Shown: positions 1-64,000 of the stretch, piece by piece | Numbering within the stretch: position 1 is the stretch's first letter | Layout: each line of letters begins with the position of its first letter | From: Pyropia yezoensis | Taxonomy: Eukaryota; Rhodophyta; Bangiophyceae; Bangiales; Bangiaceae | Assembly (NCBI GenBank): GCA_009829735.1 | Contig: CM020618.1 | Coordinates: 14,800,568-14,864,567 of the forward strand | Direction of reading: 5' to 3' | DNA: 64,000 bases | Notes under the pieces: model-generated | Database searches by the model: none | Told to the model about the DNA's origin: nothing | Seen by the model: only the letters and a program-made list of their open reading frames with translations | Program-made: the position numbers and the translations under genes

Positions 1-993
1 CGCACGGAGCCCATGGAATTAGGGCGCCCAGCTGGCTGACGAAGTGGGGTCACCGCCCACCCATTGGCCCACCCCGGGGTGGCGACAACCATCATGGGAT
101 GATCCCAGGCGCTCTACGTATCCCGACGCACACACCCCCGGGTGGGCGAGGAGGCTGGAGAGACCAACTGTGCGCTGGCACACCCGCCCGCGGCTGACAA
201 GGTCGCTTGGGCGCGCCCGAGGCAGCCACCGTCCTAGTGACAATGACGGTTGCCCACCCCCGCCACCCGTGCTGGTCATTGCTGCAGCCGTGGGGTGGAG
301 GAGAGCTCACAGCGCACTGCACACAGGGGGGCCCCGGTTGATGGGCGTGCCGTGGATCGGTTGGCCCATATCACGGTCATGGTCAGCAGTGACAGCAGAC
401 CCAGTTCTTGTCAGAGCAGTTGATCCTCCTGTTCAATCCCAGACGGCCGCGTTGCGCACGCAAGGAGGCTCCTGGAAGAAGCTCTGACCGTACAGTATTT
501 GACAGGTCCCGAGGCAGCTTACAGCCGGGAGGGGACCTGCCCACGGAGAAGCACTCCGTGCAGCTGCTGCGGCGTTCAAATCACAGCGCCCTTCTTTCAC
601 TACGCTACCAACCTCCCTTCCCTGTCCCGCCCTCCTCAGGCCTCAAACCCAGCCCCGCTACACTCACCTCGCTCTCCTGCCAACCCCATCACCCCCTCAC
701 GCCCTTCCTCCCGCCGCTGCCGAGCGCACTGCTACAGGTCCCCAGTCGGTGTCGCCGCCCCAATACCAGCCGACACCGTTGCCGGCTGCCCTACGACAGC
801 CGTGCCCCCAAGTCATGCAGGGAAGGAGACTAAAGGCTTGAGGGCCGGGTGAGCAGCACGTCTAGCATGGGCGGTGGGGGCGCGGGCCGAACAACAGGGT
901 GTCGGCTTCTGTCATCGCCGCCGCTCCCACCACCCCCGCCGCCACCGCCGCCACCGCCGCCGCGGACGGGTCCGCCCACAGCAAAGCAGGGAC
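1..993. other. intergenic, no gene recognised
   Basis: Open frames on both strands here give only low-complexity Pro/Arg-rich translations without domain signatures. The 3' end of membrane protein gene A (minus strand) lies at the right edge. A GTACAGTA octamer occurs at 490-497. Confidence 0.5.
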
Positions 994-2262
994 TCACTGG
1001 TCGCCGGTCGAAGTTGAGGGCTCCGTGGTACCGCGCGAGGAAGGTGGGGGCGTCGCGCCTCGCCGGGCAGCTTCAGCGGCAGTGCCCCCCCCCGGTGGCT
1101 GGGCCGGCGGGGCCGCCCCCGCCGACGCCACCGGCGTGGTCCAGGCCGCCGCGGGGGGCGCCGGCGTCCAGGGTACCCCCGCGGCCTGCCCGCCCGGGTG
1201 GCCTGGCGCCACGGCGCTGACCGGGGGAGGGGGAAAGGGTAGTGACGCCGGGAGGGGGGGTGCGCTTCCACGCTGCCCCCCCTCGTGCGGCCCGCCCTGC
1301 CCGCCATCCGCTTGTCGGCGGCGCTTGCGCTTCACCACCATAACGACGGTCGCGATGGCAGCGGCAACAACCGCCAGGACAGCGAGTACGACGCCAGTGA
1401 TGGCGCCACCTGATAGCTCGTCCCCGTTGTCGTCAGGGGCCGCCCTGCCGGTCCGCCCGCCTGTGCCCGTGTCCCCGACGGGAGTGCCACCGCCCGTGTC
1501 CCCGCCGGGAGTGCCACCGTCCGTGTCCCCGCCGGGAGTGCCACCGCCCGTGTCCCCGCCGGCGGACGCCACCGGCAGCGCACTGTAAATGCACTCAATA
1601 CGTCCCGGAAAGGTCACCATCATGTGCCGGTGCCCCGCGGGGAGCGTCGTCACGTCCCCCGAAGGTGCGCTCACGTCAAGGCCGGCGTCACCAAAGTAGG
1701 CGACGGCGGTGGGCCACCACGAGCCCAGCCCAGCACAATTCCACGTAGGCATCCGGAGCCCAACAAGCGCCGCCCATTTTAGCAAGCCTGCCGACCACTC
1801 GTCGCTTGTCAGACCTTCGGCGATGCCAGCGTGGCCCAGGCGGGCCATGACAGTGTCCGACAGCAGCGTCTCGACGGTGACAGCGAGGAGGCCTCCCGCC
1901 TGGCACCTGACGTCTTGCTCGCGGATGGCGTCACCAGCGAAGAAGCGCGCGTCGCTCGGCGGCACGTCTGGCACGGCGGTGCCGGAGCCGAAAATTATGT
2001 CCCGCGGGCACGCTGTGCCGTTCCGCTGCCACTTGCGATGGAATTGGACGCTGCCAATGGCGGTCACCTCCAGGGCGCGCACCGCGAGTGCAGGTAGACC
2101 GAGGGGCTCCCCGCCCGGGACGGACACCACCGCCGCGGCCACCGCCGCCGACGCCAAATTTGAAGTGGCAATGGAAGCCGCAGCAGCCGCGGCGGAAGCC
2201 GCCGCTAGTGCCAATCTGCCGCTCAGTCGCGGCGTGCGCCGCCCTCGGAGGTGGGAGTCCAT
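994..2262 (-). CDS. membrane protein A, member of an unrecognised three-gene paralogous family
   Basis: The frame gives 422 residues from an ATG at 2262 to a TGA at 994-996. Order of parts: basic start, Ala-rich hydrophobic segment (about 17-48) that could be a signal peptide or anchor, an ectodomain (about 60-230), a repetitive stalk built on GDTGGGTPG units (235-270), one transmembrane helix (about 288-310), a KRKRRR stop-transfer cluster (311-316), and a Pro/Ala-rich tail. The ectodomain shares VRALEVTAIG, CQAGGLLAVT, GLRMPTWNC, TTLPAGHRHM and IECIYSA with proteins B (3940-5562) and C (7293-8594). Cys85, 120, 176 and 224 fall in the aligned blocks. The layout implies a type I surface or endomembrane protein with the ectodomain outside the cytosol. 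I do not recognise the domain. The gene is head-to-head with B, 1.7 kb away. Function unknown. Confidence 0.8.
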   Translation of the reverse strand: MDSHLRGRRTPRLSGRLALAAASAAAAAASIATSNLASAAVAAAVVSVPGGEPLGLPALAVRALEVTAIGSVQFHRKWQRNGTACPRDIIFGSGTAVPDVPPSDARFFAGDAIREQDVRCQAGGLLAVTVETLLSDTVMARLGHAGIAEGLTSDEWSAGLLKWAALVGLRMPTWNCAGLGSWWPTAVAYFGDAGLDVSAPSGDVTTLPAGHRHMMVTFPGRIECIYSALPVASAGGDTGGGTPGGDTDGGTPGGDTGGGTPVGDTGTGGRTGRAAPDDNGDELSGGAITGVVLAVLAVVAAAIATVVMVVKRKRRRQADGGQGGPHEGGQRGSAPPLPASLPFPPPPVSAVAPGHPGGQAAGVPWTPAPPAAAWTTPVASAGAAPPAQPPGGGTAAEAARRGATPPPSSRGTTEPSTSTGDQ

Positions 2263-3354
2263 GGCGCGCTGCGCGTGGGAGGATCGCGCGATCGCACACC
2301 GTACCGGCTGCTACACGGGGCAGCACAGCGGGACTGGGGGCGCGGTGAGCGACGTCGGGGTGACGGACGAGGTGAGAGTAGGACGGGGGTGGCGGAAGAG
2401 TGGGGGGGGGGGCACCTGAAGAGGGGGCGGCCTCGCACCGCACGCGCGTGGTCACCTTGCCTGGCGCGCCGGGTCTGCTGGCCATGCACAGGCCCACAGG
2501 CGGTTGTGGCTCCCTACCCTGCGCTGCGTGATGTCCACTGGGCGAACTGGATGGCAGTCGCTGTGCTGTATCCCCGCCCTGTTTGCACCACTGCCATGTC
2601 GGGGTCGACCGACCGATTGGCGGCTGGCTTGTCGGCGCAACCGACCAGAGTGCAGGGGGCTGTGGCCTGCCAGTCCCAATTGCGACGGCCAAAGAAGAAT
2701 ACAAGGTGTAGCGCCCATCCACCCCTGTCATCCCCGGAGGACTGACAGGCGCACCACAGGCCCCTGTCCTAGGCCAGCGTGCCGCGGATCGTCTGTCCGT
2801 CGATTAGACCAAGCATTGAGGAGACGAGCCGACCTGATTGGTCTTTACACTTGATCCTCGAGCCCCTTCCTGTCCAGTCACAGACGGCTTCGCTGTAGAA
2901 GAAGGCTGACCAACCTGGCTCGGGAGAAGCGCTCCCTCGCTGGGGGCCCAACCAAAACGCAGCGCGAGCAGCAGCGCCCTCCAACCCCCCCCTCTTCAGC
3001 AGCGCAACGCAGCGTATGCCTACTCTCGTCAGACGACGGCTGCGAGCTCCATACTGTCTTGTACATACTGTACAGCAAGGGCTGTGTCCATGTGCTGCGC
3101 TTTTCGCCAGCGCAGTCAGCGAGGCGGGCGAGGGGGTGTCTCCAGCCAGGGTGGATGACGCGCGCGGGGCCTGTCCTATCCCACCCCCCCGGCGGTCGGC
3201 TCGGGCGAGGCCGACCCCGTCAGCCAACGATGCATGCACACTAAGCAAGCCAAAAAAACACATTCATATATTTTTCCCCTCCTGTTTCCAGAGCCCTCCA
3301 CGGGTCGCGTGGCTGGCCGCCCAGTCGGAGAACGCCACCCCGCGAGACAGGTAC
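2263..3354. other. intergenic between divergent genes A and B, left part
   Basis: This is shared upstream sequence of two divergently oriented paralogues. It contains a TACTGTAC octamer at 3066-3073. No credible coding frame or RNA gene was seen. Confidence 0.5.
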
Positions 3355-3454
3355 CTGTGATCCCGACTGGATTGGAGCACCCACCTACTGTAAGTGGAGC
3401 ACCCACCTCTATCATATTATGTAGGTGATTGTTCAAATCCAGTCGGGATCACAG
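3355..3454. mobile_element. 100-bp foldback/MITE-like element
   Basis: Terminal arms 3355-3373 and 3436-3454 are perfect 19-bp inverted repeats beginning CTGTGATCCCGACTGG. With mismatches the pairing continues inward through CACCTA/TAGGTG to about 33 bp. The centre carries a direct duplication of GGAGCACCCACCT at 3374-3386 and 3396-3408. No target-site duplication is clear. It sits about 490 bp upstream of gene B. The size and structure suit a non-autonomous DNA element; the family is unknown. Confidence 0.6.
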
Positions 3455-3939
3455 CGGGCTTCCTGCGGGGTCTCTCGCGGGCAGTCCCGCCAATAATACT
3501 GCATGTACGGTACAGGAAGAGAGCAACGCGAAGATGGGGGCTTGCTCCAGCTGAAGCCACAAGCACGCACCGTACGGTCTGTACATATGTACAGTATGTA
3601 CCAACATGGTGGCACACACCGAAAGGGTCAAAGGGCAAGGTGGGGGGGTAGGAGTTGCGACAGCAGAATGCCACAATCGGGACGCCCAGCCGGGGGATAT
3701 CACGCAAAACACGCGGGAATCACGCAGCACACGCCGGGAGCTGCCTCTGCTCCCGCAGCCCCGAAGCACGCAGGTGCGGGGAGCAAGGCCGCCGCCCCCT
3801 TCCTGGAGTGCACGCACCGCCGTGCGACAACCCTCCCCCCCCGCCCCCACCCACCCGCGCGCGCTCCACCGGTGCGCCCGGGACGTCAGAGCACAGGGCG
3901 GGGTGGCACGAGCGGTGCCTCCCCCCCGGCAGGCGCGCC
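3455..3939. other. upstream region of gene B
   Basis: Contains a GTACAGTA octamer at 3589-3596 embedded in several GTAC-rich steps (3505-3600), then a C-rich stretch leading to the start of gene B. No TATA box is obvious. Confidence 0.4.
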
Positions 3940-5419
3940 ATGGACTGCTGCCACCGCCGCCGACGACGGTGGACGCTGCGGACAGACGGCATGGGCCGGG
4001 GGGCGGCGGTGGCCGCCGCCGCCACCGCCGCCGCCGCCATTACCGCCGTGGCCGTCGTGACCGCGGCGGCAGCGGCAACGGCGGGGGTGGCGGCGGCGGC
4101 GGCGTCGCCACCGTCTGGCACGGCGGCGGCCCCGTTCGTCCTGCCTGCCCCGGCGGTGCGCCGCGCCCTGGATGTGACCACCATTGGCGGCGTCGTGTAT
4201 GCCCTGCGGTGGTACCAAAGTCCGTGGATGTGTCCCTTGACCTTTTTCATGGGCAACGGCGCTGCCGTGGCTGGCGTGCCGGCCGACGGCGTGCGCCTCT
4301 TTCCCGGCACCGCCATCCGAGAGAATGGGTCCGTGTGTGCGGGCGGAGGCCTCCTGGCCGTCACGCCCGACACGCTGCGGTCGGTAGAGGTGATGAACCG
4401 CCTGGGAGAGCCCGCCGCCACCGCCCGCCTGACGGGCGACCCGTGGTCGGCACAGGCTTTGAACTGGTCATTGGCGGTTGGCCTGCGGATGGGCAGCTGG
4501 TCGTGCGGGGGGTGGAACCCGTGGCCGACCTCCGCCGTCGCCTTCTTTGGCAACCGCTCTGCCCGCGTGCAAGGCGCCCCGGGGGAACCGACGACGACGC
4601 TTCCCGCGGGGCACCGGCACCTGCTCGTGACGATCCCGCCGTCCATTGAGTGCATGTACAGTGCGCCACCCGTCGGGCAAGGCGCCGGCGGCGGCGGCGG
4701 CATGGGCGGTCCCGCCGGCGGCCGCGGCGGGGACACGGGCCCAGACGGCCGCGACGGGGACACGGGCCCAGACGGCCGCGGCGGGGAGGTGGGCGCCGGC
4801 GGCGTGCCGCGGGGCGCCCTCATTGGCGTTGCCGTCGCCGCGGTGGTGGCGGTCGCCGCCGCCGCCGGCGCGGTGCTGGTCATGTGGCACAAGCAGCACC
4901 GCCGCGGGACGGCCGGCGGGCAGCTGCAGCAGCAGCAGCAGCAGCAGCACACGGCCGGCGCGGGCGCCGGTGCGGCGCCCCCGCCGTCGCCCTCTCCCAC
5001 CGCCGTCGGGGCAGCGGCGGCGGGCGGCCGTCCCGGGGGGGGATCCCCGCACGCCCCGCGGCGCGCCGCCCCGCCTGCTGGCGTCGCTGCCCAGTGGGGG
5101 GGGGGCCCGGCGGGGGCCGTTGCGCCGCCGACAGGCGCCGATGGTGTCTCTCCCGTGGCGGCGTCAGCCGCACCAGCGACAAGCGCCCCCGCCTCGCGGG
5201 CGGCAAACGTGCCGGCGGTGACTGCGGCGGCGGCGGCGGGGGCGGCGGCGGCGGCGGGGCGCCCCCCCCCCCCGACGACGTCGGCCGCGTGGGCGGCAGC
5301 GGATGGGAGCGCCGCCGCCGCCGCCGCCCCCATCGGTGGTGGCGGGGGCGCCTCGATGGGCGGCACCCGTGACACGGGCGCACCTGCGGGGGATGCGAGC
5401 GCAGCCGACATGGATGGCG

Positions 5420-5453
<34 letters not shown>

Positions 5454-5562
5454 AGGGAGACGGGACGATGACGGTGGCAGCGGCGGCGGCGGCCGCCGGC
5501 GCCGCCCCGACCCGCCGTCGACGCCGCGTGCCGCGCCCGGCGTGTGGCGCACCGTCGCGTAG
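3940..5562 (+). CDS. membrane protein B, member of an unrecognised three-gene paralogous family
   Basis: 540 residues from the ATG at 3940. This start is chosen because its MDxxxRRRxWTL opening aligns with the start of protein C; the frame itself stays open about 95 codons further upstream. Parts: basic N-terminus, Ala-rich hydrophobic segment (21-56), ectodomain (about 70-245) with Cys98, 133, 189 and 238, a collagen-like GDTGPDGR repeat (264-281), transmembrane helix (292-315), and a long cytoplasmic tail with a glutamine run near 4921-4950 and many Ala/Pro/Gly runs. Shared motifs with A and C are CAGGGLLAVT, GLRMGSW, TTLPAGHRHL and IECMYSAPP. The tail is far longer and more repetitive than in the paralogues and is rich in GCG/GGC triplet repeats, so its length may vary. 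Function unknown. Confidence 0.8.
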
Positions 5563-7292
5563 GACCCGCTGCCGGCGACGGCGGCGGACCTGACCCTCCG
5601 CAGCCGCTCGGCCATAGACACGGGCGGTGGCCCGTCGCGAGACGCGCCCGAGTGGGGCGGGGGGGGGGGGGTTGGGGGCGTGGCACCCGCGAGAAAAACT
5701 GCGGGGGGGGGCGGGGGGGGGGGGGGGTTGCATGAGGGCGGATGGGCGTGTGGGAAGTGGGAAGATGGGGAACCGAGCGGGGGGGGGTTGGCGTGTGCGG
5801 TGCGTCTACTGTACAGAGATTGAATTGTCAATGGTGGCTGTCGTCTGGTTCAGCCCACCGTTTCGAGGCATTGGCGGCGCCTACCCCCCCCCCCCCCCCC
5901 CCCCTCCCCACAATAAACTCGTCCTATCGACGAAGGCCCCCCACCCAGGGAGCAAGCGGCCGTCTGGTGGGGACCTCGGCCCGTGACGACCGGCGAGTCG
6001 GCACCCTGGCCGCGCCGGCCGGGCGGCTGTCCAGGCCCGTCCGCGAGGACGGCACCGGCGGCCGCGCCCACCCACGGCGCGCCACCCTACCGCAGCGACT
6101 GCCGAGTCGATGGCGGCCGGCAGGAAAACGAGAGCAGGGCGGGCGTGGCGGGACCGCTGCGGCTGTGGCCACTGCAGCACAGCAGCTGCCGGTTCCACGC
6201 ATGGCTTGACCCTCCCCTCCCCCCCCCCCCCCCCCCCCCCCCCCGGTCGGTCGACCAGCAGCCACAACAGCCTAGCCGCCAGCTTCACACACATGCACGC
6301 GTCGGGGGTCCATATGGAGCAGGCAGCGGGGGGGGGGGGGGGGGTGGGGGGGGGGGACGGCCGCTGGCGGCCAGTGGCGGCAGCACCACCACCAAAAGCG
6401 GCAGCTCCACTAGACTCAGCGGCGCTCGGCACCGGCACCAGGTGCAGCCCTGCAGCAGCAACAGGCGCCCCTCTCCCCTCCCCCTTTACCGTGGCAGCGG
6501 CCGGTGCGAGCGTCCGTCCACCTGCGCGTCGGCGGCCGCGAGGCAGGTCAGACGCCGCCGCCGCCGCCGCCGCCGCCAGGCTGGCCCCCCGCCCCCCACA
6601 CCCCCAGACGACCCTGGAGAGGCTGTGGTCCAGCGATGGACCAACGGTGCAAGGTGAACAGAGCCGAAGGCGACATGGCCAGGGGGCGGCGGGCGGCGAC
6701 AACGGAACGGTCCGGCGCCGTCCCCGCCATACCGTCGCAGTCGTCTGGGCACCTAGCAAAGGGTGCGCTCGAGGCTTTCCCCCCGTGCCCTCTCTCGGAC
6801 TGCTATGTATGTATGTACGTGTGGGTCCATGCGGCTCTCACAGCTGCCCCCAGCACCAACCAAACAAACACCCACTCTCTCACGGGCAGACACTGACCAC
6901 TCTGCGGAATGGAGTCGGACGCGAGGGGTCAGCCTGAGCGGCATCTTCAGGCTCCCCTCACCACCGTCAATGACGCATGTTCGCCTCGGGCGTCACGCGT
7001 GACACCGGCTCCCCTCAGCGCGCACGGCCACACGGACCCATGGCCCAATCCCATTCAAGGGCATCTATGAGAACACCAGAAGGGGGGGAAGGGGACCACC
7101 AGGAGGGCACAATAACGGCGCCCCTGTCCCTGTCAGCCCAGAACTTTATCACGCCGCCCAGACCATCGCCGCCGTTCCCAACACGACAGGCACCGGCATC
7201 TGGCAGAGCTCGAAAACCCACCGCCCGTTGCTTGTTGCCAACGCCGCCACCAGCGCCACCGACCTCGAGGACGATGGCAGTACACCGGCTCC
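5563..7292. other. 1.7-kb intergenic region between convergent genes B and C with G/C homopolymers and a duplicated block
   Basis: Long G or C runs lie near 5650-5670, 5701-5728, 5886-5907, 6220-6245 and 6330-6355. An AATAAA at 5912-5917 could serve as a polyadenylation signal for gene B. The stretch 5965-6060 aligns without gaps to 15905-16000 (GACCTC.., CCAGGCCCGT, GAGGACGGCA), so it is part of an old duplication. A short TATG repeat is at 6803-6816. No gene was recognised. Confidence 0.5.
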
Positions 7293-8594
7293 TCACGGAT
7301 GGGGTACAGACCCGCTGTCGACGAGCTGCCCTAGCTCCTCAATGTCCGCAGTCGACCACAGCTCCGGGGGCAGCGACGGCGGGGGGCCTGGCATCGAGTC
7401 TGTTGGCCCCAGCGCCGTCCCCTCTGGGGGCTCCACGCAGCTTGGCGTTGCTGCTTCCGTCGGCGCCGCGGGCGCCCCCTCGGCCGCTGCTCCCGCTCGG
7501 CTCCCCGTCCCGCCCACTGTCGTCTCGGCCGCCGGTCCCGACAGCGCCGGCACTGGCGGCGGGGGCGGGGCGCGGGGGAGCCCGCCGCTCCTCCGGCCTC
7601 CCGCGCCTTGCCCTCCGCCAGACGCCGCTAGTGCGCGGTACTTGCGCCACACAACCACCGTGACGGCGGCGGCAGCGGCAAGGCCTACCGCGGCGGCAAC
7701 GGCCACGCCAATGAGGGCGCCCAGCGGCACGCCGCTGGCGCCGGCAGAGCCAGACGCGCCAGCGCTTTCGTCTGGGCCAGGCTCCCCGACGCGACCGCCG
7801 CCGTCGGCGCCAGGGCCTGCGCCGCTCTGGTCGCCGCCACTATCGCCGGGGCGCTCGCCCCCGGCCGGAGGCGCAACCACGGTTGCGGGCGACGCACTAT
7901 ACGCGCAGAGGGACCTGCCTTTGTGGGCCAAGATCATGTGCGGCTGCCCGCTTGGCAGCGTCACCCCCGACTCCCCAACGCTACCGCTCACGCGGATGCT
8001 CGTGTCGGCAAAGAAGGCGACCGTCGCATTTGGCCAAGGCTCCCAGTTTGGGCATTCCCACGTGCCCATCCGTACGCCGACCACCGCCGACCAGTTGAAA
8101 TAGGCGCTCACCGGCAGGAGCGTCGCGTACACGACGATCCAAGGCTCCTCCAGGCGGTCCATCATCGTTTGGTTCTGCGCCACATCTGAGGTGACGGCGA
8201 GGAGGCCCCCGCCGGAACACGCGCTCCCATTCTGCTGGATGGTTTCGCCAGGAAAGATACGCGCGGACTTTGGCGCGCCGCGCACTGGCTTGCCTCTGCC
8301 CAACCGAAAAGAGGGCGGGTACAACGGGTTGATCGACAAGCCCGTATGCCAGACGAGCCGAAAGTCCAACTCACCAATGGCTGTCAGCTCCAGAGCGCGC
8401 ACCGACGGAGCGACAAGGTCTGACGCCTTGCCGGCGGCGGCCAGCGACGGCAGCGACGACCCACCGGCGGCCGTGGCCCCCGCCACCTTTGCCGCCAGTG
8501 CCGTGACCGCCATGGCCATGGCAGCCGCCGCCGCCACGGCCCCTACCGCGCCCGTCGTCTGCAGCGTCCACCGCCGTCGGCCGGGGCGGTCCAT
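7293..8594 (-). CDS. membrane protein C, member of an unrecognised three-gene paralogous family
   Basis: 433 residues from the ATG at 8594; an in-frame ATG at 8606 adds four. Parts: basic MDRPGRRRWTL start, hydrophobic Ala-rich segment (15-44), ectodomain (about 64-236), Gly/Asp/Ser-rich stalk (245-288), transmembrane helix (292-316) ending VVVWRKYR, and a Pro/Gly-rich tail with an acidic end. Shared motifs with A and B include VRALELTAIG, CSGGGLLAVT, GVRMGTWEC, VTLPSG and CAYSA. Cys126, 181 and 230 match the last three family cysteines; the first (Cys85 in A, Cys98 in B) is missing here, so if the first Cys is disulphide-bonded that bond is not conserved. Three Asn-x-Ser/Thr sequons (NGS, NQT, NAT) are in the ectodomain. 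Function unknown. Confidence 0.8.
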   Translation of the reverse strand: MDRPGRRRWTLQTTGAVGAVAAAAAMAMAVTALAAKVAGATAAGGSSLPSLAAAGKASDLVAPSVRALELTAIGELDFRLVWHTGLSINPLYPPSFRLGRGKPVRGAPKSARIFPGETIQQNGSACSGGGLLAVTSDVAQNQTMMDRLEEPWIVVYATLLPVSAYFNWSAVVGVRMGTWECPNWEPWPNATVAFFADTSIRVSGSVGESGVTLPSGQPHMILAHKGRSLCAYSASPATVVAPPAGGERPGDSGGDQSGAGPGADGGGRVGEPGPDESAGASGSAGASGVPLGALIGVAVAAAVGLAAAAAVTVVVWRKYRALAASGGGQGAGGRRSGGLPRAPPPPPVPALSGPAAETTVGGTGSRAGAAAEGAPAAPTEAATPSCVEPPEGTALGPTDSMPGPPPSLPPELWSTADIEELGQLVDSGSVPHP

Positions 8595-8606
8595 GGCGCC
8601 ACTCAT

Positions 8607-9188
8607 CGTGGGGCGGCGCGGCGCTCGCAGCCGCGCGCGCACACCGACCACGTCGCTGGTACGGGGGGGAGCACGGCGGGGGGGGGGGGGGGGGGGGGGG
8701 GGGGGTAGGGGGCGCGGTAGGGATGCAGAGTCGCTGTGCCACGCACGGTGGCCGGGGGGTGAAAGAGGACGCTCCTCGGGCGACGCCGGTGCGTCCCCCG
8801 GGGTACCCGTGACCGGCCACCCCGCCGATGCTACAGTATGTATGTATGTACTGTACACGGGCAGGCGACCGCACGCGCGAGAGGATGCTGGAACGGCGCG
8901 CAGGGCGCCCTGCTCGTGTGGGCTGCTCTTTCCTCACCAACTCGCGCAGACGGGGGCCCGCTGCGTGCGCCCGCACGCACTTGCAGGGCGGCGACGCGTC
9001 CAGGCCCCCCCGCAGCTTTGCCCCTGTTGCTGGCCCAGCGCCGTCGCCCGCCCTCCATCGCGCGGCCCGCCCTTTGTGTCCCGTCGGTGGCCCTCTCCCA
9101 CTGGTAATCCTCGAGGATGTGTCGGAGATTCCGACGCACAGTACAGTACATCGCTGGCCCACGGTACAGGGCTGGCCTCGTACGTCCC
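8607..9188. other. upstream region of gene C, up to the retrotransposon
   Basis: Contains a long G homopolymer (about 8679-8706), a TATG tetranucleotide run followed by TACTGTAC at 8849-8856, and GTACAGTA at 9141-9148. No coding frame with domain support. Confidence 0.5.
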
Positions 9189-9392
9189 TGTTACGATGCA
9201 AACAAAGGCGCGTTGCCTCTTTCTTCCTCGGACCCGCGGTCCCTCGCCGCGGCCTTAAAGGGCCACACTCGCTTCCCTAAATCCCGACCAAATCTTCCCA
9301 CCATCGGACCGATCGCGGGGTCAAACTAATTGCCGTATACACTCTGTCCTACGGCGGGGTCACCAGGGCCGTACAGACCGTACCCCACAACA
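9189..9392 (-). repeat. 3' LTR of the copia element
   Basis: 204 bp, nearly identical to 13792-13995. Differences cluster at the site reading GTATAC here and GAGGAC in the other copy. It is immediately preceded, in element orientation, by the purine-rich TGGGGGAG (9393-9400), which would serve as the plus-strand primer. Confidence 0.95.
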
Positions 9393-9421
9393 CTCCCCCA
9401 CGGCCATGGAGGCCACGCCTC

Positions 9422-12400
9422 TCACCCGTGTACGGGGGTAGCCACCGCCACCCCCAGACCCTCGCGGAAGAGGGTGAACGCGTCGCGCGGTAGCGGCTTG
9501 GTGAAGCCGTCGGCGAGTTGCTCCCCCGTTGGCACGTAGACCACCACCACCTGCTGGGTCGCCACGCAGTCCCGGATAAGGTGGTAGCACACGTCGACGT
9601 GCTTCGTACGGGGGCTCATCCCCTCGTTGTTAGCCATGGCGATGCAGGCCTGGTTGTCCTCCTTCAGCGTCACCGGCCCGGCGTACTCGCCCAGGTCGCC
9701 CGCCAATCGCCGCAGCCACAGGCTGTCCTTGACCGCCTCGGCCGCGGCGACGTACTCGGCGATCGCCGTCGAGGTGGCCACCAGCCGCTGCATGCGGCTG
9801 CGCCACGAGATGGCTCCCCCGTGCAGCGTAACCACAAAGCCCGTCGTCGACTTGCGGCTCTGGGTATCTCCGGCGAAGTCCGAGTCCACCCACCCCTCCA
9901 GGTTGGCCTCCTTGCCGTACGTGATGCCCATGTTGCGCGTACCCTGCAGGTAGCGCAGGACGCCCTTGGCAAGCCGCCAGTCGCCCTCTGTGGGCGCCGA
10001 CATGCGGCGCGCCAGCTTGCCCACGGCGTAGGCCAGGTCGGGCCGCGTCTGGTTGCTCAGGTACATGAGCGACCCATAGAGCTCCGCGTAGCGGTTGCCG
10101 GTCGGCAGGAGCTCGCCCTCGGCCAGCTCCACGCCACGCGCCATGGGGGTGAAGTTGGGCTTGCACTCGTCCATCTCGTACTCCTTGAGCAGGTCCGCCG
10201 TGTGGCGGGGGTTGGACAGCGTGACCGTCCCCGCCGCCTTGTCCCATTCCACCTGCATCCCTAGGTACGACGTCACCTCCCCCATGTCCCGGCACTCAAA
10301 GTGCCGCGCGATCCTGCGCTTGACGTCAGCCACGGCCTCCGCGTCGGGGCCGCCCGGGAGGATGTCGTCCACGTGCACATTCACGTACACGGTCGTCCCC
10401 TTCATGGCAAAGGTGTAGAGGCACTTGTCGGCCTTAGACTGCACACCGCCTTTCTGCGTCAGCTTCCCGTCCAGGTGCTTCCCCCACAGGTTGCCCGCCT
10501 GCTTGGTGCCGTACATCGCCTGCTGTAGCAGGGCATCCTTGCCGGCACCCTCAAAGCCCTCGGGGATGACGATGTAGACCTCGACGTCCATCGGTGCATA
10601 CAGGTACGCCGTCTTAACGTCGATGTGGTGGACGGTCCAGCCACGGGCCGCCGCCGTGGCGAAGAACGCTCGCGTCGTTGCCGCCGCAGGCATGGCCGCC
10701 CACGACTGCAAGTAGTCATTCCCCGGCTTCTGGCGGTCGCCCCTCCCTACCAGCCGGCACTTGCGCCGCTGCAGTACGCCCCTCTGGTCCGCCTTGCACT
10801 CAAAGATGACCCTGGTCCCCTGCCGACGCGCGCCCGGCGGCGCCTTCTTCTTGGTCCACACCTTGTGGGTGATCATTGACTGCCGCTCATCCTCGAGCGC
10901 GGCCTCCCACATGGGCCAGTCATCGCGGCAGCTTGCCTCCTCCACCGTCTTGGGCGGGGGCGGCAGGTCGCGTACCATCACCGGCTTTTCGACAGTATCG
11001 GCGGTCTGGACCGCCGCCGCGCTGGCCGAAGCGCCAGCACCGTCCTGCCCAAACCGCACAGGCGGTAAGCGCGCGCGACCCGGGTACCGGGTCACCTCGT
11101 CCTCCTCCTCGGAGGTCGACTCCCGGCCGTCATCGGCCAGTTGGCCAGTCACCAGCCTCGCGGCGTCGATCGCTGCTTGGACGTCGGGCGTAACGGGGGC
11201 CCCACCCCCTCGGTCCGTTGAGCTTGTCGACGTCGAGGGCGTGAGCGTCGGGGTCGGCTGCGGGGTCGGCACGGGCGTAGCCTCCTGCGCTCCCCCGTCC
11301 TCCCCGCTGGGGGCGCCGGTCAGGGCCTGGCTCCAGTGGACCCTTTTGGCGGGGGCGGCGCTCTCGGCCTCCTCCACCACCACGTCCCGGCGCTCGACCA
11401 CTTCCTTTGTGCTGTTGAGCAGTAGGCGGAAGCCTTTGCCGCCCGCCGTGTAGCCCACCATCCTGCCGGCACTCGTGCGCGGCTGCGTGCCCTTGATCTG
11501 CTTGGGCGGCTTGAGGGCGTACGCACGACTGCCCCACACCGCCAATCCCGAAACGTCGGGGCGCTTACCGGTGAACCCCTCCCACGGGGTGACGTCTTGC
11601 CCCTCTTTGGGCGAGCGGTTCATCACATAGGCGGCCGCCACGGCCGCCTCGGCCCACAACTCCTCGTCGAGGCCCGACTCGGACAGCGCCGCACGGACGC
11701 GCTCCTTGATAGTCCTGTTGACCCTCTCCGCCTTCCCATTGCTCTGGGGGCTGTAGGGGAGGGTGACCTCGTAGTCGATGCCCTTCTCCTCGTACCACTG
11801 CCGCAGCTTGGCCGTGGTGAACTCCTTGGCACCGTCGAAGCGGATCCGCTTCAGCTTCTTGCCGCTGCGGCGCTCCCACTCGGGGATCTTCCCCCGCATC
11901 ACCCTCCCCGCCTCACTCTTGGCGCGGATGGGGACGGCCAGCGTCATGCCGGTGCTGTCCTCGTAGAGTACTATCAGGTAGCGGGACCCCGACGGCGACT
12001 TCTTGAACGGCCCCGTGATGTCCACATGGATGAGCTCCATGACGTCCGTCTTGGAGTTGGACGCCGGGAAGGGGGCCTTCACCGTCTTGCCCTCAACGCA
12101 GGGCCGGCAGATGGCGCCCGCAGCCGACTCCGTCTCCACCTCCTTCTCGGGCAAGCCGTCGACCATCTTGGCCGCGCGCTGCAGGTTGTTGTAGCCGAGG
12201 TGGAAGAACCGGCGGTGCCAGATCGAGGCCGTGCCGGGCATGGGGGCGGAGGCCATCATGGCCATCTTGGCCACCGGCTTCCCACCGAGCGTGTACTGCC
12301 CGTTCCCCTCCAGGTGGCCAATGGCGTCCGCTTTGGATACCACGGCGTGGGACGCGACCGTCTTGGCCGTGTCATAGATGTCGCAGTGGCCGTTGGCAAA

Positions 12401-13627
12401 CAGCACCGCGCCGCCGGCCTTGTCCACCAGCCCCACCGACATCAGGTTCTCGCGGAGACCCGGCACGCGGTAGGTGTCCTTGAGGGTGATGGTCGATTTG
12501 TTGTCGCCGTCCCCGGCCACGAGGATGGCCTCCCCGCGACCCGTGGTCGCCAGGGTCCCCCCCGACGCCAACGTCACCTCGTCGTTCGGTTTGGCCCCCT
12601 TGGCCACAAACACCCCCTTGCCGGTCGCCAGGTGGTGGGTCGCACCCGAGTCAACCACCCACGTGTCCGCGCGCGAGTTCGCAGCGGCAGGCGCCACGGC
12701 GCCCACCCCGACGGTGGTGCAGTAGGCGAGCTTCTTGCCGCCCCCGTCACCACCCTTGTCCCCACCATGGGGGCCCTTGCCATTGCGGCCGTGCTTTTCG
12801 TTCGCGGCCCGCCGCTCGTTACAGTCGGCGATCTTGTGGCCGGGCTTCTTGCAGTAGAAGCACACCGGCTTCTTGTCCTGCTGCCCCTTCTTCTCATCCT
12901 TCTTGAGCGCCATCGCAGCCAGGTACGCCTGCACCGCCTGTGGCACGTCGTCGTCCGACTCGGCACGCAGTTCCGTCTCCATCAGCCTGTTGGTGATGGT
13001 GGGCAGGGTGAGCAACTTGCCAGAGTTCCGCAGCACCGTGCGGATCGTCTTGAAGGGCGCAGGCAAACCGCGGAGGATGTCAAGGCAGAAGCTGTGCTCG
13101 TCCTTGTTCACGCCAGCAGTGGCCAGGTCGTCGCGGATCCCCTTGGTCCGCCCGACGTACTCCATGATGGTCTCGTTAGGCTGCTTGCGCAGCGTCGCCA
13201 ACGCCTCCTCCAGCTCCCCCCGACGCGTGGCCGTCTCATGGTCGAAGAGGACGCGGAGGCACTCCCACACCTCGGCCGCCGTCTTGCAGTCGGCGATCAT
13301 GTTCATGAGATGTGGCTTGACGGCCATCTTGATCTGCGCCAAGGCCCGCACATTCTTGCGCTTCCAGACCTTGACCTCCTTGAGCTGCTTCTCGTGCAGA
13401 TCCATGGCCAGCTTCTGAGCAGCGGCGCGCGCGGCCGCCGACCCCGCCGGCTCGCCTTCGGGCGACGCAGCTGCCGTCGCCAGGGGGGTGACAACCGGGC
13501 ACGGCGTCTCGATCGCGTCCCAGGTGCCGTTGTCCTGCAGGTACGCCTCAGCGTAGTTCGACCAGCCGCGGTAGTTGCCGTCCAACAGGTCGTAGCCAAA
13601 CTCGGAGCTCCGCGTCTCGTCCTCCAT
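9422..13627 (-). CDS. copia Gag-Pol polyprotein
   Basis: 1401 residues from the ATG at 13627 (MEDETRSS); the frame is open slightly further but only with a GTG. Domains in order: Gag-like N-terminus; CCHC zinc knuckle (C256-x2-C-x4-H-x4-C269); aspartic protease DSG (326-328); integrase zinc site HHCC (H471, H476, C507, C510); integrase catalytic D536, D598, E634 with D-35-E spacing; reverse transcriptase with HVDD (1085-1088) in place of the usual YVDD; RNase H with WVDSD (1246-1250) and later acidic residues. Protease, integrase, RT, RNase H is the copia order. No stop or frameshift occurs, so it is probably recently active. The product would form cytoplasmic particles and integrate cDNA. 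Confidence 0.95.
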   Translation of the reverse strand: MEDETRSSEFGYDLLDGNYRGWSNYAEAYLQDNGTWDAIETPCPVVTPLATAAASPEGEPAGSAAARAAAQKLAMDLHEKQLKEVKVWKRKNVRALAQIKMAVKPHLMNMIADCKTAAEVWECLRVLFDHETATRRGELEEALATLRKQPNETIMEYVGRTKGIRDDLATAGVNKDEHSFCLDILRGLPAPFKTIRTVLRNSGKLLTLPTITNRLMETELRAESDDDVPQAVQAYLAAMALKKDEKKGQQDKKPVCFYCKKPGHKIADCNERRAANEKHGRNGKGPHGGDKGGDGGGKKLAYCTTVGVGAVAPAAANSRADTWVVDSGATHHLATGKGVFVAKGAKPNDEVTLASGGTLATTGRGEAILVAGDGDNKSTITLKDTYRVPGLRENLMSVGLVDKAGGAVLFANGHCDIYDTAKTVASHAVVSKADAIGHLEGNGQYTLGGKPVAKMAMMASAPMPGTASIWHRRFFHLGYNNLQRAAKMVDGLPEKEVETESAAGAICRPCVEGKTVKAPFPASNSKTDVMELIHVDITGPFKKSPSGSRYLIVLYEDSTGMTLAVPIRAKSEAGRVMRGKIPEWERRSGKKLKRIRFDGAKEFTTAKLRQWYEEKGIDYEVTLPYSPQSNGKAERVNRTIKERVRAALSESGLDEELWAEAAVAAAYVMNRSPKEGQDVTPWEGFTGKRPDVSGLAVWGSRAYALKPPKQIKGTQPRTSAGRMVGYTAGGKGFRLLLNSTKEVVERRDVVVEEAESAAPAKRVHWSQALTGAPSGEDGGAQEATPVPTPQPTPTLTPSTSTSSTDRGGGAPVTPDVQAAIDAARLVTGQLADDGRESTSEEEDEVTRYPGRARLPPVRFGQDGAGASASAAAVQTADTVEKPVMVRDLPPPPKTVEEASCRDDWPMWEAALEDERQSMITHKVWTKKKAPPGARRQGTRVIFECKADQRGVLQRRKCRLVGRGDRQKPGNDYLQSWAAMPAAATTRAFFATAAARGWTVHHIDVKTAYLYAPMDVEVYIVIPEGFEGAGKDALLQQAMYGTKQAGNLWGKHLDGKLTQKGGVQSKADKCLYTFAMKGTTVYVNVHVDDILPGGPDAEAVADVKRRIARHFECRDMGEVTSYLGMQVEWDKAAGTVTLSNPRHTADLLKEYEMDECKPNFTPMARGVELAEGELLPTGNRYAELYGSLMYLSNQTRPDLAYAVGKLARRMSAPTEGDWRLAKGVLRYLQGTRNMGITYGKEANLEGWVDSDFAGDTQSRKSTTGFVVTLHGGAISWRSRMQRLVATSTAIAEYVAAAEAVKDSLWLRRLAGDLGEYAGPVTLKEDNQACIAMANNEGMSPRTKHVDVCYHLIRDCVATQQVVVVYVPTGEQLADGFTKPLPRDAFTLFREGLGVAVATPVHG

Positions 13628-13776
13628 GGTTAGGGGCGCGACGAGGCGAGGCCCCACGGGTCACACGTCCGCACCGATCTAGTCCCCCGTCAGGGGGAGA
13701 ACGCGCCGCCTCCGCTACCGCGTGGATCTTTCACCGACGAGGTCAGAAGAGACAGATGACACGATCCCAGCGACAA

Positions 13777-13791
13777 GCTGGGCCCATAACC
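13777..13791 (-). other. primer binding site for a tRNA-iMet anticodon-arm fragment
   Basis: The 15 bases next to the 5' LTR read, on the plus strand, GCTGGGCCCATAACC. This is the conserved anticodon stem-loop of eukaryotic initiator tRNA-Met (CAU anticodon). The element would therefore be primed by an internally cleaved half-tRNA, as known for Drosophila copia, and not by a tRNA 3' end. Confidence 0.85.
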
Positions 13792-13995
13792 TGTTACGAT
13801 GCAAACAAAGGCGCGTTGCCTCTTTCTTCCTCGGACCCGCGGTCCCTCGCCGCGGCCTTAAAGGGCCACACTCGCTTCCCTAAATCCCGACCAAATCTTC
13901 CCGCCATCGGACCGATCGCGGGGTCAAACAAATTGCCGAGGACACTCTGTCCTACGGCGGGGTCACCAGGGCCGTACAGACCGTACCCCACAACA
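13792..13995 (-). repeat. 5' LTR of the copia element
   Basis: 204-bp partner of 9189-9392, differing at five bases. It lies immediately upstream of the primer binding site in element orientation and should hold the promoter for the element's transcript. Confidence 0.95.
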
Positions 13996-14949
13996 GTCTC
14001 AGCGTCGTAGAGTCTACGAGCGTCTGGGAGCACGGCGCGCGGGCGAGGCCAAGAGGGGATGGGGGCCGGGGAAAGCGCGGGGGGCAGGGTTGGTCCCCAC
14101 GGATCCCGACTGGCCAAAGCACGAGCCGATGTGTCTTACATCACCATGATGGTGCACCATGCACACTGCGCCTGGGGGATGCGTTTTCGGGGAGGCCAGA
14201 AAAACAACAGCCATGATTGCTGTGGTTGGCCTGCCGGGATCCAACGCAACGCCCCTGTCTCGCTCGCTCCCGACGAGCTCGCTACGCTAGCAGAAAACTC
14301 AGCGCATCGACGCCGTCCTTGTTGCAACGCCGCCGCGGACGGAGATCGTGAGGATGGCTACGTAGCGCCCCTGGACAAGGGACGTCGTCGGTTCGCCCCC
14401 CCCCCCCCACCACACCGCTCTCGCCAGTCAGCTTGCGAGCTTGGGAGCGCAACGCGGGAGCGCGGCCGCTTTCCCCGCGTGGGAGCCGCCGGGCGGCTGT
14501 CATCAGGTTCGGCGCCAATTCAATTCACAAAAATATCGTTTGCCATCCTACGGATGTACTGTACAGAGTTTGATATTTTAGCGCGGGGGGGCCGCGCCAC
14601 CGGTCAGAGCCGCGGCGACCCGCCGCCCCGGGCCGCAGGCGGGAGCGGCTGGCCTCCCGCCGCGCCTCCGCAACCGGCCGCGGCCGCCGCCGCGCCGCCG
14701 CCGCGGCCGTGGCCGCCCCCACCACCACCGCTGCCGCCGCCGCCGTCACCGCCGCCGCCGTCACCGCCGCCGCCGCGGTCACCACCGCCACCACACCGAC
14801 GCGGGGTGGGGGGGCTGCGCCGGCACCACCAGCGCTGGTCCCCCGCGACCGTCCGGGGGGGGGGGAAAGCTGCCGCCCCATCCGCCGCACCGGCGGCAGC
14901 GACGGGGGCGGTGCGGACGCACTGGCCGTGCGAGTAGCGCAAGGGGGCA

Positions 14950-14981
<32 letters not shown>

Positions 14982-16716
14982 AGCGGCAGCAGCACAGGCG
15001 GCGGCGACGGCCGCCTCCGGCCACCCCGTCGGCGCCTCTCGGTCCGCCCCCCACCGCCTGCGCGGCCTCGTGGTCGGTGACGCGCGCCGGCTGGACAGCG
15101 TCCAAGTGGGGGGGATCGCCTCCTCCGCCCGAGGGTGGCGCGCGCCGCCCACGCGGGGCATTCAGACGACGCCAATCCCAGACGGCAGCAGCCCCCCGGC
15201 TGGGCGGCCTGTCGTCACCCCACGGCCGTGCCTACGCCCGCCGCCGCGTCGCCGCCGCGTCGCCGCCGCCGCCCATGCGGACTGCCCACAATGCCCGTCG
15301 GTGGGCCGGTGCTGCTGGCCCTGCGCTCAGGCCGACGCCACCGGCTGCCGTGGGTGGAACGGGCGCGCGCGGGCGGTGCCGCGCACGCACATGCCGGCGG
15401 CCTGCCGCCGTGCCCCCCACGGTGAAGTTCACCCCTCCCTCGGACAGAGGCGGCACGGCACCGCCCACCACCCGCGCGGCGGCGGGGGTGCGCCCAAAAA
15501 CGAACTGCGGGCTACCAACAAAGTGGTGCCGGTCACGGTGGCGGCGACGGGGTGTCGCGCAGGCAGTCACCAAGGCCAGCCGCGGCCGTCGGCGCCCTCC
15601 TCCATCCATGGGCACCCGCCCCCTCGCCATGAGCACCACCGCCCGCCGCTGCTGCACCTGCCCCTGGGATGGCCATCCAAACAATGAATCAACTACCCCC
15701 CGCCAGGTGGCGGACGTTTGCAGCCCCCCCGTGAACGGGCTGCCACCGTTACAGCTTTGTGGGACAAGATGCCACGCCGAGGTGGAGAGGCGAAACCACC
15801 CCGCCCACCTCCCGCCGCGTGCGCACTCCGCCCCTCCCCCTCGCCGCAAGCCCGCCGCACCGACGTGCGCTCCCCGTCACTGTACAAGCAACCGACGTGT
15901 GAGACCTCATCCCGTAACGACCGCTGCGTCGGCACAGCGGGTGCGCCGGCACGGTGCTCGCCCAGGCCCGTAGCGAGGACGGCAGCGGCGGCCACCTGCG
16001 GCGCCACCCGGCCGCAGTGGCTGCCACTTTCATGACTGGCCGGTGCAGGGGACGGCGGGCGGGCGGCGGAGGAGATGCAAGGGCAGGTGTGGCTGGAACG
16101 GGCGGCTACCACCACTGCGCGGCTGCCGCTTCTCCCACCCCGCCGCCGTCGCACCGCCCCTCATCACGTCTTGTGGCGACCGACTTCGATGACGATGACG
16201 CTTACCGTATCCCCCCGGGGTTTGCCATGGCCCCGTGTAGCGGGAGGGTGGAAGGGGAGAACTGCCCTTGACGGCCCGTGGCGGCAGCAGCCGGGGCACA
16301 GCAGCGGTTGCTGTGCAAAACTAGAGCAGTACCAGCAGCACCACCAAAAGAAGAGCAGCGGCAGAACAGAGCTCCTGTTACCCGCCGGACCCCGCTCGGC
16401 CGGCCGAGCGCCGCCGCCGCCAAGACTGACCCGACCCGCGCCCCAGCTGCAGGCGCGCGGCAGCCAGGCAGGGGGGATCCCCTCAAACACGAAGCTAAAA
16501 CGACGCGCTCCAATTTGCTTTCTAGCTGACTAAAGTTTAGGGCGACATTGTTCATAGAAACCGATGTGTACAGAACGCAAGCTTTCGTACAGTACTGGAT
16601 GTACTGTACGTACACCACACGGGGGTACGAGGCCTCGTGCGAGCCCCCCCGGAAAATCATTGGCAAGTGGCGGAGGGACTGCTCACGTGCCCACAGCGGG
16701 GAGGCGCATCGCCAAG
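13996..16716. other. 2.7-kb region without a recognised gene
   Basis: Frames on both strands are Ala/Gly/Pro/Arg-rich from GCC-type triplet runs (about 14680-15020) and show no domain. The block 15905-16000 is an ungapped homologue of 5965-6060 downstream of gene B. TACTGTAC occurs at 14557-14564 and 16602-16609, GTACAGTA at 16587-16594. A gene with many introns could be hidden here, but I cannot support one. Confidence 0.4.
16587..16609. promoter_or_regulatory. paired GTACAGTA / TACTGTAC octamers, possible regulatory motif
   Basis: Two copies in inverted orientation, 7 bases apart. The same octamer, in either orientation, is also at 490, 3066, 3589, 5807, 8849, 9141, 14557, 22602, 24665 and 48793, all outside called coding sequence, and once inside the PsbP gene (31614). 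It is AT-containing and therefore unexpected at this frequency in such GC-rich DNA. A regulatory role is inference. Confidence 0.3.
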
Positions 16717-16836
16717 CGGCGAGTGTGCGCTGATGCTGTGGTCTGTTGGCAACAGACCACAGCATGTTGGCAACAGACCACAGCATCAGCGCACACGCTG
16801 CTGGCAACAGACCACAGCATCAGCGCACACTCGCCG
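16717..16836. repeat. 120-bp foldback with 32-bp perfect arms and internal tandem copies
   Basis: Arms 16717-16748 and 16805-16836 are perfect reverse complements. Between them are further copies of the arm core GGCAACAGACCACAGCAT, so the same unit is present three times directly and once inverted. It would extrude as a long hairpin. It lies 1.4 kb upstream of pyruvate carboxylase. It is probably a mobile or recombination-derived structure; no coding role is seen. Confidence 0.75.
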
Positions 16837-18233
16837 ACAGACTGTTGGACAGCACGTGCACAGTGCGGTCCACTGTTTGGAGGGCCTTGTTCCAGAGCAC
16901 GCCGCCTGGCTGACGCGCTTGAAGCACGCACGTGTACTCTACACGCTATACAGCCTGGCGACCCCCCCCGCTCGCAGCTCTGCTTTGACTACCGCCAGCG
17001 TCGCCACCCCTGTTGATGCTGCTGGCCTGTCAAGGTGTCCTCCAAGCGGGGCCGTCTCCCTGTCTCATCGAGGGCAGTGCCCCCTGTTCAACACTCTTCC
17101 CCGCTGGCGGCTTCCTTGGAAAAGGTGCCATGGCCTCACGTTCGGGCCTTCTTTGGCGGGTCATCTTCCTAGCGCTGACCGTGGGAGTGCCTGCCACCGT
17201 TCTCGAGGACGGTAGCGCTGTCCCGCCGAGCCCAGTTTTGGTAGACATATACATAAGTACACAATACTTTTTCGCGTGTCATGTCGGTCAGATTCATGGT
17301 GGCATCTTCCACGCCACTCGAGCAACCAAGATCGCGCCTCGCGTCGACGCCCAATGAGCGTTGGGCGCTCATCATTCCGCGCCATGCTTCGTACGCGTTC
17401 GCTCTGGAAGGCGGATCCCATCACGAAAACAGATGAGTGAGGGCACCCTTTGACGGCACCTGCAGCTGGCCAATCATCGGCGACCAAGAAGGGTCGCGGA
17501 TCACACAGGGGGACCCCGTGATCCTCTCGCCACCGCATCCTTCGTCCGACAGTCGGGGGGGGCCAGCAAGAAACGGGTGTGCCGCGGCGGGTATGTAAAC
17601 GGTTTGGCGCGCCGGCCGCCCCTCGCGGCACCCCCCCCCCCCCAGGGACCACGCTGGTGCCGCACAAACCGGTGCACCCTCAGAGCGCGCGGCCACAAAC
17701 CGCCGCCCCCCCTCGCCAGCGGGCCGGCGTGTGCGTGTGGTTTGCGGCGGGAGCTCAGCCGCGGCAGATGGGGTTCCGTAGACGCTGCAGCGTCTGGCGG
17801 GGGCGGGGGGGTGTGGGGGGGGCGCGGCTTAAGCAGCAGCCGGTGGCGGTGAGTCTGTGGCGGTGGCGGCGGCGACGTACCGGGCCCGCGTGGGTGGGCG
17901 AGGCGCAGCGAGGGGGGGGGGGGTGACCGCGGCCGACGCCGACGCCGGCACGGGGCTGTCCAGCGGGCCCGCCGGGCGCGTCTGGGGCGGCGTCGACCGA
18001 GGCGACCAGGGGGGCGCGGGGGACAGCCCTGCGGCGACGGCTGTGGCGGTGGCTGTGGCGGCGGCTGTGGCGGCGTCGGTGGCGGCGACGACGTCCCGGA
18101 AGCAGCAGCGGCGGCAGCAGCGGCGGCGGCAGAGGGCGGCCGTGGCGGTGGCCCCGACAACCTCCCGGCGGTGGTAGCGGCGGCGGCGGCCTGCCTGCCT
18201 CTGGCTGGCGTGGCGGCTCCTGCAGGTGGCACC
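16837..18233. other. upstream region of pyruvate carboxylase
   Basis: 17016-17357 (plus) encodes a frame of about 113 residues from an ATG with one hydrophobic stretch and no recognisable domain; I do not call it. 17640-18180 is mainly G-rich with GGC triplet runs that drive Ala/Gly frames. Otherwise nothing recognised. Confidence 0.4.
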
Positions 18234-21200
18234 ATGTGGCGGGCGCTGGTGGCGGCCTCGCGGCCACGGGCGGGGGTGGTGGTGCCGCCGCCGTCGGCGT
18301 CGGCGGCAGCCGCGGCCGGTGGCGGCGGCGGCGTGGGTGGGGGCGCCGCCGGCGCCGCGGCGCCGCCGGTGGGGGGTGGTGGCCGCTGGTTGGCGGCGGC
18401 CCCCCGCCGGGGGGGGGCGGGTGGGGAGGGGGGGGGGCCGTCCCGCCACCACAGCCCCGCCGGTGGGGGGGGCGGCGGGCGGTCCCCCACCGGCGCCAGC
18501 GTCTGGCGGGCGCGGCGCCCCCCGGCGGGGGCGTCGTCGGCGGCGGCGGCAGGCCTGCACGGGGGGGCGCGGCCGCCGCCGGGCCTGGCCATCCCGCCCT
18601 CAGTCCGCGTGCCGCCCCGGCGGGCGCTGTCGGTGGCAGCGGGCGGGGTGGTCGAGGGCGGGGTGGGGGCCAAGGCGCCGCCGTCCCGCCCCATCAAGCC
18701 CATCACCAAGCTCCTGGTGGCCAACCGCGGGGAGATTGCAATCCGCGTCTTTCGGGCGGCCACGGAGCTCAACATCCGCACCGTCGGGGTGTGGGCGTGG
18801 GAGGATCGCCACTCCCTCCACCGCTACAAGAGTGACGAGTCGTACCTGGTCGGCGAGGGCCTCGGCCCCGTCGCCGCCTACCTCGACATCCCCTCTATCC
18901 TTGCTATTGCCCGCCGTGTAGGTGCCGACGCTATCCACCCGGGGTACGGGCTGCTGTCGGAGAATGCGGATTTTGCGCGCGCCTGTGCAGACGCGGGCAT
19001 TACCTTTGTGGGGCCCTCCCCAAAGGTGCTCGACATGTTTGGCACCAAGACGTCGGCGCGGGAGCTGGCCACCACCCACGGGGTGCCCGTCATCCCGGGC
19101 ACCCCGGGGCCCGTGGGGAGTCTGGAGGAGGGGTTGGCATTTGGGGAGTCTGTCGGCTACCCGCTGATGGTCAAGGCCATTAGCGGCGGCGGCGGCAAGG
19201 GCATGCGCGTCGTCGCGTCACCAGCCGAGCTGGAGGACGCCATGGCCCGCTGTCGCTCCGAGGGCCAGACCTCCTTTGGCAACGACCAGATCTACATGGA
19301 AAAGTTTCTGGAGCGGCCGCGGCATATCGAGGTGCAGGTGCTGGCAGACGCGGACGGCGACGTCATCACTCTCTTTGAGCGCAACTGCAGCATCCAGCGG
19401 CGCCACCAAAAGGTGGTCGAGGTGGCCCCCGCCGCGGAGCTGCCTATGGCCCTCCGCGAGCGCTTGTGGGACTACGCCAAAATGCTGACCAAGGCGGTGG
19501 GCTACCGCAACGCTGGCACTGTCGAGTTCCTGGTGGACGCCCACAACGACCCGTACTTTATCGAGGTGAACCCTCGGCTGCAGGTGGAACACACGGTGAG
19601 CGAAGAGATTACGCAGGTCGACATTGTGCAGTCGCAGCTGCGGCTTGCCGAGGGCCACAGCCTTGCCTCCCTCGGGCTGACCCAGGACGCCATCAAGTGC
19701 ACCGGTGTGGCCATCCAGACGCGGGTGACGTCGGAGAACCCCGCCGCGGGCTTTGTGCCCGACTATGGGCGCATCGACACGTTCCGCGCGGGGTCGGGGG
19801 CGGGCATCCGCCTTGATAGCGCGGCCGGCTTTTCGGGTGCTCTCATCACCCCGCATTACGACTCGCTGCTGATGAAGGTGACGGCGCACGCGGCGACGTA
19901 CGGTGAGGCGGCAGTCAAGCTGCACCGCGCGCTGGGGGAGCTCCGCTGCCGGGGCATCAAGACCAACGTGCCGTTCTTGCGCAAGGTGCTGGTGCACCCA
20001 GTCTTTTTGGACGGCTCGGCGGCGACCGACTTTATCGACATCCACCCAGAGCTTTTCAAGTTCCCACCGCAGCGGGACCGGGGCAATAAGGTCCTTCGGT
20101 ACCTGGTGCGTTCTTCTTTTCTTTTCTGGCGACGTGGGGAAGGAGGTCGGCGCTGGGCACGTTTTGTTGAAGGGGCGGGTGGACTGCTGTGGGGATGTGG
20201 GGATTCGACCTGCCCGTGCTCATCCACGTTGTTGCCCCATTCTGCGCGGCACGTGCAGGCCATGTACTGACTGTCGCCGCTGCCTCTCTCATGTGCTGTG
20301 TGTGCGCTGTTCTCCTCGTCTGGTGCTATACTCTGACTCCGTCGGACCGCTATTGTGTCATTGGTTCCCGGCTGCTCCCCAATGCTCTTTTTCTTTTCTC
20401 GTGCTTGTCCCCCTCTCCCCCCCCCCAAGGCTGAGGTCAAAGTCAATGGCCACCCCATGCCTGGCGCCGACGCGTCCCGCCACCCCTCCACCGTCCGCCC
20501 TGTCATGCCCGTCGTTGACACGTCTGCGCCCGCCGCCCGCGGATGGAAGGACGTGCTCAACGAGGAGGGGCCGACCGGCTTTGCGGCCGCCGTGCGGGCG
20601 CACCCGCGCACGCTCGTCGCGGATACGACGTTTCGGGACGCGCACCAGTCGCTCCTCGCAACGCGGGTGCGGACGACGGACTTGGCGGCGATTGCGCCGG
20701 CGACAGCACGGGCGCTGACGGGTGCCTACGCGTCCGAGTGTTGGCTCGGCGCCACGTTTGACACGTCCATGCGCTTCCTGCGCGAGTGTCCGTGGGAGCG
20801 CCTCCGCACGCTCCGCACGCTGATGCCCAACGTGCCCCTGCAGTGTCTGCTGCGGGGCGCTAACGCGGGCGGCTACGGCGCGTACCCAGACAACGTGGTG
20901 TACGCCGTGTGCGCAGAAGCTGTGAAGCAGGGGATGGACGTGTTCCGTGTGTTTGACGCCCTCAACTACACGCCCAACCTACTCCTCGGCTGCGACGCGG
21001 TGGCCCAGGCGGGCGGGGTGGTGCAAGGTGAGTTTTGCTACACTGGCGACGTACTTTCCCCTGCCGAAGGTTCGCCCTACACCATGGACTACTACCTGCG
21101 GCTGGCCGACACGCTTGTCAAGGAGGGCAAAGTTCATGTGCTGGGTATCAAGGACATGGCGGGGCTGCTCAAGCCCGCCGCCGCCACCGCGCTCGTCGGC

Positions 21201-22580
21201 GCCCTCCGCGCAGAATTCCCGGACACCCCCATCCACGTGCACACGCACGATACGGCGGGCACGGGGGTGGCGTCGATGCTTGCCGCCGCCGTCGCTGGTG
21301 CCGACGTTGTGCACGGGGCCATTGACGCCATGGCTGGCACAACCTCGCAGCCGTCCCTGGGCGCGCTCGTCGCGTCCCTCGCGGACGCAGAAGCGGGCGC
21401 CCTGCCGGCGCCGGCGGGCCACCCGGCCGACGTGGTCGCCGACGACTTGACGCCGCTGCACGACTATTGGGCGGTCATGCGGGGCCACTACGCGCCGTTT
21501 GAACAGGGCGCCGACTCGACCGCGCCCGACGTGTACCGGCACGAGATCCCCGGTGGACAGTACAGCAACCTCAAGGTGCAGTCCTCATCGATGGGCCTCG
21601 CGTCCCAGTGGTTGGACGTCAAGGCGGCCTATACGCTGGCCAACCGGCTGCTTGGCTCGCCCGTCAAGGTCACCCCGACGTCCAAGGTCGTTGGGGACTT
21701 GGCTCAGTTCCTGCTCATCAACAAGATTGACTCGGCCGAGGCGTTTGACGAGCGCCTCGCGTCGTCGGCGTCGCTCAACCTGCCGGGCTCCGTCATTGAC
21801 TTTTTGCAGGGGAAGCTCGGGCAGCCCGTGGGGGGCTTCCCCGAGCCGACGCGCTCCATCGTCCTTGAGCGGGCGCGGCTGGCGCCCATCAGCGGCCGCC
21901 CAGGGGCGGAGCTTTCACCCCTCGACTTGGACGCGCTCGAGCGGGAGCTCACCGACAAGCACGGGGACATGCTCGCCCAGCACGGCATGGAACTCCACCA
22001 CCACGACGTGCTCTCAGCCGCCCTCTACCCCGCCGTTTTTGACGAGTGGATGGCCTTCCGCAGCACCTACAGCGACGCCATCACGCGCTTGCCGACCAAC
22101 GAGTTTCTCCACCCCATGGCGATTGGGCAAGAGTTTTCGCTGGTCATTGAGGACGGCAAGACGCTTATGATCAAGCTGCTTTCCGTGTCCGAGACGCTCG
22201 ACGCGGAGGGCATGCGCGACGTGTACTTTGAGCTTAACGGAGTTGCCCGCCTGTGCCGGGTCCTCGACCGGGAAGCGGCGGCGGCGGGCATGGCGTCGGG
22301 GGCGATTGCCAAAAAGGCGGCGCTGGGGGTGCCCGGTCAGGTCGGCGCCTCCATGCCAGGCACTGTCGCGGACGTCAAGGTGGAGGTGGGCGCCACGGTC
22401 TCCCGCGGAGACCCGCTAGTCGTCCTGTCGGCTATGAAGATGGAGACGCTCGTGTCTGCGCCCGTGGGGGGAGTCGTCACCGCCGTGCACGTGGGGGTGG
22501 GGACGCTCGTGGCCAGTGAGGACCTGCTCGTCGAGGTTGGGCCGCCAAAGGCAGGCACCGCCGCGGCGGCTGGGGCGTGA
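18234..22580 (+). CDS. PC: pyruvate carboxylase, two exons
   Basis: Exons 18234-20105 and 20430-22580 join in phase 0 (intron 20106-20429, GTGCGT..CCCAAG), giving 1340 residues. The enzyme converts pyruvate, bicarbonate and ATP to oxaloacetate (anaplerosis and gluconeogenesis), usually in mitochondria. The ATG at 18234 (MWRALVAASRPR) suits a targeting presequence. About 155 residues of Ala/Gly/Pro-rich sequence precede the biotin carboxylase domain, which starts at KLLVANRGEIAIRV and includes the GGGGKGM ATP loop and EVNPRLQVEHT. Exon 2 carries the carboxyltransferase domain (DTTFRDAHQSL, IKDMAGLLKP, HTHDTAGTG) and a C-terminal biotinyl domain with AMKM, the biotinylated Lys being about 1294. 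Family proteins are usually near 1180 residues; the excess is the N-terminal extension. The intron falls between the biotin carboxylase and carboxyltransferase domains. Confidence 0.95.
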
Positions 22581-22932
22581 GGCGGGCTCGCGTCGGCCAC
22601 GTACTGTACTGCTGGGGGTGGCGCGTGGCAGGCTGACCGGCTACCGCAGCTGCCCGCCACCGCGCGCTGCTGGTCCCTCTTCCCTTTTGTTTCTCCTTTC
22701 TTTTTTTTTCTTGGGTCTTTGGAATTGCTGGTCTGGGGAGTGTCGACATAGTTTTTTCTTCTTTGGAGAGCATAACCTGCTTACCTCTTCCGCCCGCATC
22801 AAAACAGACTCCCGTGCTTGCCGCTGGCGACGCGTTTCCCTCACAAACCGGCAGACACCCACACGCACAGAAAAAAACAAAGCAAAAAAGACGAGGATGC
22901 AACGCGCACGGTCACGGTGACGGCGCCGCCGC
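22581..22932. other. spacer between convergent pyruvate carboxylase and LOG genes
   Basis: 352 bp shared 3' region. It contains TACTGTAC at 22602-22609 just past the pyruvate carboxylase stop, and T-rich and A-rich tracts (22680-22760, 22860-22890) that may hold 3'-end processing signals. No AATAAA was seen on the plus strand. Confidence 0.5.
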
Positions 22933-24357
22933 TCACGATGATGGTGGTGCGGCTGGCGGGGCTGCCGCCATCGCCTCCCCCCCTGCCGCCGCGCCCGCCC
23001 CCACTGCTGCCCCCGCCGCGACCGTCCAGTCGGCGTGGACGGTCACGGGCGGCCCGTCGGCTGGCGCCGGCACCGTCGAAACGACCGCGGCAGTCGAAGG
23101 GGTAAAGTTGGCTGCGTACATGGCAGCCTTGTCCACTGGCTGCGCCTCGTGGGTCCGAATGTAATCGATGGCCTCCTGCAGGGGGGGGGGGGAAGGGGGG
23201 GAAGGGGGGGTGGAAAAAGGATCGCAGGAAAGACGTGAAGGCAGGGGGTCGTGTGCGCGACGAGCGCAGCGACAAAAGACTTGTTAGACAGGGGTGGACG
23301 ACGGGCGTGGGACATTCACGCTGCAGCCGTGCCTCGCTCCGGCCCGACACACACCAAGCGCGCCCGCCCCCCGCCCCCCCCCTCACCGTCGCGCGCTCGC
23401 GCGCTCCCTACCAGGGTTGACAGACCAACCGACGCGTGTCGCCCCCCCCCCACCCCTCAAACGGACCGCAGCCGTGTCAACGACCGCAAACGCGTTGACC
23501 CCCCCCCCCAGCCCGCCTGCCACAAAGCCCTCGTCGACGCCCTGCTGCACCCAGGACACCAGCGGCCGCCAAAAGGCGGCGCCCACCAGCACAATGGGCC
23601 GGGTGTGAAAGCCCAGCTGCCGCCACGAGAGCACCTCGGCCAGCTCCTCGAGGGTGCCCAGCCCCCCCGGCAGGGCCACAAACGCGGCGGCGGGGGCGTA
23701 AAGGCCCGCCTTGCGGGCCCCCATGTCGGTGACCACCTCCACACTGCCGAGGGCGTCGTGCATGTTGGCCGCCGTAAAGATGTCAAGGATGACCGCGTTG
23801 ACCGTGCCGCCGCGCGCGAGGCCACCGGCGGTGGCCGCGCCCATCAGCCCGGTGCAGCCGCCACCGTTGAGTTGTATCCACCCGGCGGCGGCAATTTGCT
23901 GCCGAGAAGGGGAAGGGGGGGTGGGCACATTGGGGCGGGGGGGGGGGGGTTAGGGGCGCGGGAAGCGGTAAACGGGAGGCGGGTGCAGACAGCGTGGGGT
24001 TCCAGGAAAGCAGGGGCAAGGAACAGGCCGCGTGAGCAGTCAGAGAGGCGTCAGCACCCGAAGAGACGCGGCAGCAAAGGCTGGCACGAGGCCCAGCGCG
24101 GAGCGCGGGAGACGGGTGACGGCGAGGCAGCCCAGTCGAGCAGCCATGGCGGTCGCGCCACACGGACGTACCTCCCCCATGGAATACGCCAGCTTCTTGT
24201 ACGCATCCGCTACGCCAGAAGAGGAGGACGCGTAGACGGTCACGACCTTGGGCGCCCTCCCGTCTGGCGGGCCCGCCCGTGGCAGGGCCTGCCCCCCGCC
24301 GGCCGCATCACTGCCCGGCGGCGACGGCGGCGGAGGCCCGTGGGTCTGGTCCCCCAT
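22933..24357 (-). CDS. LOG-family cytokinin-activating phosphoribohydrolase-like protein, three exons
   Basis: Exons 24172-24357, 23467-23898 and 22933-23175 (minus) join in phase 0 through GT-AG introns of 273 and 291 bp (donors GTACGT and GTCCGT), giving 286 residues. Exon 1 has the Rossmann start VVTVYASSSSG. Exon 2 has GGGCTGLMG (about 75-83), DMGARKAG, and the family signature PGGLGTLEE (about 125-133). Exon 3 begins EAIDYIRTH and adds an Ala/Pro-rich tail of about 60 residues not typical of the family. LOG enzymes release cytokinin bases from their riboside 5'-monophosphates; relatives act on AMP and similar nucleotides, so the substrate is inferred. The ATG at 24357 (MGDQTHG) is the only suitable start in exon 1. 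The gene is convergent with pyruvate carboxylase. Confidence 0.88.
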
Positions 24358-25115
24358 GAGGGAGGGGTGGCGGGCAGGCCCAGGGCGGCGGTCAAAAAAG
24401 AAAGGAAGGAAACAAAGGTCAAGTGATGTACACCGGCGGACGCTCGCCACCGACAGCAGCGGCGCTCTGGCCCATCACCCCACCCTTTGCCGTCGAAAAA
24501 AAAGTACCGTGCAGAGAGCGGTGGGTGGGCTCGCACAGTGGTCCAAGAATTGGCGGGCCCGAGCCACTGCCACGTGGGCTCGCCAGGTCCCCCCCCCGGG
24601 CGGGCCGCCCGGGGACGCCCGCGGCCGCGGGGGTCCCTCTCCAAACCCATGCCCTAGTGCTAGGTACTGTACGTGTGTACATACATTTTTACGCACCCCA
24701 CCCACCTGCACCGCGGGGGGCGACAAAAAATGTAGCTGCCTCGGCTTCTCCGACTAAAGTTGGAACCTCATGCCCAGCTCGCCCCCTTTCCCACGGCCGC
24801 CCCCGCCTTGACCATGAGCGCGCTGGCCCCGCTGCGGGCGTGAAAACCATCCTGGACGTGGGGTGGGGGGGGGGGGGATGAGGAGGAGCCGGGGGGGGGG
24901 TGAGGAGGGCGACGCGCGGCTTTGTGCAGCGCACGTGTGTGTCGCGCATGGGCCGCCCCCCCTTCCCCTTCCCCTTCGCCTCCACCTTTCCTCTTCACCT
25001 GCCCTTCCATCCCTCGCCCTATACCGCCTTCCTTGCTTCCACCCCCCACCCGCCCCCCTACGCCCCGGTTGACGGCTTTGGCCGTCCCCCCCCCTCCGTG
25101 CGTTCGACGATCAGC
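24358..25115. other. spacer between divergent LOG and AhpD-like genes
   Basis: 758 bp that should hold both promoters. TACTGTAC lies at 24665-24672, roughly midway. A C/T-rich tract (24958-25060) precedes the AhpD-like start. An in-frame ATG at 24948 would extend that protein by 56 Pro/Phe-rich residues. Confidence 0.45.
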
Positions 25116-27599
25116 ATGACCGTCTCTGCCCGGCCGGGGCGCCTGGTGGCGGCCGCGGGCGGGGCGGGGGCCAAGCCCGCCGTCTTGGCCGCTACCGGCG
25201 CCCTCACCTCCCGCGTTTCCTTTTCGGGGGGGCTGCCCGCGGTGCCGCCGCCCCCGCCGTCGGCGTCGGCTGCGGCTGCAGCGGCGGCAGCGTCGGCGGC
25301 GCCGCCTGCCGCTGCCGCCGCCACCCCCACCGCTGCCGCTGCTGCTGTCGTGGGTGGTGGGGCGGCCGCTGGCCTTGAGGCGCCCCTCGAGGGGGGGCTG
25401 CCGCCCCTCCTGTCGCCCCCACCGTCGCGGGGCGGCTCGGCCGGCGACGGCGGCGGCCGTCCGCCGGGGCAGGCGAACTTGACGATCGCCTCGTCGGCCG
25501 CGTGGATACCCCCGCTCCCGTCGGCGGCCGTCCACGGCGACGGTGAGGCGGGGGGGGGGAGCGAGGGCGGCGGCGGCGGCGGCGATGCGGGACCGGGCGG
25601 CGGGGATGGGGGCGGTGGCGTGGCCAGGTGTGGCGGGTCAGAGGCCGCGACGGGCGGGGCGGCGCCCAGCCCCCGCTCCCTTACCGAGGCCCTCGTGCGG
25701 TCGAGCCTGCGGAGCGACGAGTACAGCCGCTTCCACCCGTACCTGACAATGACCAAGCGCTTCCTTGGGGAGTACCCCAGCTTTTATCCCATCCTCGCCC
25801 TGTCACGGGTGGCCATCAACACCCACGTCGGCCTCTTTGCCCGCATGTTCCATTGCCCCGCGGTGGACATGCGGGTGCCCACCTTTCCCAGCCCCGAGCT
25901 CCGTCGCATCGCCTTTCTCGTTGCCTCCTCCCGATTCTCCTGCTCCTACTGCACCGCCCATGCGTGCTCCTTTGGGGACATGCTCCGCGGCTCCCTTACC
26001 GACCGCGTCCGCCGCGGCCACACCGCCCCGCGGGTGGTGCTCGACGCGGACGACCCGTCGCTGAGCCACGCGGAGCGGGTGGTGGTGGCGTTTGCGACCG
26101 CTGCGGTGGTGCGGCCGTTGGCCACCGCGGAGCTCCGGACGCTCGCTGAGCGGGCGGCCGATGTGACGGCGGCGATTGGCGCGCGGGGCTTGGAGGTCAT
26201 CAAGGCGGTGGTTGCCTTTACGGGCGCCCTCAACACCCTCACCGACGTGCAGGGGGTTGTCCTCGAGCCAGACGTACAGGCGTTTGCGTCTCTCCACATG
26301 CCGGCGCCCTCTTCTGTGGGGGGTACCGTAGCGGGAGAGGAGGAAGAGGGGCTATGGGTACCTTCCCCCCACCACCGCAACTATGATGTCAAGGTGGGGG
26401 GAGTGTGGGGGCAGACAGGGCCTGCGAAAGGGACCGCCGCGGGCACGGACGAGTGGGACTCGTCGAGCAACTTCCGTCTCGGGATCCGCAGTAAACACAG
26501 GGGGCTGGCCGTTAGCAGGCGGCCAGCATCTGTGGCCCGATGCAGTGAGCCGTCGTCGTCGCCACCGCGAGGCCACTCTTTGTCCCAGTCGCTTCCACTG
26601 CAAGGTCGTGCCTTGTCGTCGCATGGGTCCTCCTTGCCCAGCACGGCGGCGCAGCCCTTTCCCCTCTCCCCTTGGGGAGTCGGTGGCAGCGGCGTCGGCG
26701 GCAGTAGCGGTAGCGGTGGCGGTAGCGGTGGCGGTAGCAGTGACGGTGGCGGTGGCGGTGGCGGTGGCGGTGGCAGTAGCGGTAGCGGTGGCGGTAGCGG
26801 TGGCGGCAACAGTGGCGGTAGCGGTGGCGGTAGCGGTGGTAGGAGTAGTGGCGGTGGCGGTGGCGGTGGCGGTGGCGGTGGCGGTGGCGGTGGCGGTGGC
26901 GGTGGCGGCCGCCGGGCCAACGTGTCAGAGCTGATGCGCACCATGAAGGCGGCCACCAGTGGGATGAAGGTGGAGGCCGAGCTGTACGCGGGGATTCCCT
27001 CCTCCTCGCGGGGCCTGGAGGCGTGGGCGGTGGCCCGCTTGGGTGTCCGGGGTGCGCGGTTCCTCACCAACATCCGGGGCTTGGAGCTCCGCCGCGCCTG
27101 CTGCTTTGCGCTGCGGGAGAATGTGCTGTACAACCTGGCGACGGACGGCCCCGGGGTGGCGGGCGGCGCGGCCGGCGCCGGTGGCCGCACCGGCGTCCCG
27201 TCCATGCCATCCCCCGCCGCAACGCCCGCACGGCACTGGACGCTCGCAGAGCGGCTGGCCCTCTTTTACGTTTTTGCCCGCGTCACAAGCTGCCCCGCCC
27301 TGGGCGACGATGCCGTCACGTGCATGGCGCACGCGTCGGGGCGGCTGCGGTCGGACATTCGCGCCGCCTGGGATGCCTATTACGACGTCGGCGACGCGGG
27401 CACTGCCCGCGCCGACGTTTCAAGGCGGCTGGTGCTGGCGGTGGGGGTCAAGACGGAAAACATCAGCCCCGAGCTGGTGACCAGCCTCACCAACGTCCTC
27501 CCGCCGGGGGCGGTGGTGGAGCTGGCGTCGCTGCTGAGCTTTTTGGAAATGTGGCGGCGGCTGCGCGTCTTGTTTACCCTCAATGACCTGGTGCGGTGA
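25116..27599 (+). CDS. AhpD/carboxymuconolactone-decarboxylase-like protein with a poly-Gly/Ser insert
   Basis: 827 residues in one exon from the ATG at 25116 (MTVSARPG). The Ala/Pro-rich N-terminus could include an organelle-targeting peptide. The recognisable core is SFxPILALSR then RRIAFLVASSRFSC, with C276-S-Y-C279-T-A-H282, the CXXC-x2-H signature of AhpD-like alkylhydroperoxidase/CMD proteins, whose cysteines carry out thiol redox chemistry. A Gly/Ser tract of about 70 residues (525-597), encoded by GGTGGC/GGTAGC repeats at 26690-26905, separates the core from a helical C-terminal half (598-827, for example ERLALFYVFARVTSCPALG) that may be a second, degenerate CMD-type fold. Bacterial members are about 170-200 residues, so this is a large eukaryotic derivative. 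The peroxide or quinone substrate is unknown. Confidence 0.7.
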   Translation: MTVSARPGRLVAAAGGAGAKPAVLAATGALTSRVSFSGGLPAVPPPPPSASAAAAAAAASAAPPAAAAATPTAAAAAVVGGGAAAGLEAPLEGGLPPLLSPPPSRGGSAGDGGGRPPGQANLTIASSAAWIPPLPSAAVHGDGEAGGGSEGGGGGGDAGPGGGDGGGGVARCGGSEAATGGAAPSPRSLTEALVRSSLRSDEYSRFHPYLTMTKRFLGEYPSFYPILALSRVAINTHVGLFARMFHCPAVDMRVPTFPSPELRRIAFLVASSRFSCSYCTAHACSFGDMLRGSLTDRVRRGHTAPRVVLDADDPSLSHAERVVVAFATAAVVRPLATAELRTLAERAADVTAAIGARGLEVIKAVVAFTGALNTLTDVQGVVLEPDVQAFASLHMPAPSSVGGTVAGEEEEGLWVPSPHHRNYDVKVGGVWGQTGPAKGTAAGTDEWDSSSNFRLGIRSKHRGLAVSRRPASVARCSEPSSSPPRGHSLSQSLPLQGRALSSHGSSLPSTAAQPFPLSPWGVGGSGVGGSSGSGGGSGGGSSDGGGGGGGGGGSSGSGGGSGGGNSGGSGGGSGGRSSGGGGGGGGGGGGGGGGGGGGRRANVSELMRTMKAATSGMKVEAELYAGIPSSSRGLEAWAVARLGVRGARFLTNIRGLELRRACCFALRENVLYNLATDGPGVAGGAAGAGGRTGVPSMPSPAATPARHWTLAERLALFYVFARVTSCPALGDDAVTCMAHASGRLRSDIRAAWDAYYDVGDAGTARADVSRRLVLAVGVKTENISPELVTSLTNVLPPGAVVELASLLSFLEMWRRLRVLFTLNDLVR
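26690..26905 (+). repeat. GGTGGC/GGTAGC hexanucleotide repeat inside the AhpD-like gene
   Basis: About 215 bp of near-perfect GGT-GGC and GGT-AGC units encode Gly-Gly and Gly-Ser. The frame is kept throughout. Length polymorphism by slippage is likely. Confidence 0.9.
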
Positions 27600-29573
27600 G
27601 AGGATGGTGGGGGGGGGGGATGGGGAAGCTGAAGGAGGTTGAGGGGAGAGGGAAGGAGGGTGGACCGCATGCCGCTTGTGGTAGGGCTTTCCCCTTCTCC
27701 CCCGCGCGGGTGGTGCGGAGCGTCTGCCCTCCTTATGGCTGTTTTTTTTTTTTTTAGGAGCCACGTCTGAGGCGGCCTACGATGTGTGTGTGGGCCTTTC
27801 GACAGCAGACGGCTGGTCCGTGGAGCGCCGCGCCGCTCAGTGGCCCGATGGCGCTACATACACACCCGCGTTGCGAGACTGTGCTGGATACAGTATGTAG
27901 TGGACTGTCCGCCTGTGGCGAAGGGGGGGGGCCCTCGGGCGCGTCTCCTGCCCGTCCCCGCGTCAGCACGTGTTGCTCATCGGCCGAGAGCGGCGGGCGC
28001 CCAGAGGCCTTGCGCGCCGGTTCCACCGACAAAAGGCCATGCAGCAGCGGCCACGGGGCTGCCTCCCCCCCATCATGGATGATCCACGCGTGCGTTTCTC
28101 TTTTGCCCCGCGCCGCCCGCCCCGCTACGTGTGGGGGCGCCAGGTGCCGCCGAAAATAGAGCGAGAAAAAAAAGAAAAAAAACGACGAAGGGGTGGCCAC
28201 AGTGACGGGGCACGGTGCCTCGGGACAGGGCGGCACCCCCCCCCGAGGCCTGCCGCTCCTTGCCGTTCCATGCCGCCAGCGCCACCGGCTTGGGTGGTGC
28301 ACGGGCGTCTGCCGTCCGCCGCCCCCCCGGGGGGGACCCCCCCTCCGCTCAGGCTCGGCAGTCCCAAAATCTCGCCGGAGACCCACCGTCTGTCCAGCAA
28401 TGCACACCGCGACCCGCCGCCACGCAGATGCGGGCGGTGGCGCACGGCGTCGCCCAGCGCAAAGGGGGGACGCGCGTACGCCGCCCCCTCCCTCCCACGC
28501 CCCGGCCAAAAGCCGTCCACCCGTGGGGAGGGGGCCCCGGGGGAGCCCGTCGGCCCAAGCCTCCTGCCACCTCCCGCCACCACGGGGGGTGGGGCGGGTG
28601 CGGTGGCTTTTGCGTCGCGTCAGAGGGGCCGCGGCCGGGGGGTGCCGCCCCCAACCCACCCCTATCTGAGGCCGTCCCCGTCCCCCCGCTACCACACCGT
28701 CGCGCAGGGTGACACAGCACGCACACGGCTGTCGGGTGGGCCCCTCTGCCCCGCGCGCGGGTGCTGCGCCCGGCGCGGTGGCCCCCGCCGCCCTTCTGCC
28801 GGGCGCGCGGGCCCCGCCACCCCGCAGTCCACTCTGCCTGGGTGCGCCCCCGCATGCAGCGCGCCCACCAGCGCCCCCTCTCCGCCAACGTCCCTGTCCA
28901 GCTCCGCCGCCCCCCCCCCCCTCTCTCCCCCCGTGTTTGCAAGGTCGCTCCACACGCCAGCACCCTACGCGGCACGACCGAGGCGTGGGGTCCACACGCA
29001 GACGTTGGTGGACAGGCTGGACGGGGGGGGCTTGCACGCGGTTTGAGCAGTGCTGCAGTGGGGGTGGCATGAGGCGTGGAGTGAGAGGGAGGGTGCCCGC
29101 GGGTTGCACCCCGCGGGGCACCGCGCGCTGAGTCTGCAGCGGCGGGGTAGAGGGGGGCGACCGCATGGGAGGGGCTTGTACAAAGCAGGTACAAAAGGCG
29201 TGCCATCACCCCATTCATGCACAGCTGTCCCGTGGTGGGCAGACCGGCGCACCCCGACAAGCACCCACCAGCGCCACCCACCTCGTCGGTCGCGGGGACG
29301 GGCGTCCTCCCCACTTCGCCCTCGCACTCCGCCACACCCCCTCTCCTCCCGCGCCCCCGGGAGCGGGCCCACCGGGTCTTGCTGCTCGTGCGAGGCGGCC
29401 GCCGGTGGGACCCGTGTCGGGTGCGCCCATCCCCGACCGCGGGGCGTGTCATCACCGCCACCCGACCCCGACCCTGCACCAGTTGTGAGCGCCGGCGCCG
29501 CCGGCCAGGCAGTTCCACTTTTTCTTTCTTTGTCGCTCGCCGACGAGCCGCCGGGGAGGGGGACGTCCTTCCG
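27600..29573. other. 2-kb region without a recognised gene
   Basis: Long frames occur on both strands (for example minus 28349-30106), but they overlap one another, are Arg/Pro/Gly-rich and show no domain; the minus one also runs across Nudix exons. I see nothing I can support. Confidence 0.4.
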
Positions 29574-31019
29574 ATGGGGCGGAAAACGGTACGTCCCAGA
29601 CGGGGGAGCGACGGCAGGGCCCCCGCCTTTGGACACGATGTGTTTGTTCGCAGCGTGGGGAGGGTAGCAGCGGGCACAACTGCCGCGGGCGGCGGAGAGA
29701 TGGGCTGCAACTGACTTTGTTGTTTGCTTGCCCCGCTGGTGCTGTTGCTGCCGTGCCCCACTCTTCTCCCTTTCATGTACGCTGCCTGGTACCGCCCCCC
29801 CCCCCCCCCCCGGATCGTTCCGCGACTCGTCCGTTCTGCCACCCCCCTCCCCCACAACACAGGTGGGCTGCGTGCCAGTCCGAATGGAAGCGGACGGGTG
29901 GAAGGTGCTGCTCGTGTCCACCCGTCGGTCGGCTGAGACGTGGGTGTTCCCCAAGGGCGCCATTGGGCGCAACGAGCGGCCAAAGGAGGCGGCCATCCGG
30001 GAGACTCGAGAGGTAGGTGGGCGTGGTTTGGTGGCCGCGCGGAGAGGGGGACACACCCGCCGCTATGGGCGGTGGCGACCGCGCTCGGGGTGTGTTGGGA
30101 GACCACACGTCGTTCTGGTCTGCGTCAATTGTGCAGCCTGTTGACGCTCCTACCTTCCCATCATGTCTTTGCTCTGTCGGTACCGGATGCGCCCGTTCTC
30201 GTATGTCTCGCCTTTTGCTCTCTGTACCCCCTTTGTCCACTCTGACCACACCCCCTGTACTTGTGCTATACAGGAAGCTGGCGTGACGGGAACGGTGGGT
30301 CCCAAGCTGGGCCCCTTTGAAATCAAGGCCGGGCACCAGGTGCAGAAGATGTGGCTCCTGTTTGTCGACAACATCCTCGGCGACGACGACCCCACCTGGG
30401 AGGAGCGCGGCATCCGTGAGCGGCGGTGGTGCGCCATTGAGGACGCGCCAAAGCTGCTCAATCCCGACAACCCCAAAGGGTACGTAACTGACCTGCAGCC
30501 CCTGCGAGGCCGCCGTGTGGCAGTGGCTTACATCCCCTTTAGAAAGTGACCTGCCGCATAGGCAGTGGTCTAACCGTGGGAGCCCCGCTGTCCATCTTTC
30601 TTTGCTTGTCTTGTTCTTTTCTTGGTCGCATTTGGTGGCCACCCTCCCCCCCCCCCTCTTCCCGCATCGTCTCTGTCTCCTCTAGGCGTTGCCGCCCCGA
30701 GCTCCTCGCCATGCTCGAAGCTGCCACCGCTGCGATTGGCGGCCCCAGCACGGACGCCGCGTCAGCGTGTGAAGTGGAGGCCGCGGAGGCCGCCGCCGCA
30801 ACGGCAGTGGCGACGGGGACGCCCACCAGCTGCTCCACGTGTGTGGGGCAGGCGAGCGGCTGCGGCGGCGGCGGGTGTGAGCTCACGACCGGCAGCGGTG
30901 GCGGCAGCGGCAGCAGCCCGCCGGGGCTGCCCTTGGGCCTGGCGCTCGCCGCCCAAGCCGAGACGTGCCAGCCGCCGGGCTGGTCGTCCGTACACTGCAC
31001 GCGGGTGTGTCTGCGGTAG
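29574..31019 (+). CDS. Nudix hydrolase, diphosphoinositol-polyphosphatase-like, four exons
   Basis: Proposed exons 29574-29588, 29863-30012, 30274-30479 and 30686-31019 give 234 residues. All introns are GT-AG (274, 261, 206 bp) and the frame is exact through phases 0, 0 and 2. The Nudix box (G-x5-E-x7-RE-x2-EE-x-G) reads GAIGRNERPK.. RETRE|EAGV and is cut by intron 2 between its last two Glu, which ligate Mg2+. Upstream VLLVSTRR..WVFPKG and downstream WCAIEDAPKLL..RCRPELL match the layout of DIPP/Ap6A hydrolases, which remove phosphate from diphosphoinositol or dinucleotide polyphosphates. The C-terminal 90 residues are Ala/Gly/Cys-rich and lack family similarity. The 15-bp first exon (MGRKT) is the weakest part; it is chosen for its GTACGT donor and the exact frame. 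Confidence 0.8.
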
Positions 31020-31517
31020 TTGTGGCGAGCGGGCAGGCGGCGGGTGGATGTCTGTGGGAGGGGGGTCAAGGTCCCCGCCGGGGAGTTTGATGCGCGGGGT
31101 GCCGACATCCCCGTGAGGAGGCGGCTTCTCGAGTTCGGACAGTTAGATACCCCCTGCCTCGAGCTGTTTGCTTGGATTGCTCGCTCTTTGAAACAAAACG
31201 TTACAACTGGATGTGACGGCGTCGCGTAGGCCAGGAGCGGGATGTGCGGGTCGTTCGGCCCGGGGGCGACGCCTCACCGGTGCTTGCTGCGGCTCCGCAG
31301 CCGTCAAGCACACAGTAGGGGCCCTGCGCCACACCCGCGCGGCCGCAATAGCAAGAAAGCATAAGCGTAGACTGGCTGGCAACACAAGCACGTCAGACCC
31401 AGCTTAAGCGGGGCCATCCACATGACGAGGTCATCCGACACGACGGCGTACTCCAACAAAACTCGTCTGCAGCTCCTCCTACCCCCCCACCCTTGCCTTC
31501 CCCCCAGCCGTCCAAAT
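31020..31517. other. spacer between convergent Nudix and PsbP genes
   Basis: 498 bp with no coding frame of note. The 3' untranslated regions of both genes probably lie here. Confidence 0.5.
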
Positions 31518-32465
31518 TCAAACAAAATCGACGTGGAAGGTCTCCAGGATGCGCGCGGCGACCCCCCCCAGCTCCTTGCGCCACCGCGCATCACTGCCCC
31601 CACATGCCAGCGCGTACAGTACCCCATTCCCGCCCACCACCACCCGCACGCCCATCCGGCGTTCCACCCCAAACCCGCTGGCCGTCACCGTCTCATAGCG
31701 AAACACCAGCTCCCGCCACGCTTGCCCCGCCGTCTCCCCAGTGACGTCCTTGACCACCTTGTAGTCCGCAGACCGCCCCTGCGCCACTTCCCCGGGGATG
31801 ACCAGCGCCGCCACGTCCCGCGCGCGCACGGACGCGACGCCCGTGCCGCCACCTTCGGCACGGCCGGCCAGCCCCTTGGCGGCGTAGATGCCGACGCCTT
31901 CGGCGCGTCGGTAGTCGCCCGCGGTCAGTGGGGACACTCGCCCGTACGGCACATCCTTCTCCACATCCGCCCCACGGGTGGTAGCGGCAGACCCCGGGAT
32001 GGCATCCTTGCTGGCCGGCTGCTCAGGGATACTGTTTCGCTGCACAATCCATGCGGGAGGATACGCGAAGGTGACCACCGTCTTGCCATACTGGACGAGA
32101 CAGGGGGTGAGGGTGGCGTTGCCAACGTCGGGGAACTGCGGAAGGCCGTACGCCGACAGCGCTGCATTGACGACGGTACGGCCCGAGAGAGCGTCACCCG
32201 CCGCTGCGGGGGAAGGGGCGCCAAGGGCGCCAGCCGCGGCGGCGGCCGTCGCGGTCAGGGCAGTGAGGAGGGAGAGGACCTCCCGGCGCGTGGCCGGGGG
32301 GGGAGGCGGGGGCGGGGGGGAAGCCGAAGCCGACGCCAATACCGTTCGCCTGGAAGAGTGGGTGAGCGCCAGGGACCGAGATGGTCGGAGACGTAGCAGA
32401 GCCCCGCCGGCCACCGTTGGTGAGATGGGCAGTGGGGCAGCAAAGGCCGCCGCGTCACTCACCAT
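31518..32465 (-). CDS. PsbP-domain protein, predicted thylakoid lumen
   Basis: 315 residues from the ATG at 32465 to the TGA at 31518-31520. The N-terminus is Ser/Arg/Ala-rich as in plastid transit peptides, then TRREVLSLLTALTATAAAAA (from about 58) with a twin-arginine pair, hydrophobic core and Ala-x-Ala end, so Tat-type import into the thylakoid lumen is likely. The mature part has PsbP-like features: YGKTVVTFAYPPAWIVQR near its start, a central SADYKVV..WRELVFRYE, and the C-terminal ILETFHV. PsbP and PsbP-like proteins assist photosystem II oxygen evolution or assembly; which subgroup this is cannot be told. The frame continues upstream of the ATG with a hydrophobic stretch but only to a GTG preceded by TAA. 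A GTACAGTA occurs in the coding sequence at 31614. Confidence 0.8.
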   Translation of the reverse strand: MVSDAAAFAAPLPISPTVAGGALLRLRPSRSLALTHSSRRTVLASASASPPPPPPPPATRREVLSLLTALTATAAAAAGALGAPSPAAAGDALSGRTVVNAALSAYGLPQFPDVGNATLTPCLVQYGKTVVTFAYPPAWIVQRNSIPEQPASKDAIPGSAATTRGADVEKDVPYGRVSPLTAGDYRRAEGVGIYAAKGLAGRAEGGGTGVASVRARDVAALVIPGEVAQGRSADYKVVKDVTGETAGQAWRELVFRYETVTASGFGVERRMGVRVVVGGNGVLYALACGGSDARWRKELGGVAARILETFHVDFV

Positions 32466-33365
32466 GACAAGGACAGCAAAAAAAAGGAGCGAAGAAGGGT
32501 TCAGGAGCACTTACGAAACAGATTCTTTGAGGTGGGTTGCAGGCATTTGGTGATAGGCGATGGTAGACGCGAGGAGGAAGGACAGTGGTGGCGTTCCAGC
32601 CGGTGTGTCCCACGCATCGGGGCAATGCGTGGGAGGCGCAGATTGCGGCGCGAAGTCACATCTCGTGGGCTGCTGTGGTCCACACAGCAACTGAAAACTG
32701 CCGCCACATTAATGTGTATTCGAAACACAGGCCAGAGGAACGATCATCTTTGAAGAGGTGACTTACTAAGGGCACTGCCAACAACAGGCGTTCCGACGTT
32801 CCGAACGCTTAATTTAGATATCAACGTGGCAGTCTTTCATTGGAGGGCGGAGCTTTCCGAACACGCTTTCCGATCTTCGTCATCCCGACCCCCTGGACTT
32901 ACGTGACACGGGCCGCTGAGCGGGGGTCAGATCGAGAGTGTGCACTGGTGAAACGAACGACGCGAGCTTTTTCATGCACAGCAGTCGGCGCATCGATCTG
33001 GGGGTGGCTGTAATGAGTGGCTGTCAGCACCGCCCCCATCAGCTCGTTTCACTCCGAAACGGAGGTCGAAATGGAGCGCATCTCAGGTGTGTGAGACACG
33101 TAGCATCATTAGCGATGACTTCATTGCGAACGGGCTGCAACCGCAGATGTGCCAGTCCGTGTGGACTTGTTCAGTATGGAGACATAACGGGAGCGGGAGG
33201 GGTCGAGGGGGTTCTTGGCAGACAGTCAGACATGAACGGGTGGCCAGGAACGCGCAATCGTCGCTCCACTCCTCGCCGACGGCGACGATGTAGCCTTGAG
33301 AGAGTTCTTGCTGGCCATTGGCGCACACGCGTGCATACGCATGCGCCCTAGGTGGTAGAAGTTTT
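32466..33365. other. upstream of the PsbP gene, lower-GC intergenic
   Basis: More AT-containing than its surroundings, particularly 32690-32860. No gene or RNA recognised. Confidence 0.45.
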
Positions 33366-33410
33366 GGCGGCCGCCTCGCGACCCCATCAAGGGGGCGCGA
33401 GGCGGCCGCC
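33366..33410. repeat. 15-bp perfect hairpin with NotI-type core
   Basis: Arms 33366-33380 and 33396-33410 (GGCGGCCGCCTCGCG and its complement) enclose a 15-base loop in which CCCC and GGGG can pair further. It is very stable. It is too far from any called stop codon to be a transcript 3' end. Confidence 0.75.
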
Positions 33411-34127
33411 ATGATGCATCCTGAGTTGGCTTGCCCCCAACAAATCGTTGTGGCGCTAGGGCCGGTGTGGCGGGGAGTCCACGACGCTGCCCCGTTTGCT
33501 CCACCAGGGAGGGGGGGTGGGGCAGCTGCCTCTATCGTGGGGCCGGGCTGTCGATAAAGCCTCGGCCGCTCAGTCCCTCCCCCTTCTGCAAGCCATATTT
33601 TTCGGGGGGTTGGACCACGTCCACAGGCCTCGCACGAGGCCAAGACACAGCCGCGCAGGATGGCCCTCTGGACGTGGCCGCTTCGAGCGTACCCCGCCCC
33701 CCCCCTCCCCCTGCTATGCTCGAGGAGGTGCGCCCTGTGAAATCTTCGGACGCGCCCTTAGGCGGAGCCCTCACCCACGTTGCGTGCCTCGTGGCATGGC
33801 ACGCTTTTGGAGCCCCGCGGGGCGTCCTCATTGCGCCCGCTCCTCCCTCTTCGCTGTCCTGCCGGGCGTATCCCCCTGCTGACCGTCCAGCATCCCCTGT
33901 TGCCCGCGTGCGACGCCCCCCCCCTGGGCGGGGCCGCCGGCGGCGGCCCCGCCGGCGGCGGCCCCGGCGGCGGCCCCGGCGGCCCCGCCGCCGCCGCCGG
34001 CAGCCCCGCCCCATGAATCATGCAACGAGGCTGGTCTCCCTCTCTGGCGGCCCTTCTGCTTGGCGTGGGCCCCCCTGCCGGCCGGGACCCTCCCTGGCAG
34101 AAACGCTGGTCGTCCTCTGCTTTGCCG
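33411..34127. other. no gene recognised
   Basis: GC-rich sequence with a GGC/GCC cluster around 33910-34005. Frames on both strands are Pro/Arg/Gly-rich without domains. Confidence 0.4.
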
Positions 34128-34625
34128 CCCTCCCTCGGCGCGGCCGCCACTGCCGGCCCAGCACGCGCATCCGGCAACGCTGGTGGGCTTCTGGGGGGCC
34201 CCTTCCTCACCTCGGCGGGGTCCCCACCCTCGGCAGACGTGTGCCAGTAAGGCTGGGTGTCGAAAGCATTGCCTCTCTTCCTGGGCGCGGCCGCCACTGG
34301 CGGCCCAGCACGCCCATCCAGCAACGCTGGTGGGCTTTTGGGGGGCCCGTCCCCCGGCAGGGGCCCTCACTGCCACGGTTCCAGCAGCGCTGGTGGTCGT
34401 GTGGGCCGCCGCACCCCCCCCGGCGCGGCCGCCCCTGCCGGCCGTGCACGCCTGTCCAGCAACGCTGGCGCGCGTTTGGGCGGGCCGGCTGCTCGGAGGG
34501 GCCCCCAAGACCTCCTGGTGCCCCGTTTCCATCGCCGCTGGTGGTGATGTGGGCCGCCGCCCACCCTGCGTGCGGCCGCCACTGCCGGAAGGGCACACCC
34601 GTCCAGCAACGCTGTTGCCCTGGCT
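34128..34625. repeat. irregularly spaced direct repeat, at least four copies
   Basis: A core of about 45 bp, GCGGCCGCCACTGCC.. continuing to CAGCAACGCTGG, occurs near 34140, 34286, 34429 and 34570, separated by unequal GC-rich spacers. In the minus frame it gives recurring SVAGxACxAxxGGR units, but the spacing is not a constant multiple and I do not call a protein. Confidence 0.6.
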
Positions 34626-37500
34626 GGGGGTCCCTTCCACGCGACCAATGTGGCCCGACCTTGTTGCCTCTGAGGCCGCCATCCCGCCCTGTCGCCGCCC
34701 ACCCAGTACACCCTGGATTTTCCCCCTAATCCCATGCCTCATACCCAAGGGATAATATCTGGGACCTCTCCTTACAGATCCTGCCGAGCCAACTCCTGGC
34801 AACATGGAACAATTTCTTGTATTGTGGGGCATGACGCGGTGTACCTTCCAGACTCATGATGAGTCAGCCGCTGTCTCACGGTGTCTGCTGGCCGCACGAC
34901 AGCGGCCATCGACAACGCATCATGGCCTGTCGAAAGGCGCCACCGTCAGCACCCATGACGAGCCACATCTGCCACAGCTGGCAAGTCCGTTAGAATGTCC
35001 TCGCTGCATTGCAGCGATGTGACTGGCTAGCCGGCTGGCAGATTCGATCGACTCGATCGAACCGCGCTTACACGCCTCTCGGACCTTCGGACTGCCTGGC
35101 GTCTGGGGCCGGCTGGGACGGCGCACTAGGCGCTGCACGCCGGACCCTTTCGTTTGGGGCAAACTTGGGCTGCACTCCTTTAGTGCGCACGCCCGCCCAT
35201 GCTTTGTTCTGAGAGCCATGCTTTGTTTTTTGGCCGTTTTGTGCCTACCGGCGGCGCGACGAGGAAACGCATGCTTTGGGGCACCTTGGGTGCCCCGACG
35301 CGAGTATATAGTGCGTGGGTGGCGGCGCCACCGGGGGAGACCGGAGGGGCAACCACAGACACAGACCAAAGACGACCTTAACCCTTTGAACCCCCCTCGA
35401 TCACCACCGACGTCGCGCCGTCTTCTTCCCCAGACCCACCACCGTCACCATCTCCATCCTCTTCCCCGCACCCCGTCTCCCTATTGGCTGGCACGGGTCG
35501 CTGACACCATCACGAGTACGTTGAGGGCTGCCCAAGTGTGGGTGGTTCCTCACACCGATGGAGAGACGTGAAGGGCGACCCGCCCTGCAACGACAATGGC
35601 CAAATCGGCTTCAGGCTCGACAGTGCATCCCGAAGGGACGCCGCGAAGCGACATGTTCGGGTGAGCCGGCGATGGTCACTGTGGCAGGCCGATCGAGCGA
35701 GGCTTCAGCGACAGTGGCTCGAGCGGGCCACCAGAAGGGGGACGTGGTTGTCAGGGGCCGCCACACGTGGCGGCCGACATCGTCGGCGACCGGAACCAAA
35801 TGCAACTCAATCACACACACTGCACGGCGTTGTATTTCACAATTTTCCACTGCAACGTACTGCAACATCACGCGAAGACCGTCCACTGATGAAAAAAGAG
35901 CACCACTGCAATACATGTCATGACTCGTGTATCGCCGCATCTTCTTGTATTTCCCTGCAACACAGATCCCTCATGCACATCACCGCTCCTCACACACTGG
36001 CCATCGCGACTCCGACAGTCGCATCGGACAAGCTGGTCGAGTCACGGACGACGAAACATCGACCTTTCGTTCTCCACGCCTACACGCCCGGCCGCCAGTG
36101 TCGTCTTCGTTCAAAATACATCGCTGAAGAGTCCACCAATTCTTCCGACCCGACCAGATCGCGCGGTCCGGACGTTTCAGGACATCTGATTGACAACACA
36201 GCCTCGCCCGAGCCTCCATTCACGCAGGCTACTTCTTGGCATCCCCTCCTGAACATGCTCATTTGCGCATCTACAGACGCCAGTGAGCTGATTCTGGACT
36301 CAGCTTGTCTTAAATCGCACCAAGATCCTCCACAAGTGATGATCCAGTTCCCGGCTCGCACCCCTCCCACATCACCACGCGAAGCACCTCCCGAGAATCG
36401 TCCTTGGGGAGGGGCACGGTGCCTTCTGGGCCCAAGTCAGAGAACTGTCGACTTGGTGCAGTCAGCGAAGTGCAAGAGCCTGTACGTCTGGGTGTCCATG
36501 ATTGAAGATTTCACCGAATCGCCTCTCCTTGCCACGTCCTGAGCAATCCCCACCCCTCTTTCCCAGAATTCTCATTTGACTCCTCAAATCCTAGTCAATC
36601 GCAGCTCCGGAAGCTCTCTGCCTCCCCGCCCCCCCGCGCCCCCCTAGCCCTCCCAGTTGCTCATGTTGACCCCCCCTCCAAGAAGGGCCCTCAATACATC
36701 AATTCAGCTTTTAGAACTTGTTCGGGAGGACGAAGGACGACGGGAGCAAGACGCTGGGCTCATTCGACAGCGTGATCCCCCACTCCCGGGCAAGCTACTG
36801 CGACGTAAAAAAAATCCTGCAGGGGCATGGAGGACTGACAAGCTACCAAATCGGTCTGACTTCAGATTTCTTTTCGAGAAAGTTAGTAGACCTTAATTGT
36901 TCATGGTAAGTCTCATTCGACACCACTATCGTGAATTTGCATAGGGGCACCATCGCGTTCTGGTTTGTCGATGTGATGATATGGTTTGAAAACGTTGCAT
37001 TTCCGCATGTTCTACTGACGACTTACGTGAGAATGCTCGAGCACTCCGAAGTTGGGGATGCTTCAAGTACGTTTTCGTCAGTATTTGAACTTTCCGTGTG
37101 CGCAAGTACAGGATCTTTTGTTGAACTCTCACAGAATCTGAACAGAGTGGGCAGATCCTTGCACGGGCTTGCTCCATATGAAGATTATTTGCTTGGCCAA
37201 TCAGCGCAATCCGCCACCACCACTTGGCGCCCAATGAATGAACTGGTGGCTACCGTCGCTGCGGTGGAGACCGGACGCCATTGGATGCGTGTGGAGCACG
37301 AACCGGGCTTGCCACACATTGCCCCCTCCACCCACCGCCCTGCCTCCACCTTACCCCCCCCTCCACGCCCCGCTCGCACTCTCCTCCATCCCCTGCAAGC
37401 GCTCTCCCGGACTGCCCCTTCTCCCACCGTGTCGTGTCCCATTCCTTTCCTGCTCCCCCCCCACCCCCCCCGTCTCCACCCCCCGCGCCCCCCTTCTCTC
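34626..37500. other. 2.9-kb lower-GC region without a recognised gene
   Basis: Base composition drops and several AT-rich stretches occur (36560-36900, 36930-37200). The longest frame (plus 35538-36542) starts with GTG and has no domain. Short frames at 36718-36909 and 36931-37200 look less biased but match nothing I know. It could be decayed mobile DNA. Confidence 0.4.
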
Positions 37501-37559
37501 CATCTCCATTCCCACTTCCCCGCACCCATGCCCCCCCCCCACCCCCCCCCCTCTCCACC

Positions 37560-38700
37560 CCTCGCGCCCCCCCCGCTTCCCTCCATCTCCTCTCCCGCTT
37601 CCTCGCACCCACGCTCTTCCTTTTCTGCTTGCTCTTCTTGTCCACCACTCAGGTATGTGCGGAGGATGCCATGGGTGGTGTATGTGGGTGGATCGGCTGG
37701 ACGGAGCTGCTCTGGTGATGTACGTGGGTGTGTGCGCGGGGGGCTGCTCGCGCGGTGGTACGAGAGGGCGTGTGGGAGGGTGGCAGTTGCCGTGCTGGTG
37801 GCGGTAGGAAGACGATACTCATGGGGGTGCCATACATGCACAGTTCCATGTCATGCGCTACATTGGCTTGCATTTCCCTGCAACTGCGTTGCGTTGGCTT
37901 GCAGTTATCTGCACTATCTTGCATATTCACCAGTGTACTACTCGCTACGCACCTTTCGCAGGTTCTTCTGGATCTTCTTTTTCTTGTCGAGCTGGCGTCC
38001 TCCCTTCCCTTTCCACCCCCCTCACCCCCCCCGCTTCCCTCCATCGCCTATCCCGCTTCCTCGCACCCACGTTCTTCCTTTTCCGCTTACTCTTCTTGTC
38101 CACCACTCAGGTATGTGCGGAGGATGCCATGGGTGGTGCATGTGGGTGGATCGGCTGGACGGAGCTGCTCTGGTGATGTACGTGGGTGTGTGCGCGGGGG
38201 GCTGCTCGCGCGGTGGTACGAGAGCGCGTGTGGGAGGGTGGCAGTTGCCGTGCTGGTGGCGGTAGGAAGACGATACTCATGGGGGTGCCATACATGCACA
38301 GTTCCATGTCATGCGCTACATTGGCTTGCATTTCCCTGCATGTGCGTTGCGTTGGCTTGCAATTACCTGCATGTTGTTGATATTCACGAGTCTTTTGCCC
38401 GCTACGTACCTTTCGCAGTTCCTTCTCAATGTGATCCTTACCGCGCTGGTGTCCTCTCTTCCCTCTCTTTTCGGCCCCCGGCTTCCCGGCTCCCCTCCAC
38501 GCGATTTCACACCCCCCGGCGCCCTCTCCCACCTCCCCTTGGTCTTTCTGTGTACTCATCAGGTATGCGCAGAGTATGCCGTGAGTGGTGCATGCGGAAG
38601 GATGAGCCGGACGCAGCTGCTATGGTGATTTAGGTGGGTGCGTCGGCGGGTGGATGCGTCTGCTGTGGTACGGGACGACATGTGGGCGGGAGGCCGCGGG
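37560..38700. repeat. 458-bp tandem duplication, two full units and a decayed third
   Basis: Anchor CCACTCAGGTATGTGCGGAG recurs exactly 458 bp apart (at 37643 and 38101), and the next about 230 bp are nearly identical. A third, diverged unit starts near 38476 and has the same CAGGTATG anchor near 38560. Each unit has a pyrimidine-rich half followed by a GTG-rich half. Confidence 0.85.
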
Positions 38701-40359
38701 CGTAATTGTGTGCGTCGGGTGACGGAGAGTACAGGCGGCCGCGCGTGGGAGAACCAGCAGGCGTGCGGAGTGTCTGGTGGGATCCGTTAAACGGTGTGTC
38801 TGCTCACTGTGTCAGGGACGGCGGGTGTCTGGGGCGGCGCAGACACTGCGGCGAGGCATTGACGTCGATGCGGCAAGTGGCTGTGACTGTGTGTGTCTCT
38901 GGTGTGTTTCTGTGCCTGTGTCTATTCACCTGATCAGGCAGCTCCAGGTGGCCCGCCTCTGTAATACGTGTCCAAATACTTTGAGAAGGTGCTGAGTAAC
39001 TACTAAAGTGAACAAAAATAGATGAGCGATTCCACAAGGACCGGAATAAAAGGGGCCGTCATCCGGCGTCATCCGGACTGTGCCGGATACGCACTGTAGT
39101 GGCCTATTCAACTCTATGTGTTTCACATTGCAATCTAGCTTGCATTGAGGTGTGTTACGGGATGCAGTACACGTGGTGTATGGTACATCACACCATTCTT
39201 GCCGCCCTTTTTCGGTGTCTGAGTTGCAAGCATCTGCCTGTATCTACTGCATTTCAACCAGGCGTTGAAATGCAGGAAAACATGCAGTAAAATACAGTGG
39301 TTCCGGTCGCCGACGATGACTCAACCGGTCCCTGCGGTCCTCCAACCGCACACGCCTCGAAGAACCCGGACAGCCGCGCACCCCGAGAAGCGGGCGCCGC
39401 CCTCCACTTACGCCGACAGCACCGACGCTCGCAGCGCCGTTAGGTACCCTCCCGAAGGTCCCTGTTGGCGAGCCCCCCCGGTTGCGACCCCTCCTCGACG
39501 CAGGAGCACTTCCTGCCACAGCCTTTTGCCCCAGTCTCTCGAGCGGCCCCGCCCACGGGCCAAGGCGCGCAGCTGGCCCACCCAAGCACGGCCGGCACGT
39601 GCCAGTCAGTGGCGGTGCCGCGAGCCTCTGCGTGAAAGGAATGTCAAGAGCCAGGACCAGGCGGTGTGGTGTGGGCCACAATAAAGTGAACCGCACGGCC
39701 ACCCCCGGTCCTGCCGGCCGTGCGACAGCCTCATGGCCCCCTTGGCCGCCACGCGCGCCCGTAGACGAGGCGGGGTAGGGAGGTTGGCCGGGTGCCAAGG
39801 CGGGCACATCGGGGGGGCGGCGCCGGCACGGATAGGCCTTCAGAATGGTGGGGTCAGGGGGCTCCCGCGCTACGGGCCCAAAGCCCGCGCGCGCGTCCCC
39901 GCGCTCGGTCGGCGCGACCGGGCGTTGCGTTTACGGGGCCGCGGGGACGTTGGCGGGGAGGGTTCGCGGCGGCGACGACCGGCAGCAGCGCTCCCGCGCG
40001 CGCCACTCCGACGGGCAGTCCAACGGGCGTGGACGCGCGCTATGCTCGCCCGACGTGGGGTTTGCCCTCCTCGATTTTGCGCACCAGCCCATGGGGCAGC
40101 CACATGGGCCGCTGGACAACTTCGAAAAATCCCTCGCGTTCCGCGTCTGCGGGCGGGCAAAATCATGGACTTAAAGTCGCCCCCCCCCACACCCCATTCT
40201 CAGGCGTCAAAACGGGGGGGGGTCGGTTGGACTTGTCGGATCCGAGCGGGTCGCCCCGAGTCGGACCGCCCTCCGATTCTCCGACTGGATGGAGAAATCT
40301 GGCAAACGTACTGTCAGAACTGCCGCACGTAGTGTACAGTCATGACCCGGTTGTAAGCG
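38701..40359. other. no gene recognised
   Basis: Mixed composition. AT-rich at 38930-39300, with a long but domain-less GC-rich frame at 39250-40330 on either strand. Confidence 0.4.
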
Positions 40360-40394
40360 TCCCAGTTATATGGCACCCTGCCATACAACTGGGA
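40360..40394. repeat. short hairpin
   Basis: Arms 40360-40375 and 40379-40394 (CCCAGTTATATGGCA type) pair over 16 bases with one mismatch around a 3-base loop. Possibly the core of a small foldback element. Confidence 0.55.
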
Positions 40395-41309
40395 GCATCG
40401 CGACCGTCCTGCTTCAAGGTCTCGATCGCCAATCTCTGCGATCGTTCGGCACACAGTGCAATCGAATGGAATGGAATTACGAGGAGAGCAAGGGGGTGTG
40501 GCAAAAACCTCTCGCACACACGGCACCCAAGTTGGGGCGGTGTGCTAGGGCTGCCTCCCGTGTCGGGGGAACCGGAAGAAGTGCAAGTCGCACACACTCT
40601 ATCCCTGTTGTGGGGCAATCCCCCGACTGACAAACAAGAAGATGGGGTGTGGTCCAACAGTTTCTTGGTCGGGACGGGGAAGCAGGGCCAAGCCCCGCTG
40701 TCCCTCCCCTTATCCCCCAGGGTCCCCTCAGAATCTCGCCACTCAGAATCTCCCACCCCAGCACCTGCCCACCGGGCCACACGAAAATTCAAGACGATAA
40801 ATGCAGAAAACCCTCAAATCCAAGTTGGATTTACTACTAAGCTAACTATTCCAAACTTAGGGAATATGGACCCAAATGCAGGGGGAGGAACGGGTCAGGC
40901 TAGTGGCCTGCCGCCCCTTGCATGGCACGTGTTGCCCCCGTACCTGGGGGCCAATACTGCCACACTCCCCTCTCCTCAGTTCCGACCGACCCGGTCGGCC
41001 CTGTGAGGGGGTGCGTAAACGCACGTCTCGGCGTTGGGGGCGCGACTTGCTGTCTCCCCCTCAAGTACGTAACGCGGATGTGGAGGCGGTCACGTTGACG
41101 GCCCCTCTCCTCAAGCTTGCCCACTTGGCAGGCTTGCTCTCCCCGGTTCTCACTTCACCACCACCAACACATCTTCTTCTCCTTCCCCTGGGCCGCCCTA
41201 CGCTGGGAGGCCACCCGTCTACCCACGATCCGATTCCCCCTCAACTCGAGGAGGGTCTCGTGCCGCTGTAGCCAGGGCGTCTCTCCCCAACTAGGGGAGA
41301 GCCATGGCG
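40395..41309. other. no gene recognised, ends at assembly gap
   Basis: The plus frame continuing to 41006 has no recognisable domain. The sequence runs directly into the N gap. Confidence 0.4.
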
Positions 41310-41809
41310 NNNNNNNNNNNNNNNNNNNNNNNNNNNNNNNNNNNNNNNNNNNNNNNNNNNNNNNNNNNNNNNNNNNNNNNNNNNNNNNNNNNNNNNNNNN
41401 NNNNNNNNNNNNNNNNNNNNNNNNNNNNNNNNNNNNNNNNNNNNNNNNNNNNNNNNNNNNNNNNNNNNNNNNNNNNNNNNNNNNNNNNNNNNNNNNNNNN
41501 NNNNNNNNNNNNNNNNNNNNNNNNNNNNNNNNNNNNNNNNNNNNNNNNNNNNNNNNNNNNNNNNNNNNNNNNNNNNNNNNNNNNNNNNNNNNNNNNNNNN
41601 NNNNNNNNNNNNNNNNNNNNNNNNNNNNNNNNNNNNNNNNNNNNNNNNNNNNNNNNNNNNNNNNNNNNNNNNNNNNNNNNNNNNNNNNNNNNNNNNNNNN
41701 NNNNNNNNNNNNNNNNNNNNNNNNNNNNNNNNNNNNNNNNNNNNNNNNNNNNNNNNNNNNNNNNNNNNNNNNNNNNNNNNNNNNNNNNNNNNNNNNNNNN
41801 NNNNNNNNN
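41310..41809. other. assembly gap (500 N)
   Basis: Exactly 500 undetermined bases. Repeats lie directly on the right side, so a repeat collapse is the probable cause. Confidence 0.99.
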
Positions 41810-41935
41810 TCTGTGCACTCCGATGATGCAGCCATCGGCCCTCACAAACACCCATCCAAACCGCCAAGTCGTTGTCCTCCACTCTCCCTGTCGTTGTCAT
41901 CCCCTCCATCCCATCACAGCCTCCCCGGCGCCGCG

Positions 41936-42985
41936 CAGGCTAACGCCACCACAAGAGCGGCGACCAGGTCCTTGTTGCCCCCCCCTGCGCCGCACAGACA
42001 ATCTTCACCGCAATCGCGGCGGCCAGGTCCTTGTCCCCCCCCCCAGCACGGCGCGGGAAAGCGCCGCGGAGAAAGCGGCGGGCACGCCTTTGCCCCCCCC
42101 CCCATCCCGGCGCAGAAAACCGCCACGGCAAAAGCGGCGTCCAGGTCCTTGTCCCCCCCCAGCCCGACGCAGACAAACGGCGCGGCAAAACCGGCGGCCA
42201 GGTCCTTGTCCCCCCGCCCACCAGCTCCGCGCAGAAAAATCGCCGCGGCAAAAGCGGCGGCCACGCCTTTGCCCCCCCCCCTCCCGGCGCAGAAAATCGC
42301 CCAGGCAAAAGCGGCGGCCAGGTCCTTGTCCCCTCCTCCCAGCACGGGGCAGGAAAAACACAGAGGCAAAAGCGGCGGCCACGCCGTTGCCCCCCCCCCC
42401 AAGCACAGCGCAGAAAGACGCCACCTCAAGAGCGGCGACCAGGTCCTTGTTTCCCCGCCCCTGCGCCGCACAGACAAACGTCACCGCAATCGCGGCGGCC
42501 AGGTCCTGGTCCCCGCCCCCCGCGCCGCACAGGCAAGCGCCACGGAAAAAGCGGGGTCCAGGTCCTTGTCTTCCTCCCTTGCCGGCGCCGCACCGACAAA
42601 CGCCACCGCAATCGCGGCGGCCACGTCCTTCCCCCCCCCCCCCCCAGCGCCGCACAGACAAATGCCACCGCAAACGCAGACGCCAGGTCGTTGTCCCCCC
42701 CCCCCCCCGAGCGCCGCACCGCCAACGCCGCGGCAAACTCAGCGGCCAGGTCGTTGTCCCCCCCCACGTAGCGCCCCCCGACAAACGCCGCGGCAAAACC
42801 CGGCGGCCAGGCACCTGTCCCCCTCCCCCCGGCGGCGCCAACCAGCGCCGCCGAAAGCGCCACCGCCAGGTCCTTGTCCCCTCTCCGGTGGTTCGAACCA
42901 GAACCGCGGCTGCCACCACAGCCGCGCTGTCGTCACCGCCGCGCCTCGCCAACAGGCGCCGCCGCGAAAACCGACACCACGTCGT
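41936..42985. repeat. roughly 60-bp minisatellite, about 17 diverged copies
   Basis: Units follow the pattern GCGGCGGCCAGGTCCTTGTC, then a C run, then AGC.CGCGCAGA.AAACGCC and CGGCAAAA. The C run varies from about 7 to 15. Alternating subtypes carry CAGGTCCTTG or CACGCCTTTG. The array begins about 125 bp after the N gap and probably extends into it. It gives repetitive frames on all strands; none is called. Confidence 0.85.
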
Positions 42986-43239
42986 CCCCCCCGCACCGAC
43001 GTGGGCTCAAGGAGTCCTCAAATTTTGTTGCGCTGCAGTGATGGAAATGAATAGGAGGAATACGCAAACAAAACAAGGGCGTGGGGTTTATCTACTGATA
43101 GGGATGGAGGAAGCGGTCGCGGTGCTGCCAGACGTGCTCGGTGAGGCAGCCCTTCAGCGCCGCATGCACGTCCCTGTCCGTTGTGTTGGACCAGGACATG
43201 AGCACCTGGAGCAACAACCCCTCCGCCGGATCGCCGGCC

Positions 43240-43540
43240 GGGTGTGCGCTTGACCCGGTCCGGCTCCGACCCCGAGTGCCCCAGCACCCGACCCCCGCCC
43301 CCTCCCCCTCCATCAGCTGCCCCTCCACCTCCGGGGGCACCTCCGCCGCTGCTACCCATTCCCCCCCCACCTCCAGGTGCGCTCCCACCACCCACCGCTG
43401 CCACCCCCTCTCCCACCACCTCCAGTTGCACCCCCACCTCCGCCACCCCTTCCCACTTCATCCGCTCCCCCTGCCACGCCACCCACTCCCTCTTCCACTC
43501 CACCCGGTTCTTCCCCAACTCCACCCGGCGCACCTGCAAT
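43240..43540. repeat. CACCTCC/CCACC-rich low-complexity tract
   Basis: Pyrimidine-rich triplet-like sequence just beyond the transposase stop. On the minus strand it encodes Gly/Val-rich runs that may be the decayed linker of a longer transposase. Confidence 0.5.
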
Positions 43541-43612
43541 TACAGCTGCACCTCTATCGCCACCGTCTGCACGTCCTCCACCGCGTTGAGACTGTGGGGC
43601 GGCTCCGTCATG

Positions 43613-44863
43613 TCAGCCACCTCCAGAGCCGCTTCCACCGCCGTCTGCTCCATCAACGCTTCCGCCGCCATCTCCTCCATCGCCGCTCTCCATGCCCTCA
43701 CCTTCCCCCACATCTGGTCCTCCCTGTCCATACCCTGGGCGAGAGCGCGACACGTACCTATCACGGCGCTGCTCAGTAACCATGTTGTGCAAAATGGCAA
43801 TCGCCTTGGCGGTACAGATTAGGTTAGACACAGAGTGGGCACGGGCAGGGTACAGAGCTACATTAAAGCGGCGCGTCAGTACGGCGTAGAGACGCTCAAC
43901 GTCCTTCCGTAACGCCTCTTGCAGGCGGTTAAAAGCACGCTCTTTGTCAGTGGAAGGCTCTGCATGCGGCGACATGAGGAAAGCATAGCGCGGGTATATC
44001 CCGTCCACGAGGTCATAAGGCATGCGGAAGCGGGTCCCATTCACAGAAAAAGACAGCCCAGACGGGGGCCAACGCCCCTGGGTCACCTTGGTCATGAGCG
44101 GGCTGTGCGCAAGCACATTGAGGTCATTATTGCTGCCAGGTGCCCCGGCGTAGATGTGCCAGATCCACATGTCTTCATCACAGACGGTCTCCAGCACGAC
44201 CGTGCGCTTCCCGTGCCGGTCCTGGTACATGCCGGCGTGTGCAGTGGGGCATGTGCTCCACTCCCAGTGGGAGCAGTCCAGACTGCCAATACATCCTGGC
44301 TGGCTCCTCTCAGCGTTGCGACGCATGATGCGCCTCAGGTCCTCCAAGGTCGGCGCCCGCAAGTACTCGTCCTGGTATGTGCGCAGAATAAAGGCCACCA
44401 GCCGATTGGTTGCCAAGGAGATCGTCGTCTTGCTCAACGCGACATACTCGTCGCCGCGGTCCATGCACTCCCCATATGCAAGAACACGAAAGGCGCCAAT
44501 AAGCTTTTGCAGGGGGTGGGCTTGTGGCCGGCCGGTGGCGCTTGGTCGCTGCTGCCACCAGGGCTCAGTCTTGATGGCGTTGTAGATACGGGAGAAGACA
44601 ATACGCGGCACACGGAAGCGCCGCTCGAAGTCCTTCTCATCGTACACGGGCTCCTGCCCGTCCAATCCAAAGTAATGCTCGCGTATGCGCCGCACCGCAT
44701 CAGAAAAGTCGCGACGTTTGTTGCCGCGCCGGCCGGGGATGGAGCCCCGGTGCCTGCGATAAATGCGCGACCTCAAGACGCGCAGATGTAGCAAGCGCAG
44801 TGTGGTCATGTGTCGGTGGGTGGCGAGGGCGACGATAGCGTCCTCGTCATCGTCTGAGTCCAT
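43613..44863 (-). CDS. PIF/Harbinger-type DDE transposase
   Basis: 416 residues from the ATG at 44863 (MDSDDDEDA). The frame is open 50 codons upstream but only to a GTG, and a TTAGGCAG before the ATG could be an acceptor. Catalytic signature: SLDCSHWEW (D196), SNNDLNVL (D247), LVDGIYPRY and KDVERLYAVL (E323), the D-D-E layout of Harbinger/plant nuclease HARBI1-like transposases. The last 30 residues are a Gly/Ser/Asp run. In a different minus frame, 43092-43200 still encodes HAALKGCLTEHVWQHRD, like the usual C-terminal end of this family, so the coding sequence has probably been broken by an indel or low-complexity insertion. No terminal inverted repeats or partner Myb-like ORF were found. 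Probably a non-intact copy. Confidence 0.85.
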   Translation of the reverse strand: MDSDDDEDAIVALATHRHMTTLRLLHLRVLRSRIYRRHRGSIPGRRGNKRRDFSDAVRRIREHYFGLDGQEPVYDEKDFERRFRVPRIVFSRIYNAIKTEPWWQQRPSATGRPQAHPLQKLIGAFRVLAYGECMDRGDEYVALSKTTISLATNRLVAFILRTYQDEYLRAPTLEDLRRIMRRNAERSQPGCIGSLDCSHWEWSTCPTAHAGMYQDRHGKRTVVLETVCDEDMWIWHIYAGAPGSNNDLNVLAHSPLMTKVTQGRWPPSGLSFSVNGTRFRMPYDLVDGIYPRYAFLMSPHAEPSTDKERAFNRLQEALRKDVERLYAVLTRRFNVALYPARAHSVSNLICTAKAIAILHNMVTEQRRDRYVSRSRPGYGQGGPDVGEGEGMESGDGGDGGGSVDGADGGGSGSGGG

Positions 44864-45228
44864 GGGCGCTCCCTGCCTAAGAGGTCTAGGAAAAAATACA
44901 GTCAACACACAAACAATCAAAACGCAACACAGACCGGAAAGACATCGGAAAAAAGATGGGCACGACGCAAAAAGAGGCACAGACGTGTCAGTACCCAGCG
45001 CGCAAGGACACACTGCTGCACAGCCGCCTCATCAACCAGGAAGAATAAAAGCGCACTCGCACGGCCCACGCGCGGCAGAGGGAGGCGGTGCACGTACAGG
45101 CGTGGCGCGACGGAAGAGGAGGGAAGGACAGCGCTGGACGCCACCACGGCGACGACCCCTGGCCAGGGGTCCCCGTCAGAGTGGTGGGTCGCGGTGGCGC
45201 AGGCCGTGTTGCCTGACCGGTCGGGCCC
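44864..45228. other. upstream of the transposase
   Basis: Short AT-richer stretch (44880-44960) then GC-rich. AATAAA at 45043-45048 (plus). No gene recognised. Confidence 0.4.
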
Positions 45229-45690
45229 ACGGGGTGTGTGGCGGGGGGGGGACCGCCATGCTCGGCCCTGGGAGGGGGCGCGGGGCTGCGCGAGGGGCAC
45301 ACGCCCCAGAACGGCTCCAGGTGGGGGTGTGGCGGGGGGGACCGCGCGCGCGCGGCCCTGGGAGGCGGGCGGGGGGCTGCTGGAGGGGCGCACGCCCCAG
45401 AACGGCTCCACGTGGGGGGTGTGGCGGGGGGGGACCGGCGCGCGCGGCCCTGGGAGGCGGGCGGGGGCTGCTGGAGGGGCACACGCCCCAGAACGGCTCC
45501 AGGTGGGGGTGTGGCGGGGGGGGACCGCCGCGCGCGGCCCTGGCAGGCGGGCGGGGGGCTGCTGGAGAAGCACACGCCCCAGAACGGCTCCAGGTGGGGG
45601 GTGAGGCGGGGAGGGAACCTCCGTGCGAGGCACTGCGAGGGGGCGGGGGGCGGTCGGACGGGGGGGTGCCCCAGAACGCAGCAGGGCCGC
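45229..45690. repeat. 91-bp tandem array, about five copies
   Basis: CCCCAGAACGGCTCC recurs at 45304, 45395, 45487 and 45577, with a partial CCCCAGAACG near 45669, so the period is 90-92 bp. Each unit has a G run, a CGCGCGGCCCTGGGAGGCGG segment and GCACACGCCCCAG. Indels break any single frame. Confidence 0.85.
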
Positions 45691-46284
45691 CGGGTGCGGC
45701 CGTTGAGTGTCGGGGGTCGCGCGGCCAATAGCAGGAGAGTACATGCACCCTGGAATTTTGCGGGGAACGCCTGTGGGCCGTACAATCTTTGCTGGTGGAG
45801 AAGGTCAACCTGAAGGGTGGCACGGACTGGGGAATGGGGGGGTCTGGCGCCACCGGGGGAACTACGGAGTGCGTGCCTCGGTGTTCTTGTGGGTGCCACA
45901 CGAGACCAGCAATGAGGTTACCGAGGCAGAAAACGTTGCAGCGTCGTCAGGCAAGGGAGCACCACTGAGTGCCGTTGTTAACCAGATTCTCACGTGTAGC
46001 TGGCACAGCGCTGGCGCTTGAAGGAGGTGCCTGGCGAAGTCGCCATGTGACAGTACATTGCGAGTGCAACGACGCGTGCCTCCGAGCGCGTCCTCGCCCG
46101 AAGGCGCCGGGATCCGGGGTGTCCAGAAACGCCACCTTGGGCGCATATTTCTTGCCACACGGTTGCTTCGAATTTATCTTAGTCGAAGCAAACATGCGAC
46201 TTTGTGCAGAGAGTACTGTTCTGCGAACGAAACGCGAAATATGTGTCAATATGCCACGTGTGGAGCTTGAATCGGGCTGAAATG
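45691..46284. other. no gene recognised
   Basis: Composition becomes AT-richer towards 46140-46280. No supported frame. Confidence 0.4.
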
Positions 46285-46353
46285 GATAGTCCATTGACTA
46301 TCGGCGTGACTAACGGGGCCTCCGTTGGTCACGCCGATAGTCAATGGACTATC
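46285..46353. repeat. 32-bp-arm hairpin
   Basis: Arms 46285-46316 and 46322-46353 (GATAGTCCATTGACTATCGG..) are reverse complements with one mismatch and a 5-base spacer. Likely an inverted-repeat mobile element or its end-to-end remnant. Confidence 0.8.
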
Positions 46354-46564
46354 GGAGAGCCATCCGAGCGCCCACGTGGCACACATGACTTGATATAAAT
46401 ATAGCGAACTACATTCGGTTCATACGACGTTTTTGGACCGTTTGAGTCAGCGCGACGTTGGTGGAGACCTCAAACTGTGCCACGTTTAGTCCCAGCGCCA
46501 CGTGGCGCACACGTGGCACAAATATGGGCAAATATGCGCCGTTGGTCACGTTGGTGGGTACGCC

Positions 46565-46917
46565 CTAAAGGGGGACCACCGATTTCTTGCATTCCGGGTG
46601 GTTTTCCGCTTGCGCAAGAATTGCAACCCCCTCTCATGGCATGAAGGACGCCGATTTTGAGCACTTTTGTTGCTTTACGCTTGTAGTGCAGTTGCACAAG
46701 CCCGCATGGATGGTGCCCGTCTGCGCCGGAAGCGTACGACCCTCGGCTGCCTGGTGGTACCAGCAGAACAACGTGCGGGCTTGTGCAACTGGCAACTGCA
46801 AGCGTAAAGCAACAAAAGTGCTCAAAATCGGCGTCCTTCATGCCGTGAGAGGGGGTTGCAAATTCTTGCGCAAGCGGAAAACACCCGGAGTGCAAGAAAT
46901 CGGTGGTCCCCCTTTAG
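46565..46917. mobile_element. 353-bp foldback/MITE element with arms of about 142 bp
   Basis: Left arm 46565-46706 (CTAAAGGGGGACCACCGATT..) and right arm 46774-46917 are reverse complements over nearly their full length with a few substitutions and small indels; the spacer is 67 bp. No open frame. No certain target-site duplication. Very long arms with a short spacer are typical of foldback elements. Confidence 0.85.
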
Positions 46918-48670
46918 ACCCCACTGCGCGGTGGGCGGGCGAGCGGGCGCTCCCATTTGTCTGGACGGGTGTTCTTCATTGAATTGTTTGTTTGTTTTTG
47001 TGCTCGGCAGGTGCCTTTGTTTTTGTGTTACTCTCTCTGTTGTGCTCGACTGCTGCTCTTTATGTCATGGCTGGTTGCTATTTTTTTGTCGCTGTTTTCT
47101 CTCGTGCTTCGCCGTTGCGGTTTGTTGTTACCCTGCTGCGTGGCGTGTAGTCGACCACCGCACCACCGTAGCCTGTGCGCCGGCCGTGCCGCCCGCCCCT
47201 GCCGACGACTCGACGGACGCGGCGAGGCGGCCGCCCCGTCAATAGCGACGGGTGGCCGCCCCGTGGCGGCTCCCCGCGGCTGGTGGGCCGTGGACGTCGC
47301 AGCGCCCGCTCCCGCGACAGCTCCCCTCCCATCCCCCCCCGTCAGGTGGTGGGCGGCCGCCGCACGGGGCCCCCCACGGGGTCTCTTCCAATGGTGTCCC
47401 CGCCTCCTACAACGTGGGGACGCGCACCACCCAGGGGCGCACCGTCGCCGCGGCCGGGCGAGTCGGTCACCACCCCTGCCTCCCACGCACCCCCCCCCCC
47501 GTCCCCACCTTTCCCACTGCTGTTCCGTCGTGGCCGGGGCGCGCCCGCTCCGCCACCCGTTCCCTCGTTAAGGGCAGCGGACCCCGGCCACACGCGCGGC
47601 TAGCTTGGCGGCAGCGGAGGGGGCGGTGGTGTGGGCGTGGTAGCGATGGTGCCACAATGGATGGCACGACGCCGGCAGCCGAGCTGCCCGCCACTGCTGC
47701 CACAGCTGGGGGGGGGAGTCTACCGTCGTGCAGCGCGCGCACGGTGAGGTCGGGGGGAGGACCTGGTGTGGGTGGGTGTGGTGAGGGAGGGGAGCGGCGG
47801 ATAGAGGGGGGAAGCTGCCGTGGTGTGGGAGTCTCGTGTAGGGGCTGTCACGGAGCGGGCGGGCGGGGGTTGATGAGGGGAGGTGGACGGGCATCGGCCG
47901 TGCGGCGCCGCCTGGCTCGCAGCGAGCGCGCGCTGTACCTGTCTCTTCTTTTCACAGCTTGTGGGAGGGGGGGGGGGAAGTGAGGCGGCGGGCTGTATGG
48001 GAGAGAGCTCGACGGCAGCACCCACGGGCGGCGTTTGGGCTGTGTGGCGTGGCCGCCAGCGGGGACGTGCATGCGCGACGGGCGGCTGCCGAACGAGGCT
48101 CTTTTCTTTTTCTTTCTTCTTATCTGCGCAGTGGGCTGACACAGGCAGCTGCAGGTGACTCTTGAACACCGAGGGGTGCACACACGTGTGTGTTGGCACA
48201 CGATATCTGGGCCGACCGGGGCGGGGCGCCAGGCGACATCAGGCTGCCTGCTTTTGGTACTTCTGGGACTGTGGAGAACGCACACAGTGTGGATGCAAGG
48301 TATGCATGTCAGGCACGGTCGGGTCAAGGGACGAGAGCGCAAGCAGTAGCACCGGGTGAGGTACGGAAGCCGGCCACGGGAAGAATGAACAAAAACAAAA
48401 TAAGAGGGAAGGACAGCAAACTATGCGTGCACTGACTTTAGGCAGCGAGCGCGCTCATACAATGGCGCACACAACAGCCAACCCCCCCCAGAAAAATAAA
48501 TAAGAGGCACGCCACACCCACATTCCATCCCCCAGCACCCCCATCCCACGCCCCCCCCTGATGCTTAGGCACTGACCCCCCCCCCCCAAACTCTCGCCGT
48601 AGCGAAGAGGCCAGGCGGGTCGTCCCCCCTACAAACAAACCCCCCCCACCGCCTCGCCCACGTGCCCACA
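46918..48670. other. 1.75-kb region without a recognised gene
   Basis: A T-rich stretch (46980-47150) is followed by GC-rich sequence. Frames lack domains on both strands. Confidence 0.4.
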
Positions 48671-48684
48671 CGACGCGGCAGCCA

Positions 48685-50099
48685 TCAAGGGGGGGCCATC
48701 GCCGCGCGCGCCAGCCCCACCGGCAGGGCCGTCGTGTAGGACGACACCAGCACCCCATCCACCACCAGCTCCCCGCTGGGGGCGTGTGGGATGTACAGTA
48801 CAGGCCCGCCGCTGTGCCTGCCGCGGGCGCCCCCACCCTCACCACCAGCCCGGCCGTCGCTGCCGCAGCGCCACATATGACCCCGCCGAGGCCGCGTCGC
48901 GGTATGGAAAGAGCACCACTGGCTCGTCCGCGGGGCCCGCCGCGCCAGACGCCTCGGATGGAGCCGCAGAGACGCGGACGCGGAGGTCTGCTACCCGCTC
49001 CGGCCCCGCGCCCGCCCCCTCTACAACGACAGAAGCCCGGAAGCATGCCGACGCGACCGGGACGGCTGCAAGGGAGATGCCAGTCTCCCTTTGCCCACTC
49101 CTCGCCCACCGGGGTAGCTCCTCCGCCGCCGCCTTGCCCATCCCCGTCCACCTCTACCGACGCACCGTACACACACGACCTTCAGGTGGTGTCGGGGAAC
49201 TGGAAAGGAAGGTGGAGGTATCGTGTGGCGGCGGTGAGTTCCACGGCGACCACCCCCTCCCCCACCGTCAGCGTGTCGCCACCACCAGACCAGTATGCCA
49301 CCGCATTTCACCAGCCACGCCAAGCGGACACGCGTGAAGGGCTCCGTCACCACCCCACACGAGAAAACGTTGCATCAGCCGCCTTGAGCACCTCCGCGGT
49401 GGCGCCGTCCACCCCGTCAGCGGTGCCGGGCAGCGCGGGCGCTACCTCCCGACCGGTCGCACAGGCCGCCCCATCCACCACCAGCGCGTCTGCTGTGAGG
49501 GTCGTGAGGGGGGCCCCATCCCCACCGCCCCCGCCGCCGCCGTCCATGACCACCGTCCGGGGGCACCCCGCCGGCGGCCCTAAGGGCCAGCGCCCACGAG
49601 GCAGCCACCGCCAATGGGTCCCCGGCTTGGTGGACGGCCGCCGCCCCGAGCGCGGCGGCGGGAGTGGTGGAGGGCAGGGGGGGGGGGCCGCCGCCAACTC
49701 CGCCGACGGGGAACGTGGGCAACGCGCGCAGACGCGACACGGAGGCGGCCGCGGCGGCGAGCACCGCGCGCGGCGACGGCGGCGGCTGCCGGGACCGTCC
49801 GCCAGCGGCGGCGTGTCACTGCCGGCGGCGCGGCAACCGGGGCGGCCGGCGGCGCGGCAGCCGCATCCGCGGGCAGCGCGGCAGACTCGACCGGCGGCGG
49901 GGGCGGCGGCAAGGCAGCCGGCAGCGGCGACGAAGGCCCGGAAGCAGCTGCAAGCGGCGGCGACGGCACGGAAACAGCCGCAAGCGGCGGCGACGGCACG
50001 GAAGCAGCCGCTTGCAGCGGCGGCGGCGCACAACCCCCGTCGGCGTCGCGGCGGCCGCTTCGGTGGGCGGCGCAGCAACTGTTGCTTTCTTCGGATCAA
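48685..50099 (-). pseudogene. decayed coding sequence, unknown; C-terminal piece Hint-like
   Basis: On the minus strand a plausible protein can be followed only by changing frame several times: LTADALVVDGAACATG.. to KAADATFS (about 49370-49510), then VVTEPFTRVRLAWLVK, then GDTLTVGEGVVAVELTAATR (about 49215-49280, followed by TGA), then VADLRVRVSAAPSEA..VVLFPYRDAAS (48870-48990), then VLYIPHAPSGELVVDGVLVS (48690-48800). Each segment is compositionally balanced, unlike the neighbouring shadow frames. The last segment resembles the end of Hedgehog-type Hint domains (LY.PHT..G.LVVDGV..S.YT). The catalytic Cys start of a Hint domain was not found. Either a pseudogene or a sequence with indel errors. 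Low certainty. Confidence 0.35.
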
Positions 50100-50174
50100 C
50101 CCGACTTGACCCGACGTTCAGAAATCGGTCACGCGATGCATGGCTGGATTTTTTACCTGTCCTTTTCGAGCATC

Positions 50175-53100
50175 TCAGAAAGTGCCGCGCATCATGCCAT
50201 GATGGCGCCGCGGTTGCCCCCCGCCCCCTTCCTCCACCTTCACAAACTTGCCGGGGGGGGGGGGGGGCGCCGGGGGGGGGGGCAGGACGTTGGGACACAC
50301 CCGCGCCGCCGCCCTACCTCCCCCCCCCCCTCCAGGCACCGCCACGCCCGCGACCGCCGGGTCGCCCCCCAGGACCTCCACCCACAGGGGCACCTCGAGC
50401 AACGACCCCGTCCGCGTCAGGTGCCGGCCGTGGTAGATGGCAGCGCCCCGCCACAGCTGCGCGCAGATGCGGGGGGAGGGGGGCGGCGGGGCAGCCCCGT
50501 CCCCGGCCGGGAGGGGGGCGGCGGCGGCGGCGGCGGCGGAGGCGGCGGCGGCGGCGGCGGAGGCGGCGGCGGCGGCGGCGGTGGGGCCCGTCGGGGCCTG
50601 CCCCCCGGCCGCCCGCAACGACGCGGCGACCGCCTGTGCGGGGGGCGTCCCCCCCCCGTCCCTGCACGTTGCCGGGAAGACGTCCACGTACACCGCCCCC
50701 GGGATGCGGCGCACCACCCCCCCCAGCAGGGCGTTGAAGCGCACCACCCGGTCCGCCACGGGCGTTGCCGCCGGGCACGTGTCTGACCCCGCCCCCCCAC
50801 CCCCCCTCCCCCCGCCGCCGCCGCCGCCGCCGCCACCGCGGACGGCGGCGCCCCAGGTGCGCCACACGGGCGCCGCCGCACACGCCTCGGCGTCGTAGGT
50901 TGGCAGCGGGGGGGCGCCGACGACCACCACCCGCCGCGCGCCGGCGGCGCGGAGGGCCGCGACGGTGGCGGAAAAGAGCGGGGCCATCTGGTCGGCGCCG
51001 GCCGCGTCGACGCCCGTGCGGAGGGCGCGGGGGAAGTAGAGCGTCCAGTGGCCGGCGAGGATGACCGTCGAGTCGACGGCGGGGGGGGCGGCGGCGGCGG
51101 TGGCGCGAGCAGCCGCCCCTGTCACCCCCGCCGCTCGCCGCGCCCCTGCCGCGGCGACGGCACGGCGGGCCGCCGCCGCCGCCGGCGGGGGGTCCACCCC
51201 CGCCTCCCCCCCCGCCGCCCCGGGGGTGGCACCCCCCGGCGGCGCGTACCCCCCCCCGAGCATGGACCGCCAGACGGTGTGGGCGGTGCGGCAGCGGCGG
51301 CGGTTGCCCGGCGGCGCGTGCCCCACCGCCGGCAGCCGGGCGGCGAGGTCGTCGTACGGGAAGGCGACCAGCGGGGGGCACGCGGCGGCCCACGAAAAGT
51401 GCAGGCGGCCGCCCACCAGCCGCCCCGCCGCCGCCGCCGTCGGCCGCCGCATGCCCGCGAAGGAGTCGCCCAGCACCAGCGCCAGCCGTGGGGGGGCCGG
51501 CGGCGGGGGTGAGCCACGGCGTCGGCGGCGGCGGCGGCGGCCGGCGCCGCCGCCCCGGTCGGCGGCCGCCTCTGCGCCAACGCCACACACGTGGCGGGCA
51601 TAGGCGGTGACGTTGGTGGGGAGGGTGTAGCCGTCGGGGGGGGGGTCCTCGCACAACGCAATGGTCGGCACGGGGGGGACCTGGTAGAGGGTGGCAAGCG
51701 CCGACGCGCCGGGGGGGGGAGGGGGCGCCCGGCCCACCCACCCGTCCGTCGCGAGGGCGGTGGTCACCAGCAGGGTGCCGGGGAGCGCCAGTGCCACCAT
51801 CACCTTTGCCCTGCGGGAGGGGGCACCGGTCGCGGGGGCGCCCACGGCGGCGGCAGCGGTGGGGACAACCGCCGGCAGCAGCGGGGCAGGGGTGGCGGAT
51901 GCGGGGCCGCCAAGGGCGGGGATCCCGCCGCTGCCGACACGGACCGCCGCCGCCGCCGCCGCCGCCCCCCCCGCCCGCGCCGTTGCGCCCCCCGACGGCG
52001 TCCGCAGCGGGCACTCGACGGCCAGGTACTGGACGGCGGTGAGGGCGGCAGTGAGGGCGGCGGCGGCCAGCGGGAGCGCCGCCCCCGCCGCCGCGGCGGC
52101 CAGCACCCCCGGGGGCAGGGCGTAGTGGAGGAGCACCCACACGGGCCAGTGGACAAGGTAGGCCGAGTAGGAGACGCGGCCGACCAGCCGCGCTGCCGGG
52201 TGGCTCAGCCCCACCCGCGCCACCCGGGCGGTGGGGGTGAGGATGACGGCGACGGTGGCGGCCACGGCGGGGACGGTCGCCTCGCTCGGCCACGCAACGG
52301 TCGTGCCATCGAGGCCGACGGTGGCGGCGGCCAAGACGGCCAGCCCCGCCACTGCCGTCGCCTCAACGCCAGCCGACGGCGGCTGGGGGGGACCGGGGGG
52401 GGCGAGGCGGGGCGGGGACCATAGCGCCGCCGCCGCGCCCGCCCCAAACTCCCACCCCCGCGTGTGGAGGCCGTACCAGGCGGCCACGGGGGTGAGGCGG
52501 ACGGTGGCGAGGGCGGCGAGCAGGGAGGCGGCAGTCATGGCCCCAACGGCCGCCAGGGTGACCGTATCCCGGGGCGGACCGTCGGCGCCGTTGGCTCCCC
52601 CCCCCGCCCCCCCCCCCGCGGCCAGCCGGCGGTGGTGGCGGCGGGCCAGCCAAAAGAGGGCAGGCGCCCAGAGGGCGTAAAACTGCTCCTCCACCGACAG
52701 GGACCAGGTGTGGAGCAGCGCCTTGCTCCCCGCCGCCCCGTCAAAGTACCCCGCGGCGGCGCCGTAGTGCACGTTGGCCCCCCCCGCCGCCGCCGCTACC
52801 GCCGCCCGCGCCGTCGCCGCCGCAACGTCTGGGGGCAGCCACACGTACGCGGCGGCCATGGTGGCCGTCACCGTCGCCGCCGCCGCCGGCGCCAGGCGCC
52901 AAAAGCGGCGGCCATACCAGGCGCGGAGGGTGAGGGGCTCCCGCTGCCGCCCCCCGCCACCTGCCGCCGCCACCCCCCCCGCCCCCGCCGCCGCCCCCGG
53001 CAGGGGCTCGGCCGCAATGGCCGCGGCGGTGGTGGCGGTGACGAGGTAGCCAGAGAGGACGAAAAAGATGTCGACGCCCACAAAGCCGCCCGTCCGGAAG

Positions 53101-53177
53101 GGCGGGACCCCCCAGTGGTAGAGCAGGACGGCCGTCACGGCCAGTGCGCGGAGGCCGTCTAGGTGGGGGAGGTACAC
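50175..53177 (-). CDS. OafA/YrhL-type acyltransferase-3 with C-terminal SGNH-like domain (5' end uncertain)
   Basis: 1000 codons of open frame. The acyltransferase-3 domain starts at once: YLPHLDGLRALAVTAVLLYH (catalytic-type His at 21), GGFVGVDIFFVLSGYLV (about 30-46), then several hydrophobic helices (to about 400), for example YSAYLVHWPVWVLLHY. After a linker, VLGDSFAG (GDS 570-572) and YHGRHLTRTGS (His 919) suit an SGNH hydrolase-like domain. Bacterial relatives with this fusion O-acetylate surface polysaccharides; transfer of acyl groups to a cell-wall or extracellular glycan is inferred. The frame opens with GTG at 53177 and has no ATG before the upstream TGA. An ATG at 53263 (MAADLLPAP) lies in another frame separated by two C homopolymers, so a homopolymer length error or a 5' exon is likely. 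Confidence 0.85.
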   Translation of the reverse strand: MYLPHLDGLRALAVTAVLLYHWGVPPFRTGGFVGVDIFFVLSGYLVTATTAAAIAAEPLPGAAAGAGGVAAAGGGGRQREPLTLRAWYGRRFWRLAPAAAATVTATMAAAYVWLPPDVAAATARAAVAAAAGGANVHYGAAAGYFDGAAGSKALLHTWSLSVEEQFYALWAPALFWLARRHHRRLAAGGGAGGGANGADGPPRDTVTLAAVGAMTAASLLAALATVRLTPVAAWYGLHTRGWEFGAGAAAALWSPPRLAPPGPPQPPSAGVEATAVAGLAVLAAATVGLDGTTVAWPSEATVPAVAATVAVILTPTARVARVGLSHPAARLVGRVSYSAYLVHWPVWVLLHYALPPGVLAAAAAGAALPLAAAALTAALTAVQYLAVECPLRTPSGGATARAGGAAAAAAAVRVGSGGIPALGGPASATPAPLLPAVVPTAAAAVGAPATGAPSRRAKVMVALALPGTLLVTTALATDGWVGRAPPPPPGASALATLYQVPPVPTIALCEDPPPDGYTLPTNVTAYARHVCGVGAEAAADRGGGAGRRRRRRRRGSPPPPAPPRLALVLGDSFAGMRRPTAAAAGRLVGGRLHFSWAAACPPLVAFPYDDLAARLPAVGHAPPGNRRRCRTAHTVWRSMLGGGYAPPGGATPGAAGGEAGVDPPPAAAAARRAVAAAGARRAAGVTGAAARATAAAAPPAVDSTVILAGHWTLYFPRALRTGVDAAGADQMAPLFSATVAALRAAGARRVVVVGAPPLPTYDAEACAAAPVWRTWGAAVRGGGGGGGGGGRGGGGAGSDTCPAATPVADRVVRFNALLGGVVRRIPGAVYVDVFPATCRDGGGTPPAQAVAASLRAAGGQAPTGPTAAAAAASAAAAAASAAAAAAAPLPAGDGAAPPPPSPRICAQLWRGAAIYHGRHLTRTGSLLEVPLWVEVLGGDPAVAGVAVPGGGGGGRAAARVCPNVLPPPPAPPPPPGKFVKVEEGGGGQPRRHHGMMRGTF

Positions 53178-53263
53178 ATGGCGGGGGGGGGCGGGGGGGG
53201 GGGGCGTGGACTCGACGGCCCTTCGCCGGCGGGGGGGGGGGCGGGCAGTAGGTCAGCAGCCAT

Positions 53264-56200
53264 GGTAGGGGTGGAGTAGGGAGCGGCACCGTGGGGGGGG
53301 GGGGGGGGGGAAGGGGGACCGCAGCGGGGTGCCCGGGGGAACGGCCCGCGGCGGAGCGCGCCGCGTCGCCGTCGGGACGTCCGAGGGTGTGCCGCCCCTG
53401 TTGCGTTCCCCCTGTGCAGCCCCTTCTCCCAATCACCTTGACCCCCCAGCCCAGGTAGAGTCTTGAACAGCAGCGCGGCGGAGGGCGATGGGGGCAGAGC
53501 CCCCCCCCCACGAGCGCACCTCGAAACCTCCCCCGCCCCCCCCTCCCCTCCCTCCCACGTCCCCCCCCACCCCTCTGTCGGAGGCGGGGGGCCCGCCAGG
53601 CGCCCACCCCCGCTGCGTGACCCGCCAATGACCTCCCACGGCCGCTGCTTGTTACTGTCGCTCCGGGGGCGGACGGTGCACAGTGGCAGCAGGGGGCTGG
53701 CGCAGAGTGGGGGGCTGGCAAAGTGGGGGAGGGCGCCAGCATCGCCCCAGAGTCCTGGTCCTCCTCTAGGAAGGGGGGGCGGGGGCGCCTCACGCGGTGG
53801 CTGCCGACCCCAGCGGGCTGCTGCCGCCAGGAGGGGGGGCTGGCGAGCGTTGGGGGCACCCGGGGCGGCCGGGTCATCGACAGGGATGACAGGTGTGCCT
53901 TGACGTGTGCCTGTCAGGATTACCAGTGCCGCACAGTGTCTGGAGGGTGTGTGGGACTAAAACACTGTAGAGGGGAGTACGGGGGGGGGGGGGAGAGGTG
54001 GACTGGCGCGCACCCGCCGCATGCGCAGTCTGGCCGCTTCCCCACGCGCAGCGGTCCCCCGCGACCACACCCGTCGAGCGTCCTGGCGCAGGAGTTGACA
54101 TGCGGGGACTCCCGTCGTGGGGCCTCCACGGTGGGGGGGGGTGGGGGGAGAGTGTGCCACACTCCCACGGTGGCGGGGGGCGGGATGGTCCATAGCGTGC
54201 CGCCCGACCGCGGTGCCGCCGTGGTCGGCACGTCACGAACCGTGGCCCACCGCCGCCCCACCGCGCGACGAAGCGATGGACGAGGCGTCGAGGCACAGAA
54301 CGGTGCCTCTGTCGCGGTCAATCTTATTTACAGTCCCGAGCAGACAAACTTACCTGAATTTTGTCGCCACAGTACAGATTAAGATTGTGTCTGACCCAAA
54401 TGCACACTCCGCAAGCTTCGTCGGGCGCTGAGAGCGCGAGAGCGCTGCGCCATCTCAAGAGCATCCCTGCCCTTCCAGGGAGGCGGTGACCGCCGTCCTT
54501 CACAAGGGCGCTCCCGTTGACGGGACTATCGCGCAGCTGCCTCTCTGCAAGCAGCAACTCTCAAGGCTGTCGGTGCAGCCGTCTTGACTGTCACCAGCAG
54601 TTTCCAATGCTGTCTGCCGGACCGCGAGCAACTCTTCGCAGGTGCCGGATGTTTTGGCGGGTGGCTTGTGGGTGCGCCGCTCCTGAGGCTGGCCTTCGTT
54701 GCCGCTCTGTGCTTGGCTTCTTTCACGCTCGTGCAATGGCGGGGCTGTACCCGTCAGTTTTTGTTTGGGGAACGTGCCGGTTTGCTCCCACCGTCTCTCG
54801 CGCGTCGAGACGGCTGTGTCTGTGGCTGGTGGGACTCTCGGCCACGGCTGCTGCCGCCGTGGCGGCGCATGGAGCAGAAAGGGGGATTCCCCACTCCGCT
54901 GCTGGGGACTATGGACCACCGCCGCCGCCTGGCTGCCGCGGCGGGGACGGCTGCAGCAGAGGAAGGGGGCGCGTGGGTCGCCGTCGGTGCGCGCCTTCCG
55001 CCCCGGCCGCTCAGCGGCTTGCGACGGCAGGCGTCAGACGAAGCTATTCCGCTGTTTGAAGGTGGCGGCCGGCTTGGCCACTGGCTTTGTCTCTGGAAGT
55101 GCCGCGCACAGTAGCGGCGCGGACCCCGGCGCTGGGTGTGCTTCTCCCCCACCTGGGCCCCCCTCTGCCCCGACGGAGGCGGACTGTGTCGTCGGGTGCC
55201 GCGCAGCGTTGCCGTAGGGCGTCGCGCTGCCGTTGGCTCCCTTCCCGCCACGCGACCCCGCGCCAGCCGCTGAGCATGGAGACGCGGTTGCGAGCGCGAT
55301 GACTGGCACACCTGCACCGTGGCAGGTACATCCTCTTGGGGACCCTTCTTCCGTCTAGGGTGGGAGGACGCGCCCACTGCCGTGGCACGGCAGTCTTCGA
55401 CAACATCTGTGGCGCTGTGTCACCTGGTCAGGCCCCCCACGAGCCCACCGCCGCCCCCCTTGAGCTGGGCGCCGCCTCCTCTCCACTGCCTTCCTCTGTG
55501 CGTCGGCGTCGGCACATTCGTCACCCGCGCACCCCCCCGATGTGGGCGACGGGCGCCAGCCATGGCATGAACACGCCGTGGATGCCGCCACGCGCATTTT
55601 TTCCGCCCCTCATTTGGGGTGGTTGAAGTGGTGCGGATGCTTGGTGGTGGCAGGGGGCGGTAACGCGCTGACTGGCCTACCGCGTTGGGGCTGGTGGGGG
55701 TGGCCTCGTGTGCTGGCAGGGTGCGTGTCGCTCCCGCCCGGGCAGGGGCTGTGCACGTCGTCGCTGCTTGTTTGAGGGGGCTTCCGTGTCGATGGCCTGC
55801 TGTTGGGGGGACGCCCACGTCGACGAACCGCTTGCAGCTGCAGCCGCTGTCTACAAGTTGGGTGTTTGAATGGGGGGAGGGGGTTGAGCCGGCATTCATT
55901 CTGTGGCTTGGCTGGGGCCCGCAGCCTGGGGGCGGTGGCAGCTGTGGGCGCTGCTCGTCACGTCGCTTTCGACCCTGGCGCCGTCCAAGTCGGCCGCGTG
56001 CGAGGCCCTACCCTCCCCCCCCCCGGCCGTCGCATGTGGCAAGCCGTCGTTAACGCTTGCAGCCGCCGCCTGCCGACAGCGGACCTCCTCAGCTCCCATG
56101 TGGGAGCCAGGCGAGAGTGGGGCATGTCAAGCCGCGCTCCTGTTTGCCGGTGATGGAGGGGGGGGCTGTCCGCGGTGGCCACGGGGCTGCCTGCTTGCCG

Positions 56201-57649
56201 TGGGCGCCCAGCCGCGGGTGGCGGCGACGACGAGGGTGGTTGGAATTTTCGGTCGCGTCTCCCATTGGCGGGGGGCGGTCGCCGCCGGTCGTGTGGCAGC
56301 AGCGGTGTCGCTGTGGGGAGAGAGCGCGGTGGTGGGGACGGGCAGCTAGCCGCCACCGCTGGCTGGCCGTCGCCACTGCCCCTGACGGCAGACTTTACGT
56401 CGGCGAAAGGAGTAGAGGAGGGCGGGGGGGGGCAGCGGCGGCGGTGCGCCCCCCCGGCCGGGAGGCCCCCCCGGGACGCGGAAGTGTGGCAGCGGCTGCA
56501 TCGGCGGCGGGGCGTGAGGAGTATTGGGAGGATGGGCAGTTGAGCAGCAGCGGCGTCGGCGACGGCTAGCTGGCGAGGAAAGCTGGTCGTCACGGCGCCC
56601 GGGACCGTGGACCGCGATCATGTCCCCGCCCTGGGGCGTGACTGGAGGCGTGGGGCGCAGTTGCGACAGCCACGATCGCGCCCGGTACCGCCGGTCGCGC
56701 AGCGGTGCGCTACCGCCGATAGCAGGCCTGACGTCCACGGCGGCGCTTTTCCCTGGCCGCCCCGCAGGCCAGCGCTCTTTTCGGGCCTTTTCGGGGGGCA
56801 ACGTCGGCGGCAATGGCCCGCTGCCCGCTCAGGAGAGGGGATGGCGTGGAGGAGGGCGCGGGGGGGAGAGGAGGGGTTGGCTGCGCCTGCCTGGCGGGTC
56901 TGGGCGGTAGCCCGACGGTCGTGGCCGTGCGGGGCAGTGGCAGCGGTTGGGGAGGAGACGGCGTCCTGGATGGTAGTAGCGGTGGCGGTGGCGGTGGCGG
57001 TGGCAGCAAAGGTGGTCTGGGGAGGAGGTCGGGACGGTGGTGGCTGCTGCGCGTATGCGGCTGGCGGTTGCGTTTGTGAGCGCCGCACGGGGTGGGGCAG
57101 GGTGGCTTGTGCGCACATTTGTAGCCTCCCTGTGTTGCCGGGCACCACTGGAGCTCGGATTGCCCACAGGGGGGAGTAGGGGATGGAATGGACGAAGAGA
57201 TAGTGCGGGGGAGATGGGAGGGCAGGCTGGGGGGAAGGGGGAAGGGGCAGCGGGTGGGTGATGGAGGCGTAGGGAAGAAATGGGCGGGCATGCAAGAATA
57301 AAGACTCAAGGCAAAACTCCGAGTGGGGGGGAGGGATGGGGGGCGAGCCCAGTCTTGTCAGGTGGGGTTACCCTGGACACCCGGCTGAGAGCCTCCCCTG
57401 ACCTCCCCCCACTGCTAGCGCATGCCTCTCGGCTGAATTTCCGCGGCACAGTGTGCACCAACTGTACGTATGTACAGTGCATATGTACGTACAGCATCGC
57501 TTCAGTGGGGGCGTTTCCGGTATGTGCTTTCCCTCGCCCGGCTGCGCGCTCGTCTCCAGTTGAAGCGCCCCGCCCCTTCCCCCCTTGACCAATCCCCATC
57601 CCGTCGAAACTCCCACCCCTCGCACATGACTCCGACGCGAGTATCGGCT
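53264..57649. other. 4.4-kb region without a supported gene
   Basis: Contains many short frames, none with a clear domain. On the plus strand 55900-56570 some stretches look less random (VAFDPGAVQVGRV, RWLAVATAPDGRLYVG), which would suit a decayed or multi-exon gene, and an AATAAA lies at 57297-57302; this is only suggestive. A GGTGGC repeat is at 56965-57005. G runs are common at 53180-53310. Confidence 0.35.
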
Positions 57650-58799
57650 TCACTCATGGCGGCACACAAGGCCAGCCGCCACAACAGGCGGCGCTCCCAG
57701 GTCGGGCCGTCTCCACCCGATGCGGCAGAAGTGGACGCGTCCCAGCGTATTCCCCCACACAAGCCGCCCCCCCGAGATGGATGCCACCGCCGTCGGCGCT
57801 GGCGGGCACGGCAGCACCTCCAAGCGCAGTGGGTCGGCGCGAAAGTCCACCACTGCCCCGACGCACCCAACCACCGCCACCAAGACTACCCCCTCGGCAA
57901 CGCGAGCGCCTCCGCCGCTGGGGGCATGCCATGACCCGCCGCGGCCGCAGCCGCCGCCGACATGGCTGTCGACCCTGGCGGGCGGCACCACACAGCGCGC
58001 TGGCCCATCCTGCGTTGTGACAGCCGCCCCACGCTGGGGATCCCACACCGACACCGCCCCGTCGCGGGAGCCCGCCACCAGGACGGTGCCCGAGCCGCAA
58101 GCGGCGTTGTCAATGGCGGCCATGCACTCCACCTCGGTAGTGTGGCCTGCGAGGACAGCCGTGTGGGTGCCGGCGGTCGCGTCCCAGACGGTCAACGCAC
58201 CAGAAAAAGTGCCCGCGACTACCCGCGCCCCATTACCACTCGGGGGTGTGTCCACGCTCGCCGCGCACGCAATCGAGCCGGCGCTGCCTCAAAAGTACCG
58301 CTTGGCAAGCCCCTTTGTTCAGATCCCACACCCGTAGCGTCTCGTCTCGGCTGGCCGTCACGAGACGGGCGCCGCCGCCATCACCGCCACCCGTCCTTGG
58401 AACCACTAAGGAGCGCACCCAGTTGGTGTGGCCTTGGAGCACAAAGAGGCACACCCCAGCGTCGAGGTCCCACACCCGTGCGGTGTTGTCGCGAGAGCCC
58501 GACGCGGCGCGCCCGTGGCTACTGCTGCCAGCCTCGCCCAGCAGCGCCAAGCAAACCACCCAGTCGGTGTGGCCTGTCAACTCGGCGGTACAGGCGCCGC
58601 GGTCCGCGTCTCACACCCGCAGCGACCCGTCCCTGGAGCCAGACAGCACGGCTGCCGCGCGGTCACGACCACCCCCGAGCAGCACCTCAAGGCGGTCTAC
58701 CGGACCGGTGTGACCGCCGAGCACAGCAACGCAGGCCCTGCGGTGAGCGGCCCACACACGCAGGTCCGCGTCAGCAGAGCGGCACGCGGATCCGTGTCA
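57650..58799 (-). pseudogene. WD40-repeat protein gene with nonsense codon and frameshift
   Basis: On the minus strand, WD40 repeats are read through two disruptions. Frame 1 gives ADADLRVWAAHR, VLGGHTGPV, VLSGSRDGSLRV then TGA (58611-58613) exactly where the repeat's conserved Trp should be (RVxDADRGAC), then LTGHTDWVVC, ARVWDLDAGV, LQGHTNWVRS, TLRVWDLNKGAC. Near 58289-58294 one extra base shifts the frame; the other frame continues GSAGSIACAAS, GALTVWDATAG, LAGHTTEVECMA, VSVWDPQRG and ends at 57650. A TGA also precedes the first repeat (about 58797). WD40 propellers are protein-binding scaffolds. TGG to TGA plus a single-base insertion fits a young pseudogene or sequence errors. Confidence 0.75.
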
Positions 58800-58942
58800 G
58801 GATGCATTCATCTCGCCACCCTCCCCCCCCCCCGACCTCCCCCCTCCCTCTCTCGATCGTCTCGCTTCCACCCGCAGCGCCCGCATGCCCGACCCCTCCC
58901 AGTGCCAAACAGCCCCCCCCCGCCCCGCCCCCCTAACCAAAG

Positions 58943-59094
58943 TGCTGTGGCTCCCTTTGTGGCGTGGTGCGCCACATGGCTTTGGCCAAAGCCATGTGGT
59001 CGTGGCGTCAAGTTGTGGCGCTGATCCGCCATACACGTGGCGCGCTGGAGCCAATCAAGTCGTGCCACGGCGCGCCACAAACTCAGCGCCACAG
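58943..59094. repeat. foldback element with a 28-bp perfect palindrome inside
   Basis: 58972-58999 is a perfect palindrome (CCACATGGCTTTGG and its complement, no spacer). Wider imperfect inverted repeats flank it: CTGTGGC..TTTGTGGCG near 58945-58965 and CGCCACAAA..GCCACAG near 59070-59093. It is probably a small inverted-repeat element of about 150 bp. Confidence 0.65.
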
Positions 59095-59413
59095 GAGGTA
59101 CCGTTTCTTAGACCGCCCGTGAGCCCACCCGCATCTTCTTTGGCACCACGTGCTGCCTGCGTGCGGACGTGAACGCGCCCGAAGCTGTGGTCGGCCTACT
59201 TCCTCGGTCTTCGACAACCGCGCCACCCGCTCCCACACCTGCACCCGATGCGCCAAAATCGAGCAGACCCCGCAGTAGGAGGGCGCGTATGGAGTGATCA
59301 CGTGACGGGGCCGGCGGTCATCGGGGGCGGCGTCATCGTCGGATACGTCACCGGTGCAGATTGTCCCCGAGTGCTTCGCCAAAGCGAGTGCCCTGTCGTG
59401 CCTGCCATTGGCC
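59095..59413. other. upstream of the kinase-like gene
   Basis: 319 bp. The downstream frame is open here only to a GTG at 59354. No other feature seen. Confidence 0.4.
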
Positions 59414-60850
59414 ATGAGTGGGGTGCGTGTGGACAACGGCGGTGGGTTCCCATCCGCGGTGACCGTTTTTGTGCTTGTCGTGAGCAGCACCCGTCCCGCC
59501 CAGGTCCTCACTGTTCGCCAAGAAGATGACTGGCTGGTGCCGCGATTTGAGTACGCAGCAACCCCGGTCGACCGCACGACGCGTTGCGTGCGGGATTTGC
59601 AGGAGTCACTGGGTGGGGTACCTCCTCTGCCGCCATTCACGATGATCGCTGAGCTCCTCCCCCCCGAGTCCGATTCTTGCAGTCTCTTCCACAACCCTGA
59701 CGGCGCCACAAGCGTCATCCTGCTGGATGCACCGGCTGAGTTTGATGTGGGCTCTTCCCTCCCTGCCCATGCTCGTTGGACGGCTGCTAGCGTGGTATGG
59801 GAGGGTCTGACATCGATGCGGCACAGCTTCTTCTATGGGTATGCTCGCCAGGCAATGTGCCTTTTCCTGGAGCCGTACTCGGCAGACGCTGGTCCCGTTG
59901 CTGAAGACCCTCGCCGTTCTCACCGGTGGGCTCACAAAGCAGTGCGGTACCTGATGTCAGTAGTGTGCTCTCGCGGCGCATCAGCCACTTCGGATGTGCG
60001 TCGTGAGACGTCCGAGTCCTTTTCGCAGCTGTTCAAAGTACCCACCACCGCCGGCTGGTTCTACCTCAAAGCGCCTCCGCCAGGTTGGGCAGAGGTGGCG
60101 TCGACGGCGGCCGTTGTGGGGCTCTTCCCGGAGGACACGCTACAGGTGGTGGGGGTGTGCACGGACCTCAACTGCTTTGTAGCTGTGGGCTTCCGAGCAG
60201 TCCCGTCGTGGGATCGCACGCACCAGCGGGAGGCGGTGCGCCTCCTTGCCGCAATGCACCGAAAGTCGGCACGTCACGTCGATGTCCTGCGTCGCGCGGG
60301 TGTGCCCGACTGCTCTCCTGATGCTCTTGCTGCCAAGTTGGACGGGTGGGTCGCCCATGCGGCTGTTGCATCCGCATTGCACACGGAGGGTGTTGCGGCT
60401 TCCCTTTGGCTGGACTCGCTCTCTGGTGCGTGCTCGCGCCTGGCGGCATCTCCTGTGCCAACAGCGCTTGTTCACGGTGATTTCACGCAGAACAACGTCG
60501 CGATCCGTGGCGGTGGGGACGTGGGCGGGGACCGGATGATCCTCTTTGACTGGGGCATGTCCTACCTGTCGCACCCATTCTGTGACCTCATTCTGGGGCC
60601 AAATGTCCTGCAGAGTTGGGACGGAGATGTTATTGCTGAGTACCTGCTTTTCTGGTCATCTCATGTAAGCGGCAAGCGTGCGCAGCAGGAGATGCGAGCA
60701 GCCGAGATTGTGGGGTGGATGGCCAGGCTGGACTGGGGGCTTCAGCTGCTGCCACTGCAGCACGGTATGGCGCACAGAACGTGTTTGTCGTACATTGAGA
60801 GCTGCACGAAGCAACTCGCTCGACGAGCGAGGCAAGTGAGAGCTCCATAG
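59414..60850 (+). CDS. aminoglycoside-phosphotransferase/choline-kinase-like protein with Nudix-like N-terminus
   Basis: 478 residues, one exon, ATG at 59414. The C-terminal half is an APH-type kinase-like fold: FKVPTTAGWFYLKA (Lys219, N-lobe), GWAEVAST helix (Glu227), the Brenner motif HGDFTQNN (D356, N361) and LFDWG (D379, metal-binding). The N-terminal about 170 residues read AVTVFVLVVSS..WLVPRFEY then RDLQESLGG, like a Nudix fold whose catalytic box has lost the REx2EE residues. Fusion of a degenerate Nudix-like segment to an APH-like kinase is the notable feature. APH-like proteins phosphorylate small hydroxyl compounds; the substrate here is unknown. Base composition is less GC-extreme than the genes at 18-32 kb, so recent transfer is possible but unproven. 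Confidence 0.8.
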   Translation: MSGVRVDNGGGFPSAVTVFVLVVSSTRPAQVLTVRQEDDWLVPRFEYAATPVDRTTRCVRDLQESLGGVPPLPPFTMIAELLPPESDSCSLFHNPDGATSVILLDAPAEFDVGSSLPAHARWTAASVVWEGLTSMRHSFFYGYARQAMCLFLEPYSADAGPVAEDPRRSHRWAHKAVRYLMSVVCSRGASATSDVRRETSESFSQLFKVPTTAGWFYLKAPPPGWAEVASTAAVVGLFPEDTLQVVGVCTDLNCFVAVGFRAVPSWDRTHQREAVRLLAAMHRKSARHVDVLRRAGVPDCSPDALAAKLDGWVAHAAVASALHTEGVAASLWLDSLSGACSRLAASPVPTALVHGDFTQNNVAIRGGGDVGGDRMILFDWGMSYLSHPFCDLILGPNVLQSWDGDVIAEYLLFWSSHVSGKRAQQEMRAAEIVGWMARLDWGLQLLPLQHGMAHRTCLSYIESCTKQLARRARQVRAP

Positions 60851-61060
60851 CTTGGTGACGCTGTGTTGGCTGCCCAAGGGAGACCCAGCGAATCTTTTAC
60901 GTCTCGTTCTAGAAGCTCACCATCACAGGGGCAGCATGCACGTGCGCTGAAGAATGCTCGCCAATCACATCTCTCTGGCTGCTCGGCGGCAAGTGGGGTG
61001 CGACCTACATACAGTCAACGCGGTCACAAGAGCTCTACCGTCGGTTGCGTCCGATGCAAG
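60851..61060. other. short spacer between convergent genes
   Basis: 210 bp between the kinase-like gene and the small minus-strand gene; nothing recognised. Confidence 0.4.
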
Positions 61061-61423
61061 CTACGATGAGATGATCCCCTCGCTGTGCAGCTTGGAGATG
61101 ACGCTGTCAAGCCATGTGTGGCAGTCGGGCTTGGTCTCCTTCAATCGCAACCGTCTAGGCGGTGGAACGGACTCGCAAACGCGGCGAATGGCTCCGACCT
61201 GGTCTTCTTCGATCATGCCCAGGAATTGGGGTGTCTTCGCCGACGCCGAGGTCGCCAGCGAGAACCACTTCTCCTCGAATTTCATGACGATCTCCGTCCG
61301 TGTACCCATCGTGTCCGTCGCATGGAAGAGGAAGCCCTGCTGGTTTCCATCGTCGACGAACAGCGCGACGTGGTCGGGATCCACGGGACGTTGGAACGGG
61401 ACCTTGTACACCGCATAGCCCAT
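61061..61423 (-). CDS. small conserved-looking protein, fungal-type DUF resemblance
   Basis: 120 residues from the ATG at 61423 (MGYAVYKVPF). Sequence is balanced and globular: DPDHVALFVDD, GFLFHATDTMGT, MKFEEKW, IRRVCESVPPP, DCHTWLDSVISKL. The pattern (HxALF .. GxxxHA .. P(x)n C-x-TWL near the end) resembles a family of short uncharacterised proteins frequent in fungi, recalled from memory without a search. No signal peptide or membrane helix. Composition differs from the extreme GC of neighbours. A second, weaker relative lies at 61826-62221. Function unknown. Confidence 0.6.
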   Translation of the reverse strand: MGYAVYKVPFQRPVDPDHVALFVDDGNQQGFLFHATDTMGTRTEIVMKFEEKWFSLATSASAKTPQFLGMIEEDQVGAIRRVCESVPPPRRLRLKETKPDCHTWLDSVISKLHSEGIISS

Positions 61424-61825
61424 TTTCGCTTGGTAGTGACAGAGGATGACCCGGCACACCGTGGGGGATGGATGGGTGTATCGGAAGCCAGTTGAACAGC
61501 CGGGGATCGGGCGACTGGCGAGGGACTGCGCTCGGAAGTCTGTAGGACCAGCGTGCCAAAAGCTGATGCGCTCGCTGCCGGGAAGTGAGGCGGTATAAGG
61601 GAAGTCGAGGTGCCACCCTCAGACGCAGCGGAGTGTGCGGGTACAATCACGCACCGCTCCACGGAACAGGCGAATCGCGGTCAGACGCGCAAGCGTCTTC
61701 CCGGCGCACAACGCCTGCGTGCGCATGTGATGGGGGCCTTCACGCTGGCTGTGACTAAATTTTAGTAACCGTGTCGCAGGCACCACACAGTGGTGTGAAC
61801 AGTGCTGCCGCTCAGGGTCCGTTGA
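61424..61825. other. no gene recognised
   Basis: About 400 bp upstream of the small gene; presumably its promoter. Nothing else seen. Confidence 0.4.
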
Positions 61826-62221
61826 CTACCTGTCGTCACACAAATGTGCTTGACACAGCACCTCGGCCTGCGCCGCGTCGCAAAGTATCCCGGTAGCATG
61901 CAGCAGGTCGGTGCACTTCCAATGACAAAGGAGCCTTGTGCCTGACGTAACACACCCCTCCTCTGCCAGCCAGCCACGTTGGCACATGTTGACCACGATT
62001 CGGCAGGTGGAGGCCTCGTGGACTTGGCACCCCCGCCGACCACCTCGGCCTGTGAGCACGTAAATCTGTCCCAGGTGCCCTGACGTAAGCGTCATCATGA
62101 ATCCCTGTTTCTTGGCGGGTTGCTCCTTCAGGAGCAATGTCACGTGTGGCGTGTATGTCGTAGAGCAAGAGGTGCCCAGCCAGTGTGGATAAGAAGATAC
62201 GGATGGTGACAAGCATAGCAT
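61826..62221 (-). CDS. small unknown protein, possible diverged relative of 61061-61423
   Basis: 131 residues from the ATG at 62221. The part YTPHVTLLLKEQ..KKQGFMMT lines up with PDHVALFV..QQGFLFHA of the neighbour, and CRIVVNMCQRGWLAEEG with CHTWLDSVISKLHSEG. Overall identity is low and Cys content is high, so this could be a diverging duplicate, a pseudogene, or chance. Confidence 0.3.
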   Translation of the reverse strand: MLCLSPSVSSYPHWLGTSCSTTYTPHVTLLLKEQPAKKQGFMMTLTSGHLGQIYVLTGRGGRRGCQVHEASTCRIVVNMCQRGWLAEEGCVTSGTRLLCHWKCTDLLHATGILCDAAQAEVLCQAHLCDDR

Positions 62222-62399
62222 ATCGAAGCACACCAGTCAGAGAGTGTCCACAGCTCGGCAGGCCCTCACTACCCTGACCCTAAAAGAGCGAGTGAAGCAC
62301 GTTCGTCTCTGCCGCACGCCCCACTCTGTAGACATCGTGGAGTCAGCACTGTTACAAAGAAGACCAGAAGATTGCTTAGTAGCTGTACTTTTCGTCACA

Positions 62400-62860
62400 G
62401 ATTCAAATGCTATTCAGTCAGAACCTGCAACAAAAAAGATCATCTCCAGAATGGTCGTATTGACTTCAACAGTCCCTTCCTTCTAATTCCGCTAATTCCA
62501 GTAGCTCTTTGTCATCTAATTGATCCTCCTTATCTAGGAATACTACTAATGCGGGAACACCTACATGTCTTGCTAAAAGAAATGTTCACGAGTTTGTGGC
62601 ATTAAACCATATGTCGCAGATACACGTCAAATGGCTCCATCCATTTGAGCAGCACCTGTAATCACTATTTTTGCGTACTCGGCATAGCCTAGACAATCTA
62701 CGTGAGAATAATTACCAGATTTTTGTTTGGTATTTGGCATGAGCAGTACTAATCGTAATACATCTTCCGTTTTCTTCCGGAGCGGAGCCGATTTCATCCA
62801 AGCAGTTCGCTGCACAGCGGCACTCTGACATTTTTCTAGGCATACACGCGACGAACTGCG
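62400..62860 (-). pseudogene. tufA: tufA (EF-Tu) fragment, probably plastid DNA in the nucleus
   Basis: Minus strand, several frames: [20 protein letters not shown] (EF-Tu DEIDxAPEEkaRGITINTAH), [15 protein letters not shown] (DCPGHADYVK, G3 motif damaged), [11 protein letters not shown] then [17 protein letters not shown], a 1-base deletion, then [20 protein letters not shown] (G4 NKxD damaged) and [12 protein letters not shown], further stops, then GDDLF and VAGS. Order is collinear with EF-Tu from switch II towards the end of the G domain. The stretch is AT-rich, unlike the surrounding genes, and [13 protein letters not shown] is the plastid/cyanobacterial form. Red algal plastids encode tufA, so this is most likely a nuclear insertion of plastid DNA (NUPT). 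Non-functional. Confidence 0.8.
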
Positions 62861-63660
62861 CACGTACACACAGGCTGTCGACCTTCTTAACCGATACAAT
62901 CGGATCCGTCGAATCAGCGCTGAAATGGGATTGCGTATTTAAAGTAGAGGCGGGCTGGCGGCGCTTCCTAAGGGGCCGGCCGGTTGCGGCGGCTGCCACG
63001 ACCATGAAGGGTGATGCACGTTCGGATTTTGTTTTTTTCCCCCAAGCGGCGCGGACTCGGCGCACAGGCCTCGCTCGATTGTGTGCTCCCAGGAGTACGC
63101 ACGGCTCAGCAGCACTCCGACGATTTTGTACACGTAAACATGACACACTAGACCTGTACACCTACGCTGTTGAATTGCCCGACCAATACATTCATATCCG
63201 TCGAAACAGTGCTGAAGTTGGATTGGGTATTGAAAGTATAGGCGGGCTGGCAGCGCTTTCTGAAGGGCCGGCCGGTTGCGGCGGCTGCATCGACCATGAA
63301 GGGTGCTGTACGTTGGGGTTTTGTTTTTGTCCCCCAAGCGCTCTGGACTTAGCGCACTGTCCTCGCACGATTGTGTGCTCCCTGCAGTTCGCACGGCTCA
63401 GCAGCACTCCAACGTATTTTTAAATGTAAACGTGGCACACTAGACCTGTACACATACGTTGCGAAATTGCCCGACCGATACATTCGAATCCGTCGAATCA
63501 GCGCTGAAATTGGGTTGGGTATTGAAAGTTGGGGCGGGCTGGCGGCGCATCCTGAGGGGCGGATCCGCTTTCGGCGGCCAATTGCGTTAACAGCAAAGAG
63601 TGCAGTACGCTGGGGCTTCGTTATTATCCCTCAAGCGTTCCGGACTCGCGGGGCGGGGCG
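62859..63660. repeat. 292-bp tandem array, three copies (last partial)
   Basis: The anchor CCGATA/CCAATA..ATCCGTCGAA recurs at 62891, 63183 and 63475, and GGCGGGCTGGC at 62949, 63241 and 63533, both exactly 292 bp apart. Copies are about 80-90% alike. Each contains an AT-rich half and a GC-rich half with GGCCGGCCGGTTGCGGCGGCTG. The array abuts or slightly overlaps the tufA fragment. Confidence 0.9.
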
Positions 63661-64000
63661 TTCGGCGTCTCTCCGTCGCTCCCCGTGCGTCCCGTGGGTT
63701 TTTGGCTTCGTATGTTGTGCGGCGGCGCCGGTATTGCACGCGTCCCGTGATGGGCTCCAGACTTTTCTAGCGGGGCGTGGAACCCGCCATCCGGCGCTTG
63801 CCGCCATGCGCGGCCGCCGTCGGGGCGTCCCTTAAGAGGCGCGCGGGCGTTTGCAGCTGTGGTCCGGCGCCGCGCGGTGGGGCGGCGACGGCGGTCGCGT
63901 CGGGGCCGTCGATGGCCCTGCCGCCGTTCTCGGGGCGGCGCCGGTGGGGGCGACACGCGACGTGCCACCGCGCCGTGTGCTGCGGGCGGCGCGGCTGGCG
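63661..64000. other. window end, no gene recognised
   Basis: Very GC-rich (CGGCG-type) sequence cut by the window edge. Nothing supported. Confidence 0.4.

Follow-up and report, generated by a model that had tools for sequence, protein, structure and literature searches.

The window considered here, a 64,000-nucleotide stretch of the Pyropia yezoensis genome, contains three related genes, each an intact open reading frame (ORF): gene A (P0001, 422 aa) at 994..2262 on the reverse strand, gene B (P0002, 540 aa) at 3940..5562 on the forward strand and gene C (P0003, 437 aa) at 7293..8606 on the reverse strand. In A, a signal region, an ectodomain, a GGDTGGGTP stalk, a transmembrane helix and a Pro/Ala tail can be distinguished. 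By joint alignment, the ectodomain spans 169 residues with four cysteines in A (1573..2079, reverse strand; equivalent to L005:1516-2022), 170 residues with four cysteines in B (4162..4671, forward strand) and 171 residues with three cysteines, the first having been lost, in C (7887..8399, reverse strand). The core of the transmembrane helix lies at 1333..1395 in A (reverse strand; hydropathy 2.93), where AlphaFold predicts an isolated helix at residues 286-319, and hydropathy scans place it at 4819..4881 in B (forward strand) and at 7650..7712 in C (reverse strand). Gene A could carry a short last intron that alters its C-terminus: a GT...AG intron at 909-997 leads in phase to a candidate last exon at 830..908 (reverse strand), with which the protein may end in ...PAPPPPMLDVLLTRPSSL, similar to the tail motif of the family, and two alternative acceptors for this putative intron give a similar protein end. 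In gene C the second methionine, at 8594, which is the end given in the first-pass annotation, may be an alternative start, and aligns with a methionine of L012, a C-like gene of the same cluster.

The first-pass annotation described three clustered paralogues; the genes and their intact ORFs are real, but the cluster counts five genes and extends beyond the window, a search with the B ectodomain finding two more to the left, at C1:14794685 (forward strand) and C1:14799175 (reverse strand). Gene orientations within the cluster are mixed. The window also contains a decayed Hog-type relative at 48715..49580 (reverse strand), consisting of an ectodomain remnant, 56% identical to the L066 domain and interrupted by three in-frame stops, together with pieces resembling Hint in two further frames. 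A Pfam scan found no Hint/Hog module in A, B or C themselves, and no Hint place lies close to any of the five cluster genes. A, B and C are Hog-free relatives.

The ectodomain of approximately 170 residues is common to all three proteins, and every motif originally quoted for it is found in the alignment; identity to the B domain is 48% for A and 44% for C. The proposed cysteine pattern also stands, with cysteines 2-4 invariant and cysteine 1 present in A and B but missing in C; across the family the domain mostly has four. AlphaFold modelling of a 193-residue stretch around the B ectodomain gave a pLDDT of 77.9 and a pTM of 0.79. No known domain in Pfam and no relative among PDB sequences matches the ectodomain, and Foldseek returned no solid match; matches to protocadherin and APP fell on the helix, and those to Rab-7L1 had E values of 0.29 or worse. 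In bacteria, archaea and viral contigs, where each scan was based on two short patterns, none of the 53 and 8 pattern matches was confirmed as a relative by tblastn. The description of an uncatalogued cysteine-containing ectodomain borne by single-pass membrane proteins is upheld. The further statement that the domain is unplaceable holds insofar as no described domain family is matched, but the domain does have a place, at the N-terminus of a set of Hog (Hedgehog-type Hint) proteins of this alga.

In the 107 Mb genome, the only one surveyed for the family, a search with just the B ectodomain returns 36 additional places at E <= 1, of which 31 are at E <= 4.5e-4. Homologues outside the three loci, whose absence had been named as grounds for rejecting the family, are thus present genome-wide; some copies are near-identical and some broken. 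Overall, 43 Hint-free places carry the ectodomain (37 at E <= 3.4e-4), while it lies upstream of the Hint, a self-processing module of Hedgehog type, in about 20 of the 77 Hint/Hog loci (16 at E <= 5.3e-6). A codon model puts omega under 1, indicating purifying selection, for 11 of the 12 pairs compared. Given the genome-wide spread and this constraint, the family is not a product of chance, and an origin as orphan or artefactual ORFs in GC-rich DNA is ruled out.

Several comparisons link the membrane-type and Hog-type proteins. A Hint lies downstream of 20 of the 63 ectodomain places, on the same strand and within 3 kb, 18 of these having the same open-frame length, although four of the 20 are weak (best E from 0.016 to 0.44). 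A profile built on 25 Hint-free ectodomains matches the regions upstream of 11 out of 23 Hint frames at E < 0.01, where L063, L064 and L066 were already known from the ectodomain search, L092 was added on a weak match and the remaining 19, of which seven match, were drawn from the top portion of the list of Hints rather than the whole of it; the 483 reversed or shuffled controls all stayed at E 1 or above. Profile-profile comparison using hhalign aligned 21 membrane-set domains (L015, L018, L023 and L027 having been left out beforehand) with nine Hog-linked domains (without L077, L085 and L091) over 161 columns at E 1.1e-17, against 0.098 for the best of 21 scrambled controls. Four cysteines are invariant in the nine Hog-linked domains, while the 21 membrane-set domains have three that are invariant and one nearly so. 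In single-sequence searches, the Hog-linked L063 domain finds L016 (E 1.6e-4) and B (E 2.9e-4). These sequence comparisons establish that the two sets of ectodomains are homologous. In a tree, 11 of 12 Hog rows are grouped with support of 88/88 (not starred), L085 falling outside on a very long branch; only 11% of bootstraps separate the two sets by a single change.

Against Pfam Hint, the modules of L063, L064 and L066 reach E values from 1.6e-23 to 5.2e-27, all three exceeding the cut-off of 29.7 bits (83.9-95.3 bits), and they also match solved Hedgehog Hint chains. Alignment to these chains reveals that all three keep the catalytic cysteine (C258) and the TxxH motif. At position 303, where fly Hedgehog has the aspartate that serves sterol as general base, all three have histidine, and at position 400, the cysteine of SCYA in Hedgehog, they have alanine or threonine; the metazoan-type sterol-transfer residues Asp303 and Cys400 are therefore absent from these aligned sequences. 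The fly D303H variant, as reported in a review (PMC9163320), retains activity with widened sterol use. No match to the N-terminal HH_signal domain was found in the genome, but the controls likewise gave nothing.

The single C-terminal helix annotated in A, B and C recurs in most of the Hint-free proteins scanned: an uncharged hydrophobic 21-mer with a mean hydropathy of 1.9-2.9 follows the ectodomain in 21 of 24 full-length Hint-free ORFs, the open frames of L015, L018 and L023 being without one. In the 21 proteins, the 15 residues after the helix carry a mean net charge of +3.9, compared with -0.14 for those before it. A type I topology, with one helix after the ectodomain and the positive side inside, is thus predicted, and a hydrophobic N-terminal stretch, judged by eye, is a putative signal peptide. 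In 25 Hint-free ectodomains there are 51 N-glycosylation sequons, relative to a shuffle mean of 18.8 and maximum of 32, and in 21 tails only three, which fits an outside-facing domain; Hog-type ectodomains, with 15 sequons against a shuffle mean of 12.8, show no such enrichment. A regular repeat in the stalk, also part of the original description, is clear in A alone. The supposed free divergence of the tails is partly wrong, because 15 out of 23 share a proline-leucine motif close to their end (shuffle control mean 0.22, maximum 3), albeit by a pattern drawn up after the tails had been viewed and with eight tails lacking it, and because the residues preceding the helix look conserved in the Hint-free ORFs.

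One outer domain is thus found in two architectures. A, B and C would be type I membrane proteins in which a signal region is followed by a secreted, probably beta-rich domain of about 170 residues, whose conserved cysteines may form disulfides, then a flexible stalk rich in Gly and Asp, a single helix and, in the cytoplasm, a disordered tail rich in proline. In the second set the same domain stands at the front, with a stalk and Hint/Hog module in place of helix and tail; the Hint cysteine would attack the preceding peptide bond and set the outer domain free, its C-terminus probably bearing a sterol or some similar lipid. The alga would hence be able to display this domain in two ways, anchored by a membrane helix or, probably, released with a lipid tag. 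The Hog-type members may be released or lipid-tethered partners, and the membrane-type members receptors or tethered partners that would relay contact to the cytoplasm via the conserved tail motif. The favoured account, held with slightly better than even confidence, is thus a system for recognition at the cell surface, with the two sets as partners. The homology of the two sets, the Hint modules with their catalytic residues, the helix with its charge and glycosylation pattern, the tail motif and the three Patched-domain loci in the genome are counted for it; counted against it are the matches of the Patched search in bacteria and archaea, the substitutions at positions 303 and 400, the lack of sequon enrichment in Hog-type ectodomains, the three proteins without a helix, the eight tails without the motif and the four weak Hint-linked places. 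A narrower version, fairly unlikely, is Hedgehog-like signalling between paralogous ligand and receptor, in which a self-cleaved, sterol-tagged domain would bind the like domain on a membrane receptor whose motif-bearing proline-rich tail signals.

Alternatively, these may be structural proteins of the cell wall or matrix, the outer domain binding wall polysaccharide and the Hog or helix fixing it to membrane or wall with no signal. The low-complexity, Gly/Pro stalks and the varied front parts of three Hog proteins of this genome that were scanned (imelysin, DOMON below the Pfam cut-off and a weak FG-GAP) agree with this, and extracellular matrix construction is among the possible non-animal Hog roles raised in a 2026 Plant Cell paper. 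A wall anchor, however, needs no conserved cytoplasmic motif near its end, and an ectodomain omega above 1 in the pair C/L012 also speaks against what is a possible but doubtful explanation. That omega, 2.29 (p = 0.011) versus 0.23 for the helix, together with the mixed-orientation five-gene cluster and the near-identical and broken copies elsewhere, would suit receptors for self/non-self or microbes, as tandem duplicates diversifying by positive selection with Hog-type proteins as secreted partners or decoys. Yet significance is lost once the p value is corrected for 12 pairs, all but one of the pairs have omega below 1, and signal, stalk and helix combined give 1.17 in C/L012, which leaves the helix as the source of the contrast; such a role is quite unlikely. 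Count-based dN/dS values are 0.74 for A/B, 0.83 for B/C, 0.80 for A/C and 0.59 for L010/L011, all nearer 1 than in the codon model, and 2.74 for C/L012. The annotated selection on the outer domain is suggested as change in C/L012 only, most pairs being under purifying selection. Very improbable is a family of lipid or small-molecule carriers, with the outer domain a calycin-type barrel (lipocalin, streptavidin or FABP-like) enclosing a pocket.

The combination of one domain with and without Hog has parallels. The nematode Warthog and Groundhog proteins, with their Wart-only, Ground-only and Ground-like relatives, are reported likewise to have an N-terminal domain found both in Hog proteins and, many times over, in proteins lacking Hog; the Wart and Ground domains, set apart by name, differ from the algal one, and P. 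yezoensis Hog-free members, unlike those of nematodes, mostly have a membrane helix and many share a tail motif. In Nematostella, the Hog-free membrane protein with the Hedge-VWA-cadherin arrangement is named Hedgling. It is described as similarly bearing the outer domain of a Hog protein, but is one large adhesion protein ending in SH2, rather than a multigene family of small proteins. Burglin 2008 (PMC2362128) reported Hog ORFs of Porphyra yezoensis and P. haitanensis in which the Hog is preceded by a conserved region that had no match in other organisms; the Hog-type members here are of the same kind, as far as that description allows them to be likened, while its passages on red algae describe no Hog-free membrane relatives. 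Expanded red algal Hog families are also represented by the kelch-Hint (K+H) proteins of Cyanidiophyceae, several of which are reported to be expressed mainly in haploid cells, but the front domain in these accounts is Kelch or none known, not the P. yezoensis ectodomain (PMC9812998, PMC13353863).

Hog proteins are common outside animals, where the roles of their front domains are obscure and, in the 2026 Plant Cell paper, their function is called unknown. The Hint modules with histidine at 303 are natural instances of the change said to widen sterol use in the fly enzyme (PMC9163320). Most intact Hog-free members of the family have both helix and tail, and a domain that some 36 Hog-free places share with about 20 Hog loci would offer a tangible candidate for the partner or receptor side of Hog proteins in a cultivated multicellular alga.

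Genes A (994-2262, - strand; 422 aa), B (3940-5562, + strand; 540 aa) and C (7293-8606, - strand; 437 aa) of the window (C1:14800568-14864567) are each a single open frame. In end-to-end alignments, the ectodomains of A and C are 48% and 44% identical to that of B, and the motifs quoted in the first-pass annotation are present in all three. Its finding of clustered paralogues is real, although the cluster comprises five genes rather than three, because two more lie just left of the window, at C1:14794685 (+) and C1:14799175 (-). Adjoining gene C is a 1401 aa uninterrupted frame (9422-13627, -) that reads, by eye, like a Copia-type retrotransposon polyprotein. The view that the ectodomain falls in no known family holds insofar as a Pfam scan of A, B and C gave no match except two sub-threshold ones at A's helix, and a PDB profile search with these proteins gave none below E 0.026, the matches being mostly at the helix. 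However, the domain is also found upstream of the Hedgehog-type autoprocessing (Hint) module on Hog proteins, and is better described as a family of Hog-associated ectodomains that comes in two architectures, one of the lipid route and one of the helix route.

Searching the 107.48 Mb genome with the B ectodomain identified at least 37 places at E <= 1, B included, and a divergent family member as query gave at least 36 at E <= 0.1. Pooling five ectodomain searches gives at least 63 places, some of them fragments or stop-bearing copies. Of these 63, 43 are Hint-free, with E <= 3.4e-4 in 37, one of which is a decayed Hog-type gene in the window (48715-49580, -), where an ectodomain remnant with three in-frame stops is accompanied by Hint-like remnants in two other frames. 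Near-identical fragments, mostly on different chromosomes (C1:12271995 and C2:8358617; C2:8396519, C3:9801902 and C2:26828307), look as if recently copied.

The remaining 20 places have a same-strand Hint within 3 kb downstream, and in 18 the open frame is of equal length for ectodomain and Hint; three weak matches of the B search share one open frame with a Hint module. Best E values are <= 5.3e-6 for 16 of the 20, mostly against Hog-linked queries and with three being the queries themselves, and 0.016 to 0.44 for the other four. Joining Hint pieces over the cut-off gives 77 Hint/Hog loci in the genome. A profile of 25 Hint-free ectodomains matched 11 of 23 regions upstream of Hint frames at E < 0.01 (computed with Z = 10,000), or 7 of 19 once four regions picked via domain-search matches are omitted; all 483 controls, whether reversed or shuffled, scored above E 1 (best 3.4). 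Comparing profiles of 21 Hint-free and nine Hog-linked sequences gave E 1.1e-17 over 161 columns, against a best of 0.098 in 20 column-permuted controls and one reversed control. Cysteine is invariant at four positions across the nine Hog-linked domains. Front parts of other Hog proteins match imelysin (L088, E 7e-12), DOMON (L089, E 5.9e-7, under the Pfam cut-off) and, weakly, FG-GAP (L080, E 4.3e-4, under the cut-off).

In single-sequence searches, the Hint modules of three Hog-type members (L063, L064 and L066) matched solved Hedgehog Hint chains. All three retain the nucleophile Cys and TxxH, with His at the D303 position and Ala or Thr at the C400 position; the best match of L066 is the D303H crystal structure (6TYY). 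As D303H retains activity and widens sterol use, according to excerpts of PMC9163320, a sterol or like adduct on Hog-type members is plausible from these residues. Pfam Patched matches at three loci are weak support, because the family also matches in bacteria and archaea. A 1164 aa Patched-domain frame (C1:40899075-40899686, +) lies approximately 4.4 kb from a broken family copy (C1:40904094); the distance to a family member free of stops (C1:40930430, -) is 31 kb.

The proposed C-terminal transmembrane helix is borne out by prediction: an uncharged hydrophobic segment follows the ectodomain in 21 of 24 full Hint-free ORFs scanned, the exceptions being L015, L018 and L023, and mean net charge is +3.9 past the helix versus -0.14 ahead of it. 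L015 and L018, sister members with good ectodomains and no helix in the open frame, are possibly secreted, or have the helix in another exon. AlphaFold models, made from the three window sequences, predict a beta-rich fold with central helices for the B ectodomain stretch (pLDDT 77.9, pTM 0.79), and for full-length A (mean pLDDT 58.2, pTM 0.44) a folded domain, a helix at 286-319 (core pLDDT about 65-72) and a low-confidence stalk and tail. The 25 Hint-free ectodomains contain 51 N-glycosylation sequons versus a shuffle mean of 18.8 (maximum 32), with three in 21 tails; 12 Hog-type ectodomains show no enrichment (15 versus 12.8).

The earlier supposition that the tails have diverged freely holds only in part, since P[PSGF][MLIPV]P..L recurs within the final 45 residues of 15 of 23. 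Composition-preserving shuffles (2000 runs) gave a mean of 0.22 and a maximum of 3, an excess that is descriptive because the pattern was written after the tails had been seen. The match printed for C is PGPPPSL, and the overlapping PSLPPEL fits the pattern as well; the tail of B lacks the motif, as does the printed tail of A near its end. A candidate in-phase GT-AG intron (909-997) would end A in ...PAPPPPMLDVLLTRPSSL, and two neighbouring acceptors would give a like end. Selection on the outer domain, also suggested previously, is countered by omega < 1 in 11 of 12 family pairs (codon model, p <= 0.00026), dS being saturated in some; simple counts give dN/dS of 0.59 to 0.83 for A/B, A/C, B/C and L010/L011. 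Only the ectodomain of C and the C-like cluster gene L012, a pair chosen following a count-based screen of 10 pairs, has a higher omega (2.29, p 0.011; not significant once corrected for 12 tests), falling to 1.70 (p 0.042) with a wider cut. Elsewhere in this pair omega is 0.87 in the signal region, 10.4 in the stalk (p 0.0057, alignment unreliable), 0.23 in the helix (p 0.043) and 1.17 for the three pooled. Gene conversion may have influenced these values.

In a tree built from 37 domains, two changes between the architectures are required, versus a shuffled mean of about 10, and 11 of 12 Hog rows cluster together (88/88); a single change suffices in 11% of bootstrap trees, and the tree, being unrooted, does not order the architectures. 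Hog ORFs of Porphyra yezoensis and P. haitanensis with a conserved upstream region appear in the portions of Burglin 2008 (PMC2362128) available to us, and no description of red-algal membrane relatives lacking Hog emerged from the open-licence library searched. Kelch-Hint families are already known from Cyanidiophyceae red algae, according to extracts of PMC9812998 and PMC13353863. The 77 loci in this one red alga compare with 58 Hedgehog-related genes listed for C. elegans in those same portions of PMC2362128, three of them pseudogenes and many without Hog. The leading inference, towards which we lean modestly, is that the membrane-type and Hog-type sets act as a recognition or signalling pair.
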